This document shows positions 1 to 64,000 of a stretch of 64,000 bases of DNA, piece by piece. The DNA lies in IMG/VR virus record IMGVR_UViG_3300009151_000071, positions 1 to 64,000 of that record; one strand, written 5' to 3'. The notes under the pieces were generated by a model. The model was not told where the DNA came from, did no database searches, and saw nothing but the letters and a program-made list of their open reading frames with translations. This DNA is from a virus. The first letter of the stretch is position 1. The number at the start of each line of letters is the position of its first letter. The position numbers were made by a program, and so were the translations under genes.

Positions 1-795
1 AATTTGTTTTCCATCTTGAGTTATAAATCCAACATGGTCATAACTCCATTCTTTGGGTGCTTTATTACTACGAGCAAAGAATATTTTTTGTGCTGTTGTA
101 TTATTGTTCTCGGAGCCTTCCGCAAATGCCTCTGGTGGGTTTTCTTTGAGCATACGCTCAACTTGTGCGACCCAAGCACTAACATCACTGCTACCAATTT
201 CTTCTACATCACCTACCCAGTCAGCAACATTATCAACAGCGGCACCTACCAGTTCAGGACCGTATTGCTTTAGTAAATCTAAACGCTGTGATAAGATACG
301 ACGTGTAATAGCACTGGCTACTGGGCTTGGCTCAGATGCATCCATGCTTTCGCTCCACTGGTTCTTGTCACTAGACCAAGCATTGTCACCAGCGTGCCAG
401 CTATCTTCTTCTACTTGAGATAATTTGTTTAATGCACGATCCATGCCTTTTTCACGCTTAGTAGTTCTTTGATCCCATGCATCGGAAGTATTATACTTGT
501 CACCATTCTTACCAGATACATAACTTTGTGAGCTAGCATGTTGTACTTGATCGTTAGCATTGGCTTTAACATAATTAGCTAATGTGCCTTTGCTTAGTTC
601 GTTTACTTGTTCTTCACCTAATTCTAATTCTTTTTTGTCGCGAGCACGTTTTTTAGCGTAGTCGGTTTGTGGATTCTTTGCTTGACGACTGACAGGCTTA
701 CCTGCATCAAAATCACGCTCGCGTTGTCGGCGCTTCTGATAATCAGTTGCGGCCTCTTTGACTGTTAGTGGAGAAACAATATCATCTAAAAACAT
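1..795 (-). CDS. Hypothetical protein, 3' end outside window
   Basis: The reading frame is open from an ATG at 795 down to base 1 without a stop (265 codons), so the protein is longer than what is visible. It is hydrophilic and rich in Lys, Arg, Asp and Gln. The first third looks helical and charged (QKRRQRERDF, KKRARDKKELELGEE). The middle repeats short W-containing stretches. No family is recognised. It starts 2 bases after the stop of the next upstream gene and shares its orientation with a run of structural-looking genes, so a virion-associated role is a guess. Plus-strand frames over the same bases are shadows. Confidence 0.75.
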   Translation of the reverse strand, partial: MFLDDIVSPLTVKEAATDYQKRRQRERDFDAGKPVSRQAKNPQTDYAKKRARDKKELELGEEQVNELSKGTLANYVKANANDQVQHASSQSYVSGKNGDKYNTSDAWDQRTTKREKGMDRALNKLSQVEEDSWHAGDNAWSSDKNQWSESMDASEPSPVASAITRRILSQRLDLLKQYGPELVGAAVDNVADWVGDVEEIGSSDVSAWVAQVERMLKENPPEAFAEGSENNNTTAQKIFFARSNKAPKEWSYDHVGFITQDGKQI

Positions 796-796
796 T

Positions 797-1792
797 TTAA
801 GTACTCATCTTTGATTTTTTAATAGCATTGGCTAATTGTTGAATTTGGCTAGGATCGCCATTGGCCAATAAGTCTTCCATTTCCTGCCCAAGACCCATTG
901 CAGTCTTTTTAGCAGTCTGATCCATTCCGTTGCCAGTTTGATTAGCATCTGGATTATTTGTAGTTGCTACAGTTGCTTTGGCAGCGGTGCTTACACCTTG
1001 TGGTAATTCTACTCCTGCCGATTTCAATTTGCCTAAATTTTGCTGTGTTGTGTTTATTTGTTTTGCGGTTTTTGCCGCATCAACTGGATTACTTGTGCCA
1101 GCAGTTGGCGCACTTGTCCCGCCTGTAGTCATACCGTACTCAGTTAATCCTTTTGTACGTTTTGTTTCTTCCCACCGGGCACGTAACTTGTCTGCTAAAG
1201 TCACTGGAGCATCGCATTCACCAACTAATTTAGAGTAACGAGCACCAGCAGGGTCGGTGCCTGCCATCTTGCCTACAAACGTAGTACCTGTGTCGCAAGT
1301 TTCAGCAAATTGCTGATTCTGTGCAACTTGCTGACTTGGTGGAACGCTTGCGGCTGGCGCAGTTGTTCCCGTCGGAGGCGGATTTTTTTCTACCCATTGC
1401 ACTACTTTTGTTTTTAATGCATTTGGGACACTATCATTGCCTTTAGTAAATTCAACAACATCCATGGATCGCTGACCAACAATGGCAACATCATGGCCAC
1501 CTTTTTGTGCAATTGACCCGGCCATGGCGCCCTGTACCGCTAAGAATTTTTCAAGTCCAAGTGTTTTAGCAGTCTGCGGCGTAACCCAGGACATCGATGT
1601 AAAACTAACACCATCTGCAGAAGCTTGACCGCCGCCAAAAATACCTTGTGTGCCTCTGTAGTCTGCTTTTAAGTAATTGCCATCGGGCATTTTAAAATAT
1701 ACAGTACGTGGAGCCAATGTGTCAAGTTCGTTTAACGCACTTTCGTTAAGACGTTTAAAGATGCCTAAAATGTTATAAAAATTATTATCCAT
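797..1792 (-). CDS. Hypothetical protein with low-complexity C-terminal half
   Basis: 331 aa. The first ~130 residues look globular and mixed alpha/beta. The rest is rich in Ala, Thr, Pro, Gln and Asn (PPPTGTTAPAASVPP, a later TGGTSAPTAGTSN stretch) and ends in a charged helix. No known domain is recognised. Its ATG overlaps the TAA of the upstream gene (TAATG), so translation is probably coupled. The linker-like composition and neighbours suggest a virion-internal or scaffold-like protein, but that is inference only. Confidence 0.7.
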   Translation of the reverse strand: MDNNFYNILGIFKRLNESALNELDTLAPRTVYFKMPDGNYLKADYRGTQGIFGGGQASADGVSFTSMSWVTPQTAKTLGLEKFLAVQGAMAGSIAQKGGHDVAIVGQRSMDVVEFTKGNDSVPNALKTKVVQWVEKNPPPTGTTAPAASVPPSQQVAQNQQFAETCDTGTTFVGKMAGTDPAGARYSKLVGECDAPVTLADKLRARWEETKRTKGLTEYGMTTGGTSAPTAGTSNPVDAAKTAKQINTTQQNLGKLKSAGVELPQGVSTAAKATVATTNNPDANQTGNGMDQTAKKTAMGLGQEMEDLLANGDPSQIQQLANAIKKSKMST

Positions 1793-1989
1793 TACTTAAC
1801 CTTAGAGGCTTTAACACCTTTAACTATGCCGCCAGGACTTAGTTGATTGGTATAACCATGAAGTCGTTTGTTTACTTCTTTTTGTGTAAACGTGCCTTTT
1901 TCACCTAGTGTTTGCATAGCTACAGCAACACTTGGGCTACCTGTTGCGCCAGCCGACGCTTCTTCTTTAATAAATTCTTTACTGTTCAT
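1792..1989 (-). CDS. Small hypothetical protein
   Basis: 65 aa, Gly/Ala/Lys rich. A late-promoter box lies 18 bp upstream, with an AGGGA ribosome site between box and ATG. It carries a LSPGGIVKG stretch that loosely echoes KSPGGPTRQR at the C-terminus of the nucleotidyltransferase gene at 2289-3194. Function unknown. Confidence 0.6.
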   Translation of the reverse strand: MNSKEFIKEEASAGATGSPSVAVAMQTLGEKGTFTQKEVNKRLHGYTNQLSPGGIVKGVKASKVK

Positions 1990-2007
1990 GATTTTTCCCT
2001 GTTACTA

Positions 2008-2015
2008 TATTTATT
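2008..2015 (-). promoter_or_regulatory. T4-like late promoter box AATAAATA
   Basis: The minus-strand box sits 18 bp before the ATG at 1989. The TAA stop of the upstream gene (2011-2013) is inside the box. Confidence 0.6.
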
Positions 2016-2292
2016 CGGTTATTGTAAACTCGTCGCTAGAAGCAACTCCATCTACTTGTATGTTTTTAGCTTCAATTCTTGAAGTAAACGTGTTACTTGC
2101 CAATGGCCTAACTTCTACATTGTGTAGTCCCGACTCTAGATCAACAACAATATGTTCTCTAATGTATGTATCTGTGCCCGACCATAGAAATGTGCGTTCT
2201 GTTACTAATTCATCATCAATGTACACACGATAAACTGGGGGTTTATCTCCCCAATGTGCATATACGTCTACAGTAACTTCGTGTCTATTCAT
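2011..2292 (-). CDS. Small beta-sandwich-like protein (possible carbohydrate-binding fold)
   Basis: 93 aa of alternating hydrophobic strands. The pattern VYRVYIDDELVTERTF, then YIREHIVVDLESGLHNVEV, resembles small calcium-dependent carbohydrate-binding modules in which strands alternate around a WxG loop. It overlaps the upstream nucleotidyltransferase gene by 4 bp (ATGA). A similar-looking but longer protein is at 3225-3671. A virion decoration or glycan-binding role would fit but is not shown. Confidence 0.6.
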   Translation of the reverse strand: MNRHEVTVDVYAHWGDKPPVYRVYIDDELVTERTFLWSGTDTYIREHIVVDLESGLHNVEVRPLASNTFTSRIEAKNIQVDGVASSDEFTITE

Positions 2293-3194
2293 TTTGCACC
2301 TCTACCGATACTGCCATTGACAGCACGTTGCCGTGTTGGTCCACCGGGACTTTTACGACCTACTAGCCCGTATGCTTGCATTTCTTTGTTTAGGGTATTA
2401 CCATCTACATCATTTTGGTCGCCCATTGTAGCCATACAATAACGTGGATCTTTACTGCCTTTAACTACACCAACTCCAGCCGCTTCTTCAGTTACTGGCT
2501 CTACCACTTGCCCACCTGCAGGTTTGACTGTCTTGGGTAGGGTATTAGGTCTTGAAACTTCTTTAGGTGCCGCAGGTGCTAGTTTACTAGTCAGTAGCTG
2601 TTCAGCTTCGGCAGTATAACGGCCAAACAAATCTTTAACAATGCCTTGACGTGTTTTTTCATCAGCGGCCACATACATTTTCCGCAACTCTGTGCCCGAC
2701 TGCATTGGCTGTCCTAATACATCAAAATTAAATGTAGGAACAGTCATAATATAACCGTGTTCCTTCATTGACTTGGTATCTTTAATATTACGTAGTGGTT
2801 GGAAATACGGCTCGGAGCCATCTTTCTTGGGTTTAAAACTAAATCGTGGATCTTCTGCCATGTCTTTTTCAGACACAGCAAATATAACTACAGTACTGGT
2901 AGGGTCAACTTGTATATTACTAGTTTTCAATATACTTTCAATTTGATACGGATTAGCGGCCTGCACAATGCGGTCACCGGGTACACCAGTTAACTGCATA
3001 AAATATGCTTTTTCTGCAAAGGAGAATGGGCTCTTTGGTTGTTCTACTTTATTACTAGTAGCAATGAATACATTGTTGCGGCCAAATTTGCCAGTTAGAT
3101 ACTCGTACACCGCATGGTGCCCTTTGTGAAAGGGCTGAAACCTGCCGGGGTAAATTACAAGTACTGTTGGTTCTGCTAGCTCATTAATAAACAT
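2289..3194 (-). CDS. Nucleotidyltransferase-like (cytidylyltransferase/NMNAT superfamily) protein
   Basis: 301 aa. The N-terminal ~170 residues carry the HxGH-type signature of the adenylyl/cytidylyl-transferase superfamily (YPGRFQPFHKGHHAVYEYL, residues ~15-33) followed by a Rossmann-like core. The superfamily transfers nucleotidyl groups from CTP or ATP to small phosphorylated acceptors. A Pro/Thr/Lys-rich linker follows, then a small C-terminal segment (~residues 235-301) with a KSPGGPTRQR stretch seen in related form in the 65-aa protein at 1792-1989. Fusion of an enzyme domain to this tail within a structural-looking cluster is odd. A late box lies 21 bp upstream. The substrate cannot be read from sequence. 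Confidence 0.75.
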   Translation of the reverse strand: MFINELAEPTVLVIYPGRFQPFHKGHHAVYEYLTGKFGRNNVFIATSNKVEQPKSPFSFAEKAYFMQLTGVPGDRIVQAANPYQIESILKTSNIQVDPTSTVVIFAVSEKDMAEDPRFSFKPKKDGSEPYFQPLRNIKDTKSMKEHGYIMTVPTFNFDVLGQPMQSGTELRKMYVAADEKTRQGIVKDLFGRYTAEAEQLLTSKLAPAAPKEVSRPNTLPKTVKPAGGQVVEPVTEEAAGVGVVKGSKDPRYCMATMGDQNDVDGNTLNKEMQAYGLVGRKSPGGPTRQRAVNGSIGRGAK

Positions 3195-3215
3195 AGTAAT
3201 AGGTCTCTATTACTA

Positions 3216-3223
3216 TATTTATC
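3216..3223 (-). promoter_or_regulatory. T4-like late promoter box GATAAATA
   Basis: The minus-strand GATAAATA followed by TAGTA is 21 bp before the ATG at 3194. Confidence 0.6.
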
Positions 3224-3224
3224 T

Positions 3225-3671
3225 TTAGATGTTTTCCAGTAGCCAAATGTAAAATGGGCTTTCAAACGGCAACGTCCATGTTCCGTTCCAACCTAGGTCA
3301 ACACACTTGTCTAGCACCGGGCGATTTGAGTCATCGCCTACAAACTCGCTCTTTGTAAACACCAAGTTACCGAGATCAATTTCGTCAATTTCTACAGTTT
3401 TAATGTTTAGCAATAAGTCTTGTAGTATTGCAGTTTTATCTGCATTTTGTACTACATCAGTGTCGTCTTTGTTTTCTAGACGAATTTGTAATCGAGCAGG
3501 GCCCTCATCGAGCTCTGCGTCGAATTCGATAATGTCAACTTCACCACTTGGGCTTTTAATTTCAGTAGTTTGTATAAGTTGATCATTTACTAGAATACTA
3601 TAAATGGGAACCTTACGCCAATACGTACCGCCAATACCAAGTTTAAAGTGAAGCTTTTCTTTATCTGTCAT
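3225..3671 (-). CDS. Hypothetical beta-rich protein
   Basis: 148 aa, acidic, mostly predicted beta strands (KVPIYSILVNDQLIQTTEI; ARLQIRLENKD) ending in FYIWLLENI. It resembles the 93-aa protein at 2011-2292 in the order of strands around a 'V-DDELI-T' hairpin, suggesting the same fold family. It lies in the same run of genes. No enzyme motif seen. Confidence 0.6.
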   Translation of the reverse strand: MTDKEKLHFKLGIGGTYWRKVPIYSILVNDQLIQTTEIKSPSGEVDIIEFDAELDEGPARLQIRLENKDDTDVVQNADKTAILQDLLLNIKTVEIDEIDLGNLVFTKSEFVGDDSNRPVLDKCVDLGWNGTWTLPFESPFYIWLLENI

Positions 3672-3684
3672 TTTAATTCCTAAA

Positions 3685-4551
3685 TTAGGTTGCTGGAGTC
3701 TCTACTCTAGCACCTTGTGCGGCTAAGGTATCTTCAATGATACCGATACTACCACGCTTACCGATAGCAATCTTATCTAGGTCACCGGCGTATTCATAAT
3801 GTCCAACGTGGTTCAACAATACTTTACTATGTGCCCAAATCTCGCCACCGATTCGTTGCCATCTACGGCAGAATAACCAGTCTTCGCTTAGATAATGTCC
3901 ACGCTCGTCAATTTCGCAATCAAAGATTGAATACATCATTGGCTCATACTGCTTGCCTAACCCTACATCATCTACATATTTGCACTCTGGATGTGCGGCA
4001 ATTAGTTTTTCATATACGTTGCGTTTGAACATTAAGAAACCTGTACCCATTGTGTCAACTGTAAAGATGTCACCTTGGATCTTTGTTTCTGGTTTCAAGT
4101 TAATAACATAATTAACTGGCAGGGCTTTCTTAGGATACAATCCACCAATAACTTCTTTTTCGTATGCCATCATCTGTAGAATACTTTCTGGTTGGAAACG
4201 AATGTCTGCATCAATGAACATAAAGTGCGTGGCTTCTTTATTGGTCATCATTTTGGCCATTAAGTTGTTACGAGCACGGGTAACTAATGATTCGTTAACC
4301 ATTGTATCTAGGCTCCAGTTAAGTCCGGCTTGTTGTGCCAATAGAGTAAAGCGCAAGAAACTAGTCATAGTAGGTTCGCTTACCATGCCACCGTAGCAAG
4401 GAATACCAATATGCAAATGGTTCTTACGGAAATCGTACGGTGTTCCTTGTTGCTGTTCTGGCTGTGGTTGTGCCGCTAAGGCTTTTTGTTTTGCGGCAGC
4501 TTCTTTGATCATCGCTACTGCGTCTTTTTGACTGACTTTTTTATCGCTCAT
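3685..4551 (-). CDS. GT-A type glycosyltransferase-like protein
   Basis: 288 aa. After a Gln-rich N-terminal 40 residues the protein begins a GT-A fold (HLHIGIPCYGGMVSEPT). A clear DxD-type metal/nucleotide-sugar site follows (FMFIDADIRF, about residue 110), then EVIGGLYPKK, DTMGTGFLMFKR and a C-terminal SEDWLFCRRW acidic motif, all typical of family-2-like glycosyltransferases. The predicted reaction is transfer of a sugar from a nucleotide sugar to an unknown acceptor. In a phage this could be DNA, a virion protein or a host surface glycan. Confidence 0.8.
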   Translation of the reverse strand: MSDKKVSQKDAVAMIKEAAAKQKALAAQPQPEQQQGTPYDFRKNHLHIGIPCYGGMVSEPTMTSFLRFTLLAQQAGLNWSLDTMVNESLVTRARNNLMAKMMTNKEATHFMFIDADIRFQPESILQMMAYEKEVIGGLYPKKALPVNYVINLKPETKIQGDIFTVDTMGTGFLMFKRNVYEKLIAAHPECKYVDDVGLGKQYEPMMYSIFDCEIDERGHYLSEDWLFCRRWQRIGGEIWAHSKVLLNHVGHYEYAGDLDKIAIGKRGSIGIIEDTLAAQGARVETPAT

Positions 4552-4576
4552 TGATTACTTTCTTTTGGTTAATTGA

Positions 4577-4741
4577 TTAGGCTGTTGTTATTTCAACTAG
4601 TGTGCCTGCACCGGCTAGTTCAACTACGACTGCTTCTAAACTTGTAATTAGATCTTCAGTTAGTGCTGTTCCAGCTTCTTCTGAATCCTTAATTAATTTG
4701 CTAATTTTGATTACTAATACGTCTTCTTGTAATTTTGCCAT
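4577..4741 (-). CDS. Small acidic helical protein
   Basis: 54 aa. The ATG at 4741 is preceded by AAGGAG and a late box 24 bp upstream. The sequence (start MAKLQEDVLVIKISKLIKD) is amphipathic and helical, ending in a short hydrophobic strand. Function unknown. It is supported by codon pattern, ribosome site and promoter. Confidence 0.65.
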   Translation of the reverse strand: MAKLQEDVLVIKISKLIKDSEEAGTALTEDLITSLEAVVVELAGAGTLVEITTA

Positions 4742-4766
4742 CACGGGCTCCTTGAATATATACTAC

Positions 4767-4774
4767 TATTTATT
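4767..4774 (-). promoter_or_regulatory. T4-like late promoter box AATAAATA
   Basis: The box precedes the 54-aa gene ending at 4577. The TAA stop of the upstream gene (4770-4772) lies within it. Confidence 0.6.
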
Positions 4775-5495
4775 CTAGGATGACCAGCTCATGAGAATTT
4801 AATACCACACCAGGTTTTATCAAGTTTAAAAATGTAATGATACTTAAATCGTTTGAGTAAAGGTATAAATTCCACACAAACCCAGTTGATTTACGCAACA
4901 TCTCTAAACCGGTTGCAGACACTTTAATATCGTCTGTCCCAAAATTACTCAAAAAGGCCAAAAGATTATTTTTATCTTCCGTGGTGTATCTTCCATCTTT
5001 GATAATAATTTTGTATCGGTAACCAATATCTTTTTTTCGTATAATTGCGCCTGAATTTAATAACAATTCTGCCTGGCTGTTTGCTGGACCAGCTACACTT
5101 TCAAGGTTGCCAACAAATGGATTTAGTGAACCAGATAATAATTCAAATAATTCCTCCTGGGTGTTGGCATAGAACTGTATGTGTGGTTCTTCAACTCGTA
5201 GTTTGATACCTGCAGGGTTTTTTCTAATACCACGTACTACTTCCAGCAATGGTATATTTGCATTATCTATGTCTTTGCTGTTACGCAGACCCCAATAGCC
5301 ACCGTAATTGATATGCTTGTTCATTTCTTTACGTGATGCTAATGCTTCAGTTAAATCTCCATGGTTATCGATCAGTCGACCCGCTGGGCAGTATATAGCC
5401 ACCCTATACAGGTACTTTCCAAAATACTTTTTAGTAGTGTGTTCTACAGTTATTTTAGGATTGAACTGAATCCACTTGGACATATCCATTTGCAT
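4770..5495 (-). CDS. Hypothetical protein overlapping the clpA-like gene
   Basis: About 241 aa. The start overlaps the 3' end of the unfoldase gene by ~40 bp in another frame. In-frame ATGs occur at 5495, 5489 and 5483 with no clear ribosome site, so the exact start is uncertain. It has mixed alpha/beta composition and no recognised motif. The two halves both contain 'xRYKIxIxDG' or 'YRVAIYCPAG'-like strands followed by a helix, hinting at a duplicated small domain. The overlap suggests co-translation with the Clp protein, so an adaptor role is conceivable but unproven. Confidence 0.65.
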   Translation of the reverse strand: MQMDMSKWIQFNPKITVEHTTKKYFGKYLYRVAIYCPAGRLIDNHGDLTEALASRKEMNKHINYGGYWGLRNSKDIDNANIPLLEVVRGIRKNPAGIKLRVEEPHIQFYANTQEELFELLSGSLNPFVGNLESVAGPANSQAELLLNSGAIIRKKDIGYRYKIIIKDGRYTTEDKNNLLAFLSNFGTDDIKVSATGLEMLRKSTGFVWNLYLYSNDLSIITFLNLIKPGVVLNSHELVILE

Positions 5496-7743
5496 CAATC
5501 ATTGGTAACGCTGGAGTAAATTGACCCAGCACATTAAATTTAAATACATCTTCTAACCAATCCACTTCGATAATGGTGTGAGCTGGAATAGTTTCGAACA
5601 AAATCTTTTTACTCAGTGGCACTTTAATTAAGTCGCTAATCTTACGACCCAATGGTCTAGCACCCATCTTGCTATTGTAGCCAACTTTGGCCAGGTGATC
5701 TACTGCGACCTCGGTTAGACGAATCTTTATCGACTTTTCACTGAGTAGATCGTTAATTTCGTTAATGAACTTGGCAACAATCTTCTTGATACTTATTTCG
5801 TCCAGTTTATTAAACTTGCAAATACCATCTAAACGATTGCGGAACTCGGGCTTAAAGAAGTCTTTGACTGCTTTGTCATCTTCTCCGGATTTTTCCAATT
5901 GGCGACCAAAGCCAATATTGTTCTGTTCGTTGGCACTGGCACCCAAGTTACTGGTAAGAATAACAATAGCGTTACGTGCATCTGCTTTCTTACCGTTACT
6001 TGAAGTAATAATACCTTCGTCCATCAACTGTAACAAAATATTAGTTACATCCGGATGAGCTTTTTCAATCTCATCAAATAAAATAATGCAGTTGGGATTT
6101 TTCTCGATATCACTGATTAACAAACCTCCACCTAGGTTACTATCATCGTAACCAACGTATCCGGGTGGCGCACCAATGAGTTTGGCAAGAGCATGTTTCT
6201 CTTGAAATTCACTCATATCGTACCGCAACAGTTTCATCCCCATACCTTCGGCGAGCAATTTTGCTAACTCAGTTTTACCTGTTCCTGTTGGTCCCAAGAA
6301 TAGGAAGTTACCAATTGGCTTGTTCATTGCTTTCAAGCCAGCCCTTGCTACGTAAATCTTTTCTAATACGGTTTCTATTACAACATCTTGCCCAAACAAC
6401 TTAGTTTTAACTGTTTGTTCCAAGTCTACTAGAGTCTTAGTTGATTCGCTACCAATTTGTTCGGCTGGGATCTTTGTGAACTTGCTAATAATATCAACAA
6501 TGTGATTTTTACGGCAAGTCCATGCCATTGCGTTAATTTTTAATTTAGCACACGCAGTATCAATTAAGTCAATGGCTTTATCTGGTAATTTCTTGTCTGG
6601 TTGATAGCGAACTGATAAGTCTACTGCCGAATCAATTGCTTCATCACTGATTTCACCTCCATGGAATTTTTCAAAGTATTCACGTAAGCCACGTAGAATA
6701 TCTTTAGCAACTGCCGGCGTTGGCTCTTCAATGGTCATACGACAGAATCGTCGCATCAAGGCGCGATCCTTTTCAAAACTTTGTGTGTATTCTTGCCAGG
6801 TAGTACTGGCAAGAACTTTAATGTTACCTTTGGTCAGTGCCGGCTTGATCATGTTGGCAAAGTCTACACTACTGTTACTTCCAGATCCAGCACCACGCAT
6901 TTGGTGTGCTTCATCTATAAACAGGATAGTCTTGCCCTTGGCATTTAATGCGCCAATAACATCTTTAAACTTTTCTTCAAATTCGCCGCGATACTTGCTA
7001 CCGGCAAGTAAACTAGCAATGTCTAAGCTATAGACCACGTAGTCACGTAGGTATTCAGGAACACGTCCTTCTGTGATGTTACGAGCAAGTCCTTCGGCAA
7101 TAGCGGTCTTACCTACACCAGCATCGCCTACCATTAATACATTTGATTTGTTGCGTTTAGCAAGTACCTGTGCAATTTCATCCAGTTCAAACTCACGTCC
7201 TACCACAGGATCAATCTTGCCTTCTTTGGCCTGAACGTTTAAGTTTTCGCAGTATTCTCGCAGGATGTCGTCTGCACGGGCATCTGGATTGATACGACGC
7301 CCTTTGTTTTCGACATAGTATTGATTGTAGAAATCAACAATCTGACTGCGCTCTAGTCCGTACTTGACAAAAAAGTAACTGGCATGACTGTTTGCTTCAC
7401 TTGCGATACTTAAGAAGATATCAATGATTTGTACATGATGACGACCGCTAAACAAGACTTGTGTGAACGCACGATTAAACACCCGCTCTAGACTGTGTGT
7501 TTTCTTTGGTACATTGTTATCTTGTGTGTTGGCAATGTATGTTTGTTTTTGTAAATAATCTTCTAAGTCTGATAGAAGACCTTCTGTGTCTGCCCCAAAT
7601 GCTAATAGCAGATCATGAAATGGTTTATAGCATACTAGTCCATGAGCTAAATGTTCTAAGGTTACATATTCGTGATTAAACTTTTTGGCTAACTCGGTTG
7701 CATTAGCAATTACTACTTCTATTTCTGGGTTCGGTTGGATCAT
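5455..7743 (-). CDS. clpA: ClpA-like AAA+ unfoldase with ClpP-docking loop
   Basis: 762 aa, the usual ClpA length. The N-terminal repeat domain spans ~1-145. The first AAA+ module has Walker A GDAGVGKT (206-213) and Walker B ILFIDEAH. The second has Walker A GPTGTGKT (~480), the pore-type GYVGYD loop, CIILFDEIEKAHPD and the sensor/arginine block FKPEFRNRLD. Before that block is NNIGFGRQLEK, at the place of the IGL/IGF loop that docks Clp ATPases onto ClpP. No ClpP gene is visible here, so it may use the host peptidase. ClpA family members unfold substrates, including SsrA-tagged proteins. A late box ends 5 bp before the ATG and overlaps the stop of the DnaJ gene upstream. Confidence 0.93.
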   Translation of the reverse strand: MIQPNPEIEVVIANATELAKKFNHEYVTLEHLAHGLVCYKPFHDLLLAFGADTEGLLSDLEDYLQKQTYIANTQDNNVPKKTHSLERVFNRAFTQVLFSGRHHVQIIDIFLSIASEANSHASYFFVKYGLERSQIVDFYNQYYVENKGRRINPDARADDILREYCENLNVQAKEGKIDPVVGREFELDEIAQVLAKRNKSNVLMVGDAGVGKTAIAEGLARNITEGRVPEYLRDYVVYSLDIASLLAGSKYRGEFEEKFKDVIGALNAKGKTILFIDEAHQMRGAGSGSNSSVDFANMIKPALTKGNIKVLASTTWQEYTQSFEKDRALMRRFCRMTIEEPTPAVAKDILRGLREYFEKFHGGEISDEAIDSAVDLSVRYQPDKKLPDKAIDLIDTACAKLKINAMAWTCRKNHIVDIISKFTKIPAEQIGSESTKTLVDLEQTVKTKLFGQDVVIETVLEKIYVARAGLKAMNKPIGNFLFLGPTGTGKTELAKLLAEGMGMKLLRYDMSEFQEKHALAKLIGAPPGYVGYDDSNLGGGLLISDIEKNPNCIILFDEIEKAHPDVTNILLQLMDEGIITSSNGKKADARNAIVILTSNLGASANEQNNIGFGRQLEKSGEDDKAVKDFFKPEFRNRLDGICKFNKLDEISIKKIVAKFINEINDLLSEKSIKIRLTEVAVDHLAKVGYNSKMGARPLGRKISDLIKVPLSKKILFETIPAHTIIEVDWLEDVFKFNVLGQFTPALPMIDANGYVQVDSVQS

Positions 7744-7748
7744 AAATT

Positions 7749-7756
7749 TATTTATT
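7749..7756 (-). promoter_or_regulatory. T4-like late promoter box AATAAATA, 5 bp before ATG
   Basis: The box includes the TAA stop (7752-7754) of the DnaJ gene. The ATG of the unfoldase follows after five bases, so the predicted transcript would begin at or next to the AUG. Confidence 0.6.
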
Positions 7757-8597
7757 GTGTATTAAGGATTGAACGTACTAAATCTAACTGCTCTTGCGAT
7801 AAATTTTGTGGTACTGCTATGGCTAATTCTACATATAAATTACCTCGTTGAGACGAGTTCATTATATATAACCCTTGTTCAGCTAATCGAAATTTCATAC
7901 CAGGCTGTGCGCCAGCTGGTAATGTTAATTCGAATATTTTGCCATCTAAGCCATCTACAGTAACTTTGCCACCTATTGTTGCTAGTAAGCAGTTTACACT
8001 AATCTTGGTGTGTAAGTCAATGCCATTGACAATAAAATTGTCCGCATTATGAACATTTATTTGAACATACAAATCACCTCTTGGAATGGTGTTAAATAGA
8101 TTATCACCTAACCCTGAATATCTAATACTAGTTCCGTTAGTTATACCACGTGGTATTTTAACTTCAACTGTAGTAGTTTCGCCACTAGTAGTTTTTACCT
8201 GTACTGTTTTAGTTTGTTCTTCTAGTGTAGTTACTAACGGAACTGGAATTTCAATACGTAGATCTTTATTACGACGTTGTTGCGGTCTCTGATGAAATTC
8301 AAATGGGCTCCCACCAAATCCAAACCCACGGAATATGTCGGCTATATCTGGGTGACTCATATCACCACTGTGGAAATGGAATTGTGTGCCACCACCGCCA
8401 AATCCATTTTGTTGCATATCATATTGTTGACGCTTATTAGTGTCACTTAACGTATCGTATGCTGATTGAATTTCTTGGAATTTAGTTTTGTCGCCGCCCT
8501 TGTCTGGGTGGTGTTGACTTGCCAGCTTACGATAAGCCTTTTTAATTTCATCAGGTTTGGCGTCTTTGGCAACGCCAAGAATTTCGTAATAAGTCAT
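7752..8597 (-). CDS. DnaJ/CbpA-type co-chaperone
   Basis: 281 aa. The J domain occupies residues 1-65 with the essential HPD motif (HPDKGGDK, 30-37), followed by a short Gly/Phe-rich linker (GFGGGG, FRGFGFGG). The two beta-rich substrate-binding domains have no Cys-repeat zinc finger, so it is the class II/CbpA type. The family stimulates Hsp70 ATPase and delivers clients. No DnaK gene is seen here, so it presumably works with host DnaK. It lies immediately upstream of the Clp unfoldase, suggesting a joint protein-handling function. Confidence 0.92.
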   Translation of the reverse strand: MTYYEILGVAKDAKPDEIKKAYRKLASQHHPDKGGDKTKFQEIQSAYDTLSDTNKRQQYDMQQNGFGGGGTQFHFHSGDMSHPDIADIFRGFGFGGSPFEFHQRPQQRRNKDLRIEIPVPLVTTLEEQTKTVQVKTTSGETTTVEVKIPRGITNGTSIRYSGLGDNLFNTIPRGDLYVQINVHNADNFIVNGIDLHTKISVNCLLATIGGKVTVDGLDGKIFELTLPAGAQPGMKFRLAEQGLYIMNSSQRGNLYVELAIAVPQNLSQEQLDLVRSILNTQ

Positions 8598-8613
8598 CTT
8601 AGTATTATAAATG

Positions 8614-8644
8614 AAAAAGCCGGCAGAGTCAAACTACCGGCTTC
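8614..8644 (-). terminator. Rho-independent terminator
   Basis: On the minus strand a GAAGCCGG/CCGGCTT-type stem is followed by TTTTTC, just after the Lys-rich secreted protein gene and before the DnaJ gene. Confidence 0.75.
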
Positions 8645-8660
8645 CAAAATAATTAAAAAA

Positions 8661-8852
8661 TTATTTCTTTTTAGGAGTTGGTTTAGACGGTTTGTCGTCT
8701 GCAACCTTACCTGTAGATTCGGCCTTTTTATGCTTCTTGACTTTTTTAGTCTGAGTCGTGGATGGCTTCTTGTCTGCGGCGTATACAGGATTATTCCAAG
8801 ATAGGAATGAAACACCTGCTACAACGCATAATGCCCAAAATAGTTTTTTCAT
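8661..8852 (-). CDS. Small secreted Lys-rich protein
   Basis: 63 aa. The signal peptide is MKKLFWALCVVAGVSFLSW with a likely cut after VYA. The mature part is almost all Lys, Thr, Ser and Pro (TKKVKKHKK, KPTPKKK). It could bind anionic envelope polymers, but no family is known. A similar secreted Lys/Ala/Pro protein is at 53117-53329. The ATG has an AAGGAGACAG site upstream, and a terminator follows the gene. Confidence 0.7.
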   Translation of the reverse strand: MKKLFWALCVVAGVSFLSWNNPVYAADKKPSTTQTKKVKKHKKAESTGKVADDKPSKPTPKKK

Positions 8853-8872
8853 TTTACTGTCTCCTTAATGTA

Positions 8873-9403
8873 TTATAACATAGGTTGTGAAAACTGTGGC
8901 ACAACTTTTTGCCCAGAAGCATTAACAGATGGCGTTGACCCAAATGCTGGTGCTGGGCTACCAAAACTTGGTGCTGGTGTGAAACTACTTGCGCTGTTTC
9001 CGCCTAGTGGGGTATTTCCAAAACTTGGTGCTGGTGATGGGCTACCAAATCCACTGCTTTGTACTGGCGCTGGAGGTGTGTATGTTGTACCCACTTGTGC
9101 GCCACCGTTGTTAGCACCACTTAGTTTTTCTTGTGTGCGACCGTAGGCACTAACACCAATAATAGCACCCATGGCAATGTGGAATAACCCTGCGCCTTGT
9201 AGTGTAATTGGTTGCCACTGTACGTTTACAGCACCGTGACCTAGGGTTTGTACAATCGACCATAGGATCGGGAACATAACAAAGTCAAACATACACACTA
9301 CCATGTACATCCACCCCATCATTGGACGCCACTTTGAGTTCATCCAATCTTCTTTTTTCTTATCGCTGTCGCTCATTGCTGAGTACTCTTCTTTTGTTGG
9401 CAT
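8873..9403 (-). CDS. Holin-like membrane protein with Pro/Gly-rich tail
   Basis: 176 aa. Residues ~27-115 resemble the three-TM holin family (KWRPMMGWMYMVVC then two hydrophobic segments). The C-terminal third is a repeat of PAPSFG/GSPAP motifs, which is unusual for a holin. It is the last gene of a run with endolysin and spanin-like genes, supporting a role in timing lysis. The family match is by eye; a different inner-membrane protein is possible. Confidence 0.6.
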   Translation of the reverse strand: MPTKEEYSAMSDSDKKKEDWMNSKWRPMMGWMYMVVCMFDFVMFPILWSIVQTLGHGAVNVQWQPITLQGAGLFHIAMGAIIGVSAYGRTQEKLSGANNGGAQVGTTYTPPAPVQSSGFGSPSPAPSFGNTPLGGNSASSFTPAPSFGSPAPAFGSTPSVNASGQKVVPQFSQPML

Positions 9404-9430
9404 TTCTAGCTCCTTTAAATCTTATTATTT

Positions 9431-9688
9431 TTATGCCCAAGCGGCTATAGTTATCAGGCCGTTGATACATGTGTTTAGTGTTTCTTTAAATCGTAATTGA
9501 CTCATATCTTCTAAGATAATTAGTTGACTTTGTGCATCACGCATAATTTCAGCTAAGTCTTCTTTTGATAATTGCCCTGCCTTAGCCTGTTCAACAATTT
9601 GATTAATATCATTGGCAAACTTACTAAATGTTGGATCACCTGAATTAGCCATAGCGGCCAGTTGTCCTTGTATTTCGTCTAGATTCAT
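9431..9688 (-). CDS. Hypothetical helical protein in lysis cluster
   Basis: 85 aa, helical, no membrane segment until a weak hydrophobic C-terminus (INGLITIAAWA). It overlaps the upstream lipoprotein gene by 4 bp. Function unknown; it may modulate lysis given its position. Confidence 0.6.
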   Translation of the reverse strand: MNLDEIQGQLAAMANSGDPTFSKFANDINQIVEQAKAGQLSKEDLAEIMRDAQSQLIILEDMSQLRFKETLNTCINGLITIAAWA

Positions 9689-10089
9689 CTTGGTCTTTTT
9701 CCTAGTACGTGTTGTATTGTTTCTGCACTATGTTCAATGCTTTCAAGTTTTAATTTACAAAATAATGTTGGTACAGATGTGCCTTCTTTATAGCGTGTTC
9801 GTAATCCTTGTGCTATTTTATTTAATTCTTTACTAGCATTAACTCCGTTACTGTTAGTGGGAATCTGTTCTTCATAAAATTGAAACAATTGAGTCTTATC
9901 AGCAATTAGGATAGCATTAGCTTCGGCCATCATCTTGTTATCACATTGTTGTTTATAGATATAAGCATCAGTGCGAATTTCTGTAATAATACGATACTCG
10001 TTTGGATCAAACCCAGTCATCATATACGCATCATACACCGCACATCCATTCAATGATAATATGGCTAATAACACTATTAGTTTTTTCAT
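9685..10089 (-). CDS. Putative lipoprotein
   Basis: 134 aa with a lipoprotein signal (MKKLIVLLAILSLNGC, lipobox LNGC at 13-16). The mature part is helical and contains two further Cys. Its start overlaps the stop of the o-spanin-like gene (ATGA). It is a second lipoprotein in the lysis cluster, perhaps an accessory outer-membrane component. Confidence 0.7.
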   Translation of the reverse strand: MKKLIVLLAILSLNGCAVYDAYMMTGFDPNEYRIITEIRTDAYIYKQQCDNKMMAEANAILIADKTQLFQFYEEQIPTNSNGVNASKELNKIAQGLRTRYKEGTSVPTLFCKLKLESIEHSAETIQHVLGKRPR

Positions 10090-10388
10090 TTCTGTGCTTC
10101 CTCAAAAATGGTCTTTTGTACGTTGTACCATTGTTGCCATGCTTCTAACTTGTCCTTGAGGATATAATAAGATCCGTAGTTAGCATTAACGTTCTCTAAT
10201 AGATCCGTTAAAGTTTTCTTGTCTGCAGGTAAAGGAGCTAGGTCACTTACCGGCGCTTTTAGCTCTTCCGGGACTGCCGGCCAACGCATTTTTACTTGCG
10301 TTGTTGTAGAGCATCCAAGCATCATCAGACAACTTACACTCAGCGTTAATAATATCACGCTTCGCTTCAATGTCGCGATTGTTGGCAT
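10086..10388 (-). CDS. Rz1-like outer-membrane lipoprotein (o-spanin candidate)
   Basis: 100 aa. Signal peptide with lipobox MLGC (Cys ~26), then a Pro-rich segment (RWPAVPEELKAPVSDLAPLP) and a helical end. The first ~146 nt lie inside the upstream i-spanin-like gene in another frame, the classic nested Rz/Rz1 arrangement. Rz1 proteins anchor in the outer membrane and bind Rz across the periplasm to fuse membranes in the last step of lysis. Confidence 0.72.
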   Translation of the reverse strand: MPTIATLKRSVILLTLSVSCLMMLGCSTTTQVKMRWPAVPEELKAPVSDLAPLPADKKTLTDLLENVNANYGSYYILKDKLEAWQQWYNVQKTIFEEAQK

Positions 10389-10725
10389 CTGCTTTCTCCT
10401 TAATTATTTGAATTTCTGTTACAATTTTTTCTTTAATTACTGTATTAACTTTTGCCGATTTAGCTTCTGCGGCTTCTACCTTGGCGTTGGCTTCTTTGAT
10501 CTGTTCTTGCCAAATAGCACTAACACCTTCGCCACCATACATAAACACTCCGCCTAGTAACATAACAGCACCAAGTACTTTAACTAACATTCCGTAAGGT
10601 TTAAACTGTGGCCATGCAGTAATAAGTCCACTGAGATAATATAATGCTGTACCAGCACCTGCTATAGCTAACCAAGCCCAAGCGGGCATTAGTAATATAG
10701 CGTGTTCAATTAGCCATCCAAACAT
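10243..10725 (-). CDS. Inner-membrane coiled-coil protein (i-spanin candidate)
   Basis: 160 aa. Two hydrophobic segments (residues ~8-35 and ~45-65) are followed by a long Ala/Glu/Lys coiled-coil (IKEANAKVEAAEAKSAKVN and on). It starts on the stop of the endolysin gene, and the Rz1-like lipoprotein gene starts inside it. Typical Rz has one TM, so two TMs is a variation. Confidence 0.7.
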   Translation of the reverse strand: MFGWLIEHAILLMPAWAWLAIAGAGTALYYLSGLITAWPQFKPYGMLVKVLGAVMLLGGVFMYGGEGVSAIWQEQIKEANAKVEAAEAKSAKVNTVIKEKIVTEIQIIKEKADANNRDIEAKRDIINAECKLSDDAWMLYNNASKNALAGSPGRAKSAGK

Positions 10726-11363
10726 TACGCTACCCCAAATACTTGCAATGCGTGATGGTAATGTTTCTGTCGATCTTCTAATCCAATGGTTCCACCGTTA
10801 ATACGTTTAGTCATTGTTAAAATATCGCCGCTGTCTGCGTACTGGTTTAAGTTGTTGGCTTCCCAGAACCAAGCGGCCGATTGTACACAACCTTCAAAGG
10901 TCTGTAAGAACTCGGTTACTTGTTCCACTGGTGTCTCAATGCTTTCGGCAAACTTACTGTAGTTTTGCTTGCCAGTTAATTGAATAAGGCCGCGTCCGCA
11001 ATAACGGAAACCGTCACCTGATTCTTCTGGACCATTACCCATACGATTAGCATAAACACGATTGGCAATGGCTTCTTGCTTATTAGGTTTATTTGCGTAC
11101 TCTTCGGCTAAAGCATCTGTTGGGAAATACTTAGGAAATACCTTGCGTAGTGTTACTGCACGGTAGTTTAAATTTTCTTGGATGGCGTTAAATCCGCCAC
11201 TTTCGTGAGCGCACTGAGCCAAGAAAGCCGCGCAACGCTGTGGTGTGTCGATTTCGTAATCGGGCAGTATTGTACTCAATGCTTCAAACCAATGCTCAAC
11301 GTGAGCGTTTTGTGGAATGATTTGTTGTAACTGATCTTGTGTAAAATTAAATTGAAAGCCCAT
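10725..11363 (-). CDS. GH19-family endolysin
   Basis: 212 aa, single catalytic domain of glycoside hydrolase family 19 (chitinase/lysozyme type). Visible family features: FLAQCAHESGGF with the catalytic Glu at ~54, the Asn-rich NRMGNGPEESGDG loop, and the YCGRGLIQLTGKQNY block (~125-140). It cleaves the glycan backbone of host peptidoglycan. There is no signal peptide, so it should depend on the holin for release. Stop and start overlap the spanin-like gene downstream. Confidence 0.9.
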   Translation of the reverse strand: MGFQFNFTQDQLQQIIPQNAHVEHWFEALSTILPDYEIDTPQRCAAFLAQCAHESGGFNAIQENLNYRAVTLRKVFPKYFPTDALAEEYANKPNKQEAIANRVYANRMGNGPEESGDGFRYCGRGLIQLTGKQNYSKFAESIETPVEQVTEFLQTFEGCVQSAAWFWEANNLNQYADSGDILTMTKRINGGTIGLEDRQKHYHHALQVFGVA

Positions 11364-11375
11364 TTAGCTAACTCC

Positions 11376-12251
11376 TTACTTGATGTAAGTATTTAGCACT
11401 TTTTGGGTATTTAGATTGTTACAGATTAAATTATGGTTTTCAAGGAATAAAACCCAGGTTGATAGTTGTTCTTGAGTTAAATGTTTGTAGGCTCGTCTGT
11501 GTATACTTGCTGTTATAGTATGGTGCTGGTTTATAGCCTGTGTAAAAGTATCAAATTTGTCTACTTGCCAGTCAGCTAGATTGGCAACGCATATATAGAT
11601 GCGATCAACATTATAGATAGCATCTAAACAGCTATACTTCTTCAAGATAAAACCAGCATACAATACAAACTCTGTTACCAATGTTGGATTAATTTGTGCC
11701 TGTTGAAAGAACGTGATAAAGTCAGGAATGCCAGCAATCATTTCACGCACATCTTCGCTATGGAATACATAAGGAACACCACTAGGTCCTAATACCTGGT
11801 CTATACTAATACCATAGTAATTTTCTACAAATTGTCTTGCAGGTTCAAAATGTGGCGATAAGTGCATACGGCCCACATTAGGCCTACCTTGTGTGTCGAA
11901 TAATGCCGATTCTTGAGTATCTAAGGGTTTGATAAGCCACGTTTTAGCGTCAAATACTATGCTCCACTTAGTCTGAGACTGTGCGGCACACAATAACTTT
12001 AATAACTGTTGATCATCCCATCCATTATTGCCGGGAGTGAACTTGTATTCGCTACGCAGTTTAATTGATACACAGTTTGAGTATTTGCCCCACCAAGCAG
12101 GGTCAATTGAGTCCGCAACACTATCATCGTCGTTGACAACAACAACTATTTGGTCAACATCTTTGGGGTTTAGGTATTGATCAAAACTACGTGCTTGTAT
12201 TTCCAGGAGAGGCAATTCGTCCTGGAAAACAACAGTAATAAAGTCTAACAT
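11376..12251 (-). CDS. DUF6492-like glycosyltransferase
   Basis: 291 aa. The N-terminus (DFITVVFQDELPLLEIQARSF) with a later VVVNDDD and the block WSIVFDAKTWLIKPLD fits the DUF6492 group of GT-A-like proteins, where a D-x-K/D replaces the normal DxD. The probable function is sugar transfer to an unknown acceptor. It is unlike the glycosyltransferase at 3685-4551 in sequence. Confidence 0.65.
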   Translation of the reverse strand: MLDFITVVFQDELPLLEIQARSFDQYLNPKDVDQIVVVVNDDDSVADSIDPAWWGKYSNCVSIKLRSEYKFTPGNNGWDDQQLLKLLCAAQSQTKWSIVFDAKTWLIKPLDTQESALFDTQGRPNVGRMHLSPHFEPARQFVENYYGISIDQVLGPSGVPYVFHSEDVREMIAGIPDFITFFQQAQINPTLVTEFVLYAGFILKKYSCLDAIYNVDRIYICVANLADWQVDKFDTFTQAINQHHTITASIHRRAYKHLTQEQLSTWVLFLENHNLICNNLNTQKVLNTYIK

Positions 12252-12256
12252 TGGAA

Positions 12257-12805
12257 TTAACGAATAATGCCGGCCAAGCTACGTAAGCTCTCTGTATAAT
12301 CGTTTTTGGGAGCCTTGGTAGTAACATCAACACCCGCGGCAGTTTTTAGTTTGTCTAAGGATTCTTGACCATATGCTCGTTCGTAAGCGTCTGGAGTCAA
12401 CGGAATTAGTTTTTGTAATGCTTCTAAACTTAGTTGAGTTTCTTTGTGTGCTTTGTAATAGCGTACACGCCAATCTTCTGTTTCACCAGCAGTTAAATTC
12501 ATAAGGTCGTCCATTAACCTCATAATATTGTCAGCGGATTCCGGAGTACGATCTAGTTCAACAAATACAATATAGTCGCCGTCGTCCATTTCACCTGCGC
12601 TTACATCTGCGTCAATGACCCAATCGTAGCCCTTTTCAATAAAAGACACTAGATCGCCGGCTGGTTCTTTGTTGTCTACTTTGAAGCTAAGAACTATAAC
12701 ATCACAATCGTCGCCGAGTTTACTTTTAAATTCATCAACGTGTAACTCTGTGTGAATTAAACGTTTTAGATTGCCAGCTTCTAGGCCTTCAAATAAATTA
12801 GACAT
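12257..12805 (-). CDS. Hypothetical acidic protein
   Basis: 182 aa from the ATG at 12805, chosen because GAGGAAC is correctly spaced before it. It is acidic, with a central beta-rich domain (CDVIVLSFKVDNKEP; YIVFVELDRTPE) and a helical C-terminus ending RSLAGIIR. It overlaps its upstream neighbour by 8 bp. No known family. Confidence 0.65.
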   Translation of the reverse strand: MSNLFEGLEAGNLKRLIHTELHVDEFKSKLGDDCDVIVLSFKVDNKEPAGDLVSFIEKGYDWVIDADVSAGEMDDGDYIVFVELDRTPESADNIMRLMDDLMNLTAGETEDWRVRYYKAHKETQLSLEALQKLIPLTPDAYERAYGQESLDKLKTAAGVDVTTKAPKNDYTESLRSLAGIIR

Positions 12806-13352
12806 TTTGTTGTTCCTCAGGTCCACCTGCGTCTGTAGCCGTCATTTCGTTTCCTAGGTCAACAGCATCATTGTCGGCACCTGTTTCGTATGCAGTATCA
12901 ATGTCTTCCAGGTCAACTGTGCCTGATTCTAATTCTAGGGCACCTTGTTGGATGTCTTGCATTAGTTTCTTTGGCATAACAATTTCAACTAACCAGATGG
13001 GACTTTTAATCAGCTTAGGCACCTTGGTACCTGGCTTGTAGTCCATTGGGGTTTTAACTTTCATTGGATGTTCAAAGAAGTCTTTCTTAAAGCTAACATC
13101 ACAATCGTATTCTGATAAACGCTCTGCACCACGTGGGTCAGGCATCTTTTTGTAGGGCCACATAAATGTACATTTTATAAAGTACTTTTCGTATATAGGA
13201 CCTTCAACTAGCTCACCGTTTTTCCAGTTTGCAAAAGCGTATAAGTCAAGTTCATCTAATACACGCTCAAAGTCTAATAGACTGCTCACAGCGGAGTCAG
13301 TCATAAAGATCTCTTTTGTGTTGTCTAATAGGTCTCTGATATTTGCTGGCAT
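12798..13352 (-). CDS. Hypothetical protein
   Basis: 184 aa from ATG 13352. An upstream TTG start would lie across the late box and is unlikely. Contains a beta-rich core (YFIKCTFMWPYKKMPDPRG; IWLVEIVMPKKL) and a disordered acidic C-terminus. It forms a pair with the gene at 12257-12805; both are probably structural or assembly factors. Confidence 0.65.
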   Translation of the reverse strand: MPANIRDLLDNTKEIFMTDSAVSSLLDFERVLDELDLYAFANWKNGELVEGPIYEKYFIKCTFMWPYKKMPDPRGAERLSEYDCDVSFKKDFFEHPMKVKTPMDYKPGTKVPKLIKSPIWLVEIVMPKKLMQDIQQGALELESGTVDLEDIDTAYETGADNDAVDLGNEMTATDAGGPEEQQNV

Positions 13353-13360
13353 AGTATACT

Positions 13361-13368
13361 TATTTATC
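13361..13368 (-). promoter_or_regulatory. T4-like late promoter box GATAAATA, 8 bp before ATG
   Basis: Only AGTATACT separates the box from the ATG at 13352, leaving no room for a ribosome site. Confidence 0.6.
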
Positions 13369-13372
13369 AAGT

Positions 13373-14632
13373 TTACTCACTAGCCCGTGCATTGATTTTG
13401 ATTAATTTTTTGTTGATAACAGTAGGCACAGTCGACTTGGGTATGTAATCCCTATTCATTATTCTGGGATTTTGTGTAGTCAATTCGTCACCGATATAAT
13501 AGAATGGTGTAGTATTTGATGCCAAGCCCACCGGAATACCAAGTTGATACTGTAAATACTTTGGATCAATTTTATCTAGTAGTAGCTGTAGACCTGCTTG
13601 CCAAGCACCAAACAGCTGAGTTCCTTCTAAGTTAACATGGAACCAATGATCCATTTCGTTATAAAAACTGTTGGTTGGTTTTGCAGTCTGCCAAGTTTCT
13701 AAATCATAATCTGGGTAGATAATACTTTTAGAAATATGCTCGTATGCTGTGCGTTTTGCTGGGTCGTTGTTGGGCCAATAGGCCAAATGTTTTAGGTGCT
13801 GATTCTGTGGTATCTCAAACCAGGTTCTAATCATGTGTGCTTGTTTTAGCACCAGCTCGGGTAGGTCAGGAGTCCAATAGAATAACTCAGTTGTTATGTT
13901 ATTGTGGTCACCTATAACCGGATTGGGATGGTTTGCTTGCAGGTCAGTAAAATACAAATACCACTTGCCGTTGATGATAGTAAGTTTGGGTTTGTCAATT
14001 CCGTACAAAGCGCAGATCTTCTTGCCCGAGTCTGCTAACGCACGATGCTCGGCGGTACTAAAGTTATTGTGTTTAATTCCGTGCCCGGGTTGAAACCAAT
14101 CGCGAGTAGTAAACACCCACGATTCATCAGTCATATAGTTACTGTTTAATACATCATCAGAGTAGTCTTGTACTGTAGTTTTAACATTGGGAAAATTTGT
14201 GTTAATCCATTTAAACAGTGGCTCTGCGGCAAACTGACGTTCACTTAGAGTATTCTCTGGTTTGGTATTAAATGGATCGTTAGTTACGTCTTTGTCTAAC
14301 TGTTCAGGGTATCGGAATACAACTTCATCTAAGTGTATACCATTAAGTAGAAAACTAAAGATAGCAGTAGTTGAATCACCACCACCTGACGCTTCTATTC
14401 TAATCCAGTCATATTGTTCACGTAATTGTTGAGCACGTAAACGATACAGTTCTCTGATGTTTGTCTCGGGCTCTTGAGCCCAGGTACATTTGGCAAACTC
14501 AGCATTGTTAAAATGCCAAACTGGTTCCAGGCCTATTTCTGTTGCATGTATATAGGCCTGAGGTTTGGAATAAAATATTCGATCCCCAACTCGGTAATAA
14601 CCAAGTTTGGGGTTTTGCTCAATTCCGTGCAT
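13373..14632 (-). CDS. PP-loop ATPase family protein, paralog 1
   Basis: 419 aa from the ATG that overlaps the TAA of the TctC-like gene (TAATG). The PP-loop motif is IEASGGGDSTTAIFSF (~residues 82-97), the pyrophosphate-binding signature of asparagine-synthase/QueC-type ATP pyrophosphatases that adenylate a substrate. There is no glutaminase domain. The N-terminus NPKLGYYRVGDRIFYSK is shared with paralogs at 15737-16957 and 19528-20667. Substrate unknown. Pairing with a solute-binding protein gene occurs twice, pointing to a shared pathway. Confidence 0.8.
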   Translation of the reverse strand: MHGIEQNPKLGYYRVGDRIFYSKPQAYIHATEIGLEPVWHFNNAEFAKCTWAQEPETNIRELYRLRAQQLREQYDWIRIEASGGGDSTTAIFSFLLNGIHLDEVVFRYPEQLDKDVTNDPFNTKPENTLSERQFAAEPLFKWINTNFPNVKTTVQDYSDDVLNSNYMTDESWVFTTRDWFQPGHGIKHNNFSTAEHRALADSGKKICALYGIDKPKLTIINGKWYLYFTDLQANHPNPVIGDHNNITTELFYWTPDLPELVLKQAHMIRTWFEIPQNQHLKHLAYWPNNDPAKRTAYEHISKSIIYPDYDLETWQTAKPTNSFYNEMDHWFHVNLEGTQLFGAWQAGLQLLLDKIDPKYLQYQLGIPVGLASNTTPFYYIGDELTTQNPRIMNRDYIPKSTVPTVINKKLIKINARASE

Positions 14633-15540
14633 TATTTCAATGTAATTGTTGAAGTAATTTTCTTCCAACGAGAATTCTGTACATTAAACCAAGGCTGTAT
14701 TTGATCATCCGGCATTTGATTTAATGGTGAGCAATGATCGGTTTTGTATGCATCTCGCACAGATTGGCTGAGCCCAGCCTTAACAAAAATAGCACGTAGT
14801 TCCTTAAATTGTGAATCTGGCATAGTATTAGGAACTACTAAATGTGCTGGTGCATTCATATAAGTTAATGTTTTATCAAATCCTTGACTAATAAAGGTAG
14901 GCGCATTTAATACTGGGGTATCTCCAGTAACACCTAGCATATACAAACGACCGTGGGTTGAATCTTTAAGATACTGTTCACTATCGCCTACAAAATTTAC
15001 ACTAAAATCAATTTGTCCACTGAGTGCGCCAATTACAGCTTCGTTTGTACTCTTAAATGGCACAATAGTAATGTTAGGATATTTTTTTACAATCTCTGTA
15101 GCTACTAAGTGTGTAGTAATACCTAATCCACTTACACCAACTGTTAGTGGTCGATCTGTGGGAACTTCTTTAAAAGATTTATATTTATTAGATACCATTG
15201 CTAGCGGAGCATCGCACGATGGCATTAGTTCACGAAAATTTTCTACTTTATGACTTTCATTTGGAAAGAAATTTGGACGAATCCAAAATGCTGAGCTAGT
15301 TGCTAAAACTGTATTTGGGGTTTTTTCAACATACATTGATGCAATTGCCGCACCTGCACCCGGCTTAACATCAAAAATAAAATTATATTTTTTTTGAATT
15401 TTATTAGATTCGGCCGCTAGTGTTCTGTGAAAGTTGGCTGCGGCATCGGCGGCACTCCAACCATAATAAATTGTTACGTTTTGTTGTGCCTGAACCAGAC
15501 CGGCAAAGGCAAATAATAATACTGCTAATACTTTTTTCAT
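14632..15540 (-). CDS. TctC/Bug-family periplasmic solute-binding protein
   Basis: 302 aa. Signal peptide MKKVLAVLLFAFAGLVQAQ, then the Bug-type pattern: YGWSAADAAANFHRTLA, KPGAGAAIASMYV, VGVSGLGITTHLVATE, FKSTNEAVIGALSGQIDFSV. The family binds carboxylates for tripartite tricarboxylate transporters and is greatly expanded in Burkholderiales. No transporter membrane genes are seen, so it would have to use host TctAB or act alone. A consensus sigma70-like promoter with -10 TACAAT precedes it. Confidence 0.85.
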   Translation of the reverse strand: MKKVLAVLLFAFAGLVQAQQNVTIYYGWSAADAAANFHRTLAAESNKIQKKYNFIFDVKPGAGAAIASMYVEKTPNTVLATSSAFWIRPNFFPNESHKVENFRELMPSCDAPLAMVSNKYKSFKEVPTDRPLTVGVSGLGITTHLVATEIVKKYPNITIVPFKSTNEAVIGALSGQIDFSVNFVGDSEQYLKDSTHGRLYMLGVTGDTPVLNAPTFISQGFDKTLTYMNAPAHLVVPNTMPDSQFKELRAIFVKAGLSQSVRDAYKTDHCSPLNQMPDDQIQPWFNVQNSRWKKITSTITLK

Positions 15541-15563
15541 TAAAAATCTCCAATAGGTTGTTA

Positions 15564-15592
15564 ATTGTACGATGTATATCGTGTAGTGTCAA
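15564..15592 (-). promoter_or_regulatory. Sigma70-like promoter (TTGACA-17-TACAAT)
   Basis: Minus strand: perfect -35, 17-nt spacer, -10 TACAAT, upstream of the TctC-like gene at 15540. Confidence 0.75.
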
Positions 15593-15607
15593 ATAAATTT
15601 ATTGGCT

Positions 15608-15723
15608 TGGTAGCGAGTGCTACTTACGGGATAATGGCGTTATAGGCATAACATGCTAGTAAAAGGGTTTCACTACCCTAGGCGTCAATGTTTAAGTCCG
15701 ACGTCGGCTAATCCGGCGTTGCT
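15608..15723 (-). ncRNA. Candidate small hairpin RNA from a late promoter
   Basis: A stretch without a gene holding four inverted repeats: 15610-15623 (GTAGC/GCTAC), 15639-15652 (GTTAT/ATAAC), 15664-15679 (AGGGT/ACCCT) and 15698-15707 (CCGACGTCGG). It is more GC-rich than its surroundings and begins just after a GATAAATA box (15729-15736). It could be a small RNA or a complex 3' end of the upstream gene. Not matched to a known RNA class. Confidence 0.4.
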
Positions 15724-15728
15724 AAATT

Positions 15729-15736
15729 TATTTATC
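15729..15736 (-). promoter_or_regulatory. T4-like late promoter box GATAAATA
   Basis: It lies immediately after the stop of the gene at 15737 and points into the hairpin-rich intergenic region rather than directly at a CDS. Confidence 0.5.
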
Positions 15737-16957
15737 TTAGTCCCACTTGCGATCAGAAATTTCCATAGAATAATGCTTAGTTACAGTCGATTTAACAACA
15801 TCACCAATATAATAAAACGGACTAAGAAATCCAACAAAGCCGACTGCTCTGTTTACTTCCCAATTAAAATACTTACGATCAATGTTATTACCTACAAACT
15901 CTAAGCCAGCTTGCCAGCTACGATATAACTTGTGATCTTGAAACTTTTCATAAAACCAGTGATCCATTTCACTATAGAAATTGCTACCGGGCTTGTTGAC
16001 CTGAAATGTCATGGGATCGTAGTCAAGATAAATTAGCGGCTTGATTAAGTTTTCGTATGCGGTGCGCTGAGCTACCGAGTGATTGGGCCACCGTGCCAAC
16101 GATTGCAAATGTCTATTCTCTGGCAAGTTAAACCAGTTGCGTACCACATGTGCCTGCTTGATACCAATTTCAGGCAAATCTGGAGTCCAAAAGAAATACT
16201 CGTTGGTAATGTTATCATAATCTCCCACATCGGGATTGGCATAATTGGCCTGGAAATCAATAAAATACAAATACCAACGATCGTCTTTGATACATAACTT
16301 GGGCTTGTCAATGCCATATAACACACAAATACGTTTGCCTTTGTCGGCCAATATGCGCTGGTCAATTGTTTTATAGTTGGGAAACTTGGTAACATGCCCA
16401 GGTTGTAAAAACTCTTTGGCACTATATACCCACGATTCATCACGATCTTCATCTACCAACATATCTGCCGAGTAGTCGTGAATGGTAATTTTAGTCTTGG
16501 GGTAATTTGTTGTAATCCAGTTAAGCAAGGGGCGAGCGGCGTACTCGTACTCGCTAAGGGTATTTTCGCATTTGGTATCCATTGAGTTTAACGGAACAGT
16601 TTCACTGCCGCTTTTGGGATAGCGGAATATAATTTCATCTAGGTGTATGTTGTTGAGTAAAAAACTAAAGATAACAGTTGTGCTGTCGCCACCACCGCTT
16701 ACTTCTGCTCTGATATAGTCATAACAATCTCTCAGTTGTTGAGCTCTAAGTCGATATAAATCTCTAAGATTAGTCTCCGGCTCAACAAGCCAATCTTGTT
16801 GAGCATACACGTTGTTGTTAAAATCCCAGGTAGGGAATTGGTTGGTTTGAGTGCCAGCCATGAGAGCTTGTACTTTACTATAATAGACATCGTCGCCTAC
16901 CCGGTAGAAACCCAATTTGGGATTTTGTTCAATGGTAACGTGATTGAATTTTTGCAT
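15737..16957 (-). CDS. PP-loop ATPase family protein, paralog 2
   Basis: 406 aa. PP-loop motif AEVSGGGDSTTVIFSF near residue 85. The N-terminus NPKLGFYRVGDDVYYSK matches the other two paralogs, as do LRAQQLRDCYDYIRAE, ICVLYGIDKPKL and DHWFYEKF. This copy stands alone with its own near-perfect sigma70-like promoter (TTGACA-17-TATAAT), whose predicted +1 is the A of the ATG. Predicted to adenylate an unknown acid or base; a nucleobase or tRNA modification role is only one possibility. Confidence 0.8.
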   Translation of the reverse strand: MQKFNHVTIEQNPKLGFYRVGDDVYYSKVQALMAGTQTNQFPTWDFNNNVYAQQDWLVEPETNLRDLYRLRAQQLRDCYDYIRAEVSGGGDSTTVIFSFLLNNIHLDEIIFRYPKSGSETVPLNSMDTKCENTLSEYEYAARPLLNWITTNYPKTKITIHDYSADMLVDEDRDESWVYSAKEFLQPGHVTKFPNYKTIDQRILADKGKRICVLYGIDKPKLCIKDDRWYLYFIDFQANYANPDVGDYDNITNEYFFWTPDLPEIGIKQAHVVRNWFNLPENRHLQSLARWPNHSVAQRTAYENLIKPLIYLDYDPMTFQVNKPGSNFYSEMDHWFYEKFQDHKLYRSWQAGLEFVGNNIDRKYFNWEVNRAVGFVGFLSPFYYIGDVVKSTVTKHYSMEISDRKWD

Positions 16958-16964
16958 TGTTTAG

Positions 16965-16993
16965 ATTATAACAGATAGAACTAGTAGTGTCAA
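16965..16993 (-). promoter_or_regulatory. Consensus sigma70-like promoter (TTGACA-17-TATAAT), leaderless
   Basis: Both hexamers match the consensus. Seven bases separate the -10 from the ATG at 16957. The -35 overlaps a plus-strand late box at 16992-16999, so the two divergent promoters share DNA. Confidence 0.85.
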
Positions 16994-16999
16994 TAAATA
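16992..16999 (+). promoter_or_regulatory. T4-like late promoter box AATAAATA, 7 bp before ATG
   Basis: Plus-strand box seven bases before the ATG at 17007, overlapping the -35 of the divergent promoter. Confidence 0.55.
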
Positions 17000-17006
17000 T
17001 TTGATC

Positions 17007-17534
17007 ATGATAAATCAAGACTTACTTAATACTTATTTTTCTACCACATGGCGAGAAAAGAACGAAACCATTGATAGATTCCAATTTAGCGGATTCAACT
17101 TGATTGATCGAATTCAGTTGGGAGAACGGGTGCTTGACGTTGGGTGCGGTCTAAATCAGTTTACCAGTAATATACCCAACCTAATAGGCATAGATCCGGC
17201 TTTCCCCGAAGCAGACTTTCAAACAACATTGGAAGACTATGCTCGATCAAACACAATGATACGTTTTAATGCAGTATTCTGTCTTGAATCAATCAACTTT
17301 GGCACAAGTGAAGACATTGAACGTCAAATTGGCCTAATTGTTCAATTGATCAGACGCAAGAGTCAAAGTAGAATATATTGGAGATCAAGTACTCACCCAT
17401 TTGACAGTATTGAAGTATATCCTTGGACATTTGATGAACATGTTAGACTGGCTACGTTGTTTAACTTTGAAATAACTGAAATGGAATGGGATTTAAATGA
17501 CACTATATTTGCCGAGTGGGTGTATCGAAATTAG
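17007..17534 (+). CDS. Class I SAM-dependent methyltransferase-like protein
   Basis: 175 aa from ATG 17007 (a TTG at 17001 is also in frame). The SAM-binding motif I is clear (ERVLDVGCGLNQF, ~38-50), followed by NLIGIDPAF as motif II. Motif IV is weak (FNAVFCLESINF). It is short for the fold, so small-molecule methylation is more likely than DNA methylation, and the acceptor is unknown. It is one of the few plus-strand genes, opposite the PP-loop gene. Confidence 0.7.
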   Translation: MINQDLLNTYFSTTWREKNETIDRFQFSGFNLIDRIQLGERVLDVGCGLNQFTSNIPNLIGIDPAFPEADFQTTLEDYARSNTMIRFNAVFCLESINFGTSEDIERQIGLIVQLIRRKSQSRIYWRSSTHPFDSIEVYPWTFDEHVRLATLFNFEITEMEWDLNDTIFAEWVYRN

Positions 17535-17659
17535 CGCACAGTCAAATACTTATGACAGTTTACAAAAGATAAACACTCAGTTTTTGGTCTGATGTAAAAG
17601 ACCTAAATATTTGTGTAGTACAAGGGAGTACAACACAAACGTTTATCAAGGAGGACATA

Positions 17660-18442
17660 TTGTCTAAACGTAAAAATAACCGAGCAGAAGCATTAGTAGT
17701 AAATGGTCACAACAGCACATACAACAGCACAAATTTTAAAAGCAACAATACAATAAGATTAGAATTATATCAAAAACCACAGGCACAACAACAGCGTCAA
17801 ATAACACTACTCCCAAAAAGTGTAACACAAGAAACATATATTGATCTATTAACTGATCCAGCAAAACTTATAGTATTTGCTACGGGTCCAGCGGGCACAG
17901 GCAAGACCATGCTCGCGGTATTAGCCGCGCTAAAAGCATATAGAGCGGGGCAGATTGATCGTATTGTAGTCACAAGACCAGCAGTAGGAGTCGATGATGA
18001 AGAACACGGGTTTTTACCAGGAGACTTAAATGAAAAAATGGCTCCTTGGACTAGACCTATATTTGACGTCATTGGCGAATATTACCGACAGTCTGAAATC
18101 GCAAAAATGCTAGATGACAATACAATAGAGATCTCTCCCCTAGCATATATGAGAGGTAGAACATTTAAAAACTCGTGGATTATTGCAGATGAAATGCAAA
18201 ACGCGACACCATCACAAATGAAAATGTTACTCACGCGATTAGGCGAAGGCAGTAAAATGGTTGTAACCGGCGATACCCGTCAAGCAGACCGCAAGGAAAA
18301 CGACAACGGATTGTTGGATTTCAAACGCTTGGTTGATGATTACAGTCGTTGCAAATATGTATCGGGAATCGAGTTTGATCACCGTGATATACAACGCCAC
18401 CCTGCTGTACTTGAAATTCTTAAAATATACAAGGAAGTTTAA
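17660..18442 (+). CDS. phoH: PhoH-like ATPase
   Basis: 260 aa from a TTG start chosen because a perfect AGGAGG lies five bases before it. Walker A GPAGTGKT is at 76-83, with RIVVTRPAVGVDDEEHGFLPG, Walker B SWIIADEMQNATPSQ, and KMVVTGDTRQADR near the C-terminus. PhoH-like proteins are common in marine and freshwater T4-type phages and are RNA-helicase/nuclease-associated ATPases of unsettled role. The low-complexity N-terminal 50 residues are Asn/Gln-rich. Confidence 0.92.
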   Translation: MSKRKNNRAEALVVNGHNSTYNSTNFKSNNTIRLELYQKPQAQQQRQITLLPKSVTQETYIDLLTDPAKLIVFATGPAGTGKTMLAVLAALKAYRAGQIDRIVVTRPAVGVDDEEHGFLPGDLNEKMAPWTRPIFDVIGEYYRQSEIAKMLDDNTIEISPLAYMRGRTFKNSWIIADEMQNATPSQMKMLLTRLGEGSKMVVTGDTRQADRKENDNGLLDFKRLVDDYSRCKYVSGIEFDHRDIQRHPAVLEILKIYKEV

Positions 18443-18471
18443 GGTATTTTTGGCATTTGACTACGGTCAAG

Positions 18472-18479
18472 CATAAATA
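18472..18479 (+). promoter_or_regulatory. T4-like late promoter box CATAAATA
   Basis: Plus strand, 26 bp before the ATG at 18506, with CAGGAG between. Confidence 0.5.
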
Positions 18480-18505
18480 TGTTTAAATCCTCAGGAGATA
18501 CAAAT

Positions 18506-19531
18506 ATGTCTGACCGTAGAAAAATACGTTGGTTAATTGCACACTTTCCCGTACACTTATTCCAACGCACCGCAGAAGCCTTTACTCAAGAACTAGAAGC
18601 ATTGCTTCCGGGTCAATTTGAAGTAGAAATTCACACCATTGATTCATACGTTGATCAATACCAAAAATTAGAAGCTCTGCGTCTTAAAAAGCCAAGCATT
18701 CCTGGTCTAGAAGATAGTACTAGTGAACACACAGTTGGCCATATTAGCGATATGCAGGAAAAATGGACAACATTCTTTGATGCGTTACGTGCTGGCGATT
18801 TTGAAATGAGCCAAACTCAAGTATTCACAGTTGCTGAACAATTAAAGAACAAAGACTTTGCCGCATTAGACTTACCATTCTTGTTTGACAGTCACGATCA
18901 CGTTAGTCGTGTATTAGATGGCGAAATTGGTCAAGAAATGTGTAACAAGTTGGCCGAGATTAGTGATGTACGTGGTCTAGCATTTACATACTCGGGTGGT
19001 TATCGTATCATTGGTAACACAACAGGTATTAAGAGTTTAGACGAACTTGCTGAAAACGAATTAATTGTTTCCAGTGAGCCAAGTAAAGTATTGTTTAACG
19101 AATTAGGTACAACTACATTAAACAAAGCCAGCATTGATGTTGCAAGTTTAGCTGATAGCGGTGCAAAAGGCACAGCAGTTGAAACAACATACATTCGCTT
19201 TACAGGTAAGCATGTTCTAAAAACAAATCACAGCATGTTCTTAACTACTATCTTGACAGGTACTAAGTTTTGGAATACATTAACCACAGAACAGCAAGAA
19301 GCATTTGCTACTGCGGCTAAACGTGTTGCTAAGATTGAACGTCAGTGGTCAGTTGACGATGCCGCACAATACGAGCGCAATGCTGTAGCCAATGGTGTGA
19401 CAATAGTTGATTTGAGTGATGCAGACCGTGAGCGTTTGGCTAAGAAAGCTAAACTAAGCTATCGCCATGTAGAACAAATGGGTATCGATATGAACTTGGT
19501 TAAGCGTATTATTGAACGTCGTAAAGACTAA
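18506..19531 (+). CDS. DctP-like (TRAP-type) solute-binding protein without signal peptide
   Basis: 341 aa from the ATG at 18506, preceded by CAGGAG. The DctP fold signature is visible: FTVAEQLKNKDFAALDLPFLF, RVLDGEIGQEM, GLAFTYSGGYRIIGN, and the helical LTTEQQEAFATAAKRV block near the end. DctP proteins normally carry a signal peptide and bind organic acids in the periplasm; this one begins directly with MSDRRKIRWLIAHFP and has none. It may therefore act in the cytoplasm or have another use. Its stop overlaps the stop of the convergent gene by 3 bp. Confidence 0.82.
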   Translation: MSDRRKIRWLIAHFPVHLFQRTAEAFTQELEALLPGQFEVEIHTIDSYVDQYQKLEALRLKKPSIPGLEDSTSEHTVGHISDMQEKWTTFFDALRAGDFEMSQTQVFTVAEQLKNKDFAALDLPFLFDSHDHVSRVLDGEIGQEMCNKLAEISDVRGLAFTYSGGYRIIGNTTGIKSLDELAENELIVSSEPSKVLFNELGTTTLNKASIDVASLADSGAKGTAVETTYIRFTGKHVLKTNHSMFLTTILTGTKFWNTLTTEQQEAFATAAKRVAKIERQWSVDDAAQYERNAVANGVTIVDLSDADRERLAKKAKLSYRHVEQMGIDMNLVKRIIERRKD

Positions 19532-20667
19532 ACAACATCGCCAACATAGTAAAGGGGTGAGAAGAAAACCTTCAAGCCCTTCTTATCAGTTGTAACTTGT
19601 AAAGATTTATCAACAGTATTTTCCACATAGTCTACCCCTGCTTGCCAATTGCGGCCAGCGGGGGTATTCTTGAATTGTTCAGTAAACCAATAGTCTAGTT
19701 CACTGTACCAATCGTTAGTCGGTTTCTTTGTTTGAAATGAGTTTTGCTCATCCCATGTGGTATAAACTATACTTCTCATCAGAGTTTCTTGTGCGGCTCT
19801 AAAGTTTTCAACCTGGCTAGGTTTCCAAATCAATTGGTATTGTTTATTGGTGTTCAAATGCTTGAGCATAGTATGTCCTTGTTTGGCCAACATAGCGCAT
19901 GATTCAGGCGCCCAATAAAAGTACTCAACCGTGGTGTTATCGTATTCGCTGGTGTAGATACTGCTGGGAATAATGTTTGCAGTTTTATCCCGCAAACGCA
20001 GATACATCTTATTGTCAACAATAAGACTCAGGGGTTTATCAACACCCACTATAAATCCAATTGAATGTTGTTTGTCTATACGCAAACGAATATCTTTAAT
20101 TTGTAACGGATTATAACGTTGTGTGGCCGCAGGGTTCAAGGGTTCAACATGATCGGTTACCCACGTTGGGTCTTTGGCCTTATTAAAATACGTATAAATT
20201 TGTTTACCACAATCGTATAATGTGACCTTGGTCGTGGGCATATGATCATAGATCCATTGCAGGCGTTCTTTGGTATGTAGCTCGTACTCGGCGTTTTGAT
20301 TCCATGCATCGTTGACTAACGAATCAATGATAGTAAATTTCTTACTAGCTTCAAACACCCAGTTACTAATTATTTCATCAATATGCAGTCCTTGTCGATA
20401 AAATGACATTAAGATATTGTGACTGTCAGAACCGCCAGAGTAGCTTAACACAACATAATTGTACTTTTCTCTAATTTCTCTAGCACGGCGATCGTAAAGC
20501 GCATCTAGTGTTTCTTCTGGCTCTTTACTAAAATCGTAATTGGAAAATACGTCATGGTTGAAAACCCATGACATGGGCTTGTTTACCTTAGTGGCATATA
20601 TTGCACAATTGATCTTAGAATTAAATTCTTGACCATCGCATACGTAGTAACCGAGTTTTTTATTCAT
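19528..20667 (-). CDS. PP-loop ATPase family protein, paralog 3
   Basis: 379 aa. PP-loop motif VVLSYSGGSDSHNILMSF near residue 75. N-terminal KLGYYVCDGQEFNSK, a mid motif VGVDKPLSL and C-terminal ELDYWFTEQF align with the other two paralogs, but this copy is more diverged. Its ATG overlaps the TAA of the TctC-like gene (TAATG), exactly as in the pair at 13373/14632. It ends convergently with the DctP-like gene, with no terminator between. Confidence 0.8.
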   Translation of the reverse strand: MNKKLGYYVCDGQEFNSKINCAIYATKVNKPMSWVFNHDVFSNYDFSKEPEETLDALYDRRAREIREKYNYVVLSYSGGSDSHNILMSFYRQGLHIDEIISNWVFEASKKFTIIDSLVNDAWNQNAEYELHTKERLQWIYDHMPTTKVTLYDCGKQIYTYFNKAKDPTWVTDHVEPLNPAATQRYNPLQIKDIRLRIDKQHSIGFIVGVDKPLSLIVDNKMYLRLRDKTANIIPSSIYTSEYDNTTVEYFYWAPESCAMLAKQGHTMLKHLNTNKQYQLIWKPSQVENFRAAQETLMRSIVYTTWDEQNSFQTKKPTNDWYSELDYWFTEQFKNTPAGRNWQAGVDYVENTVDKSLQVTTDKKGLKVFFSPLYYVGDVV

Positions 20668-21572
20668 TATTGTAGTGGCTTAACTTTTGCGGCCTGTTCA
20701 CGCCAAAACTTAATTTGCTGACCAAACCAAGCCGTTGTTTGAGGCCATGTAAAGTCTGCTGGTGTTGAAAACTCTCTAGCATATCCAGCTTGTACATCTG
20801 GGGCTCGATTTGCTACACGTAGTAGTTCGTGTAATTCTCGAACTTTTTCTGCAGGCATTTCGGTACTAGCAACAACGGCAGTATTAGTACTTACGTTTTC
20901 AAATCCTTTGATGCCTTGACTTGCTAATGTAGGGAATCCTTTGACACTACGAGTTCCAGTTAGTCCTAGCACACTTGTGGTATTTGATTCAACAGCACCT
21001 TCAATTTCGGCCAACCAGTTCCACCCGGTGTCAATGTGTTTTCCCTGTACATCTCTAACAGCATCTACTAGACTAACATAGTTAATAATACGAACACCAG
21101 AGTAGTGTTCTCCCAAGATACTGCCCATTAAGTTACTATGACTACCGTACCCACTGATTGATGTTGTTATGTCTTGATCCTTTTTCAATACTTTAATACT
21201 ATTAAACTTAGAACTAAAGAACGCAACAGGTGCGCCAAGGGTTTGAACTAATACCGGCTGAAAACTTTCTGCCGCATAGCCAGTTTCTTTATCAAAGTTT
21301 GGTCTAATAAAGAAAGTACTAGTACCGCCTAACAATGTATTTTTAGGGTTATCTAAAATATACTTTGCGGCAACAGCGCCGCCGGCACCCGGTTTAGTTT
21401 CAAAAATAAATTCGTACTTGGTTTGATTTCGATTAAGATCTGCTACCATGGCACGATAAAAGTTTGCTTGGTTTGCGGCTGGACTAAAACCCCATACCAA
21501 AGTAATTTTTTCTGCGGCTATAGCCGACACTGAAACGGCCATAAGTGCGGCCAACACTATTTTTTTAAACAT
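20667..21572 (-). CDS. TctC/Bug-family periplasmic solute-binding protein, second copy
   Basis: 301 aa. Signal peptide MFKKIVLAALMAVSVSAIAA, then VWGFSPAANQANFYRAMV, KPGAGGAVAAKYIL, STFFIRPNF and a C-terminal KFWREQAAKV. Clearly related to the protein at 14632-15540 though diverged. Ligand probably a small carboxylate, unproven. It is coupled to the PP-loop gene downstream. Confidence 0.85.
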   Translation of the reverse strand: MFKKIVLAALMAVSVSAIAAEKITLVWGFSPAANQANFYRAMVADLNRNQTKYEFIFETKPGAGGAVAAKYILDNPKNTLLGGTSTFFIRPNFDKETGYAAESFQPVLVQTLGAPVAFFSSKFNSIKVLKKDQDITTSISGYGSHSNLMGSILGEHYSGVRIINYVSLVDAVRDVQGKHIDTGWNWLAEIEGAVESNTTSVLGLTGTRSVKGFPTLASQGIKGFENVSTNTAVVASTEMPAEKVRELHELLRVANRAPDVQAGYAREFSTPADFTWPQTTAWFGQQIKFWREQAAKVKPLQ

Positions 21573-21581
21573 TTTATATTC

Positions 21582-22301
21582 CTATTTGAAGTTTCTTACA
21601 TTGAACTTTGGATCAGTTCGATCTGTTCTAAGTCCAGTTACTTGTAAAGTTATGCGGCTATGTTCACTTGCATTGGCTGTAGCGTGTGGCACGTTAGGCC
21701 AATCATGCATATGAATTTCACCGGCTCGCCATTGTTGATATACTGTATTGCCGTATATCATAAACTGTCCTGGGTGCCAATCTTCTAACATTACTGTGGC
21801 ACGGACAATATCTAGTGGATCGTAACCGTAATCGCCTGCATCAGGATTACCGTTACCATCTTTGTAAAACAATCGTTGTATTGGGTCAATATGTGCTGTA
21901 AACATCTGCCCTGTTTTTTGTACATGACAACGGGCATGGGTTACACTAAAATGAAAACTATCAATAACCTTTTGCAACTCAGGAAAGTCAGCAAAGTTAT
22001 CAAATACATCGGTCATTTCAATACGATCTAAATCGCCGCCGCCTTTGGCAATATCACTACGACGCTTATCAATACCAAGTACAACTTGTTTAGCACCACC
22101 TGTATAAGTGATGTTGTTCCATGTAGCAGAAAAACTGCGCTCACGTATAGTGGGCAAATATTCAGCCCATGTTACGGGAATACTACCTAATACCATAACC
22201 GTTGAGTTTGGATGATCTTGTCGAAAGTTGTCAAAATGGTATGAGCTTTTGGTCTTAGACCATTCCCATACGCTGTCGTATTCTGATAAAGGTTTATTCA
22301 T
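21582..22301 (-). CDS. 2OG-Fe(II) oxygenase-like (cupin-fold) protein
   Basis: 239 aa from the ATG at 22301; a longer frame would start inside the promoter. The iron triad is readable as HID (in MFTAHIDPIQ), and a distal His in WPNVPHATANASEHSRITLQ with the 2OG-binding Arg. The spacing and the WRAGEIHMHDWPN strand resemble aspartyl/asparaginyl-hydroxylase-like enzymes. The substrate could be a protein or a small molecule. Its promoter carries a 7-bp inverted repeat around the -10. Confidence 0.72.
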   Translation of the reverse strand: MNKPLSEYDSVWEWSKTKSSYHFDNFRQDHPNSTVMVLGSIPVTWAEYLPTIRERSFSATWNNITYTGGAKQVVLGIDKRRSDIAKGGGDLDRIEMTDVFDNFADFPELQKVIDSFHFSVTHARCHVQKTGQMFTAHIDPIQRLFYKDGNGNPDAGDYGYDPLDIVRATVMLEDWHPGQFMIYGNTVYQQWRAGEIHMHDWPNVPHATANASEHSRITLQVTGLRTDRTDPKFNVRNFK

Positions 22302-22317
22302 TGGATTGTACAAGTTA

Positions 22318-22341
22318 GCACTAGTATATAACAACTAGTGC
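22318..22341. repeat. Inverted repeat around a -10 box (operator candidate)
   Basis: GCACTAG (22318-22324) and CTAGTGC (22335-22341), 10-bp gap, straddling the -10 of the promoter of the oxygenase gene. Confidence 0.55.
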
Positions 22342-22352
22342 CAACTTGTCAA
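22323..22352 (-). promoter_or_regulatory. Sigma70-like promoter (TTGACA-18-TATACT)
   Basis: It serves the 2OG oxygenase gene at 22301. The only promoter of this set with an 18-nt spacer (16 if TATATA is used). Confidence 0.7.
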
Positions 22353-22370
22353 GAGGTTTGAACTACAATA

Positions 22371-23330
22371 TTACTTCTTACTTTGAGTTAATTGATCTAA
22401 TAGACCAGAACTAAAGTAAGTATTAAACTTAGTATATAAGCCTTGTGTTGCTGAAACAAACTTGGCTTTTTCTGCTGACATCATACGCACAGTAGGAATA
22501 CCCAAGTCAGCCGCACGTTTTTGGATTACTACGTTGTCTGCTAAACTATGATCACGTTCAATTTGAGCGGCTCTCATTGCGGCACGAGCAAAAATACCCT
22601 GTACCTTTTCGCCCAATGATAACCAAGTTGGTTGGTTAATGATCAAGCTGGTTAGGAACAAGCTATGTTCGTTGTCATTGATGTGCGAAGTTTGTTTGTC
22701 GTGACCTAAAACAAAGAAACGTGTGTACGTTGTTTCACCGCCGTCGACTTGACCATTTTGTAGGCTAGCTTCTAAGTCTTCGATAAACATTGGAACTGGT
22801 GTAGAGCCAACTGCTTTAAATGTTTCAACTGCAACTGGGTTGTTACCGCAACCAATGTTCATGCTAGCAAAATCGCCGATTGTTTCAATTGCTTTATTAC
22901 TTGGAACGATACGGAAACCACCTGAGTATGTAAATGCTAGTCCACGGATGTTGCTGTTATCTGCAACCTTGGCTAACATGTGTTGGCCAACATCACCGTC
23001 AATGACCCGACGTGCTTGTTCATCACTGTTGAACAAGAAAGGCATTGTTAGTGCGTACATGTCTTTGTCAATACGACCCAATGTACTTGCGTAAACTGTA
23101 GCCATATCAATGATACCAGTGTCAACTAAACCAATGACACGTTCACGATCTGTGGTGTGCTCTGTCAAGTTATCCTTGGCAATAGCATTCCATTCAGTTA
23201 AATCTAGAACATTAATTGTATATTGACCGTTTGTTTCGGTATTGATTTCATCTGCGAAGCTCTTAGCGGCTTCAATAAAAACGTGGTATGGCTCGTGGGC
23301 TAATACCCAGTTTAAAATGTATTTCTGCAT
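22371..23330 (-). CDS. DctP-like solute-binding protein without signal peptide, second copy
   Basis: 319 aa. Shares with the plus-strand copy MYALTMPFLFNSDEQARRV, DGDVGQHM, IRGLAFTYSGGFRIVPS and the GGETTYTRF hinge region. There is again no signal peptide (MQKYILNWVLAHEPYHVF). Good ribosome site (CAGGAGAAACC). Both copies lack export signals while both TctC-like proteins have them, which argues against a simple transport role for this pair. Confidence 0.82.
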   Translation of the reverse strand: MQKYILNWVLAHEPYHVFIEAAKSFADEINTETNGQYTINVLDLTEWNAIAKDNLTEHTTDRERVIGLVDTGIIDMATVYASTLGRIDKDMYALTMPFLFNSDEQARRVIDGDVGQHMLAKVADNSNIRGLAFTYSGGFRIVPSNKAIETIGDFASMNIGCGNNPVAVETFKAVGSTPVPMFIEDLEASLQNGQVDGGETTYTRFFVLGHDKQTSHINDNEHSLFLTSLIINQPTWLSLGEKVQGIFARAAMRAAQIERDHSLADNVVIQKRAADLGIPTVRMMSAEKAKFVSATQGLYTKFNTYFSSGLLDQLTQSKK

Positions 23331-23363
23331 GGTTTCTCCTGATTGTATACAAGCTGATATAGT

Positions 23364-23371
23364 TATTTATC
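23364..23371 (-). promoter_or_regulatory. T4-like late promoter box GATAAATA
   Basis: It overlaps the TGA stop of the upstream HAD gene and lies 33 bp before the ATG at 23330. Confidence 0.55.
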
Positions 23372-23957
23372 AGGGCTTAGTCAGAATAGTGTAAACTTCT
23401 TCCCAGTTCTTAACAGTTTGAACGTCTTTATGAAAGTGATGCATATTATGACCATGTTCCATTAACAGGGCATTTAATCCTAGCTTTGCACCAAGTTCGG
23501 CATTTTCTACTTTATCCTCAATCCAATAACAACCTGTATCCCGGTAGGGAAACAATGCCGCATCTTTAGGAGCACCAGTATCTAAGCAAACAATCTTTTG
23601 AAATGCAGTTTCGCCAAACAACTTATGTAAATTCATTTCACGTAATCGCATTGCGTTAGGATCTGTACTAACACTGGTAATACAATGGAATACGTACCCA
23701 TGTTCCTTGTGTAACTTGCTTACATAATGCATGGCATCACGTAGCGGAGGAAGGAATCCAATTGCGGCACTTTCGTTAAACAGTTTAATAAGACGTGTTA
23801 CTTGTTCTCGTGATATGCCGTATCTAATAGACATATCATAGTTTAATCCACCACCTGGGATTAGTTCAAATCCGTGCTGTTCCATCCATACTTCAAACGC
23901 ATATTCCCAGTTAAGTAATACTCCATCTGCATCAACTAAGATGACTGATTCTTTCAT
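23370..23957 (-). CDS. HAD-superfamily phosphatase
   Basis: 195 aa. HAD motif I is VDADGVLLNWE (Asp nucleophile and acid/base Asp, residues 8-10). Motif II is FHCITSVS (~90). Motif III Lys is probably in GAPKDAALF, with acidic residues in YWIEDKVENAELG. It resembles 5'(3')-deoxynucleotidase-like and T4 PseT-like phosphatases. Substrate probably a nucleotide or nucleic-acid 3' end. Overlaps its upstream neighbour by 4 bp. Confidence 0.8.
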   Translation of the reverse strand: MKESVILVDADGVLLNWEYAFEVWMEQHGFELIPGGGLNYDMSIRYGISREQVTRLIKLFNESAAIGFLPPLRDAMHYVSKLHKEHGYVFHCITSVSTDPNAMRLREMNLHKLFGETAFQKIVCLDTGAPKDAALFPYRDTGCYWIEDKVENAELGAKLGLNALLMEHGHNMHHFHKDVQTVKNWEEVYTILTKP

Positions 23958-24409
23958 TTATTTTCCCTTGTTAGTTCACACACTAACATAAAATGATCGT
24001 ATGCCATACGCACACTTTCATGTTTTAATAATTTATCTGCTTCTGCTTGCATAGCTTTAACACCCGCTTCTGCACAATCACGTATACTAAGCCCACGCAA
24101 TGTACACAGTTCACTACCAAATGCTTTGGCCAACGCTTCCCAGGCCTTTTTTTGCTCGGGTGTTATTGGTGTACTTGGCGGACGTAACTCTGCGGCTGTT
24201 TGAATAGACTTACAGATAGCATCCTCTGCTACACGGCTTGCGGCAATCATCGGTGCATACGCAGGATCAACATTGTACCTACGACTAGCACCACCCGGAT
24301 ATACACTTAACAAGTGGTCGCCTTTGGGTAGTGCATCCATCAAGTCATTATCATATTCTGATACAGGTACATACCTACGACCAACTTTTTTGTAAAACAA
24401 CTGCTTCAT
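23954..24409 (-). CDS. Hypothetical protein
   Basis: 151 aa, helical C-terminal half (ITPEQKKAWEALAKAFG, MQAEADKLL). No known domain. Linked by 4-bp overlaps to both neighbours. Confidence 0.65.
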   Translation of the reverse strand: MKQLFYKKVGRRYVPVSEYDNDLMDALPKGDHLLSVYPGGASRRYNVDPAYAPMIAASRVAEDAICKSIQTAAELRPPSTPITPEQKKAWEALAKAFGSELCTLRGLSIRDCAEAGVKAMQAEADKLLKHESVRMAYDHFMLVCELTRENK

Positions 24410-25080
24410 ATGACCTTAACATAATTCAATGTGGTGACACGAGCATTACCGCGGAACTTGTCTTCGTTGTGGGCCTTGATACGACCACTGATTTTCCCCA
24501 CTTCACAAATCTTGTCTGCTACCTTGGCCCAATAAAAAATTAAATTGTCATTGCTGTCGTACCCGTAAACTGCCCAACAGTCCATGCTCTTGATATAACG
24601 CTTTTCTATCATGGTAAAGTCGGTGACAATCTTATCGCCAACTTTGCCAATGTAACGGCTACTGTGCTCGTAACGAGCACTTACTTCCCGAACATGATCT
24701 TTTTTCTGATACTGGTCAGCTACGTGAGGTGCCCATGCAATAATACCAATGTCTTTGTTTGTTACTTCTAGATTGGTTACCAATTCGGTCATTTGACTTA
24801 AAAAGCTATCAACTTTATTTTGAAGGCTTTGCATAATCACCGTTTGTTGCAGGTACTGTATAATACCTTCGGCTTGTTTAACATGGATTTCATTGACTAA
24901 GAATGGACCTTTTTGACCGGCAAGGCAATCGGTGATAAGTTGACGGTTGGAAAGAATTTTTACACCATTTTCGTCGGTGAACGAATCACGCACGATTCTA
25001 GAGCCGCTGTATTCGTACACGGCAATAGCAGTAGCTACGACATTAATTGTTGGGTACTTGATTTTTTTCAATGTGTTCAC
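24406..25080 (-). CDS. Hypothetical protein
   Basis: 224 aa from a GTG start. The N-terminal part is mixed, followed by an amphipathic helix (VIMQSLQNKVDSFLSQM) and a beta-rich C-terminal domain with many aromatic residues (IIAWAPHVADQYQKKDHV). No motif recognised. First gene behind the sigma70-like promoter at 25103-25131, hence probably early. Confidence 0.65.
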   Translation of the reverse strand: MNTLKKIKYPTINVVATAIAVYEYSGSRIVRDSFTDENGVKILSNRQLITDCLAGQKGPFLVNEIHVKQAEGIIQYLQQTVIMQSLQNKVDSFLSQMTELVTNLEVTNKDIGIIAWAPHVADQYQKKDHVREVSARYEHSSRYIGKVGDKIVTDFTMIEKRYIKSMDCWAVYGYDSNDNLIFYWAKVADKICEVGKISGRIKAHNEDKFRGNARVTTLNYVKVI

Positions 25081-25102
25081 CTGTTTTCCGAGTTCATGCT
25101 AT

Positions 25103-25131
25103 ATTATAGCATAAATGGATTTAATGGTCAA
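25103..25131 (-). promoter_or_regulatory. Sigma70-like promoter (TTGACC-17-TATAAT)
   Basis: Same -35 TTGACC and AAATCCAT spacer element as the promoter family at 52.5-63.3 kb. Confidence 0.75.
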
Positions 25132-25370
25132 CTCTTGAGTTTATGGGTTACAAATGCGTGTAATTGGTTAAGATAAGCGGTTTGGTTGATCATTTTAGAC
25201 TCTAATTCGTCAACTCTACGCTTCAATTGATAGTTTTCTTGTTGAACTTGCTCTAGTGTACCTGTAGCATCTTTAAGACGTTTTTCATGGTTGAGTAGAT
25301 TGGGACGTGGTGGTGCATTGGGATCCACAGCCCGTTTTTTCTTGGTGCGATACATATCAAACATGCTCAT
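25128..25370 (-). CDS. Small coiled-coil protein
   Basis: 80 aa. A basic N-terminus (YRTKKKRAVDPNAPPRP) is followed by one coiled-coil of about 45 residues (LEQVQQENYQLKRRVDELES). Starts six bases after a late box. Unknown function; could be a small tail or head accessory. Confidence 0.65.
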   Translation of the reverse strand: MSMFDMYRTKKKRAVDPNAPPRPNLLNHEKRLKDATGTLEQVQQENYQLKRRVDELESKMINQTAYLNQLHAFVTHKLKS

Positions 25371-25690
25371 AATAGATATTTATCGTTTGGTACAGACGGG
25401 AATTTTATAGCAACAACATCAGTGGGTTCAAGGTAACTGCTACGATAATGGTCGCCGGGTTCAAGGTAACAAATATCACCGACCCCAAACTCCACATCGT
25501 TAACAATCATGCGCCCACGAACTACCAATTGTATTTCTGTTACAACTCGATGATAGTGTGGGGCAAGATCGTACTCTTGGCTGTTGGGTTGCCAGCATAC
25601 TTCAAAATCTCGTGTACGGTGTACAGCTTCCGGGAAGTCGCCTACAAACCAACCTCGGGCACCACTATCACTCAGCTTTAGTTTCTTCAA
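25367..25690 (-). CDS. Single-domain cupin protein
   Basis: 107 aa. Cupin motif 1 is HYHRVVTEIQLVVRGRM (metal ligands H..H..E) and motif 2 is GDICYLEPGDHYRS. Small cupins bind metals and either isomerise/oxidise small molecules or bind sugars. Overlaps the genes on both sides. Function in the phage unknown. Confidence 0.75.
   Translation of the reverse strand: MKKLKLSDSGARGWFVGDFPEAVHRTRDFEVCWQPNSQEYDLAPHYHRVVTEIQLVVRGRMIVNDVEFGVGDICYLEPGDHYRSSYLEPTDVVAIKFPSVPNDKYLL
25377..25384 (-). promoter_or_regulatory. T4-like late promoter box GATAAATA, 6 bp before ATG
   Basis: Followed by TCTATT and then the ATG at 25370. No ribosome site is possible. Confidence 0.55.
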
Positions 25691-26045
25691 CTTTGGCTTC
25701 CTCTACAGCGGGTTCTTCCTTGGGAATAAATTGTTCAAGATAGGTCATATCTAATTGTGCCATTACATTAATTATGTATTTGGGATATGCTTCTAGGAAA
25801 TACTTAAACATATCATCAAATGTTTTTTGTGTACCAAACTTGTTGTATACAACGGTCTTGGTATTGAGGTTTAGAATAACACCTGCATACTGACGATCCT
25901 TGCCGGACAAGCCTTTGGTGAATTCAATACGTTCATCATATTGATAATTGTCAGGATTCTTATTCCACCCAGCTTTTTGTGTTTGAACTCCGTGTCGTGG
26001 TTTCATTACATAAAATGCAAGTAGGTGTATGTCTTTGATTTTCAT
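25668..26045 (-). CDS. Hypothetical protein with acidic C-terminal tail
   Basis: 125 aa. Globular N-terminal ~105 residues (ILNLNTKTVVYNKFG; FKYFLEAYPKYI) and a Glu/Ala tail (VEEAKVEETKAE). It directly follows the clamp-loader gene, where T4 has gene 62, but no resemblance to gp62 was recognised. Confidence 0.6.
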   Translation of the reverse strand: MKIKDIHLLAFYVMKPRHGVQTQKAGWNKNPDNYQYDERIEFTKGLSGKDRQYAGVILNLNTKTVVYNKFGTQKTFDDMFKYFLEAYPKYIINVMAQLDMTYLEQFIPKEEPAVEEAKVEETKAE

Positions 26046-26968
26046 TAGTGTCCTATTTGTGTTAGATCTATCAAGGTTGCTGAGATATTAATTTCTTGGT
26101 CGGCTACTAATGGTATGTTGATATAGCCTTTACGAATTGCCTGGATTGCTTCGTCTTGCCCTTCTGGGGTATTGGACCAAAGATCCAAATTGTCATAAAA
26201 CCAACGGAACATATCTTCCATATCTTCCACAGTGGCTTGTTGGCATATAACAGCTCGGCCTTCGCGGATCTTACCAGTTTTAAACAATGCCACAGCTTCA
26301 AGTTTCCAATCCTTAACACCCTTGTCATTTTCACCGGGTGTGTTAAGTTTATTGTCAATGCTGTTTGCTTGTAATAGATTTAAACATTTACGTAAATCGG
26401 GATAGGTTGCTTTGACATAACTGTCTAGAGTATCTAGATCAAACTCTACGTTTTCTGTAACCAGTATAGTCGCCGCACGAGCAGTAAATTCTGTTACATC
26501 ACTTTTATCAATGTGGAAGGTCTTACACCGACTATGCATAGCTGGCATAATTTTACGTGGAATGTTGCAAGTTAAAATAAAACGTGCAGATTCTGAATAT
26601 GTTTCCATCAAGCCACGCATGATTGCCTGTGCGTTGTGCGACAAGTAATCTGCTTCATCCATTAGCACTACTTTAAACGGACCAAACGGCATGGTACTTA
26701 CAAAGCCCTCAACACGTTGTTTAATAAAGTCTACACCATTGTCTCGACTTGCGTTAATGTGTAACACATCATATTCTTGCACATTTAATTCATTGATGAG
26801 AACTTTAGCAAGTGTAGTTTTACCAGTGCCCGGACTACCGCTTAGTAATATGTGCGGAATACTACCGGCTTTGACCCATGACTCGACTTGATCTCTTTGA
26901 CTTTGATCAGTGAATACATAATCGCCGATTACTTTAGGGCGATACTTTTCAGTCCATAATTCTATCAT
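26045..26968 (-). CDS. 44: Clamp-loader ATPase, gp44-like
   Basis: 307 aa, the T4 gp44 size. AAA+ features in order: ELWTEKYRPKVIGDYVF, Walker A GSPGTGKT (44-51), Walker B VVLMDEADYLS, sensor RFILTCNIPRKI, and the arginine finger SRCKTF. It loads the sliding clamp onto DNA with the small subunit and DNA polymerase. Overlaps both neighbours, so it is in a replication-related run. Confidence 0.93.
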   Translation of the reverse strand: MIELWTEKYRPKVIGDYVFTDQSQRDQVESWVKAGSIPHILLSGSPGTGKTTLAKVLINELNVQEYDVLHINASRDNGVDFIKQRVEGFVSTMPFGPFKVVLMDEADYLSHNAQAIMRGLMETYSESARFILTCNIPRKIMPAMHSRCKTFHIDKSDVTEFTARAATILVTENVEFDLDTLDSYVKATYPDLRKCLNLLQANSIDNKLNTPGENDKGVKDWKLEAVALFKTGKIREGRAVICQQATVEDMEDMFRWFYDNLDLWSNTPEGQDEAIQAIRKGYINIPLVADQEINISATLIDLTQIGH

Positions 26969-27156
26969 TCTTTTACCTGTTTAATAATATTAGTTGTTAT
27001 TATATTAGCTTTGTCGTCATCAAGCGAGTACAAATGTAACCGATCTGCCACATTACGGATATCATCGTGGAGATTGCCCTCGCCAATTTCCTGTTTAATT
27101 AAACGAGCAATTTCATGTAAAGCAATCACTGCGTCAATTAATTTAAGATTTCTCAT
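26965..27156 (-). CDS. Small helical protein
   Basis: 63 aa, all-helical, acidic. Overlaps its neighbours by 4 bp on each side. Unknown. Confidence 0.55.
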   Translation of the reverse strand: MRNLKLIDAVIALHEIARLIKQEIGEGNLHDDIRNVADRLHLYSLDDDKANIITTNIIKQVKE

Positions 27157-27371
27157 TTGGACCTTTTGAAGATTTTGATTAGATTGTAAAGACGAGATTT
27201 GTAACCATCTGCTAAAATATTATCTAATAGACTTGGTACATGCGGACACCGACCCTGGTTCCAGTCGCAATGCGATACTTCTGAAATTGTTTTTAAGCAA
27301 AGACTACATTTTGGTGATTTGGTAATTCTTGCTACCGTTTGAGTAGCTGTATCAGTCGGTCTTGTTCCCAT
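27153..27371 (-). CDS. Small zinc-ribbon-like protein
   Basis: 72 aa from the ATG at 27371, chosen for the GGAGAAGAG site before it; an upstream in-frame ATG at 27452 would lie deep in the other gene. Cys/His pattern CSLC...HCDWNQGRC suggests one zinc site. Function unknown. Confidence 0.6.
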   Translation of the reverse strand: MGTRPTDTATQTVARITKSPKCSLCLKTISEVSHCDWNQGRCPHVPSLLDNILADGYKSRLYNLIKIFKRSK

Positions 27372-27553
27372 TGCTCTTCTCCGTGAAATGTTGGTAACTG
27401 TAAATATACATCGTCTAGCCAACATTTTAGCATATAAAGATCTCTTTTGCAATAGGAAGCGGTAAAACCGTCGTTGTGTGGGCTGGCTATTTCTACCAAA
27501 CTACGTTGAATAATCAATTGAGCCTGGTCTAAATCTGGTTTGGCAAATCCCAT
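27332..27553 (-). CDS. Small hypothetical protein
   Basis: 73 aa, helical, two Cys. Overlaps the zinc-ribbon-like gene by 40 bp in a different frame. Unknown function. Confidence 0.55.
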   Translation of the reverse strand: MGFAKPDLDQAQLIIQRSLVEIASPHNDGFTASYCKRDLYMLKCWLDDVYLQLPTFHGEEQWEQDRLIQLLKR

Positions 27554-27556
27554 TGT

Positions 27557-27928
27557 TTACCAACGATCTTTGGCATCAATCTGTGTGGCACCACTTAAAC
27601 TATCATCACTTGGCTCGTGGTCTGATACTAGTAGGATATCATCTGGATCGATTCGACGAATAACTACTTCGCCGTTTGTATCTTCAATTTTGACGCCACG
27701 AGTCCAACGCCCGTGTGCTACCAGGACCCATTGGCCAACAGTGATATCTTGTTGTTTTGGGCCAGTTGCATATACTTGTGCCCAACGCGGACGTATGCCG
27801 GCACCTCTACCGTCATCGTTTAACAGATATATACCACTGCTTAATTTTCGTTCTTTGAAATTCATATCTGCCACTAACACATGATTGTTTAGTGTGCGTA
27901 GACTATCTACTCGGATTGGTTTAAACAT
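27557..27928 (-). CDS. 31: GroES/gp31-like co-chaperonin
   Basis: 123 aa. Features of the Cpn10 fold: NNHVLVADMNFKERKLSSGI, then the mobile-loop equivalent, VYATGPKQQDITVGQWVLVA, and IRRIDPDDILLVSD. T4 gp31 replaces GroES so that host GroEL folds the large capsid protein. The C-terminal ~20 residues are a hydrophilic extension. Adjacent genes are small unknowns. Confidence 0.8.
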   Translation of the reverse strand: MFKPIRVDSLRTLNNHVLVADMNFKERKLSSGIYLLNDDGRGAGIRPRWAQVYATGPKQQDITVGQWVLVAHGRWTRGVKIEDTNGEVVIRRIDPDDILLVSDHEPSDDSLSGATQIDAKDRW

Positions 27929-27930
27929 AA

Positions 27931-28368
27931 TTAAATCCTGCTAGGCCCTTTTTGTTTTCGTGGATCACTGAGCGGTTCTTGCGTAACTGCTACTGGTTTA
28001 GCAACACTACCGGCTAAACTACCACGTGCTGGTGGAACAACCGGTGTTTCTGACATAACAGATTCTGGGTTGCCTGTAACAGATAAATTATTGGCTAAAT
28101 CGTGCAATTCTTTTGCTTTGTTTGCTTCTTGCATCGATTGTTGTTCTGCACGGATTGAAGGATTATTTGGACTGTACATTCCTTGCGGGACTGCATATAC
28201 CTGATCCATAAGTTCGTTACGGCCTTGGGCAATTTCGCCGCCTGCACCAATAAGGTCACCACGTGCATTTACTCGCATGTTACCAACTGCGGTGGCGGTT
28301 TCATTGGACAGTTTTACCTTGTCCATATCAATCGATTTACCACGTGCTGTTTTATATATTCTTGCCAT
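27931..28368 (-). CDS. Hypothetical Ala/Asn-rich protein
   Basis: 145 aa, low in aromatics, with Gly/Ala/Asn-rich and Pro-rich parts; begins MARIYKTARGKSIDMDKVK. No motif recognised. Served by a perfect TATAAATA late box and AAGGAG, so probably a virion component expressed late. Confidence 0.65.
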   Translation of the reverse strand: MARIYKTARGKSIDMDKVKLSNETATAVGNMRVNARGDLIGAGGEIAQGRNELMDQVYAVPQGMYSPNNPSIRAEQQSMQEANKAKELHDLANNLSVTGNPESVMSETPVVPPARGSLAGSVAKPVAVTQEPLSDPRKQKGPSRI

Positions 28369-28387
28369 TATAATTCTCCTTGTATGC

Positions 28388-28395
28388 TATTTATA
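28388..28395 (-). promoter_or_regulatory. Consensus T4-like late promoter box TATAAATA
   Basis: Minus strand, 19 bp before the ATG at 28368, followed by AAGGAG. Confidence 0.7.
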
Positions 28396-28406
28396 AACTG
28401 GGTAGT

Positions 28407-28931
28407 TTACTTTAAAAATTCTTCAATCGGAAGATCATAGTATAAACTATTGATCTTGTGTACCCCTATTAGATATAGGATATAACTTGCTGTACTTGAT
28501 CCACGTCCTAAACCCCATGTCACATTGTTATTACGCATGGTGTCTACAAAATACTTTAGGTATCGTAGTAGATTAAACAACTCACGTTCTTGATACAGTA
28601 ATAATTCTTGGCCCACTCGTTGCAATTCTGATTCTGTGGTACATAATCCAAGTACATGTTTGGCAATATCTAAAGTTTTATACTCTTCTGGCATGTGCCA
28701 GTTTTCCTGTTGGATATGGTCAAATAATTCTAACGGAACTTCTTCTTTATAATCAAGTGGGAGATATTTTTGTAGTGTACCAAATTTGCTGTAGGTTTTT
28801 GCAACAGCATCATTAAATGCAGTTGGGTCGTCGACCTTGAATCGACTTATTTCTAATTTGGGATTTTGGTAAAGCATATCGCAGAGTTCGTCCTCTGTAG
28901 TATACGCTTGGCCATACACATCATATTTCAT
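28407..28931 (-). CDS. DnaE-like (family C polymerase) fragment without catalytic core
   Basis: 174 aa. The last ~70 residues match the bacterial DNA polymerase III alpha segment that leads into the active site: LLLYQERELFNLLRYLKYF, then WGLGRGSSTASYILYLIG and YYDLPIEEFLK. In DnaE, the catalytic Asp residues lie just beyond, in the part missing here. The N-terminal ~100 residues are not recognised. It is therefore not a polymerase by itself, but could bind clamp, nucleotide or host polymerase parts. Confidence 0.75.
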   Translation of the reverse strand: MKYDVYGQAYTTEDELCDMLYQNPKLEISRFKVDDPTAFNDAVAKTYSKFGTLQKYLPLDYKEEVPLELFDHIQQENWHMPEEYKTLDIAKHVLGLCTTESELQRVGQELLLYQERELFNLLRYLKYFVDTMRNNNVTWGLGRGSSTASYILYLIGVHKINSLYYDLPIEEFLK

Positions 28932-29167
28932 TGAATGTCAATAATATTTTTAAAGTTTTTACTATTCTTTTCCATGTCCGCTAACGACTTTTGATTGCGA
29001 ACTTGTATTTCGTTTTGGTAATCTTCCATTAACAATTGGAGTTGAAATACCATATCGGCATTGCCCATGCGATATGCGGCAGTGGTACGTTTTAATAACT
29101 CTCCATATTTGTTATTAAGTTCGTCTACTGTGAACTTAGATAAGTCTGGTGTGAGCGGATGTCCCAT
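28928..29167 (-). CDS. Small helical protein
   Basis: 79 aa from the ATG that overlaps the upstream stop (TAATG at 29167). Sequence MGHPLTPDLSKFTVDELNNK and on is helical and hydrophilic. Function unknown; overlaps the DnaE-fragment gene by 4 bp. Confidence 0.6.
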   Translation of the reverse strand: MGHPLTPDLSKFTVDELNNKYGELLKRTTAAYRMGNADMVFQLQLLMEDYQNEIQVRNQKSLADMEKNSKNFKNIIDIQ

Positions 29168-29481
29168 TAGTTTGGTACCAATACGGTTCGATAGCAATTA
29201 CAGTTGGCATCCAATACCGCTTCCCAATGCATACCTGCTGGAGTGGGAAATACTGGCGCAATTGGTGGATACATCATTGGGACGCCATCGGCTCGTGGTT
29301 GCTGAATAATGACTGTCTGCGGAGCTTTGGTTGCTTCGTATACAATAATGCCGCCTACCACAGCAGGGACAGCCCAACCATATCCCGGGTGCCAGTAGTA
29401 TGAGCCTCCGCCGTGACGCCAACGATCGGCGTGTGCTGTTGTAGTTAATAATAATGCCAATACAAATAGGATCTTTTTCAT
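29167..29481 (-). CDS. Small secreted protein
   Basis: 104 aa. Signal peptide MKKILFVLALLLTTTAHA. The mature part starts DRWRHGGGSYYWHPGYGW, then a hydrophobic segment (AVPAVVGGIIVYEA), a Pro-rich middle and a C-terminal CNCYRTVLVPN. It resembles small bacterial envelope proteins with a glycine/aromatic-rich start. Own sigma70-like promoter with an inverted repeat. Role possibly envelope modification during infection. Confidence 0.7.
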   Translation of the reverse strand: MKKILFVLALLLTTTAHADRWRHGGGSYYWHPGYGWAVPAVVGGIIVYEATKAPQTVIIQQPRADGVPMMYPPIAPVFPTPAGMHWEAVLDANCNCYRTVLVPN

Positions 29482-29502
29482 ACTCATCTCCGCTAAATGG
29501 AA

Positions 29503-29540
29503 ACTCCTTGCTTAATTATATACTAATCAAGTCAAGGAGT
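29503..29540. repeat. Inverted repeat flanking a promoter -10 (operator candidate)
   Basis: ACTCCTTG at 29503-29510 and CAAGGAGT at 29533-29540 straddle the TATAAT of the promoter for the secreted protein gene. Confidence 0.5.
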
Positions 29541-29543
29541 CAA
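29515..29543 (-). promoter_or_regulatory. Sigma70-like promoter (TTGACT-17-TATAAT)
   Basis: Minus strand, upstream of the secreted protein at 29481. Confidence 0.75.
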
Positions 29544-29564
29544 GTACTTTCCGACGTTTTTGGT

Positions 29565-31145
29565 TTAACTACGATACCAAGTAGAATTGGATGAAACGTA
29601 GGTTAAACTAAGAGCTGTGTTGCCGCTACTCAAAGCATTGGATGGGACAAATCTAACTGCGGCACCGCCTGGCGCCCAAACGTTTGAATTGGTTACACCC
29701 AATGTGGTAGCAATTTTAATAGTTTGGCGATCAGCCGGGTTCGTTGGTAAAATAATGTTGGCATACGTAATAACACCACCACTTAAATTATCAAGAATCA
29801 AAGTTTGAATTGCTGTGTTGGCAGTAATAGTTGATGCGCCAGCCAATGCAACTTGGAAAACATAGGTACCTTGATCAACACGACCACCGTTTGTAGTTAG
29901 GCCGCCATTGATTACAGTATTGCCGCCGATGCTAGCTGTTCCGCTAATAGTAGCAGTACCAGTAATGGATGTATTACCTGTGATACTAGTTGCGCCGCCA
30001 ATTGTGGCAGTACCAACAGCAATTATATTACCAAACACTTTAACACTTTGATCGTTTTCAATTCCTAATGCCTGTGTAACACCGTGCTGTGAAGGCTCGC
30101 CGTCCGGACTCGTAAAGAATGCAACGTTACCGCCTAATCCATAAGTTACGTTAGAGCCTGTAGCAAAGAAAGCAATACTAGACATTTGTTGCCAAACGTT
30201 TGAACTTCCGGTGTAACCAGAATAACTGACAGCATTAATGTAACCAAGATAATCATTGCTTTTGACAGCAGATACAGTACCTAATGCTAAGTTTCCGCGA
30301 GCTGATGTAATAGTATAACCGGCAATTTTACCAGTATCAATATTTGCAGTTGTTGTGCCTGCGGTTGCTAAATTTCCAACTGAAACAGAATTATAAGAAC
30401 CAAGTGAGCTAACAATATTTTGCCCTTGGTCGCCAGCAATTGCCGCATTTAATGCAGTAAGTCCGCCGTTGGTATTGTGTCCGTACCCAACAAACAACGT
30501 TGGACTGTTAGTTGCCGCTGGATTAAAATATAAATTTGAGTCGTGTAATGTAGAACGGTTTCTAGTACTATCAAAAACAAAGAAAGTGTTACCGCCGTCG
30601 ATTGAACTAAATTCAAAAACATAATTGCCAGCTTGATCAAATGTGACAGTCTTGGTAACTGGATTAAATCCAGCAAGGCCGTCATACTTGTCAACGCTAG
30701 ATGGCAATGTTACAGTATGGGTTGCGCTTTGTACGTTGATCCATACACGCATTATACCATAGCCAACTGCACCTGTACCGGTTGTGCTGGGCCAATTGCT
30801 AAATCCAATGCTTAAACTGCCCGACGTAGTGATCTTTTGAAAGTTGGCTACATTAAAGTCCAATGACACGCTAGTACTGATATTACCGTTGTCGTAGATT
30901 GTCTGCGTCCAGGCTGCCAATTGTGGGCGACGCAGTTGTGTGCCAGCCATGTCATTGTTAACCGACTGACCAGTTAATGCACTAGTTACAAGAACCTTAG
31001 ATTGTAAGTCATTAATTTCGTTTTGAGCAAACAAAAAGTTATTCTTGGCGTTTGTAAAATTATCGCGAAAACCTTGGCTAGAATTATCCTGCCCTGCTAC
31101 TGGAAAGGTTCCGTCGATATTATATGGGTTAATGTTTGATGCCAT
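29565..31145 (-). CDS. Tail fibre/structural protein with shared N-terminal anchor
   Basis: 526 aa. The first ~48 residues (pattern MASNINPxxIxxTxPxAGQDN, QGFRDNFxxxKNNF, AQxEIxxLQ) are nearly the same as in the 97-aa protein at 31184-31477, suggesting a common attachment module. The body is Gly/Thr/Ser/Asn-rich with repeated 'ITGNTSITGTATISG'-type short beta repeats (~residues 375-420), typical of trimeric fibres. It ends in a small hydrophilic head. Late box plus AGGA upstream. Confidence 0.75.
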   Translation of the reverse strand: MASNINPYNIDGTFPVAGQDNSSQGFRDNFTNAKNNFLFAQNEINDLQSKVLVTSALTGQSVNNDMAGTQLRRPQLAAWTQTIYDNGNISTSVSLDFNVANFQKITTSGSLSIGFSNWPSTTGTGAVGYGIMRVWINVQSATHTVTLPSSVDKYDGLAGFNPVTKTVTFDQAGNYVFEFSSIDGGNTFFVFDSTRNRSTLHDSNLYFNPAATNSPTLFVGYGHNTNGGLTALNAAIAGDQGQNIVSSLGSYNSVSVGNLATAGTTTANIDTGKIAGYTITSARGNLALGTVSAVKSNDYLGYINAVSYSGYTGSSNVWQQMSSIAFFATGSNVTYGLGGNVAFFTSPDGEPSQHGVTQALGIENDQSVKVFGNIIAVGTATIGGATSITGNTSITGTATISGTASIGGNTVINGGLTTNGGRVDQGTYVFQVALAGASTITANTAIQTLILDNLSGGVITYANIILPTNPADRQTIKIATTLGVTNSNVWAPGGAAVRFVPSNALSSGNTALSLTYVSSNSTWYRS

Positions 31146-31168
31146 TTAGCTGTATCCTGTTTATTAAG

Positions 31169-31176
31169 TATTTATC
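31169..31176 (-). promoter_or_regulatory. T4-like late promoter box GATAAATA
   Basis: 24 bp before the ATG at 31145. Confidence 0.6.
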
Positions 31177-31183
31177 AACATTA

Positions 31184-31477
31184 TTACCATGCAGATAAGT
31201 TAGCACGTACCCATGTATTAGTTGCTACGCAAACATACAAATACGATGAATTATATGCTATTGTACCCGGTATTCCGGCGGCACTATTACTGACTGGGAT
31301 AGTAGTAGTAGTTATAGAAATAGCAGAATTGGCTTGAAGTGCGCTAATTTCAGACTGTGCTACTGAAAAGTTATTCTTGATTCCACTAAAATTGTCTCGA
31401 AAACCTTGTGTGTCGTTATCCTGCCCTGCAATTGGGTAGGTAATGTTAATTGTGCTTGGGTTAATGTTTGATGCCAT
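31184..31477 (-). CDS. Short structural protein sharing the fibre N-terminal module
   Basis: 97 aa: residues 1-48 repeat the anchor module of the 526-aa protein, then a ~45-residue C-terminal part (YNSSYLYVCVATNTWVRANL) similar to short phage tail-protein ends. Looks like a minimal version of the fibre or a duplicated anchor. Its ATG overlaps the stop of the upstream gene. Confidence 0.7.
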   Translation of the reverse strand: MASNINPSTINITYPIAGQDNDTQGFRDNFSGIKNNFSVAQSEISALQANSAISITTTTIPVSNSAAGIPGTIAYNSSYLYVCVATNTWVRANLSAW

Positions 31478-34400
31478 TATTTAAATACTCCGTATTGTGG
31501 GAACTTCAGATATTTATCCTCACTTCCTGGGGTGTAATATTGATCTCTATTAGAGAAGAATTTAGTAGTGCCAGCGTTAAATGTAGTCGCTGATCTGATA
31601 GTACCATATGTAATCACGTATACTGAATAGAAAGGAACAGAATACCCTGAATTGGATATATAATTTTTGTTGTAATACAAAATTGCGCCAGCAAGACTCT
31701 TGCCGCGTAATACTTGAATACGATCATTAGTTTGTACTTGTGTTACAAATGATAATGAAACCGTACCATTAATAATATTAATTTTCCAAACACCGCCACG
31801 TTGGTTAACTGTGCTAGTGCCTTGTATAAATTCTAAATAGCCAGGGATAACAGAATACATATCGTATGGTGGGCTCTGCCCTGGTTCGCCGCCAAATCCT
31901 TCAAAGGTTCCTGTGGTGATGTCATCACCAATGTAGGCATCAGAATAGTTTACCCACCCATCATATGGTGCGCTAATTGAAAAATTTTCTTGTTTTGAAA
32001 AAATCAAAGTGTCACCATCTTGAAATCCTGTGACTCCATCAATACCGCCGTACACCGAATTGATATATGATACAGGTCGTCCATTGATCTCGCTAAATGG
32101 CACAGTAACAGCGTAGTCAACTTGACTTACAATGTTACCAACGTTATTTCTTGGTAATGCATCAAATGTTGTTTCTTTACCTTTGATGTATGCTCCGGTG
32201 AAAGAATCAAAGTTTGCAGTATAATAATCATCAACTTCGTAACGATCAACTGTAAAATCAATGCTACTAAAGTTTAGTCCTGCATTCTTGAGTCTATATG
32301 CAATTAATTTTGCCGCACCTGGAATAGTATATGCTACTACTACTGCTTTGGTATAACCGAGTGGTGGCAAGAAGGTTGATTTACTACTAGGATTGGGTTG
32401 ATTGCTAGTCATCCACGGTGGCAAACTACTTTGGTCAGTGTAGCCAACGCCAGCTTCTAATTGTGCAATCATATTTTCGCTAGAATTAGGATGTACTATT
32501 TTATATTGATTACCGGTAGCATCAATATAAGGATTGTTAATTGTGTATGTTAAGTCTACTGTTTGAGCAGGACCTTTGCCCATGGCATTTTCTCCAGGGT
32601 CTTTAATTTCAATATAAACTACTTCATACTTTGGTTTATAGAACTCATCAAGTACCGTAGCAGTTTTTACATCGCCAAAGTTGTATTTTTTAGTCCAGTG
32701 ATTTTCAATAATGGCATTTTCATATTCATCAAGAGTTCCTGCACGTAGTCCACTTAGGAAAAGCATTTGCATTTTTTCCTGTACACCAAACCAAGGATCC
32801 TCGGCACGGTAAATAACATTTGGATCAAATATATCAGTATTAGAAATAATCGAATTGTATGTTCTACGTTGATCAAACGCCGGCATTGCTGCCAAGTAAA
32901 GATTTTCGTAAGGTATAGGATCAATAATGTTTAATACCAGTTTAAACTCTCTAGCAATACTAGCACTACCGTTGGCTGTTTGAGCTACAATAGTAAAGTT
33001 AAATGTTTTGTCAATGGTTGTTTTAGTACCATCGAGGGTAGTGCCGTAATTGTCAATGGTAAAGGTTTCAAAACTAACTCGCCCACTAATTTTCCCACTT
33101 GATAAAAAATTTAATCCTTGTGGTAAACTGGCTTGTACACCGGGCTTGTCGTATATAAAATAGGTTATGTCGGCGCCAATTGGACTAAATGCTTCTACAT
33201 ATAATTCGCTTACAGAACCATTATCAATTGCGCCAAGGTCACTTGAAGTAATCCAGCTAACAGTATTATTTACATCACCTAGTACCGGTAATGTAAAGTA
33301 TATAGGATTTGAAGAATATTTAACATTGGCTTGAACTTTATTTGCAACTACACCAAAAGTATAATTGGCAATAGCACTGGCTTGTGGAGTAATGTTGCCA
33401 TATAGCCAGCCAGTGCCGGCATCTAGACTAATTCCTGGTAAATTAATAGAATAACTTGCATCCGAATTAAAGCTATCAAAAGGTAAATTATCAAATCCTA
33501 GATCTACTCCAGTAACATAGGTGTCAAAGCATCCAGTAGTGTTAGAAATACTATAAGTTACAGGATCATTGTTAAAATCAAATCCATCAAATTTATAAGA
33601 ATAGTAACTTCCTTGACGACCAGCTGGCAAGGTTGTGATATGACCATTTTTAATAATTGGCAAGTAAATGTTTGTAGCGTCTGTTGTTAGATAGGTATTA
33701 TTTATTGCATTAGTACTGTCGGCAGTATAGCCAACTCGACTTACAATGTTAATTATGTAATCTTGTGTGTCGTAATTGGCACCATCATACGCTTGGATAG
33801 TAAAACTATAACTTACATTCTGACTTAATTCATTAAAGTCATATGGGCCAAGATCAAATTCTTGTTCTTGGTTTGCATTTAAAACTGTACCAGTTATGCT
33901 GGTGTTACTAGATAAAATCTGTGACGGTGTTACTGTGTATCGGTTACTACCCAACGAAGCTACAATATAAGTACCGGTAGCAACACCATTTCCGGTCAAG
34001 TACATTTGTTGCTGAATTGATCCGCTAAATGATCCTACTATTAAAGTAGTTCCGGAAATAGTACAATTAGCCATGGTTGCAGTAGCACCAATTTGAGCAG
34101 TATTAGTACCATCATAACCTGCCGGGCCAAACGCACCAATTAGTTCAAGCGGTTCAATGTATCCATATAATAAACCTGTACTAGATAAACTAACACCAGC
34201 TGGCAATTGGCCTGTTTTAACCGACCATTGTATTTGTACAGCAGGGTTTAATTCAAATACTGTTAGTTGCTGATTATAATATGTGCCATCAAAATATTGT
34301 CCAAGTAATGTAGTACTGGGCTCAATAATTGGACCGTAGACGTTAGTAATTGTAACACTAAACGAACGATCAATAATGTTATTACCAGTACTAGCACGTA

Positions 34401-34992
34401 CTGTAAATCTGTAAGTTTGATTTTGATCAACCACAACTGGGTTTAAAAATTCTGGAACACCTTGTAAATATCCAGTTGGCAATAATTGCATACCTGTTGG
34501 CAATTCGCCCGAAACAAAACTGTATGTAACTGCGGCGCTGGTATTTGTTTGAGCCAATAATTGTAGACTATAAAATTCACCATTAGGCACAGTTCCCAGT
34601 GATCCAGATTTAGTAACCCAAGAAAAATTATTGTTTACAATATTTGATAGAGAAATAGTAAATGCTTCATCAATTGGTGAAATATTAGTATTGCTACTAG
34701 TAACTCGTACAATAAAATTATATGTTTCTTTGCTTAAAATACCGCTAGTAAGAGATGTACTAGTTGGTGTCCCGGATATAACTGCAATGCACTGGGGAAT
34801 AGCACTACCAGCTGGGCGAATATCAACATTTGATAATGTCATGCCAGTAGGTAATGCACCACCAATTACTGTATAAGTTAACGTTGCACCATTGTGCGTA
34901 TTATCATTTGCTATTAATTCTAAATCTGCAGGAATACCAACTAGTAAACTAGCAATGTTTCCTTTAGGTGTTACCCAACTTAGTTTTGACAT
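31477..34992 (-). CDS. Large tail/baseplate-type protein with Ig-like repeats
   Basis: 1171 aa. The N-terminal ~700 residues contain repeated putative-Ig/cadherin-like units with the pattern 'LPTGMTL...ISGTP' (GGALPTGMTLS, SGELPTGMQLLPTGYLQGVP, TGQLPAGVSLSSTGLLYG, ASLPQGLNFLSSGKISG), i.e. about five copies. The C-terminal ~450 residues are different (AMPAFDQRRTYNSI and on) and rich in Tyr. It is likely an adhesin-like tail or baseplate component. Immediately follows the fibre gene at 34994. Confidence 0.75.
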   Translation of the reverse strand: MSKLSWVTPKGNIASLLVGIPADLELIANDNTHNGATLTYTVIGGALPTGMTLSNVDIRPAGSAIPQCIAVISGTPTSTSLTSGILSKETYNFIVRVTSSNTNISPIDEAFTISLSNIVNNNFSWVTKSGSLGTVPNGEFYSLQLLAQTNTSAAVTYSFVSGELPTGMQLLPTGYLQGVPEFLNPVVVDQNQTYRFTVRASTGNNIIDRSFSVTITNVYGPIIEPSTTLLGQYFDGTYYNQQLTVFELNPAVQIQWSVKTGQLPAGVSLSSTGLLYGYIEPLELIGAFGPAGYDGTNTAQIGATATMANCTISGTTLIVGSFSGSIQQQMYLTGNGVATGTYIVASLGSNRYTVTPSQILSSNTSITGTVLNANQEQEFDLGPYDFNELSQNVSYSFTIQAYDGANYDTQDYIINIVSRVGYTADSTNAINNTYLTTDATNIYLPIIKNGHITTLPAGRQGSYYSYKFDGFDFNNDPVTYSISNTTGCFDTYVTGVDLGFDNLPFDSFNSDASYSINLPGISLDAGTGWLYGNITPQASAIANYTFGVVANKVQANVKYSSNPIYFTLPVLGDVNNTVSWITSSDLGAIDNGSVSELYVEAFSPIGADITYFIYDKPGVQASLPQGLNFLSSGKISGRVSFETFTIDNYGTTLDGTKTTIDKTFNFTIVAQTANGSASIAREFKLVLNIIDPIPYENLYLAAMPAFDQRRTYNSIISNTDIFDPNVIYRAEDPWFGVQEKMQMLFLSGLRAGTLDEYENAIIENHWTKKYNFGDVKTATVLDEFYKPKYEVVYIEIKDPGENAMGKGPAQTVDLTYTINNPYIDATGNQYKIVHPNSSENMIAQLEAGVGYTDQSSLPPWMTSNQPNPSSKSTFLPPLGYTKAVVVAYTIPGAAKLIAYRLKNAGLNFSSIDFTVDRYEVDDYYTANFDSFTGAYIKGKETTFDALPRNNVGNIVSQVDYAVTVPFSEINGRPVSYINSVYGGIDGVTGFQDGDTLIFSKQENFSISAPYDGWVNYSDAYIGDDITTGTFEGFGGEPGQSPPYDMYSVIPGYLEFIQGTSTVNQRGGVWKINIINGTVSLSFVTQVQTNDRIQVLRGKSLAGAILYYNKNYISNSGYSVPFYSVYVITYGTIRSATTFNAGTTKFFSNRDQYYTPGSEDKYLKFPQYGVFK
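31511..31518 (-). promoter_or_regulatory. T4-like late promoter box GATAAATA
   Basis: Inside the 3' end of the 1171-aa gene, 33 bp before the ATG at 31477. Confidence 0.45.
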
Positions 34993-34993
34993 A

Positions 34994-36607
34994 TTATAAG
35001 GTTAGTGCTGTTCTTAGGACTTTAATTGCCAACGCAGATGGCGTGTAATTTGGAGTAAATCGTAGTTGAATTGTGCCCGACACATACGATCCATTGAACA
35101 CGCCGATCCCAACATTACCTTGATTGCTAACAACACCATAGGTATTAGTGTAAACTACTGTACTTGATGCATTACGATCATGAGTCAGTGACAATTCTGC
35201 TGTCTGTACTTTATTTGGTGTTACTCCGGTGTCAACCAGCTGAATCAAATATTTGGCCGAACCGTATATAGTAGCACTAAAAGAGTCAACTGTCACTACG
35301 GCATTTGAATTAATACCAGAGAAAGTGTTAGTTAATGTTGTACTTGTTCCAACAGTTAATGCATTACCGATAGTTGTTGATACACCTACAGTCAAGTTGC
35401 TGTTTAAGTATGTATTATTGATTGCGGTTAAGTTGCCAGCTATCCATGCATTAGCACCAACAATTAATCCACTTGCTATGTTTGCAAAACTAGCAATACT
35501 TGTATTACTTGCAACAGTTAATGTTGGTCCTGCTAAGTTAACAATACCTGTTGTAGTCAGTCCAGTTGATGATAAACTTGTAAAACTACCAGAGATTGCA
35601 TTTAATGTTGGCAATGTGCCTAGGCTAGTAATATATGGTTGGTCTGCTGTCCGCATCTGACCATAGAAACTTGGAGCTACCATTCCGGTCTGGGTATATA
35701 CGTTACCATACACACCAAGTCCTCCGTATGGAAGACTTACTGCGCCTGTATTTGCACTAGTAGAAATTGCACCGCTTAAGAATACTGTATTACCAGCAAT
35801 AACACCACCGGTGTACGGAGTACCATAATTGCCAATAATATTTGTTGTTATAATTTGGTAACCGCCTTCAGCAAAGCCGGTACCGCCAATGTTTAAATTT
35901 CCACTGGCTGTTAAATTGCCAGTAATGCTAGTATCTCCTGCAACAATTAATGTATTGCCGCCAGGTGTAGTGTTACTTAAGAATGCGCTACCAAAGTGTA
36001 CATTACCATAAGTTCCGCCATCAACAATGTTGTTACCGCCAAGTGCAGTTGGATCGTATCCGATAATTTTGTAAGCAAAATCGTTGGTTGTGTATTGATG
36101 ACCAAAAAATGCATAAGCTGTGGTGTTAGAACCGGTATTGTAGTCTGAACTGATGTTGCCCAAGATACCAGTATCTTGAATGTCGCCGGGCGCCGCATTA
36201 GCATGTACTTTTAATAGACCAGCATCGCTTGACGATTGAATTTGTGTCGCCGCATTAGTGGATTGTGAATAAACTGTTCTGAAACGGTTTGTTGGGCTAC
36301 CCAGGTCAAATTGTCCAGTTCCGGTTGGAACAAGGTGTGTGGCAATATTAATATTGGCTTGGCCACCTTGGGTGTTTCCACCAAATAAAGTTATAATATT
36401 TGCGTTAGTTACGTTGGCCCACAATGACATCATTGTGTTATCTATATTGGCGCTTTGAAACTGTACGGGCGCGGCTAACCATTGGGAAAGAAGTTGAATA
36501 TTCTGATTAACTTCAATAAAAGCATCGCGGATATCGTCGCCCGAACCATCATTGGCAGACGTGCCCACATTAACGTTTGTAATTGATCCTGTATTCCAAA
36601 GTGACAT
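34994..36607 (-). CDS. Tail fibre-like structural protein
   Basis: 537 aa. N-terminus (SLWNTGSITNVNVGTSAND, GDDIRDAFIEVNQNI) resembles T4-type structural proteins. The body is Gly/Asn/Thr/Ser-rich with 'ITGNLTASGNLNIGG' and 'NALTVGTSTTLTN' repeats of fibre type. It ends in a small compact domain (RFTPNYTPSALAIKVLRTAL). Late box and AGGAT site upstream. First gene of the four-gene tail cluster. Confidence 0.72.
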   Translation of the reverse strand: MSLWNTGSITNVNVGTSANDGSGDDIRDAFIEVNQNIQLLSQWLAAPVQFQSANIDNTMMSLWANVTNANIITLFGGNTQGGQANINIATHLVPTGTGQFDLGSPTNRFRTVYSQSTNAATQIQSSSDAGLLKVHANAAPGDIQDTGILGNISSDYNTGSNTTAYAFFGHQYTTNDFAYKIIGYDPTALGGNNIVDGGTYGNVHFGSAFLSNTTPGGNTLIVAGDTSITGNLTASGNLNIGGTGFAEGGYQIITTNIIGNYGTPYTGGVIAGNTVFLSGAISTSANTGAVSLPYGGLGVYGNVYTQTGMVAPSFYGQMRTADQPYITSLGTLPTLNAISGSFTSLSSTGLTTTGIVNLAGPTLTVASNTSIASFANIASGLIVGANAWIAGNLTAINNTYLNSNLTVGVSTTIGNALTVGTSTTLTNTFSGINSNAVVTVDSFSATIYGSAKYLIQLVDTGVTPNKVQTAELSLTHDRNASSTVVYTNTYGVVSNQGNVGIGVFNGSYVSGTIQLRFTPNYTPSALAIKVLRTALTL

Positions 36608-36631
36608 AATCCATAATCCTAAGTATACTCT

Positions 36632-36639
36632 TATTTATC
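36632..36639 (-). promoter_or_regulatory. T4-like late promoter box GATAAATA
   Basis: 25 bp before the ATG at 36607 and immediately ahead of the tail cluster. Confidence 0.6.
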
Positions 36640-36684
36640 GGATTTGGATAATAGCCGTTGCGGCTATTGAATTATGTATGTATA

Positions 36685-37011
36685 TTATTCTGGGCTGAAA
36701 CTAGATCCGCAACCACATGTTGTTTGTGCATTGGGATTTTTGATACTAAAAGTAGCACCGTACTGGTCTTCTTTATAGTCTACTTCTGCACCTTGTAAGT
36801 AAGTGCCACTCATACTATCTACTAGAATATGTACACCGTTAACGTCAAGGTCAAAGTCATCTTCGTTGGCTACTTCATCTAAAGTAAAGCCATATTGCAT
36901 ACCACTACATCCTCCGCCTTGTACAAATACTCGTAGCTTGATGCCAGGATTATTTTCTTCTGCTAAAATGTCTCGGATTTTTGCTACTGCGTTGTCGGTA
37001 ATTGTAATCAT
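36685..37011 (-). CDS. erpA: A-type Fe-S carrier (ErpA/IscA family)
   Basis: 108 aa, family length. The three conserved Cys are present: C35 in [11 protein letters not shown] and C99/C101 in [10 protein letters not shown]-type carriers pass Fe-S clusters to target enzymes. A phage with a radical SAM enzyme in the same window could use it to supply the [4Fe-4S] cluster, but that link is inference. Overlaps the SOD gene by 4 bp. Confidence 0.9.
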
Positions 37012-37550
37012 AGTCTTCTATTAATAGCGTCCCAATCAATGATACGCCATATGTTGTCCAGGTATTTGCCTTTGTTGGCATGATAGTCTATATTGTATGC
37101 GTGTTCCCACATATCAACTAGTAATGCTATATCAGTACGTTTTGCATGATTGCGAATCGTTCTGATTTGTCCGGATTTGCTCAAGTAAATCCAACCGGAC
37201 CCTTGGATTTTCATTGCTTCTTCTTTGAAGTTTTTCTTAAAGTCTACAAAGTTAGTATGGTGACGATTAATAATATCTAGTATCTGTCCACGAGGGCGGC
37301 TTACACCAGGCGATTTAAATTGACCAAACCAGATTGAGTGCAAAAATGCACCTGCTTCATTAAATGATCTGTCACCTTCGCTCTTGTTGTAACGGTCAAC
37401 ATAACCTTTGTATAACTTGCCGTAGTGATAGTCAATTTCTGCAGAGCTCATAACCGGGCTCAATGCTGTACGACTATAAGGCAATTTAATTTGCTCTAAA
37501 TGGCCTTTTTCTTTTGCTTCTACGAGATCTATTGTGTTGCGAATGTCCAT
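37008..37550 (-). CDS. Fe/Mn superoxide dismutase-like protein
   Basis: 180 aa. The four metal ligands are present: H42 ([15 protein letters not shown]), H71 (AFLHSIWF), D146 and H150 ([12 protein letters not shown]). The second-sphere His in 'HYGKHH' of most SODs is Leu/Tyr here, and the QxxxW segment differs, so activity needs testing. It would dismute superoxide to peroxide in the cytoplasm. Late box only 4 bp before the ATG, overlapping the IF-1 stop. Confidence 0.85.
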
Positions 37551-37554
37551 ATAG

Positions 37555-37562
37555 TATTTATT
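37555..37562 (-). promoter_or_regulatory. T4-like late promoter box AATAAATA, 4 bp before ATG
   Basis: Contains the TAA stop of the IF-1 gene (37558-37560) and is followed by CTAT then the SOD ATG. Confidence 0.6.
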
Positions 37563-37776
37563 TGCTACGGTATACTACACGGCCTCTAGTCAAATCATAT
37601 GGGCTCATTTCTACGTCTACTCGATCGCCCATTAATACACGTATATTATTCTGGCGCAATCTGCCGCCAATAACAGCTATAATTTTATGTTCATTTTCTA
37701 ATGTAACTCTAAACATTGCATTAGGTAAAACTTCGTCCACAACTCCGGACAGTTTGATAATATCGTCCTTAGCCAT
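37558..37776 (-). CDS. infA: Translation initiation factor IF-1
   Basis: 72 aa, the exact bacterial IF-1 length. OB-fold pattern: [65 protein letters not shown]. Bacterial IF-1 binds the 30S A site with IF-2 and IF-3 and tunes start-codon choice. A phage copy could alter initiation toward phage messages, many of which look leaderless here. Compared with typical IF-1, 'R/K-K-N/H-Y-I-R' is RQNNIR, a small change in the RNA-binding strand. Confidence 0.92.
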
Positions 37777-37812
37777 CCCAACCTTCAGTATAGTTCAATT
37801 TGCGGTCCTTTC

Positions 37813-38214
37813 TTAACGTCGCATATTACTTATGGCTATTGCTTCTTCTTGTGCAAATACCGGAACAGCATTTGATTTGTGCATGGTTGCAATACCCAAC
37901 ACTTTGGTACCAGTGTACACTTTTTGCTCTGGCAAAGTTGCATTTCCGCCACCGGTATTTACACTTTTGATATGTGCTGTAGTATTACGCCCTTCGGGAA
38001 TAGATAAACTATACCCAGTGGAACTCAAACTTCCAGCACCCATAGCACGTTTACGCTTTTTCTCTTCAAGTTCAATTCCTTGACGTTTAAGCAATTCTTT
38101 CCAACTTTCATCAAGTTGGCGAGCTTTTCGTGCATGTTCTGCTGAAGCAAATTTTACTTTGCCTTTCCGTTTACCGGTGGTGCTGAGCCACGGGCCTTCT
38201 AGGTGCATTGTCAT
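37813..38214 (-). CDS. Hypothetical basic protein
   Basis: 133 aa from the ATG overlapping the upstream stop (ATGA at 38214). N-terminus MTMHLEGPWLSTTGKRKGK, then a basic helix (AEHARKARQLDESWKELLKRQ) and a flexible C-terminus. Not assigned to a family. Confidence 0.65.
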   Translation of the reverse strand: MTMHLEGPWLSTTGKRKGKVKFASAEHARKARQLDESWKELLKRQGIELEEKKRKRAMGAGSLSSTGYSLSIPEGRNTTAHIKSVNTGGGNATLPEQKVYTGTKVLGIATMHKSNAVPVFAQEEAIAISNMRR

Positions 38215-38573
38215 TGTTGTATATGAAATGTGTTGGTGGGTTGTGGTTCCCATCCGTGTTTGGCACAGATGAGGCTATTTGATTCTTCTAGATAAAAGAT
38301 ATGATCCGGGAATCGAGATTTAATGTTGTTGATAATTTCTTCAGTAGTTTTACCTTGTGCCAGAAACTCTTTGTCATCTTGATCATACCAATAATACATA
38401 GATTTATCTTCAACTACTTCGACACGGTGTACAATCTCATCTAGGCGATTGATTAATTGTGTATGTAAATTTTCGTTGTGAATAGTCAGTGCTTGGTGCA
38501 TACCTATAACAAATCGTACAACAACATAGGTGCAAAATAGCCACAGTAAAAACATTTCAATTGATTCAAACAT
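38211..38573 (-). CDS. Membrane-anchored small protein
   Basis: 120 aa. One N-terminal TM (MFLLWLFCTYVVVRFVIGM), then an amphipathic helix and a small soluble domain ending WEPQPTNTFHIQQ. Unknown function. Confidence 0.6.
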   Translation of the reverse strand: MFESIEMFLLWLFCTYVVVRFVIGMHQALTIHNENLHTQLINRLDEIVHRVEVVEDKSMYYWYDQDDKEFLAQGKTTEEIINNIKSRFPDHIFYLEESNSLICAKHGWEPQPTNTFHIQQ

Positions 38574-38576
38574 TGA

Positions 38577-39254
38577 TTAATCCCACAGATTTTGATAATA
38601 TTTTCCAAACAGCGCAAAGCCGTTTTGGATTCGTTTTTCTACTTTTTGCATGCCTGCATAATCACATTTGTAAGTATGATTAGGTCCATCCACCCATTGA
38701 TACATTGTAGCTTTACCATTTTCGTCCCACTCGCAGGCAACAGTCTTATGATCAAACTCGCCTGAGCGGAAAGCGTCTTGCCAGCTATCGTCTACTTTAC
38801 ATTCAAAGGCAAAGATCATTTCATCCATGACCCAATCCCAACGCTTGAAGTGATTATCGTCTGTGTCCCACTCGTTTTCCTTGGGACCTGCTTCTGTGCT
38901 ACGCAAACCCAGACCTTTTGGAACATCCTTGTCGTCAACAAATGGAGAACCGTGTTTGGCTTCTTTGAGCTGTTTGAGCATGGGCAGGATAATAGGGCTT
39001 AGGGTATGATCCATGCTCCAAGTATCATAGCGATCAATTTTGATGTAATTAATGCTTGGGTGTACAAAGTCTAAAAACTTGTTCCAAGCAGTACAAAACG
39101 GCGCCAGACGATTGACCCACTTGTCATATTTGTGCCCGGGTGTGTCCTCATGATTATAAAAGACATCGTCGTCCTTTTCCCAAAAGCAAACTGTCTTTAG
39201 GACGGTGTATGGGCTTAGCCAATGATCGCGATAGTTTGAAATATAGATTTTCAT
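38577..39254 (-). CDS. Hypothetical protein
   Basis: 225 aa, rich in Trp, Asp and His (DHWLSPYTVLKTVCFW; KRWDWVMDEMIFAF; YYQNLWD). Starts 4 bp after a late box. No fold recognised. Confidence 0.65.
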   Translation of the reverse strand: MKIYISNYRDHWLSPYTVLKTVCFWEKDDDVFYNHEDTPGHKYDKWVNRLAPFCTAWNKFLDFVHPSINYIKIDRYDTWSMDHTLSPIILPMLKQLKEAKHGSPFVDDKDVPKGLGLRSTEAGPKENEWDTDDNHFKRWDWVMDEMIFAFECKVDDSWQDAFRSGEFDHKTVACEWDENGKATMYQWVDGPNHTYKCDYAGMQKVEKRIQNGFALFGKYYQNLWD

Positions 39255-39257
39255 GGT

Positions 39258-39494
39258 TTATTTATTTGACATTTCTTTTAGTTTGTCTTTAGACTCGAGA
39301 ATACTAGCCTGGATAGAAATCATATTATACAGGCAAAACAACATTACTACAATACCAATTGTACCTATTATTTGTGTTCCGGTTGGATTGATATAATTTA
39401 ACAACAAACTTATACCAGCCGATATAGCAGATATGCCAACAACTACTATTAAAGTTTGAACCGTTGCTTTTACAATATATTTATTTACTTTCAT
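39258..39494 (-). CDS. Two-TM membrane protein
   Basis: 78 aa: TM1 ~12-32 (TLIVVVGISAISAGISLLL), TM2 ~42-62 (IIGTIGIVVMLFCLYNMI), short cytosolic-like tail. It has a family-type sigma70-like promoter and GGAAGT site. Possibly an early membrane effector. Confidence 0.65.
   Translation of the reverse strand: MKVNKYIVKATVQTLIVVVGISAISAGISLLLNYINPTGTQIIGTIGIVVMLFCLYNMISIQASILESKDKLKEMSNK
39259..39266 (-). promoter_or_regulatory. T4-like late promoter box AATAAATA, 4 bp before ATG
   Basis: Overlaps the TAA stop (39258-39260) of the two-TM gene and is followed by AACC then the ATG at 39254. Confidence 0.55.
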
Positions 39495-39541
39495 TTTACT
39501 TCCTTTCCGAAGATTACAGTTAGAATTACTAATACAACTAC

Positions 39542-39570
39542 ATTATACATTTAATTGATTTATTGGTCAA
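39542..39570 (-). promoter_or_regulatory. Sigma70-like promoter (TTGACC-17-TATAAT)
   Basis: Minus strand; spacer contains AAATCAATTAAATG, a variant of the family spacer. Serves the two-TM gene. Confidence 0.75.
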
Positions 39571-39820
39571 CCCACTGTTCGCACTTAGTACGGGCTATAG
39601 GCTCCCATTCTTCGTAGAATAAATGTTGTTCTGCTTGGTTTCCTAGATCACCATCAGCATACATCATTTGACTAATTTCGGGGAAAAAGTTAAGGAATGC
39701 TTGACCAAAACGATAGTCCGGAGATTGTAATCGTTGCCATACTAGATGTTTAAGGAATTCTTCGTAGCGTTCCTTTGATATTCGATATCGATAAGGGTTG
39801 TATATATACGGGTTCTTCAT
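39560..39820 (-). CDS. Small hypothetical protein
   Basis: 86 aa from the ATGA-coupled ATG at 39820. Tyr/Phe-rich (NPYIYNPYRYR; FGQAFLNFFPEI). Last gene of the tandem small-protein run but without the shared C-terminal motif. Confidence 0.6.
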   Translation of the reverse strand: MKNPYIYNPYRYRISKERYEEFLKHLVWQRLQSPDYRFGQAFLNFFPEISQMMYADGDLGNQAEQHLFYEEWEPIARTKCEQWVDQ

Positions 39821-40053
39821 AGCCATCTTAACTTAAAATGGGTGGCATCTTCTGGGTTACGAAATCGAAAACTAAATCCTTCTGTACTTTGGTATCCGTG
39901 TACATGATATTCGCCACCTGGGGCAGTAATCAACCAGTCTAGTATATCTCTGATGGGGTAACGTGGATCGCCCATAACATCTTTCCATAATACTATAACC
40001 TCCGCCCAATCTTCGGGTGGCGGCCACATTTGACTTGCAGTAATGTGTATCAC
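39817..40053 (-). CDS. Tandem small-protein family member (C-terminal FxLRW motif)
   Basis: 78 aa from a GTG overlapping the previous stop (GTGA). C-terminus FSFRFRNPEDATHFKLRWL is the clearest example of the shared motif. The N-terminal part resembles a short alpha/beta sandwich (VIHITASQMWPPPEDW). Function unknown. Confidence 0.6.
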   Translation of the reverse strand: MIHITASQMWPPPEDWAEVIVLWKDVMGDPRYPIRDILDWLITAPGGEYHVHGYQSTEGFSFRFRNPEDATHFKLRWL

Positions 40054-40316
40054 GCCCACCTCAAAGACATTAGTGTATAAAGTTTTTCGTGTACATCAAA
40101 TGTGTCAAGTACACGATAGTTGTATGTTCCTGCTGTATGTTCGTACCACATTGTGGTTTCTTGTTCACGTATCCAAGGAGTAATCTTAGGTTCTACACTA
40201 ACAACAAACCATTGTTCTCCATCAACTGTGCCAGTATCAACAACTTCAAATCGACGTTTTTGTATTGCTCTAGGTACATAAGTTGCTCGGTTAGTTATAG
40301 CACGTTTCTTTATCAT
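40050..40316 (-). CDS. Tandem small-protein family member
   Basis: 88 aa from ATG 40316 (ATGA overlap). Ends FDVHEKLYTLMSLRWA. Basic N-terminus, beta-rich middle (EQWFVVSVEPKI). Confidence 0.6.
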   Translation of the reverse strand: MIKKRAITNRATYVPRAIQKRRFEVVDTGTVDGEQWFVVSVEPKITPWIREQETTMWYEHTAGTYNYRVLDTFDVHEKLYTLMSLRWA

Positions 40317-40558
40317 GCCCACCTCAACATAAACAATGTTCTATCGTGCTCTTTGTAAATATAAACACTATAGAGATACCAGCTATCGGTATCATTAGAA
40401 TGCACTGATTCGCCGGCCCACTTATAATTAATGTTGTGGTCTGCTAACCAGTTGTCAACTGCCAACTTAAACGGCCCACTACTGTTGTACTCATTCTTAA
40501 GACTCTTGGCTGTAACAACATTTAGTTCAGACTCTTGTTTTATATATAATGTTGCCAT
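40313..40558 (-). CDS. Tandem small-protein family member
   Basis: 81 aa from ATG 40558 (TAATG overlap). Ends YIYKEHDRTLFMLRWA. Confidence 0.6.
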   Translation of the reverse strand: MATLYIKQESELNVVTAKSLKNEYNSSGPFKLAVDNWLADHNINYKWAGESVHSNDTDSWYLYSVYIYKEHDRTLFMLRWA

Positions 40559-40863
40559 TATGCCCATCTCAGCATAAACATGGTACGGTCACTATCGTGC
40601 TCAAAGTGCAGGACCATACCTTGTTGTCTAATGCCTGTGCCGTACTCAAACATCCAGGCCTCTATAGCCGTTTGATTGTTTACCCAAAATACGTAATCTT
40701 CAATGATCAACATGAGCTCGCCGTTTATTGGACCTTTGGCGGCTAGAAACTTTCCACCTGTACGTATTTGTATAACGCCGTTAAGGAATGTCAGTTCCTG
40801 CCCGTTGTGCTCTATAGTTAATAACTCATTGCCGTCTGGCAATTGATTAGACATTTTTTTCAT
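40558..40863 (-). CDS. Tandem small-protein family member
   Basis: 101 aa, the longest in the run. Ends LHFEHDSDRTMFMLRWA, closely matching the next gene. Start overlaps the previous stop (ATGA). Confidence 0.6.
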   Translation of the reverse strand: MKKMSNQLPDGNELLTIEHNGQELTFLNGVIQIRTGGKFLAAKGPINGELMLIIEDYVFWVNNQTAIEAWMFEYGTGIRQQGMVLHFEHDSDRTMFMLRWA

Positions 40864-41132
40864 AAAGTTTCTACATCTTTACAAATCAACTTGAGCCATA
40901 CTAATTCATATTCATCCACACGTTCTTGAACCAGCTCGCCCATGGGCCCTTTGATTAAACTGATACCGTTGGCATTTTCTAACCACACTCTAGTACTGTT
41001 CTTTATAGCTTCGTCGTGGAAATATCTCCAATGATCAAATTGAGTTGGTTTAATGTCAAAATGAGCTAGGTACTTGTGGTTATGTCCAAACACCTTAACT
41101 TCATCTGCTATTTCGTAATAGTAATTGATCAT
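40860..41132 (-). CDS. Tandem small-protein run member, diverged end
   Basis: 90 aa from ATG 41132 (ATGA overlap); an ATG at 41144 is also possible. Ends YELVWLKLICKDVETL, which keeps only a trace of the motif. Confidence 0.55.
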   Translation of the reverse strand: MINYYYEIADEVKVFGHNHKYLAHFDIKPTQFDHWRYFHDEAIKNSTRVWLENANGISLIKGPMGELVQERVDEYELVWLKLICKDVETL

Positions 41133-41335
41133 TCCTTTATCCATACCAATGAAAAAAATGTAGCATCTTTGTCATTATGAAACGTGTAATCTTGATAACC
41201 AAACATCATGTCTCTATGCCAACGTAGATTTTTACTGCGATCAAAAAAATCTACAGGTCCAAACTGTTCTTCGCACCAGGCACCTATCTTTTGGTGTAAA
41301 TGATAGTAATTACGATCAAGTCTAATTTCTGTCAT
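41129..41335 (-). CDS. Tandem small-protein family member
   Basis: 68 aa. Ends YTFHNDKDATFFSLVWIKE, a good match to the motif. N-terminal helix has WCEEQFGPVDFFD, resembling VETFGLPGDRMRF in the 41586 gene. Confidence 0.6.
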   Translation of the reverse strand: MTEIRLDRNYYHLHQKIGAWCEEQFGPVDFFDRSKNLRWHRDMMFGYQDYTFHNDKDATFFSLVWIKE

Positions 41336-41589
41336 TCTCGAATACCTAAGTACTTCAAATTATAAAATGTAAGTGCTGGGCCTGTTAGCGGAGCATATAC
41401 TCTAATCATAAATCCATAATCGTGCGAGTCACAAAAGAATACCAAGTCGTCTTCGCCGGTGCAATGCTGTCTAATATATTTGTACTCATCGCTTTGTTCC
41501 CATTCGTGTATGGGAAAAGCCGCGTACAGATACGGGTCTTCTACATCACCCATGCGTATTTCTTTTACCAGGGTTCCTCTTCCACTCAT
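41332..41589 (-). CDS. Tandem small-protein family member, diverged end
   Basis: 85 aa. Ends VYAPLTGPALTFYNLKYLGIRE, a weaker motif. ATGA overlaps on both sides. Confidence 0.55.
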   Translation of the reverse strand: MSGRGTLVKEIRMGDVEDPYLYAAFPIHEWEQSDEYKYIRQHCTGEDDLVFFCDSHDYGFMIRVYAPLTGPALTFYNLKYLGIRE

Positions 41590-41840
41590 CTGTTAATAAG
41601 TCCGCCTACAAATTCAACTGCATGATCATAATCATAAAGACGATGCCCACCTGTTTTTAGTTGAAACATAAGAGCATCTTGTTCATCTTCAAATGTAAAA
41701 TCCATGAGCTCTTCTGTGGGATGGAAACGCATACGATCGCCTGGTAACCCAAAGGTCTCCACAGTCCATGCCAGTAGTTCGTTCCACATATGATCTTTGT
41801 CATATGGGTTTTCCCACGGTACTCTAATTGTTATCGACAT
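41586..41840 (-). CDS. Tandem small-protein family member with extension
   Basis: 84 aa. Motif FTFEDEQDALMFQLKTGGH followed by a ~20-residue extension. N-terminal W-rich helix like the 41129 protein. Confidence 0.6.
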   Translation of the reverse strand: MSITIRVPWENPYDKDHMWNELLAWTVETFGLPGDRMRFHPTEELMDFTFEDEQDALMFQLKTGGHRLYDYDHAVEFVGGLINR

Positions 41841-42051
41841 GCTGTTCCTTTAGTATTTCCCAGGCACTATTGTGCCAATCTCTAAGCCACGGCGTACCAT
41901 CACATTCTTCAACGTGCCGCATCACTGCAACACGACCAGCTGTTTCCATGGCCTCACCCAAAAAGAAACTGAACAATCGTTCGCCGTTCTTTTTAATTAC
42001 TATTGACATAGAGCCCGGTTCTATGGTCCAGGAATAATTATCTATTGCCAT
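41824..42051 (-). CDS. Small hypothetical protein in tandem run
   Basis: 75 aa from the ATG at 42051 inside the end of the previous gene. It lacks the shared motif; contains SMSIVIKKNGERLFSFFLG and a W-rich C-terminal helix. Confidence 0.55.
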   Translation of the reverse strand: MAIDNYSWTIEPGSMSIVIKKNGERLFSFFLGEAMETAGRVAVMRHVEECDGTPWLRDWHNSAWEILKEQHVDNN

Positions 42052-42230
42052 TTTAATCGAAACCAATTTGCTTGTTCGGTATTGTTAAAAGAAAAAGTAT
42101 ATTGTGGGCGAAAATCGTTCATATACAAATTCCAATCGTCTTTGTTGATATGTGTCTTGCACCAAGCGGAAGCTTCGGTACATCGATCAGCACCAGTAAT
42201 TAAAACTTTATGCGGTAAGGTTATGTTCAT
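42042..42230 (-). CDS. Tandem small-protein family member, first of run
   Basis: 62 aa. Ends YTFSFNNTEQANWFRLKWQ. Sigma70-like promoter with the -10 five bases before the ATG. Confidence 0.6.
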   Translation of the reverse strand: MNITLPHKVLITGADRCTEASAWCKTHINKDDWNLYMNDFRPQYTFSFNNTEQANWFRLKWQ

Positions 42231-42235
42231 ACCTT

Positions 42236-42264
42236 ATTATACATTAAAACAAATTACTAGTCAG
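42236..42264 (-). promoter_or_regulatory. Sigma70-like promoter (CTGACT-17-TATAAT)
   Basis: Heads the tandem small-protein run; AAGGT and then ATG follow the -10. Confidence 0.6.
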
Positions 42265-42730
42265 TGCTTTTGAGCGTATTCCACATCTTGAGCTGTTCAG
42301 TGAATTCTTTTTCGAGTTCTCGATATCGGTCACCGCATGCCTTGAGTTCGTCAAATTCTTTTTCAAGTACTGGATTTGGTGTCATTATAGCAAGTCTGGC
42401 CTGCATTATAGCAAGTCTGGCCTGCAGGTCTAGTAAGGTTTTGCGTAGACTTAGGCCTTCTATTTCAATATCAGTTTCGGTTATTTTAACTTTGCCCACA
42501 GTCATATTTGGGCTGGCTGTATTAGCCCAATTATATCCTGCTCCTGCACCACCGTTGCTAATAATATATGGGCCGCTTGCTCCTGTGTATGGTGACCCAG
42601 TAATAGTTATATTACCATAATTTGTGTTAGAGTTTCCGCCAGCAGTAAGAGTGAATCCCCCGTGCGGTACCGTATTTGCGTTTAAGGTATATGTTTTTGC
42701 TGTTTGTTTGGTTTTTGGGAATAATGACAT
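42257..42730 (-). CDS. Hypothetical protein with Gly/Asn-rich and coiled-coil halves
   Basis: 157 aa from ATG 42730. The first half is Gly/Asn/Thr-rich (PHGGFTLTAGGNSNTNYGN), the second a coiled-coil. The coiled-coil contains a 7-residue direct repeat (QARLAIM twice) caused by a 21-bp tandem duplication at 42384-42425. Probably a virion component. Confidence 0.65.
   Translation of the reverse strand: MSLFPKTKQTAKTYTLNANTVPHGGFTLTAGGNSNTNYGNITITGSPYTGASGPYIISNGGAGAGYNWANTASPNMTVGKVKITETDIEIEGLSLRKTLLDLQARLAIMQARLAIMTPNPVLEKEFDELKACGDRYRELEKEFTEQLKMWNTLKSTD
42384..42425. repeat. 21-bp perfect tandem duplication
   Basis: Two identical 21-bp units (42384-42404, 42405-42425) in frame within the coiled-coil, adding two heptad-like turns. 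Confidence 0.9.
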
Positions 42731-42749
42731 TGTGTTCTTTCTGGCCAAG

Positions 42750-42777
42750 AAAAAGCCTATACGGTTAAGTATAGGCT
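42750..42777 (-). terminator. Rho-independent terminator after porin gene
   Basis: A 9-bp stem (AGCCTATAC/GTATAGGCT) with 6-nt loop followed by TTTTC on the minus strand. Confidence 0.8.
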
Positions 42778-42800
42778 CTTTGCGTTACGTTGTCAACTGA

Positions 42801-43958
42801 TTAGAAGCGATGTGTCATACCAACCACATAAGCGTTTTGAGTAGTTCCTGTAGAAGCTACCACGCTTGGGTATGTTGCTGTTCCGTATAGTGAACCATAG
42901 TTTGCACCACCAGCACCATATGGAGCAAATCCACTAGTACCTTTGTTGGCAGTAGAAGCTACACCAATGTAAGCAGTGGTACGCTTGCTAAAGTTGTAGT
43001 CACCCACTAGACTCCAGGTTTGCGAACCATTAGCAGAACTGATATTGTCTTTGAGATTGTAATAACCAGCAGTCACATCAACCTTGGAAGTTGCATTATA
43101 CTTGACACTTACTTGACGTAGATCAAAGTCTGTGTTAGCGGCATTGGCACCATTTGGGTTTTGGAAGTTTGCCCAACCAGCGGCTACCTTGAACTTGTCA
43201 ATGGTGTAGTTACCACCGATAGTTGTTGTTTCAGCAGTTGCTAACCCAGCGGCACTATTAGATGTCTGATAACTGGCAGAACCATTAAACGCACCACGAG
43301 TATAAGCCAATGCATACAAACGACGGCTACTTGCATCCAACGCACCAAAAGTTGTGTTATCGGCTACACCGCCAGTTGTGTATTGTACAGAACCTTTGAA
43401 GCCTGCAATCACTGGAGTGTCTAAACGAACAGCGTTACTCAGGAATGTTGTACCAGTCATGGTAGCAAGACCAGTCTTGGCTGTGCTTGTGCCACCAAAG
43501 GTAGAACCATCATTCCAGTAGTTCAAAGAACCACCAAAGTTACGGCCTGCGTTAACGTCACCAACTGCAAATGATTCAAATGCCAAGTTGTCTTGACGAC
43601 CTAGAGTCATACGACCCAAGCCGGTGTTGTCTAGATAAACGTTTGCGCCACGGCTGAACACGTTGTTTGCTGTGCCCGAACTTGAACTAGCACCTTGGCT
43701 ACCATCGGCTGGATTGATCTGTGATTCAATTTTGAATCCAGCTTTTGTACCGCCACCTAAATCTTCTGTACCAGTAAAACCAATACGGCTGGTCCACATT
43801 GGTGAACTGAGAACTTGGGTCGCGTTTTGACCTGCTGTTCCAACGTTGGTTGCGTTAACAACACCAATGTCCATGATACCATAGACACTAACGTTTGATT
43901 GAGCTTGCGCCAAACCAAATGCCGCGGTCAAGCCAACAGCTAATAATAATTTCTTCAT
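42801..43958 (-). CDS. Gram-negative porin (Burkholderiales type)
   Basis: 385 aa. Signal peptide MKKLLLAVGLTAAFGLAQA, then QSNVSVYGIMDIGVVNA, SRIGFTGTEDLGGGTKAGF, LGRMTLGRQDNLAFE and alternating beta strands, ending in VGMTHRF with the C-terminal Phe required by the BAM machine. This is the 16-stranded trimeric general porin family of betaproteobacteria, complete and not degraded. It is highly unusual for a phage. AAAGGAAA ribosome site, terminator downstream. Roles could be altering host permeability or masking the phage receptor. Confidence 0.92.
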   Translation of the reverse strand: MKKLLLAVGLTAAFGLAQAQSNVSVYGIMDIGVVNATNVGTAGQNATQVLSSPMWTSRIGFTGTEDLGGGTKAGFKIESQINPADGSQGASSSSGTANNVFSRGANVYLDNTGLGRMTLGRQDNLAFESFAVGDVNAGRNFGGSLNYWNDGSTFGGTSTAKTGLATMTGTTFLSNAVRLDTPVIAGFKGSVQYTTGGVADNTTFGALDASSRRLYALAYTRGAFNGSASYQTSNSAAGLATAETTTIGGNYTIDKFKVAAGWANFQNPNGANAANTDFDLRQVSVKYNATSKVDVTAGYYNLKDNISSANGSQTWSLVGDYNFSKRTTAYIGVASTANKGTSGFAPYGAGGANYGSLYGTATYPSVVASTGTTQNAYVVGMTHRF

Positions 43959-44079
43959 TGTTTAATTTCCTTTAATTTTATAAAATTTGATAGGTTAACT
44001 ATCGCTTAGATGTTAACATACTATACTAATATTATGTATGCTAACTATTTGAACTGCAAATTTATTTAGTCCAAATAAA

Positions 44080-44106
44080 ATGGGTAGATGTGTTAAATCT
44101 ACCCAT
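44080..44106 (-). terminator. Rho-independent terminator after phosphoesterase gene
   Basis: A 10-bp perfect stem (ATGGGTAGAT/ATCTACCCAT), 7-nt loop, then TTTTATTT on the minus strand. The rest of 43959-44115 is AT-rich leader of the porin gene. Confidence 0.8.
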
Positions 44107-44115
44107 TAACTACTA

Positions 44116-44949
44116 TTATAACTCTATTTCAAACTCATCTGATTTGAATTGATTGGCTCTTTCTTCGTAATTTTGGTATCCGCGTGGGTTGCACAAAATA
44201 CGAGTACTACCAATCATGTAATCAAAAACATCATGAGTGTGACCATGAGTCCATAATTTGATCTGTGGATTGTCCAAGATGAACTCACTGAGATCACTAC
44301 TGTATGCACCATTCATCAAGTGATCGCCAGCATATTTAGGTTTGATACTGGCCTTGCTTGGCGCATGATGTGTAACAACAACAACCTTGCTGGTAGGATT
44401 GGCTTCAACAACATCACGGATATACATACGTGACTTATGATGATCCTCTACTGTACGCTCGGGAGTTAGTCTGTGGTACGTGTTCTTTGCTTCGTTGAAC
44501 ATGGTCACTTGACGATAGTCATTCATCATGGACTTCATATGAAACATAGTGAGGCTATCACCTTTGTTCATATCTGTCCACAATGTGGCACCAACAAACA
44601 CCACATCATCAATAGTGTGTGTTTCGTTTTCTAGTAGAGTTACATTGTCTGGCAATTGGCTAGCAATATGAGCATAGGTTTTCTGATACTGAAACCCATA
44701 ATGCTCGTGGTTACCCATGACCATGACCACTTCTCGATACTTGGCACACTCTTCTTCAAAGAATCTGTAGTAACGATCGGGACGTTGATCTTTACGCTCG
44801 TGTTCAAGCATGACCATGTCTTTATTGTACATGTCTTTCTTGACATGCTTGGCTTCACAAACATCGCCAGATAGAATCAAGACATCACCGCCGGGCAAGG
44901 TAAGGTCGGCAAAGTCGAGATGAAGGTCAGAAATTACATTTATTTTCAT
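44116..44949 (-). CDS. Calcineurin-like metallophosphoesterase
   Basis: 277 aa. All motifs present: SDLHLDF (D8, H10), ILSGDVCEA, VMGNHEHYGF, VVVTHHAPSK and THGHTHDVFD. Two-metal phosphodiesterase or phosphatase; substrate not readable. The -10 TATAAT lies six bases before the ATG, implying a leaderless message. Confidence 0.88.
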   Translation of the reverse strand: MKINVISDLHLDFADLTLPGGDVLILSGDVCEAKHVKKDMYNKDMVMLEHERKDQRPDRYYRFFEEECAKYREVVMVMGNHEHYGFQYQKTYAHIASQLPDNVTLLENETHTIDDVVFVGATLWTDMNKGDSLTMFHMKSMMNDYRQVTMFNEAKNTYHRLTPERTVEDHHKSRMYIRDVVEANPTSKVVVVTHHAPSKASIKPKYAGDHLMNGAYSSDLSEFILDNPQIKLWTHGHTHDVFDYMIGSTRILCNPRGYQNYEERANQFKSDEFEIEL

Positions 44950-44955
44950 GTATTA

Positions 44956-44984
44956 ATTATAACATTGTTTGACTAAAAAGTCGA
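44956..44984 (-). promoter_or_regulatory. Sigma70-like promoter (TCGACT-17-TATAAT), leaderless
   Basis: Weak -35, consensus -10, six bases before the ATG at 44949. Confidence 0.55.
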
Positions 44985-44988
44985 CTAT

Positions 44989-45363
44989 TTAGTTGGGTAA
45001 TTCGTAAAATCTTTTGGTTGTAAGTAACCATCCGATATTGTTGAAATCCATTTGTACTTCTTCAGTGACGTAACTTTCTTCTACAAAACCAGTAAAATCG
45101 GTTCCTTTGAATCCAGTTCCACTACAGTACCATTCGATATGGCTTTCGTCTTCTCTGAGATCAGAAACCAAATTGGCCGCATAGCGCCAACTACAATCCC
45201 AGGTAATGTTGCTTAGTATTCCCCAAACATCTTTTGGAGCATAGGCATTGTTACATAGTGCGGCGTATAAATTTTGAGCGTAGATTTCTTTGTGACGGAC
45301 TTTATCAACGATCCAGTCCGTACCACGTAAATCGCGTTCTAAATTAAACACTTTTCTTGGCAT
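44989..45363 (-). CDS. Hypothetical protein, paralog of 46819-47373
   Basis: 124 aa. Shares with the 184-aa protein at 46819-47373 the block 'DLRxTxWIxxKxR', YAQNLYAALCN, WDCSWRYAANLVSDL, IEWYCSG. This suggests a domain family with conserved Trp/Cys/Arg. Unknown function. The terminator at 45388 separates it from the HTH gene. Confidence 0.65.
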   Translation of the reverse strand: MPRKVFNLERDLRGTDWIVDKVRHKEIYAQNLYAALCNNAYAPKDVWGILSNITWDCSWRYAANLVSDLREDESHIEWYCSGTGFKGTDFTGFVEESYVTEEVQMDFNNIGWLLTTKRFYELPN

Positions 45364-45387
45364 ATATTACATATTTACTACAACCAA

Positions 45388-45416
45388 GAAAAAAGCTCGC
45401 CGAAGCGAGCTTTTTT
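45388..45416. terminator. Bidirectional Rho-independent terminator
   Basis: AGCTCGC-CGAA-GCGAGCT stem flanked by A and T runs on both sides, after the HTH-like gene. Confidence 0.88.
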
Positions 45417-45432
45417 GAGCTAAATGTTTAGA

Positions 45433-45699
45433 TTAAACTAAACCAGCTGCCAAAGCCTTGTAACCGGCGGCTACAATACGACGACTTGGCTTGCCATGGC
45501 GATATTCAGTGACCTGAACGCCGTTACCAGCAACACGCTTGTTGCCATAAATTGCAAAACCAGCGTGACGAATCTCGCTGATAGTTGCAGTTGGGTTCTT
45601 GATAGAGAAACGCTTTGCGATCTGGCTTGCAGAAAGAGTCTCACCGTTTAGTACTAGTGCGTTAAACAATTTACCTTGTTTGGTTTTCAAATTAAACAT
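45433..45699 (-). CDS. Small HTH (winged-helix-like) DNA-binding protein
   Basis: 88 aa. Helix-turn-helix SASQIAKRFSIKNPTATIS (~24-42) followed by a wing-like hairpin (GFAIYGNKRVAGNGVQV). Basic C-terminus. Isolated in a strong transcription unit with a 17-nt-spacer promoter and a terminator, so it is probably an abundant early regulator or nucleoid-associated protein. Confidence 0.75.
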   Translation of the reverse strand: MFNLKTKQGKLFNALVLNGETLSASQIAKRFSIKNPTATISEIRHAGFAIYGNKRVAGNGVQVTEYRHGKPSRRIVAAGYKALAAGLV

Positions 45700-45747
45700 T
45701 TTATTTTCCTTTAAAATTTAAACGCTGTTATTTAACAGCATGATGCT

Positions 45748-45776
45748 AGTATAACAAAACTAAATCACGTTTGCAA
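45748..45776 (-). promoter_or_regulatory. Sigma70-like promoter (TTGCAA-17-TATACT)
   Basis: Minus strand; a CTGTTAAATAACAG inverted repeat follows in the leader of the HTH gene. Confidence 0.65.
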
Positions 45777-45779
45777 CGA

Positions 45780-46403
45780 CTAATTTAACCGTTTTAATCT
45801 GCGTCCCAAAATAGTTCCATAAACGGGTTGCTCTTCGGTATAGACAACTTCAAATCCGTGATTAAGTAAAAATGGAACTACTGCGCCCGACTTACCACTA
45901 TAATGTCCCCACCATTTATTGTACCATGTATCGTCGCATACCACCAGACTCACTGGTGCCAAGGAACGGATGGCCAACTCTGCTTGACGCAAATGGGCAC
46001 GTTGGCTATTAACATTATTCATTTCAGGCATGCCTAGCGTTGCATACCTTTGCTGTTGATCTATGACAAAATCTTCGGTCTTGTCTGGATGCCAGTCCCA
46101 GTCAAAGTTATCTAGATATAAAAACCCAATGTAACCTATATGAGAAGGAAATGATTCTAAGTATTCTTCTCCGGTACTGTTTACTATTTCAACGTTGTCT
46201 AAATCAAGATCTCGTACAAATTGGCAATTCTGTGGATCCATGTCAACTGTGGTCAAGTTACCGGTGGAACTGAACTGCTGAGCCCAGGCGGCCAGCTGGC
46301 GAGTTGACCCGTCATCGCCAGCACGGCCACAACCGATCTCAACCCACGATCCCACTGCAAGCTGATCCAAATAAGGTTCAGCTTCTAGAAATACTCTGCC
46401 CAT
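45780..46403 (-). CDS. Class I SAM-methyltransferase-like protein
   Basis: 207 aa. SWVEIGCGRAGDDGS (motif I), LTTVDMDPQNCQ (motif II), IGFLYLDNFDWDW (motif IV), SLVVCDDTWYNKWW. Similar to macrocin-O-methyltransferase-like folds. Acceptor unknown. TAATG-coupled to the small gene upstream. Confidence 0.75.
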   Translation of the reverse strand: MGRVFLEAEPYLDQLAVGSWVEIGCGRAGDDGSTRQLAAWAQQFSSTGNLTTVDMDPQNCQFVRDLDLDNVEIVNSTGEEYLESFPSHIGYIGFLYLDNFDWDWHPDKTEDFVIDQQQRYATLGMPEMNNVNSQRAHLRQAELAIRSLAPVSLVVCDDTWYNKWWGHYSGKSGAVVPFLLNHGFEVVYTEEQPVYGTILGRRLKRLN

Positions 46404-46573
46404 TACTCTTTATCGCGTTTACGACTCATACTAGAGCGTATGTTAGATTCAATGGCCTTAACATAGCTTTTGATCAGGCTACTGCGTAGATTATTATCTA
46501 GCACCGTTGCGGCAATACGTTTAACTGATTTTGGCACTTTTACTGCCTTTGGGTCATATCCTCTGCAAGTCAT
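46403..46573 (-). CDS. Small basic protein
   Basis: 56 aa, Lys/Arg-rich helix (MTCRGYDPKAVKVPKSVKR at start; SRKRDKE at end). TAATG overlap with the methyltransferase-like gene and AAAAGGAAAT site upstream. Unknown. Confidence 0.65.
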   Translation of the reverse strand: MTCRGYDPKAVKVPKSVKRIAATVLDNNLRSSLIKSYVKAIESNIRSSMSRKRDKE

Positions 46574-46574
46574 T

Positions 46575-46811
46575 TTAATTTCCTTTTTTAAGTTCGTTTA
46601 ATACAAGTTGTTTACTGCGGTCAATATCTTCTTTTTCAATTGCTATCAACATTCTAGAACCTAGTATGTTAATTATGTCAATGATAGCATCTCTACCTTG
46701 ATCAGTTAAATGACAATAATCATGTCCTACACTCGAATGATAAAAATACTTTGAATCTTGTAGTAACTCTTTGATACTGCCAACCATCATTTTTTCAACA
46801 TCTTTTGATCG
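46575..46811 (-). CDS. Small hypothetical protein
   Basis: 78 aa from the ATG at 46811, which has GAGGA at the right distance; upstream ATGs at 46829 and 46886 are less likely. Helical, resembles small winged-helix-like proteins (HLTDQGRDAIIDI) but no clear HTH. Confidence 0.55.
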   Translation of the reverse strand, partial: RSKDVEKMMVGSIKELLQDSKYFYHSSVGHDYCHLTDQGRDAIIDIINILGSRMLIAIEKEDIDRSKQLVLNELKKGN

Positions 46812-46818
46812 CATACGT

Positions 46819-47373
46819 TTAATCCTCATCCTTAGGCCACTCACTTGGAGTCCAACCCAATACTTTAAAATCCGCCAATATCTCATCTGTTACTTCACCT
46901 TCGGGTACATACTTAGTTCTGGTTTGCCACTGTTCAAATGTCTCACCGCCTGCTGGATCATAGTCACCGTCTAGTCCGCCCATTCCTGAGCAATACCAAT
47001 CAATATAGTCGCCTTGTTCTAGCATATCTGCCACAATGCCCCCGGCACTACGCCAACTACACGACCAGTACTCGTCCTTGAGAATTGGAAAAGCGTCTAA
47101 TCGTTGCCACCGTATATTACACATGGCCGCATAAATGTTCTGGGCATACGAATCACTAGCTCGTGCCTTGGCCAAAATCCATTCGGTACTACGCAGATCG
47201 TATTCTAGATTGTTGTGTTGCCAATCCGGGTCTACTAGATTAGCTTCGTCTTGCTCTTTGGCTGTCTTCCAAAACTCAAGATAAAACTCTGGAACTTCTT
47301 TACCATCTTCTTTAGCCCGTTCTTTTGCGTTGTCTAATTGAAAGGTGTGGCGTTCAGGACTCTTTGATGCCAT
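46819..47373 (-). CDS. Hypothetical protein, paralog of 44989-45363
   Basis: 184 aa. Central domain LRSTEWILAKARASDSYAQN, AAMCN, WSCSWRSAGGIVADM, IDWYCSGMGG matches the 124-aa protein, with extra N-terminal helix and acidic C-terminus. Conserved Trp/Cys/Arg could form a binding pocket. Unknown. Confidence 0.65.
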   Translation of the reverse strand: MASKSPERHTFQLDNAKERAKEDGKEVPEFYLEFWKTAKEQDEANLVDPDWQHNNLEYDLRSTEWILAKARASDSYAQNIYAAMCNIRWQRLDAFPILKDEYWSCSWRSAGGIVADMLEQGDYIDWYCSGMGGLDGDYDPAGGETFEQWQTRTKYVPEGEVTDEILADFKVLGWTPSEWPKDED

Positions 47374-47659
47374 TAAGTACTCGCACTTCAGTTACGTTAG
47401 CGACTCGAAATGCTCGCCATTCGCTTTTATCCAGGCACCACACACTTAAGGTTTCTGGCTTATATAAACGAGTTTGATGATGTTCATTGACAGCCTGCTG
47501 TGGCATTGCTTCAGCTCGCAAAGTGCAAGGCATGGTCCGCACACTTCCATCTACCTTAGTAAATGTAATTTCGCAATCGTTACTGCCCAACAGCTCACGC
47601 AAATATCGATTCTTAGAATCAACGTCCATTAGTTCAAACAATAGTTCGGTATCGCTCAT
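47354..47659 (-). CDS. SH3-like barrel protein (DUF2693/WYL_2 type)
   Basis: 101 aa from the ATG at 47659; a longer frame to 47773 overlaps the next gene and is rejected. Pattern CEITFTKVDGSVRTMPCTL, then LSVWCLDKSEWRAFRVANV fits the small SH3 beta-barrel group common in phages. Probable nucleic-acid or protein binder. Confidence 0.7.
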   Translation of the reverse strand: MSDTELLFELMDVDSKNRYLRELLGSNDCEITFTKVDGSVRTMPCTLRAEAMPQQAVNEHHQTRLYKPETLSVWCLDKSEWRAFRVANVTEVRVLNGIKES

Positions 47660-47660
47660 A

Positions 47661-47831
47661 TTAATCCTTTTGCTCTTTTCGTTGTATGGTCCACGTGCCA
47701 TCTTTGTTATCGATCCACTCAATGACATCTCCAACTTTCCATCCCAGTTCCTCACAGGCTTCGCCAATATCAATCATGAGCTCGCCATTGTCATCTTCAA
47801 CAATGGTCTTGATCCAGTGATATCTACTCAT
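47661..47831 (-). CDS. Small acidic protein
   Basis: 56 aa from ATG 47831. Pattern GELMIDIGEACEELGW, KVGDVIEWIDNKDGTW resembles AbrB-type swapped-hairpin or similar small phage folds. Overlaps the SGNH gene by 4 bp. Confidence 0.65.
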   Translation of the reverse strand: MSRYHWIKTIVEDDNGELMIDIGEACEELGWKVGDVIEWIDNKDGTWTIQRKEQKD

Positions 47832-48229
47832 CGAGATGCCTCTGCAATTTCTTTATATCCTGCCCAACTTGGATGAATATTGTCTGCTTGCATACGTTCT
47901 GTTTTAAGTACAGTATCGTGATATTCATTTGCAATTCGCCAAATAGCATCACGCTGTACTGGAAACTTGTTACTGGGCATTACCCAATACACTCGATCTG
48001 CTTTGGTCAATTGCCTAATAGTTCGTAGTTCACTTTCAGTTTTAATATACTTGTGATCATTTGATCCAAGACTAATAATTACGTGCTTGGCCATCAACGG
48101 AGTATTTTGAATATTTGTATCTAGCCACACTTTGGAATTTATTCCACCTTTTACATACGCAACACATTCTTTACGAACATTGGCTACACCAACTCCGATA
48201 CTATCTCCTACAATTAAACATTCTAACAT
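47828..48229 (-). CDS. SGNH-hydrolase-like protein
   Basis: 133 aa. Block I GDSIGVGVANV (Ser nucleophile), block III SLGSNDHKY, block V DNIHPSWAGY (Asp, His). Short for the family but with all catalytic blocks. Expected esterase/deacetylase activity on an acylated glycan or lipid. Coupled to the ligase gene. Confidence 0.78.
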   Translation of the reverse strand: MLECLIVGDSIGVGVANVRKECVAYVKGGINSKVWLDTNIQNTPLMAKHVIISLGSNDHKYIKTESELRTIRQLTKADRVYWVMPSNKFPVQRDAIWRIANEYHDTVLKTERMQADNIHPSWAGYKEIAEASR

Positions 48230-49539
48230 TATATTTTCTCTCCGGGCACAAAGCCTCTAAATCCCTTGAACCTAGGGAACCTCAGTGAATAACTTCCGTC
48301 TTGATTTTGTGTAACAGCATCGGCACGTACTTCCACAATATTACCGATAAGGTTATCCCGACCGGCCCAATAAGTAATGCGATTATCATCTGTAAGTCCG
48401 CTTCCGACATTTGTGCTAATAAGTTTACCATCGTCTGTTCCTTCTACAATTAATGCACCAAGACGACCAGCATTTTTGCCAGTGCCTTCTTCGGTGCCCA
48501 CTACAGTTAAACTAACTTCAATAAATGGCTTTTGTTTAAGCCATGCCACACTACGTTTATTTTCATAAATCCCCAGGGGATCCTTGATCATAATACCTTC
48601 GTATCCTCCAGCAATGGCACTTGCATTGATATCGCTAAATCGTTTCTGTCCTGCTTCGGTATCCAGGTCCACCATTTCATTGCCTAGTACACGAATATTG
48701 GGCAAGTGATTCTTAAGTGGCTCGTACCAAATTTGTAATGCTTGGCTACGTTCGTACTGTGGAACATCGCACCTACCACGTTTAAAATCTTCTAAACTCA
48801 AAATATCAAATAGGTTGAGTACTGCATCCTGCGATTGCACATCACTTTTGCGATGCACCATACGCATTAGATCCTGGAATGAGCTACTCATAACTTCACC
48901 ATCCAACACCATCGGATCCTTAAAGAAGATAGCATTTTTGCTCAACTGCTCTTTAATATGTGGAAAGTTTACTAGTTCTTTACCATTACGAGAATACTGA
49001 TCCACATGCCCACTTGGATAGACGATAGTAATAACACGTACTCCGTCAAGTTTAACTTCAATGAGTTTAGTACCGGAGACTTTGCTCTCATGATTAGCAC
49101 CATCGTGAGCAAGTTGACAGCTAAAAACAGGTATGACATAATCTCCATTTATGGGCTCCACAATCTTGTTAATAGTTTTTTCGCTTATACCGCAACGCAG
49201 ATCTTTAATAAGGATACGTCTGTACCAAAAATTCCATTCACGCTCTTTGGCATTGAGTACTAGATAGTTAATAGCAACCTGTGCGGCATTGCCTGTTAGT
49301 TCTCTAGTACTCAATTTACGAGCTACTTCCCAAAAATTTTCAGGGCTGAATCCTTTACCGTCGCCACGCTTTTCTTCAACTTGACGAACACCAAATGTAA
49401 TTGTACTGTCTAACGCCCATCGTGCTCCTACAAAAAAGTCCGTGTTACCACGATTGGCTTCACGTTCAATGATGCCTTCTTTGTGAGTACGAGCATTGTT
49501 CCACTCCATCTCGTCGAGTACGTCCCAAGGTTTTAACAT
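48229..49539 (-). CDS. 30: ATP-dependent DNA ligase, T4 gp30-like
   Basis: 436 aa from the ATG at 49539 (ATG at 49545 also in frame). Nucleotidyltransferase motif I EVKLDGVR (K163 = adenylated Lys), motif III VLDGEV, motif IV GIMIKDP, motif V WLKQKP, then an OB-fold (VVGTEEGTGKNAGRLG). It seals nicks in phage replication and repair. The N-terminal ~130 residues are the helical domain of gp30. Promoter -10 immediately before the start suggests a leaderless message. Confidence 0.93.
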   Translation of the reverse strand: MLKPWDVLDEMEWNNARTHKEGIIEREANRGNTDFFVGARWALDSTITFGVRQVEEKRGDGKGFSPENFWEVARKLSTRELTGNAAQVAINYLVLNAKEREWNFWYRRILIKDLRCGISEKTINKIVEPINGDYVIPVFSCQLAHDGANHESKVSGTKLIEVKLDGVRVITIVYPSGHVDQYSRNGKELVNFPHIKEQLSKNAIFFKDPMVLDGEVMSSSFQDLMRMVHRKSDVQSQDAVLNLFDILSLEDFKRGRCDVPQYERSQALQIWYEPLKNHLPNIRVLGNEMVDLDTEAGQKRFSDINASAIAGGYEGIMIKDPLGIYENKRSVAWLKQKPFIEVSLTVVGTEEGTGKNAGRLGALIVEGTDDGKLISTNVGSGLTDDNRITYWAGRDNLIGNIVEVRADAVTQNQDGSYSLRFPRFKGFRGFVPGEKI

Positions 49540-49545
49540 ATTCAT

Positions 49546-49574
49546 ATTATACTATTCTTCTCAATCATTGTCAA
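49546..49574 (-). promoter_or_regulatory. Consensus sigma70-like promoter (TTGACA-17-TATAAT), leaderless
   Basis: Serves the ligase gene. The predicted +1 falls at the second in-frame ATG (49539). Confidence 0.8.
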
Positions 49575-49794
49575 CCGTTGAAAAATCTTTGATGATTAAA
49601 TTCAATGCTTCAATTCTACGTATGTTACCGCTTACGTCTTCGGGGTGCAACCAGTACCCATCCGGATTATCTTCCGTCTTGGGATTCTTTTTCCATTGTG
49701 CTAATTCTTTCTTAAGGTACGCACGATAGTCCTTAAGATTTAGTGCTGTAATACGATCTGCAATTTCACTATCGATTGTAAGTTGTTTACTCAT
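49561..49794 (-). CDS. Small hypothetical protein
   Basis: 77 aa, helical, mid part KNPKTEDNPDGYWLHPED. Possibly a small nucleic-acid-related factor next to the ligase; no motif. Confidence 0.6.
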   Translation of the reverse strand: MSKQLTIDSEIADRITALNLKDYRAYLKKELAQWKKNPKTEDNPDGYWLHPEDVSGNIRRIEALNLIIKDFSTVDND

Positions 49795-49806
49795 GTTAAC
49801 CTTGTA

Positions 49807-50088
49807 TTATTGACTAAGTACTGCCCATATTGCAGTTTGTTCCAGATCTTTTTCAAAGTCTGGATATACTCGATCCAAGTTATCTTTGCCTACTGAAAAA
49901 TATCCTTTGTTTCGTTTAACCGAAATTAACTTATCCAAGTCACTTCTAGTTCCACTGAATGGTTTAGTTTGCAATTTCTTGCCACGTCTTCCCCAAACGG
50001 TTGTATAATTGTAATTGCCAGTTTCAAGGACGACCCACACTTTGTCGTGGTTGTCATCATTGCACCACCCAATCCAACGGTAGTTCAT
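49807..50088 (-). CDS. WGR-domain protein
   Basis: 93 aa. The WGR motif VWGRRGKKLQTKPF (~29-42) with flanking strands is characteristic of the DNA-break-binding domain of PARPs and some bacterial proteins. Stand-alone, so a nucleic-acid binder. The C-terminal FEKDLEQTAIWAVLS is shared with the unrelated protein at 50786-51142. Confidence 0.8.
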   Translation of the reverse strand: MNYRWIGWCNDDNHDKVWVVLETGNYNYTTVWGRRGKKLQTKPFSGTRSDLDKLISVKRNKGYFSVGKDNLDRVYPDFEKDLEQTAIWAVLSQ

Positions 50089-50633
50089 CGTTTCTCCTTA
50101 GGAGGTTCGTGTGGTATAAGTCCAGTTTCTTCTACACCCTCTTTATACCAACTAGTAAGTTCTTCTTCATTCTCAGCTTCGTATTCGGCCATTGTTTCAC
50201 TAATACCAAACGAGTCATCTAGTTCCTGCGGCAACTGTTGCTGTACGTCACCCGAATCCATGCTAGACAAATCGTAATAGTCATCGTGCCCATCTTCCCA
50301 AATACCAGCAAAGGCACATCCGGATTCGTAATAGGTAGCATACACCGTAAAACCTAAGTCAATGAATTTCTCATAGGCCGTAATAGGCGGGCTCCATGCC
50401 GAGTCAAAGTAAACAATAAGTTCATGATCGTCCCACGTTTGAATACCGTTGCCATCGCCCACGTCCCACTTGGTGCCCCAATTGGCCACAGACCAATCGT
50501 AGTCCCATTCACCGGAGGGATTAGGAATAAACTCTTGTAAAAACTTACCTTCTGCGAATGCCGCTTTAGCACGAACAATCATCTTAGGATCTTCGTGTGT
50601 AATTGTTAATGTATTACCACACCAATTAGGCAT
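50085..50633 (-). CDS. YubB/DUF1281-like ferredoxin-fold protein
   Basis: 182 aa. Start MPNWCGNTLTIT and the central WGTKWDVGD, FDSAWSPPITAYEKF, YYESGCAFAGIWEDG are hallmarks of this plasmid/phage family of unknown function. Acidic C-terminus. Overlaps both neighbours. Confidence 0.78.
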   Translation of the reverse strand: MPNWCGNTLTITHEDPKMIVRAKAAFAEGKFLQEFIPNPSGEWDYDWSVANWGTKWDVGDGNGIQTWDDHELIVYFDSAWSPPITAYEKFIDLGFTVYATYYESGCAFAGIWEDGHDDYYDLSSMDSGDVQQQLPQELDDSFGISETMAEYEAENEEELTSWYKEGVEETGLIPHEPPKEKR

Positions 50634-50793
50634 TTTGACTCCTTTGAAATTTAAACTCTCTTTTTAACCAAAATTTATACATCTGAAAATACTGTTCTTG
50701 CGTATAACGTGATTCACGTACTTCATCGTGCTCATCGCAATTACGCAACCACAACTCGTGTACCCATCGACGGAATTCAGAGTTCTTAAGCAT
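50626..50793 (-). CDS. Small basic protein
   Basis: 55 aa from ATG 50793, which overlaps the upstream gene end by 8 bp. Helical, W/R/Q-rich (EFRRWVHELWLRNCDEHDE). Unknown. Confidence 0.6.
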   Translation of the reverse strand: MLKNSEFRRWVHELWLRNCDEHDEVRESRYTQEQYFQMYKFWLKREFKFQRSQNA

Positions 50794-51142
50794 ATTGTTT
50801 CTCCGATAAAGTTTTCCAAATATGTTTCTGCTCAAGGTCTTTTACAAACTCTGTTCTACGTCCCGCTAAATCATCACGCCAGTGGTTAATTGCATTGTAG
50901 CTACCACGTGACTGAGCTGGCATACATTCGTTAATCCACATGGCAATGGCCCAGAACATCTGACGGTTGCCGGTATCAGCACAATACAAGGCACGTTCAT
51001 AATCTTTGGCAATCATGCTTTCAACAAAGCCACCCGGTGCCCACCCGCGGATCAAGTAGTTCTTGATAGTCTCGCGAGTATGATCAGGAACCCCCATTCC
51101 CATGTACTTGGGATTATGTTCGGCTTCATCAAAATCAATCAT
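50786..51142 (-). CDS. Hypothetical protein with shared C-terminal motif
   Basis: 118 aa, helical. Ends FVKDLEQKHIWKTLSEKQYA, which repeats the end of the WGR-domain protein. Function unknown. Confidence 0.62.
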   Translation of the reverse strand: MIDFDEAEHNPKYMGMGVPDHTRETIKNYLIRGWAPGGFVESMIAKDYERALYCADTGNRQMFWAIAMWINECMPAQSRGSYNAINHWRDDLAGRRTEFVKDLEQKHIWKTLSEKQYA

Positions 51143-51579
51143 TATGCTTCTTCTTTATTCAATTCTGCTACAACTTCGTGGAGTGGTTGAAAGTCTTTGC
51201 AATTAGCACTAACATACCAAACACCGTTATCAAACAAATACCAATATTCAGCACCCATGTGTTCGTAGTGTTCCATCCACTCTGCTTCGCTATCAAAGCT
51301 CTTGAACTCTTGACCTTGTTCGCCACGATCGCGACCGTAAAATGTGGTCCAGGTAGATTCTTCACTGCCTTCTACTGCACGTAGATCAAAACTGTGTTGC
51401 TTGCCGATGTTTTCACCCAATGAACTAATATTACCAAGGGCAATAAGAAAATTGGCTTTGGTGCTGTCATAGTTTTCTAATAGTGTAGCACCTACACCCT
51501 CAACGTAACCGTCCCAATGGCAATAAACTGCCTTGATACGATCACCATGTTTGATAGCTATTGTTGAACGAGTACCCAT
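51142..51579 (-). CDS. Hypothetical phage-type protein
   Basis: 145 aa. Start MGTRSTIAIKHGDRIKAVYC, HWDGYVEGVG and AEYWYLFDNGVWYVSA form a pattern seen in many phage proteins of unknown function. Probably a small alpha/beta fold. Confidence 0.7.
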   Translation of the reverse strand: MGTRSTIAIKHGDRIKAVYCHWDGYVEGVGATLLENYDSTKANFLIALGNISSLGENIGKQHSFDLRAVEGSEESTWTTFYGRDRGEQGQEFKSFDSEAEWMEHYEHMGAEYWYLFDNGVWYVSANCKDFQPLHEVVAELNKEEA

Positions 51580-51591
51580 TACGCAATCTCC

Positions 51592-51771
51592 TTAATCAAA
51601 TTGAATATCAACTAACTTACTTTCATTGAACAAGTAATAACAATTCACTTGCCCGTAACTGACCCAAATACATTCGTTGCCGGGTCGCATGGTGTAATCT
51701 TTGATGCCTTGTTTTTGCAAGTTATCAATTACTGCCAACACTTCCCAACTGTTCATGTCTACTACTTGCAT
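51592..51771 (-). CDS. Small hypothetical protein
   Basis: 59 aa, beta-rich (ECIWVSYGQVNCYYLFN). Starts inside the 3' end of the SWIM gene (47-bp overlap, different frame). Moderate support. Confidence 0.55.
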   Translation of the reverse strand: MQVVDMNSWEVLAVIDNLQKQGIKDYTMRPGNECIWVSYGQVNCYYLFNESKLVDIQFD

Positions 51772-52111
51772 CTACTTCCTTGACGTGTTTACAATCACCA
51801 CGATATGTATATCCTGGACAACTACATTGTAACATATTATCTATTTTCTGCACAATATATTTGTCACCTCTGGATCCTACAAATTCCCAGGTTTCTGTTC
51901 GAACATCATCCAAACTTACTTCGCCTAGTTCCGGAACTTCACGGAACGTTCTACGACGAGCATCAAACGTATACGGCTTCTTAAAAACTGTTACTTCTTC
52001 GGTGCCTTCTTTAAGGTAACCGTACATCTTGCTTTTATCTGTGGTTAGCAAATAAACATGACTGGGCGTAGGCTGTGCCCAGTCTTGTGTAGTTTCTTTA
52101 AAAAACTTCAT
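51725..52111 (-). CDS. SWIM zinc-finger protein
   Basis: 128 aa. C-terminal SWIM finger: MLQCSCPGYTYRGDCKHVKEV (CxCx8CxH). The SWIM domain binds nucleic acid or protein in recombination and transposition factors. The N-terminal ~75 residues form a small beta-rich domain (VTVFKKPYTFDARRRTF). Confidence 0.8.
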   Translation of the reverse strand: MKFFKETTQDWAQPTPSHVYLLTTDKSKMYGYLKEGTEEVTVFKKPYTFDARRRTFREVPELGEVSLDDVRTETWEFVGSRGDKYIVQKIDNMLQCSCPGYTYRGDCKHVKEVDASSRHEQLGSVGSN

Positions 52112-52452
52112 TAGTCTAAACGGCTACCGGCGTAGGCTGTGAAACCGTATTTCTCAAAAACCTTGGCGGCCGCATAAGCACCAGCTTCTTTGGTGTCAAT
52201 GTTCTGACAGTTGTGTTCACTGGGATTCCAAATACTGAATGCTTTGGTGTAGTTCTGAGTAATACCAGCGGCCTTCAAAACTTTGCCCATTTTGGTATTA
52301 CCTTTGATGCCAAAAATTTCAACCCAGGCAAAACCACAAGCATATTGATCAACACCACCCAACTTTTCTTGGAAGTATTTGTCAGCGGCTTCACGAGCGG
52401 CTTGTTTAGCTTCGGCTACAATAGCAACAACTTGTTCTTTAGTGTAGTTCAA
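52111..52452 (-). CDS. Hypothetical early-type protein
   Basis: 113 aa from a TTG at 52452, chosen because AAAAGGAGC is well placed and the upstream in-frame ATG lies inside the promoter -10. Ala/Lys-rich helix then YACGFAWVEIFGIKGN, beta-rich. Unknown. Expressed from a family promoter. Confidence 0.65.
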   Translation of the reverse strand: MNYTKEQVVAIVAEAKQAAREAADKYFQEKLGGVDQYACGFAWVEIFGIKGNTKMGKVLKAAGITQNYTKAFSIWNPSEHNCQNIDTKEAGAYAAAKVFEKYGFTAYAGSRLD

Positions 52453-52482
52453 TTTCAGCTCCTTTTTAGTTTCTATACAAGT

Positions 52483-52511
52483 ATTATACATTTAATGGAT
52501 TTTTGGGTCAA
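52483..52511 (-). promoter_or_regulatory. Family sigma70-like promoter (TTGACC-17-TATAAT)
   Basis: One of the near-identical promoters; followed by the shared leader ACTTGTATAGAAACTAAAAAGGAGC. Confidence 0.82.
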
Positions 52512-52519
52512 CCAAAAAG

Positions 52520-52798
52520 TCACATGGACCAAAATGTTTCTGACGCAGGACTGCAACAATTTGGGGTGTTGACATCTTCTTGAAATTCTGCACCAGTCAT
52601 CAAATTCTTACGGGTAACCATACGGGGTTTATAACTGGCACGATCAATGACTTGAAGCTGACTAGCACTCCAACCGGCCTTGTTGATCAAGCGAGTTACT
52701 GTGGCCTTGGCGGCACCCCAGGTCTTGTATGCACGAGTCTTGTTTGGACCGTCTGTAACAATAAGTCCGGTACCTTTAGCAACAATGTAAAAACTCAT
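52520..52798 (-). CDS. Hypothetical early-type protein
   Basis: 92 aa. Start MSFYIVAKGTGLIVTDGPNK, with KTWGAAKATVTRLINKAGW. AAAAAAGGAGC site. Family promoter directly upstream. Unknown. Confidence 0.65.
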   Translation of the reverse strand: MSFYIVAKGTGLIVTDGPNKTRAYKTWGAAKATVTRLINKAGWSASQLQVIDRASYKPRMVTRKNLMTGAEFQEDVNTPNCCSPASETFWSM

Positions 52799-52830
52799 TT
52801 TCTAGCTCCTTTTTTAGCTTCAATACAAGT

Positions 52831-52859
52831 ATTATACATTTAATGGATTTTCGGTTCAA
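52831..52859 (-). promoter_or_regulatory. Family sigma70-like promoter (TTGAAC-17-TATAAT)
   Basis: Same spacer and -10 region as the copies at 52483, 62794 and 63309. Confidence 0.8.
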
Positions 52860-52876
52860 CCGAAATTTTACCCCGT

Positions 52877-52899
52877 AAAAAAGCCCCTATTTTGGGGCA
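52877..52899 (-). terminator. Rho-independent terminator
   Basis: GCCCC-AAAATA-GGGGC stem followed by six T on the minus strand, before the promoter at 52831. Confidence 0.8.
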
Positions 52900-52938
52900 T
52901 TTTAGATGTTGTTTTTTCGCAACAAAAAACCCGGGGTT

Positions 52939-53190
52939 TTATGCCCAGGTTTCTTGATACTTCTTCAGTGCTAATTGTCTAGCTAACCATAATCTAAATT
53001 TTACATGATCCGATAATTCATCATTGTCATGTACTAATTTACCAAAATCCTTGCTTCTTAGATTACGGCCAAATGTAACATCGTCGTCTACATAGTAGTC
53101 GTCGTTGTCGTCTAGATTACTTAGCGGCTGGAGTAGCGGGTTTGGCTGTTTCGGTGTTAGCCTTAGGTGCGTCTTTCTTAGCAGGCTCAC
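52939..53190 (-). CDS. Small acidic protein, start uncertain
   Basis: Up to 83 aa. The C-terminal 60 residues (DDNDDYYVDDDVTFGRN, VKFRLWLARQLALKKY) look like real coding sequence, but no ATG lies after the upstream stop. The start is therefore either inside the upstream gene (ATG 53190) or a non-ATG codon near 53118. Confidence 0.5.
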   Translation of the reverse strand: MSLLRKTHLRLTPKQPNPLLQPLSNLDDNDDYYVDDDVTFGRNLRSKDFGKLVHDNDELSDHVKFRLWLARQLALKKYQETWA

Positions 53191-53329
53191 TTTTGGTGTG
53201 CTTTTTCTCGTCCTTCTTCGCTTCTACTTTAGCAGGTGTTGAAGCAGGAGTTGCTGGAGCCTTAGGTGCGTCAGCGGCAAATGCGTTCAATGCAAAAACG
53301 GAGGCTACGATTAAAAATAATGATTTCAT
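53117..53329 (-). CDS. Small secreted Ala/Lys/Pro-rich protein
   Basis: 70 aa from the ATG at 53329 (AAAAGGAAAT before it). Signal peptide MKSLFLIVASVFALNAFAA, mature part of Ala, Pro, Thr and Lys repeats (APATPASTPAKVEAKKD). Similar in design to the protein at 8661-8852. Confidence 0.68.
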   Translation of the reverse strand: MKSLFLIVASVFALNAFAADAPKAPATPASTPAKVEAKKDEKKHTKSEPAKKDAPKANTETAKPATPAAK

Positions 53330-53386
53330 GATATTTCCTTTTAGGTTATACACAATTCTCACTGTGTACATATATAACGCATTAGG

Positions 53387-54046
53387 TTACAGTTCAGTTG
53401 ACACAATTGGCATATATTTTTTAACTTTAGATAAATCCAGTTCCGGATTACAAATAGGAATTTTTTGGAATTTTTTATAATATTCTGATAGTAAATCAAG
53501 CTCTATAGTTTTGCAGTAACTTGGATGCATAGGCAAGTATGCTTGATAAACAAAGTTAATCTTGTCTTGACCAAACTGTTCTTTAAAAACGGTCCCACAT
53601 CCGTACGGCTGTAATCTTGGATTACGTACTGTGCCTTTAAAATCGGTTCGCCTGCCCAACATACTGTGACGACTTGTGGCTCGACTTTCTCCGATATAAA
53701 TTACATTATTATCCAAGAAGTCTGCTACACCAATTGGCGGCCCGTTTTCAAATAGTCCATATACATAACATCCTGGATGAGCTTTTTCAAACCCCCAAGA
53801 CTTGTCCCATTTAGCATCTATGTGGTGCCATTTAGTAAAGTTAGTTAGTACAGGTTTTACTTGAGTTTGAAGCTGTGTAGTGAAAGCAGACTTTCCGCTA
53901 ACTTCTGCACATTTAAATAGGCTATAGGCCAATTGATCAATGTTCGGGCAGTTATCAAAAACTTTGTAAAGTTGATCTTCTGTTAAACCGTGATTACCAG
54001 ATCCAGATCTTATATTATGGGCCAGTGCTCTGGCTAAAATATTCAT
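53387..54046 (-). CDS. GIY-YIG-type nuclease-like protein
   Basis: 219 aa. CYVYGLFENG then VIYIGES, followed by GRRTDFKGTV and EQFGQDKINF fits the GIY-YIG fold. The late Glu in KTIELDLLSEYYKKF is a candidate catalytic residue. N-terminal ~90 residues are unrelated helices. Could be a mobile or host-DNA-directed nuclease. Confidence 0.7.
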   Translation of the reverse strand: MNILARALAHNIRSGSGNHGLTEDQLYKVFDNCPNIDQLAYSLFKCAEVSGKSAFTTQLQTQVKPVLTNFTKWHHIDAKWDKSWGFEKAHPGCYVYGLFENGPPIGVADFLDNNVIYIGESRATSRHSMLGRRTDFKGTVRNPRLQPYGCGTVFKEQFGQDKINFVYQAYLPMHPSYCKTIELDLLSEYYKKFQKIPICNPELDLSKVKKYMPIVSTEL

Positions 54047-54051
54047 TTAAA

Positions 54052-54204
54052 TTATTGTTGCAAATATTGTCGAGTCTGCAGAAAATTAATTTGGTTAATA
54101 TCTTTTTTAGGCTTTTCCAAAATAAATCCCTGATCTAACATAGGCTTTATCTGCGCTAGGTACGTATTATAAAACAACTTATTGTTTACTTGATAGCCGA
54201 TCAT
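54052..54204 (-). CDS. Small ORF after tmRNA terminator
   Basis: 50 aa (begins MIGYQVNNKLFYNTYLAQIK). No ribosome site and it starts just after the tmRNA terminator. Codon use is plausible. Low confidence. Confidence 0.35.
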   Translation of the reverse strand: MIGYQVNNKLFYNTYLAQIKPMLDQGFILEKPKKDINQINFLQTRQYLQQ

Positions 54205-54210
54205 ATTTGA

Positions 54211-54236
54211 AATAAAAAGAAGCCCCCGGAGGGGCT
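54211..54236 (-). terminator. Rho-independent terminator of the tmRNA unit
   Basis: AGCCCC-TCCG-GGGGCT stem followed by TCTTTTTATTT on the minus strand. Confidence 0.88.
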
Positions 54237-54453
54237 GGTTGTTTCTGTTACGAGGTATTTCCTACCCTAAGTGGCTGTTAGGCCGCTAATGCGAACTGTG
54301 CGTCGTTTGCGTTTACGTTTTTTGCTTCTACGACCAGGCTCCGTCTTTCTATGCTATGGGCATAGCGACTAAAGTTACCCTAATCCTAACGGGTTTCACA
54401 TTCCCGTGCTGTCTGCTTGACTACTTACCGCCCTGTCGAAACTATGCAGGCCC
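54237..54453 (-). ncRNA. ssrA: tmRNA coding piece (5' half, with tag reading frame)
   Basis: On the minus strand the piece starts GGGCCTG (54453-54447) followed by the conserved TAGTTTCGACAGGG block of tmRNA 5' ends. The tag frame runs from GCA (54325) to TAA (54278) and gives AKNVNANDAQFALAA, with the canonical ALAA degron end. Stem-loop material for pseudoknots lies on both sides. The 5' GGGCCTG pairs with CAGGTCC of the acceptor piece at 54826-54890, including the G3-U pair that marks alanyl-tRNA identity. Thus the gene is circularly permuted. Confidence 0.88.
54278..54325 (-). other. tmRNA tag-peptide reading frame
   Basis: 15 codons plus stop, AKNVNANDAQFALAA. Longer than the usual 8-11-residue proteobacterial tags but ending in the same LAA signal recognised by ClpXP/ClpAP. 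Confidence 0.85.
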
Positions 54454-54466
54454 ATCATAAAGAATC

Positions 54467-54802
54467 TTACTTATTGCGACTTGCCCAAAATGCCTCACTA
54501 TCGGGTGATAGCACATCGCTTGGAACTACGGTATTACCTAGTTTTTTTGCATAATTGTACATCATACTAGCAATACCTTGCCTACGAAATTTAGGATCGA
54601 CCAAAACTTTATCAGCTGTTAAGTTTTTCCCAGTGATGCTAAAGATAGCATAACCAACCTTTTCACCTGATTTCGTATACGCTTCAATATTTAGAATTCC
54701 GGGTGTAGTAACAAAGGATCTAAAATCAAAGGCATCAGTTTTAACCCAATCGTTAAATCTAGTACCTCTTTTCAATCCAGGCATTATTTCGTTAATTTGC
54801 AT
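54467..54802 (-). CDS. GNAT acetyltransferase lying between the tmRNA halves
   Basis: 111 aa. Short GNAT fold: IEAYTKSGEKVGYAIFSI, then the acetyl-CoA loop VDPKFRRQGIASMMYNYAKK (R/Q-x-x-G-x-A). Substrate unknown. It sits on the same strand inside the intervening segment of the permuted tmRNA gene, where only a short spacer is normal, and has its own late box 4 bp before the ATG. Confidence 0.82.
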   Translation of the reverse strand: MQINEIMPGLKRGTRFNDWVKTDAFDFRSFVTTPGILNIEAYTKSGEKVGYAIFSITGKNLTADKVLVDPKFRRQGIASMMYNYAKKLGNTVVPSDVLSPDSEAFWASRNK

Positions 54803-54806
54803 TTAG

Positions 54807-54814
54807 TATTTATT
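54807..54814 (-). promoter_or_regulatory. T4-like late promoter box AATAAATA, 4 bp before ATG
   Basis: Between the encoded CCA of the tmRNA acceptor piece and the GNAT start. Confidence 0.5.
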
Positions 54815-54825
54815 CAAATTCCTTA

Positions 54826-54890
54826 TGGTGGACCTGGGGGGATTCGCACCCCCGTCCAAGACGCCTTTCGGCTTGCTTCATACAACAATA
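54826..54890 (-). ncRNA. ssrA: tmRNA acceptor piece (3' half)
   Basis: Minus strand 3' end: T-arm GGGGG-TGCGAAT-CCCCC (54853-54837), acceptor strand CAGGTCC (54836-54830), discriminator A and an encoded CCA (54828-54826). A CAAG/CTTG stem with a GCCGAAAGGC hairpin precedes it. A sigma70-like promoter ends a few bases upstream, so this half is transcribed first, as expected for a permuted tmRNA gene. Confidence 0.88.
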
Positions 54891-54896
54891 ACTTAT

Positions 54897-54925
54897 ATTA
54901 TATGTTATTTATTAGTTAAAGTCAA
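54897..54925 (-). promoter_or_regulatory. Sigma70-like promoter of the tmRNA (TTGACT-17-TATAAT)
   Basis: Minus strand, directly before the acceptor piece; overlaps the 3' end of the 2OG oxygenase gene. Confidence 0.8.
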
Positions 54926-55516
54926 TTGATACACAAAACAAATCCGGGGATCTGTATTCTTATGCTCGCTTACTCCATGACAGACTTCTGGGCCGTGCAT
55001 AATCAGGTCTCCCGAACTAGGAGTAATATATTCCTTGTGTATTTCGTCTATGTCCGATGGCAATTTTCCAGTACAGTCTTGATCAACAATAATCAAACTG
55101 CTACCGCCCGGTGGGTTATTAACATAAAACACAGCAACTAAATCGGGAGTTGTTAATTGATTGTTTGTAGCTACATGATTGTGACATCGCCCTTGGCTAT
55201 TAATTTCCATTCGGTTGGTCCAGGACCTATCAACGTCAACTGACTTGACTTTCAACAATTCAGTTGCTTGTTGCTTAATCCAGGTTAAAAGATCTTGTGC
55301 GTCGGGAAGGTTAGCTGGACCTAGATAAGGAATAACTTCGCTAGTTTCGCCTTCGCCGTAGTGGCTGTCCCAAACTTGCCCACGATCTCGATTTTTAACT
55401 TCAGACAGTTCCATTATGTTACGGATACCTTGATCTAATCCAGCATTGTTGTACCAGTGCTGGTGAGGGCAATGTACTACTGCAATATCATGGCCAAATA
55501 GCTTATACACTTGCAT
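54905..55516 (-). CDS. 2OG-Fe(II) oxygenase-like protein
   Basis: 203 aa from ATG 55516, which overlaps the halogenase end. Double-stranded beta-helix features: CHNHVATNNQLTTPDLVAVF (putative first iron His), YVNNPPGGSSLIIVD, GDLIMHGPEVCHGVSEHK (second His) and an Arg in DPRICFVYQL. Last gene of the modification operon. Prolyl/aspartyl-hydroxylase-like chemistry on a protein side chain is plausible. Confidence 0.75.
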   Translation of the reverse strand: MQVYKLFGHDIAVVHCPHQHWYNNAGLDQGIRNIMELSEVKNRDRGQVWDSHYGEGETSEVIPYLGPANLPDAQDLLTWIKQQATELLKVKSVDVDRSWTNRMEINSQGRCHNHVATNNQLTTPDLVAVFYVNNPPGGSSLIIVDQDCTGKLPSDIDEIHKEYITPSSGDLIMHGPEVCHGVSEHKNTDPRICFVYQLTLTNK

Positions 55517-56660
55517 GACCGATTCCTTGTGCAACTGAGTTCCAATTATGATCGTTAAATGTTTTTAGAACACCCGGTGCTGGCCTTACAAACTCTTGGG
55601 CATGATCAAACGCTTGCCAAAATGGTGAATCGTTACGTCCTGACAAGTAGTGAAAATGCAAGAAGTCGGCAATGTCTCTGTTCATTGTGTTGACTGCTTG
55701 ATTGTATTGTCTACGAGCATCTGCGTCGTTGTTTAGTATTCCTGATATTTTTGTAGCCAACAAGTTAAGACTGGCAGTTTGTACCCAAATGCTAGTTTCT
55801 TCTAACGGTTCGCTAAATCCCGAGCTCAGGCCAATGGCAACACAATTTGCTACCCAGGTTTGATCATAACAGCCAGCATCAAAACTAAATTGCCTAGGGC
55901 TCACAATCTCGTGACCGTAATACTCTTCTAACTCTTGATGTATTTGTTCATCGGTAGCACAACTGCTGTCAAAAACATAGCCGCATCCATATCGTCCCTG
56001 TACAGGAATGCGCCACATCCATCCATGGCGCATAGCTACAGCTTCGGTATAGGTTGGCAAATCCACTCCGGCATTGGGTAAAAAGAACGGCATAGCTCGA
56101 TCGACTGGCAGTATAGATTGATACGATGTCCATTTAGTAGCATAATGCTTGCCAATGATTAAGCGAGCAAAACCCGAGCAATCAAACACAAAATCTACTG
56201 GGACTGTAGTTTGATCTTTAAGCACTAAACCAGTAATAGTGTCACTGCCTGTTACAGCAACAACTTCGCTGTCAATTAATTTAATACCACGTGCTAAGCC
56301 TTGTGTTTGTAAAAACTTGGCCAGCAGGTTAGCGTCAAAATGCAACGCTCGATCGCCCATGCCCGAATCTGCTAAAAAATTATGATCATAATAATCATTT
56401 ACTCCACGCCAGTTTACAAAACGTATTCCGTTCTTAACTGTACCACGGGCCTGTGCAATAATGTCTAAAGGATTAATACCAATCTGATTTAAAAAGTTTA
56501 CAAATGGTGGAGTGGTTCCTTCGCCGGCACCTAATATGCCAATTTCACTGCTGGCTATTACAGTAACTTCGCTATAGGGAAATTGTGACTTGACAAATAG
56601 TGCGGTGAGCCACCCAGCGGTGCCGCCACCAACTACTGCGTATTCAAGATTGGTCTTCAT
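55503..56660 (-). CDS. Flavin-dependent (tryptophan) halogenase-like protein
   Basis: 385 aa. FAD-binding GGGTAGW (11-17), GEGTTP (47-52), catalytic Lys in TVKNGIRF (K76), the halogenase signature WMWRIP (214-219), and GFSEPLEETSIW with the second catalytic Glu. The family uses FADH2, O2 and halide to make hypohalous acid that reacts through the Lys. A cyanophage relative, VirX1, is known to iodinate many substrates in vitro. PrnA is larger (~530 aa); this compact size is VirX1-like. It sits between two 2OG oxygenases. Confidence 0.88.
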   Translation of the reverse strand: MKTNLEYAVVGGGTAGWLTALFVKSQFPYSEVTVIASSEIGILGAGEGTTPPFVNFLNQIGINPLDIIAQARGTVKNGIRFVNWRGVNDYYDHNFLADSGMGDRALHFDANLLAKFLQTQGLARGIKLIDSEVVAVTGSDTITGLVLKDQTTVPVDFVFDCSGFARLIIGKHYATKWTSYQSILPVDRAMPFFLPNAGVDLPTYTEAVAMRHGWMWRIPVQGRYGCGYVFDSSCATDEQIHQELEEYYGHEIVSPRQFSFDAGCYDQTWVANCVAIGLSSGFSEPLEETSIWVQTASLNLLATKISGILNNDADARRQYNQAVNTMNRDIADFLHFHYLSGRNDSPFWQAFDHAQEFVRPAPGVLKTFNDHNWNSVAQGIGHASV

Positions 56661-57249
56661 GTATGATTCTAATATCCATTACTACAGATATTCTATTTTC
56701 TGTGCTTAGATTTGTTTCAACGCTGTGGAATAGATAGTTAGGAAACATAAGTAAGGTTCCAACTTTTGGCTCAACACGGTAATAGATTCTGCCGGTGCGC
56801 CCTTCGCTATCGGCTGTTACTAAGGGTTCTTGCCATGCTAGATTAACTGAACCTCGGGCATCAAGTAGCAGTAAGTCTCCAGAGTTAGGCGGGCAGTCAA
56901 CATAGTAAATTCCTACCATGTCTAGGTCACTGTGGTGATGTGGGGTATCGCACCGACCTGGTGCTATAACATTATGTCTGGTACGTAAGTCTAAATTGTA
57001 CTCGGGCCATCGACGTTCTTGTGCAATTGACTCTATAGCATCTACTGTATACTGTCTTAATGCGCTTGTACCGTAACCGGCAAAGTCCAGGAAACTATAG
57101 TGCTTGGTATGTACAGGATTAATCTTCTGTTGTTCGTTGACATGCTGACTAAAGTTTAATCCATCGAGCCTAACTAACTCTGCTAGTTCCGGCTGGCTCG
57201 CTGATAAATCAAAGGTCCAGAGTGGACTACTGAATAACTCTATTTTCAT
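56644..57249 (-). CDS. 2OG-Fe(II) oxygenase-like protein
   Basis: 201 aa. Iron ligands readable as HHHSDLDMVGIYYVD (HxD-type) and FHSVETNLSTENRISVVMDI (distal His and 2OG-binding Arg). Matches the small phage hydroxylase group (TIGR02466-like). Overlaps the halogenase gene by 17 bp and the upstream unknown by 23 bp, so co-translation is likely. Confidence 0.82.
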   Translation of the reverse strand: MKIELFSSPLWTFDLSASQPELAELVRLDGLNFSQHVNEQQKINPVHTKHYSFLDFAGYGTSALRQYTVDAIESIAQERRWPEYNLDLRTRHNVIAPGRCDTPHHHSDLDMVGIYYVDCPPNSGDLLLLDARGSVNLAWQEPLVTADSEGRTGRIYYRVEPKVGTLLMFPNYLFHSVETNLSTENRISVVMDIRIIHEDQS

Positions 57250-57877
57250 TAATCTTATCTACCACAAGTTGACAGATACGATCTTGTTTTTCTGGATCGC
57301 TATAAATGCTTTTAGGCAATGTAACTTGAACTACATCGTCTACATAATTTCCAATGCCCGGGAATCTAGTAGCAGTTAAATCTTTAATGCCGCAATCAAT
57401 TACGATAGCATCGTTACCAGCTTCGGCAATAATAGCAGTATCTACAACCAAGAAGGCCTGTGCAGTAGTTACCTGATCTAAGGTGCGTAAACGGTTAAGT
57501 ACATCAGCCAATGCTGGCTCTGGATCAGCAATAGGTACAATACTATGACCGCGCAGAACAATGCTGTCTACTGTATCCGGTTTTAAAAAGAATACGTGTG
57601 TTTGTGGAACAATAGCAAAACGGTCGGCTACTTCACGGAATTCGCTAACCGGGGGATGTCCTGCAACAGACCACACTTCGTAAGGAACGATAATTGTAAT
57701 ATCTCTAGGCGTTCCTGTACTGTCTTTAAATGTAAATGTAAATAGTGTTGGCTTCACCGAAAATGTATATGCTGGCGTAATTTGTGCCATCATAACGTCT
57801 GTTGGCTCTTGAGCCTTTACATCTACAAATGCCTCAATGCTTTTGCAAGCATCAATGAATTCTTGTAATTGTGTCAT
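57227..57877 (-). CDS. Unknown protein of the modification operon
   Basis: 216 aa, mostly beta with a helical C-terminus; no Cys-rich or enzyme motif, two His and one Cys (IVIDCGIKDL). It lies between the radical SAM enzyme and an oxygenase. It could be a partner, chaperone or recognition protein for substrate binding, but no such domain is seen. Confidence 0.65.
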   Translation of the reverse strand: MTQLQEFIDACKSIEAFVDVKAQEPTDVMMAQITPAYTFSVKPTLFTFTFKDSTGTPRDITIIVPYEVWSVAGHPPVSEFREVADRFAIVPQTHVFFLKPDTVDSIVLRGHSIVPIADPEPALADVLNRLRTLDQVTTAQAFLVVDTAIIAEAGNDAIVIDCGIKDLTATRFPGIGNYVDDVVQVTLPKSIYSDPEKQDRICQLVVDKINENRVIQ

Positions 57878-57878
57878 A

Positions 57879-59327
57879 TTATTCCTCTACTCGAGATTGG
57901 CCGTATACTTCAATATCGTCAATCACTGCAATCTTTTCTGTTATCACCTTAATAGGTATAATCTTTTTCTTAGACTTTTCTTGGTGGGTTAGTACAGTAC
58001 CCCAAATGTCTTCACGCTCTGGTGGCAAGTTACCACCTTTGATCATGACAGGAATATATCCTGTCATTTTTTCAATTGCTAGTGCAAACAACGGAACATT
58101 ATCACTGTAGGCATTGTTACAAGTGATGTCCCAATACTTGCCATCTAGATACATACAACTGCCCTTGCATAAGTGTAACACAGGGCAGTCTTGACAATTG
58201 GGTCGATTTAACCAATGTGTGACTGATTTCAATCTAACATTTTCGTAATCGTCTAGATTACCTCCAAGGTGGCTTTCGCCATTTTTACTTGTTTCTTTAA
58301 CGCTTACGTTCTGGCAAGTAACAATATTACCAGTCAAGTCCACAGCAATGGTATGATCGTTGTCCATTCCACACTTCTGTCCTACGTACTTTGATTCTTT
58401 GTGCTTTAATACATCTCGAATAAAGCCATCAATCTTGCCAGTGACACCTGCAAAGTTAATACGGCCGCCAGTGGAGTACATGTCATTGAATGATGTTTTG
58501 CGATATTCAAAATGTTCTTCTAGTGTGTCTAGGCTGTTGTTAGAACCATCTTCGTCGTAGGCGTCAACCATGGCACCTTCGCCAATGATAACAGTTGGGT
58601 CGCCGGTAAATTCTACAAACCAATCGTATACATCTTTACGGCTGGTGTTACGTCGGTTCATCATGGTATTAAAACTAAAACGACCTTGCGGCTTCATCAC
58701 ATTGTAGAATTCCATAAGAATCTTTTTCTTAGCTGGATCCGTAAAAGGATCTGGGCCACGTACTGTTTGATTTGGTCCATCGTGGCTGATGCTTACATTA
58801 AATCCCATGTAGTATAACCAGGATCCTATTTCTCGTGTTAGCAAACTGCCGTTGGTAATAACACTCATCTGTGGACGCTTTTTCCACGAACTGAATTTTT
58901 CTTGCAATGCTTCGGCTAGAGGTTTAAATGTTTTCCAGTACACAAATGGTTCACCGCCCCAGAATTCAATCTTCAGACCTTTTTCTTCACTGAACTCAAG
59001 CACTTCTAACTTGGTCATAAAAGCATCAATGTCTTTTTTACTGGTCTCTGCTGGACGCTCAACAAATTTTTGACTACAGTAATCGCAGGAGTAATTGCAA
59101 CTTAGGCCAAGTTGTATTTTAAGGATACCAATCTTTGTGCTTTTACGTAGAGGGTCGTCTTTGGAAAAAGCACGAACTTCCGGATAGTAATAACCATCTG
59201 GTTCTTTTTCTTCTTTGGGGTATTCATACACATTATTGTCAGACGTAGATAGCGTATTTGTTACGTTGTCGTAATAGAATACTTTCTTATCCGTAGCACT
59301 ACGCTCGGCATGAATTTCAAATTGCAT
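57879..59327 (-). CDS. Radical SAM enzyme with SPASM domain
   Basis: 482 aa from the ATG at 59327 (AAGG before it; the 59354 TTG frame is longer). Radical SAM cluster motif CNYSCDYC (C77, C81, C84 by this numbering) preceded by ILKIQLGLS. KIEFWGGEPFVYW is the GGE motif. The C-terminal SPASM-like part has about eight Cys (KCGMDNDHT, VTCQNVS, RPNCQDCPVLHLCKGSCMY). SPASM enzymes include sulfatase maturases and RiPP peptide modifiers that act on Cys/Ser or form thioethers. Gene order next to an Asn-Cys-rich protein makes that protein the best candidate substrate. Confidence 0.9.
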   Translation of the reverse strand: MQFEIHAERSATDKKVFYYDNVTNTLSTSDNNVYEYPKEEKEPDGYYYPEVRAFSKDDPLRKSTKIGILKIQLGLSCNYSCDYCSQKFVERPAETSKKDIDAFMTKLEVLEFSEEKGLKIEFWGGEPFVYWKTFKPLAEALQEKFSSWKKRPQMSVITNGSLLTREIGSWLYYMGFNVSISHDGPNQTVRGPDPFTDPAKKKILMEFYNVMKPQGRFSFNTMMNRRNTSRKDVYDWFVEFTGDPTVIIGEGAMVDAYDEDGSNNSLDTLEEHFEYRKTSFNDMYSTGGRINFAGVTGKIDGFIRDVLKHKESKYVGQKCGMDNDHTIAVDLTGNIVTCQNVSVKETSKNGESHLGGNLDDYENVRLKSVTHWLNRPNCQDCPVLHLCKGSCMYLDGKYWDITCNNAYSDNVPLFALAIEKMTGYIPVMIKGGNLPPEREDIWGTVLTHQEKSKKKIIPIKVITEKIAVIDDIEVYGQSRVEE

Positions 59328-59334
59328 AGTAACC

Positions 59335-59997
59335 TTATTTTTTGATTTGTTCAACTTTGTTGTCTAATTGCTTTAGTGCTTCTAACAATAAAGGAATCAA
59401 ACGTTCGTATCTAACTCTTAGAATATCTGTATCGGGCAAATTAGTACCCAATGCGACAGGGAAATGCTGTTTAACTTTATTTGCGCTAACACCAACATCA
59501 CGTTGGGTATCTAATCCTAGGCTTGCGGCCAATTCGTTACCGGTATAATAAAAACCATCTAATTGACGTACAATGTCAAGTGCGTTTTCAATTACAGTTT
59601 CTCGGTTCTTTAGGGTGTCATCGGACCAGAAGCAATCGCAGTTACAATCGCAGTTACAATTATGGCTAGCCGATGCGGAATATGTACAGTTATAAGTACA
59701 GTTACAATTACAGTTAGCCTGCAACCACGATTGAGCGTCGCAGTTAGCACAGTTTATAGCGCCAGTGATAAAACAGTTGTCACCACCAATATTTCCACAA
59801 TTACAATTATTAGTACAATTACCGTTATTACAGTTACCAGAGTTATTGTTTTGATAGTATGCACGACCGTGCAACGAATTCATATCTGAAACGTTGTCTT
59901 TGGTATTGGCTTTAACCCAACTTAGAGAAGGGCTTGATTGTCCCGTTTCTGTTGAAACGTCGCTGAGTGCAATTTGTCCGGATGCTGGTAGTGTCAT
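59335..59997 (-). CDS. Asn-Cys-rich fibre protein with S74 chaperone end
   Basis: 220 aa from the ATG at 59997, 5 bp after a late box. Three parts. N-terminal ~48 residues (MTLPASGQIALSDVSTETGQ) are like phage fibre anchors. Residues 50-122 hold 16 Cys, each preceded by Asn (14 times) or Asp (twice), in repeats such as NCNCNC and NCDCNCDC. From ~124 comes the peptidase-S74/endosialidase intramolecular chaperone (WSDDTLKNRETVIENALDIV, C-terminal IPLLLEALKQLDNKVEQIKK). S74 domains trimerise and cleave off in fibres. The Asn-Cys region looks like a modification target for the enzymes next door. Confidence 0.85.
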   Translation of the reverse strand: MTLPASGQIALSDVSTETGQSSPSLSWVKANTKDNVSDMNSLHGRAYYQNNNSGNCNNGNCTNNCNCGNIGGDNCFITGAINCANCDAQSWLQANCNCNCTYNCTYSASASHNCNCDCNCDCFWSDDTLKNRETVIENALDIVRQLDGFYYTGNELAASLGLDTQRDVGVSANKVKQHFPVALGTNLPDTDILRVRYERLIPLLLEALKQLDNKVEQIKK

Positions 59998-60002
59998 ATA
60001 AC

Positions 60003-60010
60003 TATTTATC
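60003..60010 (-). promoter_or_regulatory. T4-like late promoter box GATAAATA, 5 bp before ATG
   Basis: Heads the fibre-modification operon; GTTAT and then ATG follow. Confidence 0.65.
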
Positions 60011-60026
60011 AACGACGTTGAACTAC

Positions 60027-60110
60027 CTATTGCTTGTCAACCCAGTCTTTTAACTCGATCAACAGGTATACTATAACACTACCAACTATTAAAAACGCCA
60101 ACCAACCCAT
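60027..60110 (-). CDS. Tiny membrane peptide
   Basis: 27 aa (starts MGWLAFLIVGSVIVYLLIE), one TM segment plus a charged end. Start is one base after the preceding stop. Weak support from length only. Confidence 0.45.
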   Translation of the reverse strand: MGWLAFLIVGSVIVYLLIELKDWVDKQ

Positions 60111-60111
60111 T

Positions 60112-60291
60112 TTAATTATATCCCTTTACTACATTATTGTCAATCTTGGGATTACCTTTAGCCGCGGCATCTTGATGCGATTGTTTGCGTTGTTGCTCTT
60201 TATTACGCTCAAGAGGTAATGGACCACAGCCTAATCTTGCCCACTCTTGCTCGGAGTAGTAATACGAGTCCACGGGGTTTTTATTATCCAT
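60112..60291 (-). CDS. Small hydrophilic protein
   Basis: 59 aa (starts MDNKNPVDSYYYSEQEWARL), Gln/Asn/Lys-rich. TATAAATACTA late box seven bases before the ATG. Unknown. Confidence 0.6.
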   Translation of the reverse strand: MDNKNPVDSYYYSEQEWARLGCGPLPLERNKEQQRKQSHQDAAAKGNPKIDNNVVKGYN

Positions 60292-60298
60292 TGTTTAG

Positions 60299-60306
60299 TA
60301 TTTATA
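60299..60306 (-). promoter_or_regulatory. Consensus T4-like late promoter box TATAAATA, 7 bp before ATG
   Basis: Followed by CTA as in T4 late promoters. Overlaps by two bases the terminal repeat arm of the large RNA. Confidence 0.65.
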
Positions 60307-61075
60307 TAGGAAAGTATTTGAGTACCAATTTATGCGTCCGGGGCTTCCGTGCAATAGCGTATGGTTAGTTATATCAGGACCTGTTCCACGCCAGTTAGGC
60401 CCGTATAGTGTACACGTCTGCACACTTACCTATGTTTCCATCTCAAATACTTACCTATACAAACAAAATGCTCTGCGAACCCCGGTGGTAATTATAGTGT
60501 ATCAGAAATTTCGTCAAGTTGCCCCAACTAGTCTATTCATCACTTACACCCTCCACCCACTCCCCGACGGGTTCCGCTCTCGTGTTGCCAACGGCCTTTC
60601 GGTTCAAAGACTACCACCCACGGGGTACGACCACCGTTTCTCCTTCATGCGGGTCACACTAGCCCAGCGTTACCCGGGCGGGTCCTTTACAACAAATTCG
60701 TCATGGATGGTTTTGGGAAGTGGCACCATGATTCACTTGCGGGTTTTATAGAGTCTTTATTAAGCGAACCCTTTCGGGACTCTAAAAGAACGCACTTGTC
60801 CTTATCCGCTATTAGGAAAAAATTAAAGGAACTATGTTCAAACCTCAACACCACATATCGGTTCTACAGTCATTACTTCCTAGCTATCCGTCGCCTTCCT
60901 GGAGTTTGATAGTCCTTATCCTGGGGCTAGATGGTGTCTTGCCTTACTTTAGAACCCTCCTGCTTCATGGGTTACAGGGACCGTTTATTCATCCCTGCTG
61001 TTCACCCCTAACGGACTAGGTAACCTTCAACTCTTTCCTAATAGCGGGGGCTTGTTACAGCCCACCGCTTATGCT
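60305..61075 (-). ncRNA. Large structured RNA (~770 nt), GOLLD/ROOL-like candidate
   Basis: No credible gene in ~780 bp between the stops/starts at 60291 and 61078, and clearly higher GC than its surroundings. Many hairpins: 61043-61069 (GCGG-GGGCT arms), 60975-60997, 60750-60783 (AGAGTC/GACTCT with inner CCC-GAAA-GGG), a second CCGAAAGG hairpin near 60590-60605, and a long-range 18-bp pairing with one mismatch between 60305-60322 and 60442-60459. It follows the 61078-61413 gene without a terminator, so it is probably cotranscribed from the promoter at 61474. Size and phage location resemble the giant ornate RNAs GOLLD or ROOL, but the class was not verified. Confidence 0.65.
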
Positions 61076-61077
61076 AA

Positions 61078-61413
61078 TTACTCAGCTACAGCGTCTTTAG
61101 CTACAGCACGAGCCTTGATAGCTTCCAACGAAGGCTTGGTAGCCTTAACTTTACCTGCTTTAGCAGATACAGTACCATTGTACTTGGCATCAGCCGTATC
61201 AATGGCATCGCGATACGATGGGTTAGCATACAAATCGGTACCCTTCAAAAAGGTAACCAAATCTGGCTTAGACATTGCTTTAGGCAACTCCACAAGATTG
61301 ATATCACTATCAGTCTTGGCCAAGATTTTAACACGGGTCATATCACCTGCGAAACGCACTTTGTATTGACCTTTAGTCTTGCTAACACCACCAACTTTGA
61401 ACAATTTGTCCAT
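61078..61413 (-). CDS. Hypothetical protein upstream of the large RNA
   Basis: 111 aa from ATG 61413 (GGAG well placed). Basic and Ala/Lys-rich, beta-rich N-terminus (KTKGQYKVRFAGDMTRVKIL), helical Ala-rich end. No motif. Its message has a 7-bp hairpin at its very 5' end. Confidence 0.65.
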   Translation of the reverse strand: MDKLFKVGGVSKTKGQYKVRFAGDMTRVKILAKTDSDINLVELPKAMSKPDLVTFLKGTDLYANPSYRDAIDTADAKYNGTVSAKAGKVKATKPSLEAIKARAVAKDAVAE

Positions 61414-61447
61414 TTTAAACACTCCAATTTAAGTTAAGTTAAAACAC

Positions 61448-61466
61448 ATACAGACACACTCTGTAT
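61448..61466 (-). promoter_or_regulatory. 5'-terminal mRNA hairpin
   Basis: ATACAGA/TCTGTAT with 5-nt loop begins at the predicted +1 of the promoter at 61474-61502; may protect the transcript end or be an operator. Confidence 0.5.
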
Positions 61467-61473
61467 ATTTCAT

Positions 61474-61502
61474 ATTATAGGTTAATTCGAATTTAAAGTC
61501 AA
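61474..61502 (-). promoter_or_regulatory. Sigma70-like promoter (TTGACT-17-TATAAT)
   Basis: Minus strand, upstream of the 61413 gene and likely of the large RNA. Confidence 0.8.
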
Positions 61503-61530
61503 CCACAATACAAAATTCTTTTGCCCAAAA

Positions 61531-61686
61531 TTACTTGGACGACATCTTTTCCTTGGTCCATTCGGCACTTGACGAAAGATCTTTGCCAATGCCCGAAACG
61601 GTACTGCAACCAGAAAGCAACACAACCGAAACGGCTAGGCCAACAACAACAATTTTGATTCCACACATGATAAGTAGGTCTTTCAT
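61531..61686 (-). CDS. Entericidin-like small lipoprotein
   Basis: 51 aa. Lipobox LLSGC (Cys ~27), then STVSGIGKDLSSSAEWTKEK, close to entericidin lipoproteins of proteobacteria, which modulate envelope stability and can be bacteriolytic. ATGA-coupled to the small membrane protein gene upstream. Confidence 0.72.
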   Translation of the reverse strand: MKDLLIMCGIKIVVVGLAVSVVLLSGCSTVSGIGKDLSSSAEWTKEKMSSK

Positions 61687-61811
61687 TTTGCAGATGCCTC
61701 TTTTGCAACAGACTGTACCTTGTCTAATCCATGCTGGACTACATTCACAGTACCGGTTAATCCAATACTACCAACTACAAAACCAACCAAAAACACGATC
61801 AGCGTTTTCAT
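61683..61811 (-). CDS. Small single-TM protein
   Basis: 42 aa, TM at 4-22 (LIVFLVGFVVGSIGLTGTV) and an amphipathic tail. Possible partner of the entericidin-like lipoprotein. Confidence 0.6.
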   Translation of the reverse strand: MKTLIVFLVGFVVGSIGLTGTVNVVQHGLDKVQSVAKEASAK

Positions 61812-61812
61812 A

Positions 61813-61995
61813 CTAGTCCTTTCGACTGATAGAAGTTTTAAACACGCCACCCACGATCACCGTGGCAAGCCAGGTATCAACGGTGAACGGGATGGCCAAG
61901 GCCGGAAACAAAGTGTTCAACGCCCAAATAGTAGCAATTGGACCAATGATAACTATAAAGATCACCAGAGCCACAATCAAAATCAACTTGTTCAT
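61813..61995 (-). CDS. Two-TM membrane protein
   Basis: 60 aa from ATG 61995. Segments LILIVALVIFIVIIGPIATI and a weaker one near WLATVIVGGVF. GGAGG site. Unknown. Confidence 0.62.
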   Translation of the reverse strand: MNKLILIVALVIFIVIIGPIATIWALNTLFPALAIPFTVDTWLATVIVGGVFKTSISRKD

Positions 61996-62078
61996 AACTT
62001 CCTCCATAAAAAATAACAAATAACCAACATGACCAAACCTATAGCGATAAACACCGCACCAATATCAATGATAATCAT
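61992..62078 (-). CDS. Tiny single-TM peptide
   Basis: 28 aa (MIIIDIGAVFIAIGLVMLVI and WRKL). Coupled to both neighbours by 4-bp overlaps (ATGA). Confidence 0.5.
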   Translation of the reverse strand: MIIIDIGAVFIAIGLVMLVICYFLWRKL

Positions 62079-62242
62079 TTTCCCAATCCTTCTACAGGAT
62101 CGCAATCAAATTCTTCTTCAAAAATAGCAACAACATCTTCCATCTCAACATAGTCTTTGAAGTAGATATACGTATCCTCAACACTACGCCCTTGAGCTTT
62201 CCACTCTAGGATTTCAAAATGGATATCTTTAAAGAATCCCAT
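62075..62242 (-). CDS. Small acidic protein
   Basis: 55 aa, Glu/Asp-rich (FEILEWKAQGRSVEDTYIYF). TAATG overlap with the upstream gene. Unknown. Confidence 0.6.
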   Translation of the reverse strand: MGFFKDIHFEILEWKAQGRSVEDTYIYFKDYVEMEDVVAIFEEEFDCDPVEGLGK

Positions 62243-62526
62243 TATGCAGACTCCAACATATTGGCAGGTACTCGGTAAACACCAACATGGGTGCGGACAT
62301 TCACATACTTGATAGCAATCTTTTCAACGGTACCAGTGTACGTCATGCCATTACGGTTGCTGGTAAATTTAACAGTATCACCCTTGGCAAACGAACGGAT
62401 CTTTTGCTTGGTCATTTGGCTACGAGCAAACTGTACGGCACTCATGATGCTAGACAACTCGGTATTAGTAAAATTACCAAACATGATAGATTGGTTGATT
62501 TGTAGAATTTGGCTAAGTTCTTTCAT
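62242..62526 (-). CDS. Hypothetical SH3-like basic protein
   Basis: 94 aa from ATG 62526 (AAGGAG optimal). C-terminal half SFAKGDTVKFTSNRNGMTYT, VEKIAIKYVNVRTHVGVYRV looks like a KOW/SH3-type barrel, perhaps RNA- or DNA-binding. Confidence 0.62.
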   Translation of the reverse strand: MKELSQILQINQSIMFGNFTNTELSSIMSAVQFARSQMTKQKIRSFAKGDTVKFTSNRNGMTYTGTVEKIAIKYVNVRTHVGVYRVPANMLESA

Positions 62527-62535
62527 CATATCTCC

Positions 62536-62763
62536 TTAGATATAAAATGCAGTTTTAAAATTCAAAGCATCGTAAACAATTTCACGAACCATGGTGTCAG
62601 TACACTCACCGTACCCGGACACCGTTTGCAATTTGCAAAGCAGATTATAAGTCTCTGGCCAAGTAAGGTTATTAACACGGGCATGTTCTACAATGGTAGC
62701 AACTTCGGTGTTACCGGCATCTGTAAACATACCAAAATACTGAACGGTGTTAACTGCTGACAT
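62536..62763 (-). CDS. Hypothetical early-type protein
   Basis: 75 aa from ATG 62763, after the shared promoter leader; a longer frame would start inside the -10. Unknown. Confidence 0.6.
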   Translation of the reverse strand: MSAVNTVQYFGMFTDAGNTEVATIVEHARVNNLTWPETYNLLCKLQTVSGYGECTDTMVREIVYDALNFKTAFYI

Positions 62764-62793
62764 TTTTGATTCCTTTTTAGTTTCTATACAAGT

Positions 62794-62822
62794 ATTATAC
62801 ATTTAATGGATTTATGTGTCAA
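62794..62822 (-). promoter_or_regulatory. Family sigma70-like promoter (TTGACA-17-TATAAT)
   Basis: Near-identical to the copy at 52483. Its -35 overlaps the stop codon of the 38-aa gene at 62819-62935. Confidence 0.82.
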
Positions 62823-62935
62823 CCAAATAAACGATGCATCAAGCGTTCGTTTAGTGTGGGCTTTTTGGGCAGGGCAAACATGCGCTCGCGGAACAGTTTA
62901 CCTAGTGTCTTTTTTGGTTGTTTTTTGCTTTTCAT
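62819..62935 (-). CDS. Tiny basic peptide, leaderless
   Basis: 38 aa (MKSKKQPKKTLGKLFRERMF and on), Lys/Arg-rich. The -10 TACAAT is six bases before the ATG. A small basic host-takeover peptide is a possibility. Confidence 0.55.
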   Translation of the reverse strand: MKSKKQPKKTLGKLFRERMFALPKKPTLNERLMHRLFG

Positions 62936-62941
62936 GTTATG

Positions 62942-62970
62942 ATTGTATATTAAATTGATTTATGGGTCAA
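62942..62970 (-). promoter_or_regulatory. Sigma70-like promoter (TTGACC-17-TACAAT), leaderless
   Basis: A variant of the promoter family, directly before the 38-aa gene. Confidence 0.7.
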
Positions 62971-62975
62971 CCGTT

Positions 62976-63302
62976 TTAGTGTGTATTTAGAGCTGGGTTA
63001 AATTCACGGATCAACTCACGCTCACGGGCATGAGCCGGCTTGCGTCCACGTACAATTTCCAACAGGCCATACACATGGTTTTCTGAGCCATATTTACGGA
63101 TACTGTGGCATAAATCCCACACTTTGTTTTCAGTTAATGCACGGCGAACGTGCTTCTGAATACGAATCTTTAACGCTCTACGGACTTGGTTACCGCAAAC
63201 GGTAATACCAATGTATTGCTCGCCGGTTACTGTATTTGTAATACAGTAGACAGCATGGTTGCTATCTTGACGGCGTTTTCTTGACTGCTTTTTAAGTTCC
63301 AT
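62976..63302 (-). CDS. GIY-YIG nuclease-like protein
   Basis: 108 aa from the ATG at 63302, which is six bases after the -10 (leaderless). VYCITNTVTGEQYIGITV is the GIY-YIG core, followed by RIQKHVRRAL. C-terminal Glu/Asn: RELIREFNPALNTH. A small endonuclease, possibly host-targeted or of the homing type. Basic N-terminus (LKKQSRKRRQ). Confidence 0.72.
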   Translation of the reverse strand: MELKKQSRKRRQDSNHAVYCITNTVTGEQYIGITVCGNQVRRALKIRIQKHVRRALTENKVWDLCHSIRKYGSENHVYGLLEIVRGRKPAHARERELIREFNPALNTH

Positions 63303-63308
63303 ACAAGT

Positions 63309-63337
63309 ATTATACATTTAATGGATTTTAGGGTCTA
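63309..63337 (-). promoter_or_regulatory. Family sigma70-like promoter (TAGACC-17-TATAAT)
   Basis: Same spacer and -10 as the other copies, with one mismatch in the -35. Confidence 0.75.
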
Positions 63338-63347
63338 CCAAAGTTTG

Positions 63348-63363
63348 GTTAGTACGTACTAAC
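63348..63363. repeat. Perfect 16-bp palindrome
   Basis: GTTAGTACGTACTAAC, ten bases upstream of the -35 of the GIY-YIG promoter, followed by AAAAAGTAGTACTTTTT, in a divergent intergenic region that otherwise holds no gene (63318-63467). Operator candidate. Confidence 0.6.
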
Positions 63364-63437
63364 TAAAAAGTAGTACTTTTTGCTGGTATTTTAGTATCAT
63401 AAAGATGTGGTATTTTAACAACACTTTTTGAAACTGA

Positions 63438-63445
63438 CATAAATA
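63438..63445 (+). promoter_or_regulatory. T4-like late promoter box CATAAATA
   Basis: Plus strand, 22 bp before the ATG at 63468 with AAGGA between. Confidence 0.5.
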
Positions 63446-63467
63446 CAATATAACAAGGATTTTACCT

Positions 63468-64000
63468 ATGAGCGTACAAACAATTACAGATATCAAACGA
63501 TTAACTCGTCCAAGTACTAGTGTACCATTTTTTATTAACGAAACTGGTGGTATTTCACACAGCGGTTCGGCTGCCACTCAGGCGCTACGCGATGCTGGAA
63601 AAGTTACACATAGTCTTGTAATTAGTGACAATGAATTGACACAAACTGAAACATTGACATTTGCAGATTTTGCAACATATTCAGCATATGATACAGCATT
63701 GGGAATTGATCTAGATAATCAATTTGTCAGCCATGTCACAGCCAACAACTTTGTGCTTGAATCGCAAACAAACTTTTTTGAAAATACTGGTATTGCATCT
63801 CCTTTTACCTGCACCACAGTATACACTTTCCCCGAAGGTGAAGCAACTATAGAAATTTTTGGAAATGCTCTAGCAGTAGAACCAAAAGTGCAATCGGTCA
63901 CAGTGGGTACCAATACTGTTACAGTAGTTAATCAATATGCCAACAGCGCAGACTTTACTACTAACTTTTTTGCAGACAATAAATTTGTACAACAATTACA
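63468..64000 (+). CDS. Hypothetical protein, truncated by window end
   Basis: 177 codons open to the end of the window. Beta-rich and Thr/Asn/Phe-rich, few charges (TNNFVLESQTN-like strands, TCTTVYTFPEG). Resembles virion surface proteins in composition. Late box upstream. No family assigned. Confidence 0.68.
   Translation, partial: MSVQTITDIKRLTRPSTSVPFFINETGGISHSGSAATQALRDAGKVTHSLVISDNELTQTETLTFADFATYSAYDTALGIDLDNQFVSHVTANNFVLESQTNFFENTGIASPFTCTTVYTFPEGEATIEIFGNALAVEPKVQSVTVGTNTVTVVNQYANSADFTTNFFADNKFVQQL

What the first reader, a model, noticed from the sequence alone, without database searches (positions are those of the whole stretch)
54905..59997. Possible virion-protein modification operon: Asn-Cys fibre + radical SAM/SPASM + halogenase + two hydroxylases
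Six genes overlap or abut in one direction behind a late promoter. The first encodes an S74-type fibre in which all 16 Cys follow Asn or Asp. The next encodes a radical SAM/SPASM enzyme, the type that modifies Cys-containing peptides. An unknown protein, a 2OG-Fe(II) oxygenase, a flavin halogenase and a second oxygenase follow. Together this is the enzyme set of a RiPP-like pathway, but with a phage fibre as the probable substrate. Thioether bridges, Asn/Asp hydroxylation or Trp halogenation could harden the fibre or change its binding.
Basis: partly seen in the sequence, partly recalled or inferred. Interest (0 to 1): 0.93.

Follow-up and report, generated by a model that had tools for sequence, protein, structure and literature searches.

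The report
Phage tail-tip protein with tailoring enzymes
Some phages add a chain of alternating asparagine and cysteine to the end of a tail protein and carry, in the same operon or tail-gene region, a radical enzyme that very probably remodels those cysteines, so the tip that touches the host may be chemically tailored in the way bacterial peptide natural products are.

Summary
The window carries a minus-strand operon: a 220-aa S74 fibre in which all 16 Cys follow Asn/Asp, then a three-cluster radical SAM/SPASM enzyme, an unknown protein, a 2OG oxygenase, a flavin halogenase and a second oxygenase. The NC-rich protein and the radical SAM gene are almost inseparable. Of 45 viral loci found by the enzyme, 43 carry an NC-rich ORF. 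Of 79 found by the NC protein, 77 carry the enzyme; one exception ends at the contig edge, the other has no NC region. An unbiased scan for DNA encoding NC[N/D]CNC[N/D]C in 2.9 million viral contigs gave 61 ORFs with the tag near the C-terminus. All 55 that could be judged have a radical SAM gene on the same contig. Ten chance matches outside real ORFs have none. The pairing spans siphophages, T4-like phages, Burkholderiales prophages and cultured Achromobacter phages JWF and 2-1. All 22 halogenase loci have a Trp at the end of the tag; all 72 judgeable loci without halogenase lack it. I propose RiPP-like, probably thioether, tailoring of tail-fibre tips. The chemistry and its biological purpose are not shown.

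The parts
59335..59997 (-). NC-tagged short tail fibre (220 aa): N-terminal MTLPxSGQI domain (1-50), Asn-Cys region (55-122), S74 C-terminal module (125-220)
   Evidence: PF13884 22.5 bits; PHROG 5668 tail fibre 1e-14; 16 of 16 Cys after N/D; homologues
59618..59635 (-). End of the NC tag and start of the S74 module (CFW|SDD...): Trp124 lies just before the Ser-Asp where S74 modules are known to cut themselves
   Evidence: sequence; the cleavage position is from knowledge of endosialidase S74 domains, not tested
57879..59327 (-). Radical SAM/SPASM enzyme, 482 aa, CX3CX2C plus two auxiliary-cluster motifs
   Evidence: best named model PapB ranthipeptide maturase 3e-23, below its cut-off; PDB 8vpo 2.6e-12, CteB 5wgg 5e-7
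57227..57877 (-). Accessory protein of unknown function (216 aa), apparently two copies of an alpha/beta unit; a similar-sized gene follows the radical SAM gene in the halogenase loci examined
   Evidence: no family match; family alignment; AF2 pLDDT 83 with no PDB fold match
56644..57249 (-). 2OG-Fe(II) oxygenase 1 (PF13759)
   Evidence: 61.3 bits vs cut-off 27; invariant H104, H106, H175 and near-invariant R186 in 43 homologues
55503..56660 (-). Short flavin-dependent halogenase (385 aa)
   Evidence: PF04820 1.8e-91; K76, W214/W216 and E287 invariant in 10 homologues; lacks the segment facing PDB residues ~97-153 and about 110-150 C-terminal residues of free-Trp halogenases
54905..55516 (-). 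2OG-Fe(II) oxygenase 2 (PF13759, borderline)
   Evidence: 27.0 bits vs cut-off 27; PHROG 81 3.7e-11
60003..60009 (-). ATAAATA, T4-late-promoter-like motif upstream of the fibre
   Evidence: position-enriched upstream of genes in this window

Best explanation
The operon makes and chemically tailors the tip of a tail fibre. Step 1: a virion protein is made whose C-terminal part is an alternating (Asn/Asp/Ala)-Cys tag; in this phage and some relatives the tag is followed by a fibre C-terminal module (S74, Hint or a KIICTKL module), elsewhere it is the end of the protein. Step 2: the adjacent radical SAM/SPASM enzyme acts on the Cys residues of the tag, most likely installing intramolecular thioether bridges as PapB and QhpD do. 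Step 3: 2OG oxygenases hydroxylate residues of the tag or fibre, and in lineages with the short flavin halogenase the Trp at the end of the tag is halogenated (or otherwise oxidised). Step 4: where a self-cleaving S74 or Hint module is present it is cut off, leaving the modified tag as the exposed fibre end. Supported by comparison here: pairing of tag and enzyme, position of the tag, location next to host-recognition genes in the loci examined, match of terminal Trp and halogenase. Inferred: every reaction, the cleavage and the benefit (a covalently stiffened or differently binding tip).
For: Linkage both ways: 43/45 radical SAM loci have an NC-rich ORF; 77/79 NC loci have the enzyme, exceptions L121 (contig end) and L123 (no NC region); 158/191 loci with the enzyme vs 1/59 without. 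Unbiased DNA-motif scan: 61 ORFs with the tag within 30 aa of the C-terminus; 49 have the enzyme in the fetched locus, 5 more on the same contig, 1 at the contig edge, and 6 are cut by the contig end within about 1.1 kb; 0 of 10 chance matches outside real ORFs have it. Breadth: prophages and isolates at 38-48% enzyme identity; further subfamilies at 25-30% in gut and other phages. Tail context: neighbours match central tail fibre J, T4 long-tail-fibre distal subunit and baseplate hub families; published pelagimyophages carry radical SAM cassettes in their host-recognition cluster (PMC7029224). Chemistry: full SPASM motifs in 80/80 distinct enzymes; PapB and QhpD models rank high; PapB links Cys to Asp/Glu at spacings 0-6 (PMC9413430); QhpD plus the halogenase-like QhpG modify Cys and Trp of one structural subunit (PMC7876137); SrpI brominates a C-terminal Trp of a RiPP precursor (PMC10858898). 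Halogenase and tag-end Trp agree in 94/94 rows, 22 with both.
Against: No virion mass spectrometry, mutant or in vitro reaction. No RRE or leader was identified. The halogenase-Trp match rests on only 2 changes on the tree, so it cannot reach significance as independent events. The tag is poorly predicted by AF2 (pLDDT under 50), so its structure is unknown. L013 has an intact enzyme but no NC ORF on its 44 kb contig fragment. Bacteriovorax enzymes at 30% identity have no NC partner within the fetched region. Ala often replaces Asn before Cys (13%), so Asn need not be the acceptor. In some motif-scan contigs the enzyme is on the same contig but its distance from the tag was not measured.
Confidence: 0.8

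Rival explanations
1. The tag is modified by the radical SAM enzyme, but not by thioether bridging: for example Cys to formylglycine as anaerobic sulfatase maturases do, or another Cys/Asn change.
For: Anaerobic sulfatase maturase models and structures also match; JWF's enzyme is annotated that way. Ala tolerance before Cys argues against a required Asn acceptor.
Against: Strict Cys alternation and up to about 30 Cys per protein look more like multiple cross-links; PapB and QhpD score better than sulfatase maturase for the window enzyme; the sulfatase consensus C/S-x-P-x-R is not seen in the tags.
Confidence: 0.25
2. The Cys tag is a metal-binding or disulfide-linked tip, and the radical SAM enzyme modifies something else nearby.
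For: Dense Cys-x-Cys patterns resemble metal-binding proteins; phage tail tips can bind iron (general knowledge).
Against: The enzyme follows the tag across several unrelated protein scaffolds (short fibres, long fibres, fibres with collagen-like repeats, Hint-fused fibres), so the shared element is the tag.
Confidence: 0.1
3. The NC protein is a true RiPP precursor whose product is released during infection, for example as a signal or toxin, rather than being part of the virion.
For: The short NC proteins (about 130 aa) look like a leader plus a Cys-rich core.
Against: The tag also ends 300-630 aa tail fibres next to J and T4-type fibre genes; S74, Hint and KIICTKL modules are fibre C-terminal parts; no protease or exporter is a constant neighbour.
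Confidence: 0.08
4. The oxygenases and halogenase are unrelated auxiliary genes (DNA repair, 2-oxoglutarate metabolism, free Trp chemistry) that merely share the operon.
For: PF13759 oxygenases and halogenases are common in cyanophages and have been read as metabolic genes (PMC3037559); halogenase relatives without the radical SAM gene exist.
Against: Halogenase and tag-end Trp agree in 94/94 rows; the halogenase lacks much of the C-terminal part of free-Trp halogenases; a PF13759-like oxygenase sits directly upstream of the radical SAM gene in several prophages.
Confidence: 0.25

Closest known systems
Quinohemoprotein amine dehydrogenase gamma-subunit maturation (QhpC/QhpD/QhpG)
   Same: A Cys-rich structural protein cross-linked by a SPASM radical SAM enzyme and then modified on a Trp by a halogenase-like flavoprotein (PMC7876137)
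   Different: Substrate is a phage tail protein, not an enzyme subunit; both enzymes score far below the QhpD and QhpG cut-offs (66 vs 453; 38 vs 240 bits); the phage flavoprotein keeps the halogenase Lys and Glu; 2OG oxygenases are added
Ranthipeptide maturation by PapB/PapA
   Same: Three-cluster SPASM enzyme next to a Cys-rich substrate; PapB is the best named model
   Different: 82.6 vs 340 bits cut-off; Asn rather than Asp/Glu dominates; the substrate is a tail protein and no RRE was identified
SrpI/SrpE RiPP brominase
   Same: Flavin halogenase acting on the C-terminal Trp of a ribosomal precursor (PMC10858898)
   Different: No radical SAM partner in the passages read; the phage enzyme's substrate would be a fibre
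S74 (endosialidase-type) self-cleaving fibre chaperone
   Same: The window fibre ends in this module
   Different: It follows an NC tag; relatives swap it for Hint, KIICTKL or nothing
Radical SAM cassettes in the host-recognition cluster of pelagimyophages
   Same: Radical SAM genes reported beside phage tail-fibre genes (PMC7029224)
   Different: No substrate, tag or function was proposed in the passages read

Membership tests
Radical SAM/SPASM peptide maturase | CX3CX2C core motif | tested here: met
   80/80 distinct full-length enzymes
Radical SAM/SPASM peptide maturase | SPASM motifs CX9-15GX4C and CX2CX5CX3C | tested here: met
   80/80; TIGR04085 35.7 vs 27 bits
PapB ranthipeptide maturase (NF047865) | Score over the equivalog cut-off | tested here: not met
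   82.6 vs 340 bits
QhpD (TIGR03906) | Score over the equivalog cut-off | tested here: not met
   66.1 vs 453 bits
RiPP pathway | Adjacent genetically linked ribosomal substrate | tested here: met
RiPP pathway | RRE or recognisable leader | tested here: inconclusive
   no RRE match among the Pfam/NCBIfam hits listed; the MTLPxSGQI domain could play that part
RiPP pathway | Demonstrated modified product | not testable with these tools
   needs mass spectrometry
Flavin-dependent Trp halogenase (PF04820) | Family score; catalytic Lys, GWxWxIP, Glu | tested here: met
   307.8 vs 21 bits; K76, W214/W216 and E287 invariant in 10 homologues
Free-tryptophan halogenase (PrnA/RebH type) | Full C-terminal region that binds free Trp | tested here: not met
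   385 aa; local matches end near chain residue 400-440 of 497-554; the binding role of that region is from general knowledge
QhpG (NF049967) | Score over the equivalog cut-off | tested here: not met
   38.3 vs 240 bits
Peptidase_S74 (PF13884) | Score over the gathering cut-off | tested here: met
   22.5 vs 22 bits, marginal; tail-fibre PHROGs at 1e-14
2OG-FeII_Oxy_5 (PF13759) | Score over the gathering cut-off | tested here: met
   oxygenase 1 61.3, oxygenase 2 27.0 vs 27

The most novel reading that the evidence does not exclude
A widespread, previously undescribed layer of virion maturation: unrelated phages use a modular C-terminal Asn-Cys tag, partnered with several radical SAM subfamilies and optional oxygenases and a halogenase, to build chemically cross-linked and sometimes halogenated tail-fibre tips that act in host recognition or entry.
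Probability: 0.6. Interest if true: 0.95.

Novelty: new variant of a known kind. Interest (0 to 1): 0.88.

Why it matters
If true, phages build receptor-contacting tips with natural-product chemistry, which would extend RiPP-type radical SAM and halogenase chemistry from small peptides to virion proteins. It gives a substrate to phage-borne radical SAM enzymes and to some phage 2OG oxygenases and halogenases now filed as auxiliary metabolic genes. It is directly testable in the cultured phages JWF and 2-1. The tag also defines a simple sequence signature for genome mining.

Tried and rejected
AF2 of the NC fibre gave no usable model of the tag (pLDDT 62 overall, under 50 in much of the tag), so no structural claim is made. 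AF2 of the unknown protein was good (83) but had no PDB fold match. A phylogenetic test of halogenase vs Trp had only 1-2 independent contrasts, too few for significance. A whole-genome search with the short pattern AAYTGYRAYTGY was too permissive to be useful. A fibre tblastn in the phage collection found only S74 modules of ordinary fibres in the rows listed. Paper searches for phage fibres modified by radical SAM enzymes found no such report, but subscription journals and preprints are not held. A planned tag-pattern scan of genome contigs was not possible (cap).

Full report
WHAT IS THERE. The window is part of a 64,781-base virus record. On the minus strand six genes run head to tail with 1-23 nt between or overlapping: an S74-type short fibre (59997-59335), a radical SAM/SPASM enzyme (59327-57879), an unknown protein (57877-57227), a 2OG-Fe(II) oxygenase (57249-56644), a flavin halogenase (56660-55503) and a second oxygenase (55516-54905). 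All 16 Cys of the fibre follow Asn (14) or Asp (2); none of 200,000 shuffles of the 68-residue stretch reproduced this. ATAAATA, a T4-late-like motif, lies just upstream of the fibre start, and this motif is position-enriched upstream of genes in this window (14 of 24 vs 1.8 expected).

LINKAGE, TWO WAYS. A viral-contig scan with the radical SAM protein gave 45 loci; 43 have exactly one NC-rich ORF, next to the enzyme or one gene away. L044 is cut by its contig; L013 has none on its 44 kb fragment. The reverse scan with a relative's NC protein gave 79 loci; 77 carry the enzyme. Of the two exceptions, L121 ends 159 nt after the NC gene, and L123 shares only the C-terminal KIICTKL module and has neither NC region nor enzyme. 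Over the loci fetched up, runs of xCxCxC occur in 158 of 191 loci with the enzyme and in 1 of 59 without it, the one being L121.

UNBIASED TEST. In 69 loci the match lies in an ORF of at least 60 aa, and in 61 the tag lies within 30 residues of the C-terminus. Of those 61, 49 have a radical SAM gene in the fetched locus, five more have one on the same contig (L261, L295, L299, L310, L336), and L289 shows the start of one at the contig edge. The other six (L266, L304, L306, L312, L337, L339) end within about 1.1 kb after the tagged gene. In ten loci the match falls in no real ORF and none of them has the enzyme. L268 and L340 carry the motif inside or in a low-complexity ORF without the enzyme.

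BREADTH. The pairing holds at 38-48% enzyme identity in prophage-like loci of Limnohabitans, Burkholderia paludis, Phaeospirillum and Bradyrhizobium, and at 55-58% in Polynucleobacter and Paraburkholderia, and in cultured Achromobacter phages JWF and 2-1. JWF's fibre reads ...NCNCDCNCNCS-CFPAGT..., the tag running straight into a Hint domain. Further radical SAM subfamilies at 25-30% identity go with other tagged proteins. Scaffolds differ widely: 130-aa short fibres, 300-650-aa fibres, one with collagen-like repeats, tiny paralogues (L156, L251) and S74, Hint or KIICTKL fusions. What they share is the tag. In the loci annotated, neighbours are host-recognition genes: central tail fibre J (L130, L133, L249), a T4-type long-tail-fibre distal subunit (L114) and a baseplate hub (L156). 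A published survey independently notes radical SAM cassettes in the host-recognition cluster of pelagimyophages (PMC7029224).

THE ENZYMES. All 80 distinct enzymes tested keep the radical SAM motif and both SPASM motifs. The best named models are PapB (3e-23), geopeptide maturase and QhpD, all far below their cut-offs, so it is none of these. PapB links Cys to Asp/Glu at spacings 0-6 (PMC9413430). The halogenase keeps Lys76, GWxWxIP and Glu287 but lacks a stretch facing PDB residues about 97-153 and much of the C-terminal part of free-Trp halogenases, which suggests a larger substrate. It also resembles QhpG, which dihydroxylates a Trp in QhpC after QhpD has cross-linked it (PMC7876137). The oxygenases keep an invariant H-x-H...H pattern and a near-invariant Arg; related oxygenases sit directly upstream of the radical SAM gene in several prophages. 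The unknown protein has similar-sized, weakly similar counterparts right after the radical SAM gene in the halogenase loci examined; its predicted fold matches nothing in the PDB.

HALOGENASE AND TRYPTOPHAN. Loci with the halogenase have tags ending in Trp (CACACW, CNCW, CACTW, CACLW, or CFW just before the S74 module); judgeable loci without it do not. Agreement is 94 of 94 tree rows, 22 with both. L112, an S74 locus with the same oxygenases, shows no halogenase and has CLF in place of CFW, but its contig ends 3.3 kb after the enzyme, so it is not counted. L005 has the Trp but its contig ends before the place of the halogenase, a prediction that could be checked. The trait changes only twice on the enzyme tree, so this is strong in count but weak as independent evolution. 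The RiPP brominase SrpI acts on a C-terminal Trp (PMC10858898).

INTERPRETATION. Best supported is that the tagged tail protein is the substrate of the radical SAM enzyme, with oxygenases and, in some lineages, the halogenase as further tailoring steps. Thioether bridging is the likeliest chemistry because of the SPASM type and the Cys density, but Asn dominates before Cys (71%) where PapB and QhpD use Asp/Glu, and Ala is tolerated (13%). S74 and Hint modules are known to cleave themselves (general knowledge), so the mature fibre would end in the tag. Purpose is inference: a covalently stiffened tip or altered receptor contact.

LIMITS. No experiment was possible. The literature library lacks preprints and most subscription journals, so priority cannot be claimed. 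Many contigs are fragments and near-copies exist. Some motif-scan enzymes were only placed on the same contig.

Noticed in passing
window 54278-54887 (-): A permuted tmRNA (RF04321, 95.6 bits) whose two parts are separated by an intervening stretch that holds a 111-aa GNAT acetyltransferase ORF (54467-54802).
   Followed up: partly
window 60300-61080: About 720 nt without long ORFs, at 48% GC against 40% for the window, conserved at the DNA level in L004, L062 and the L013 contig (70-91%); no credible Rfam match and no unusual folding energy (z -0.87).
   Followed up: partly
L272 3054-10408 and 11426-11662: Four radical SAM genes in one phage contig near a 79-aa protein ending HTHIFFDDYSTACNCNCNCNCTRGIL.
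   Followed up: no
L269 2386-2754: A phage protein with many C-Q-x-C-Q repeats that also ends in NCNCDCNCNCSDDS, on a contig with two radical SAM genes; a close relative in L287.
   Followed up: no
window 52461-52488 and 62772-62799 (-): The same 28-nt stretch starts two different ORFs (MYNTCIETKKE...); a third ORF at 62976-63317 begins MYNTCMELKKQ. Possibly a shared leader or expression signal.
   Followed up: partly
L155 4361-5428: A second, different radical SAM gene directly upstream of the tag-partner radical SAM gene in a Phaeospirillum contig.
   Followed up: no
L158-L161, L163: Bacteriovorax-type radical SAM relatives (about 30% identity) have no NC partner in the fetched region; their substrate is unknown.
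   Followed up: no
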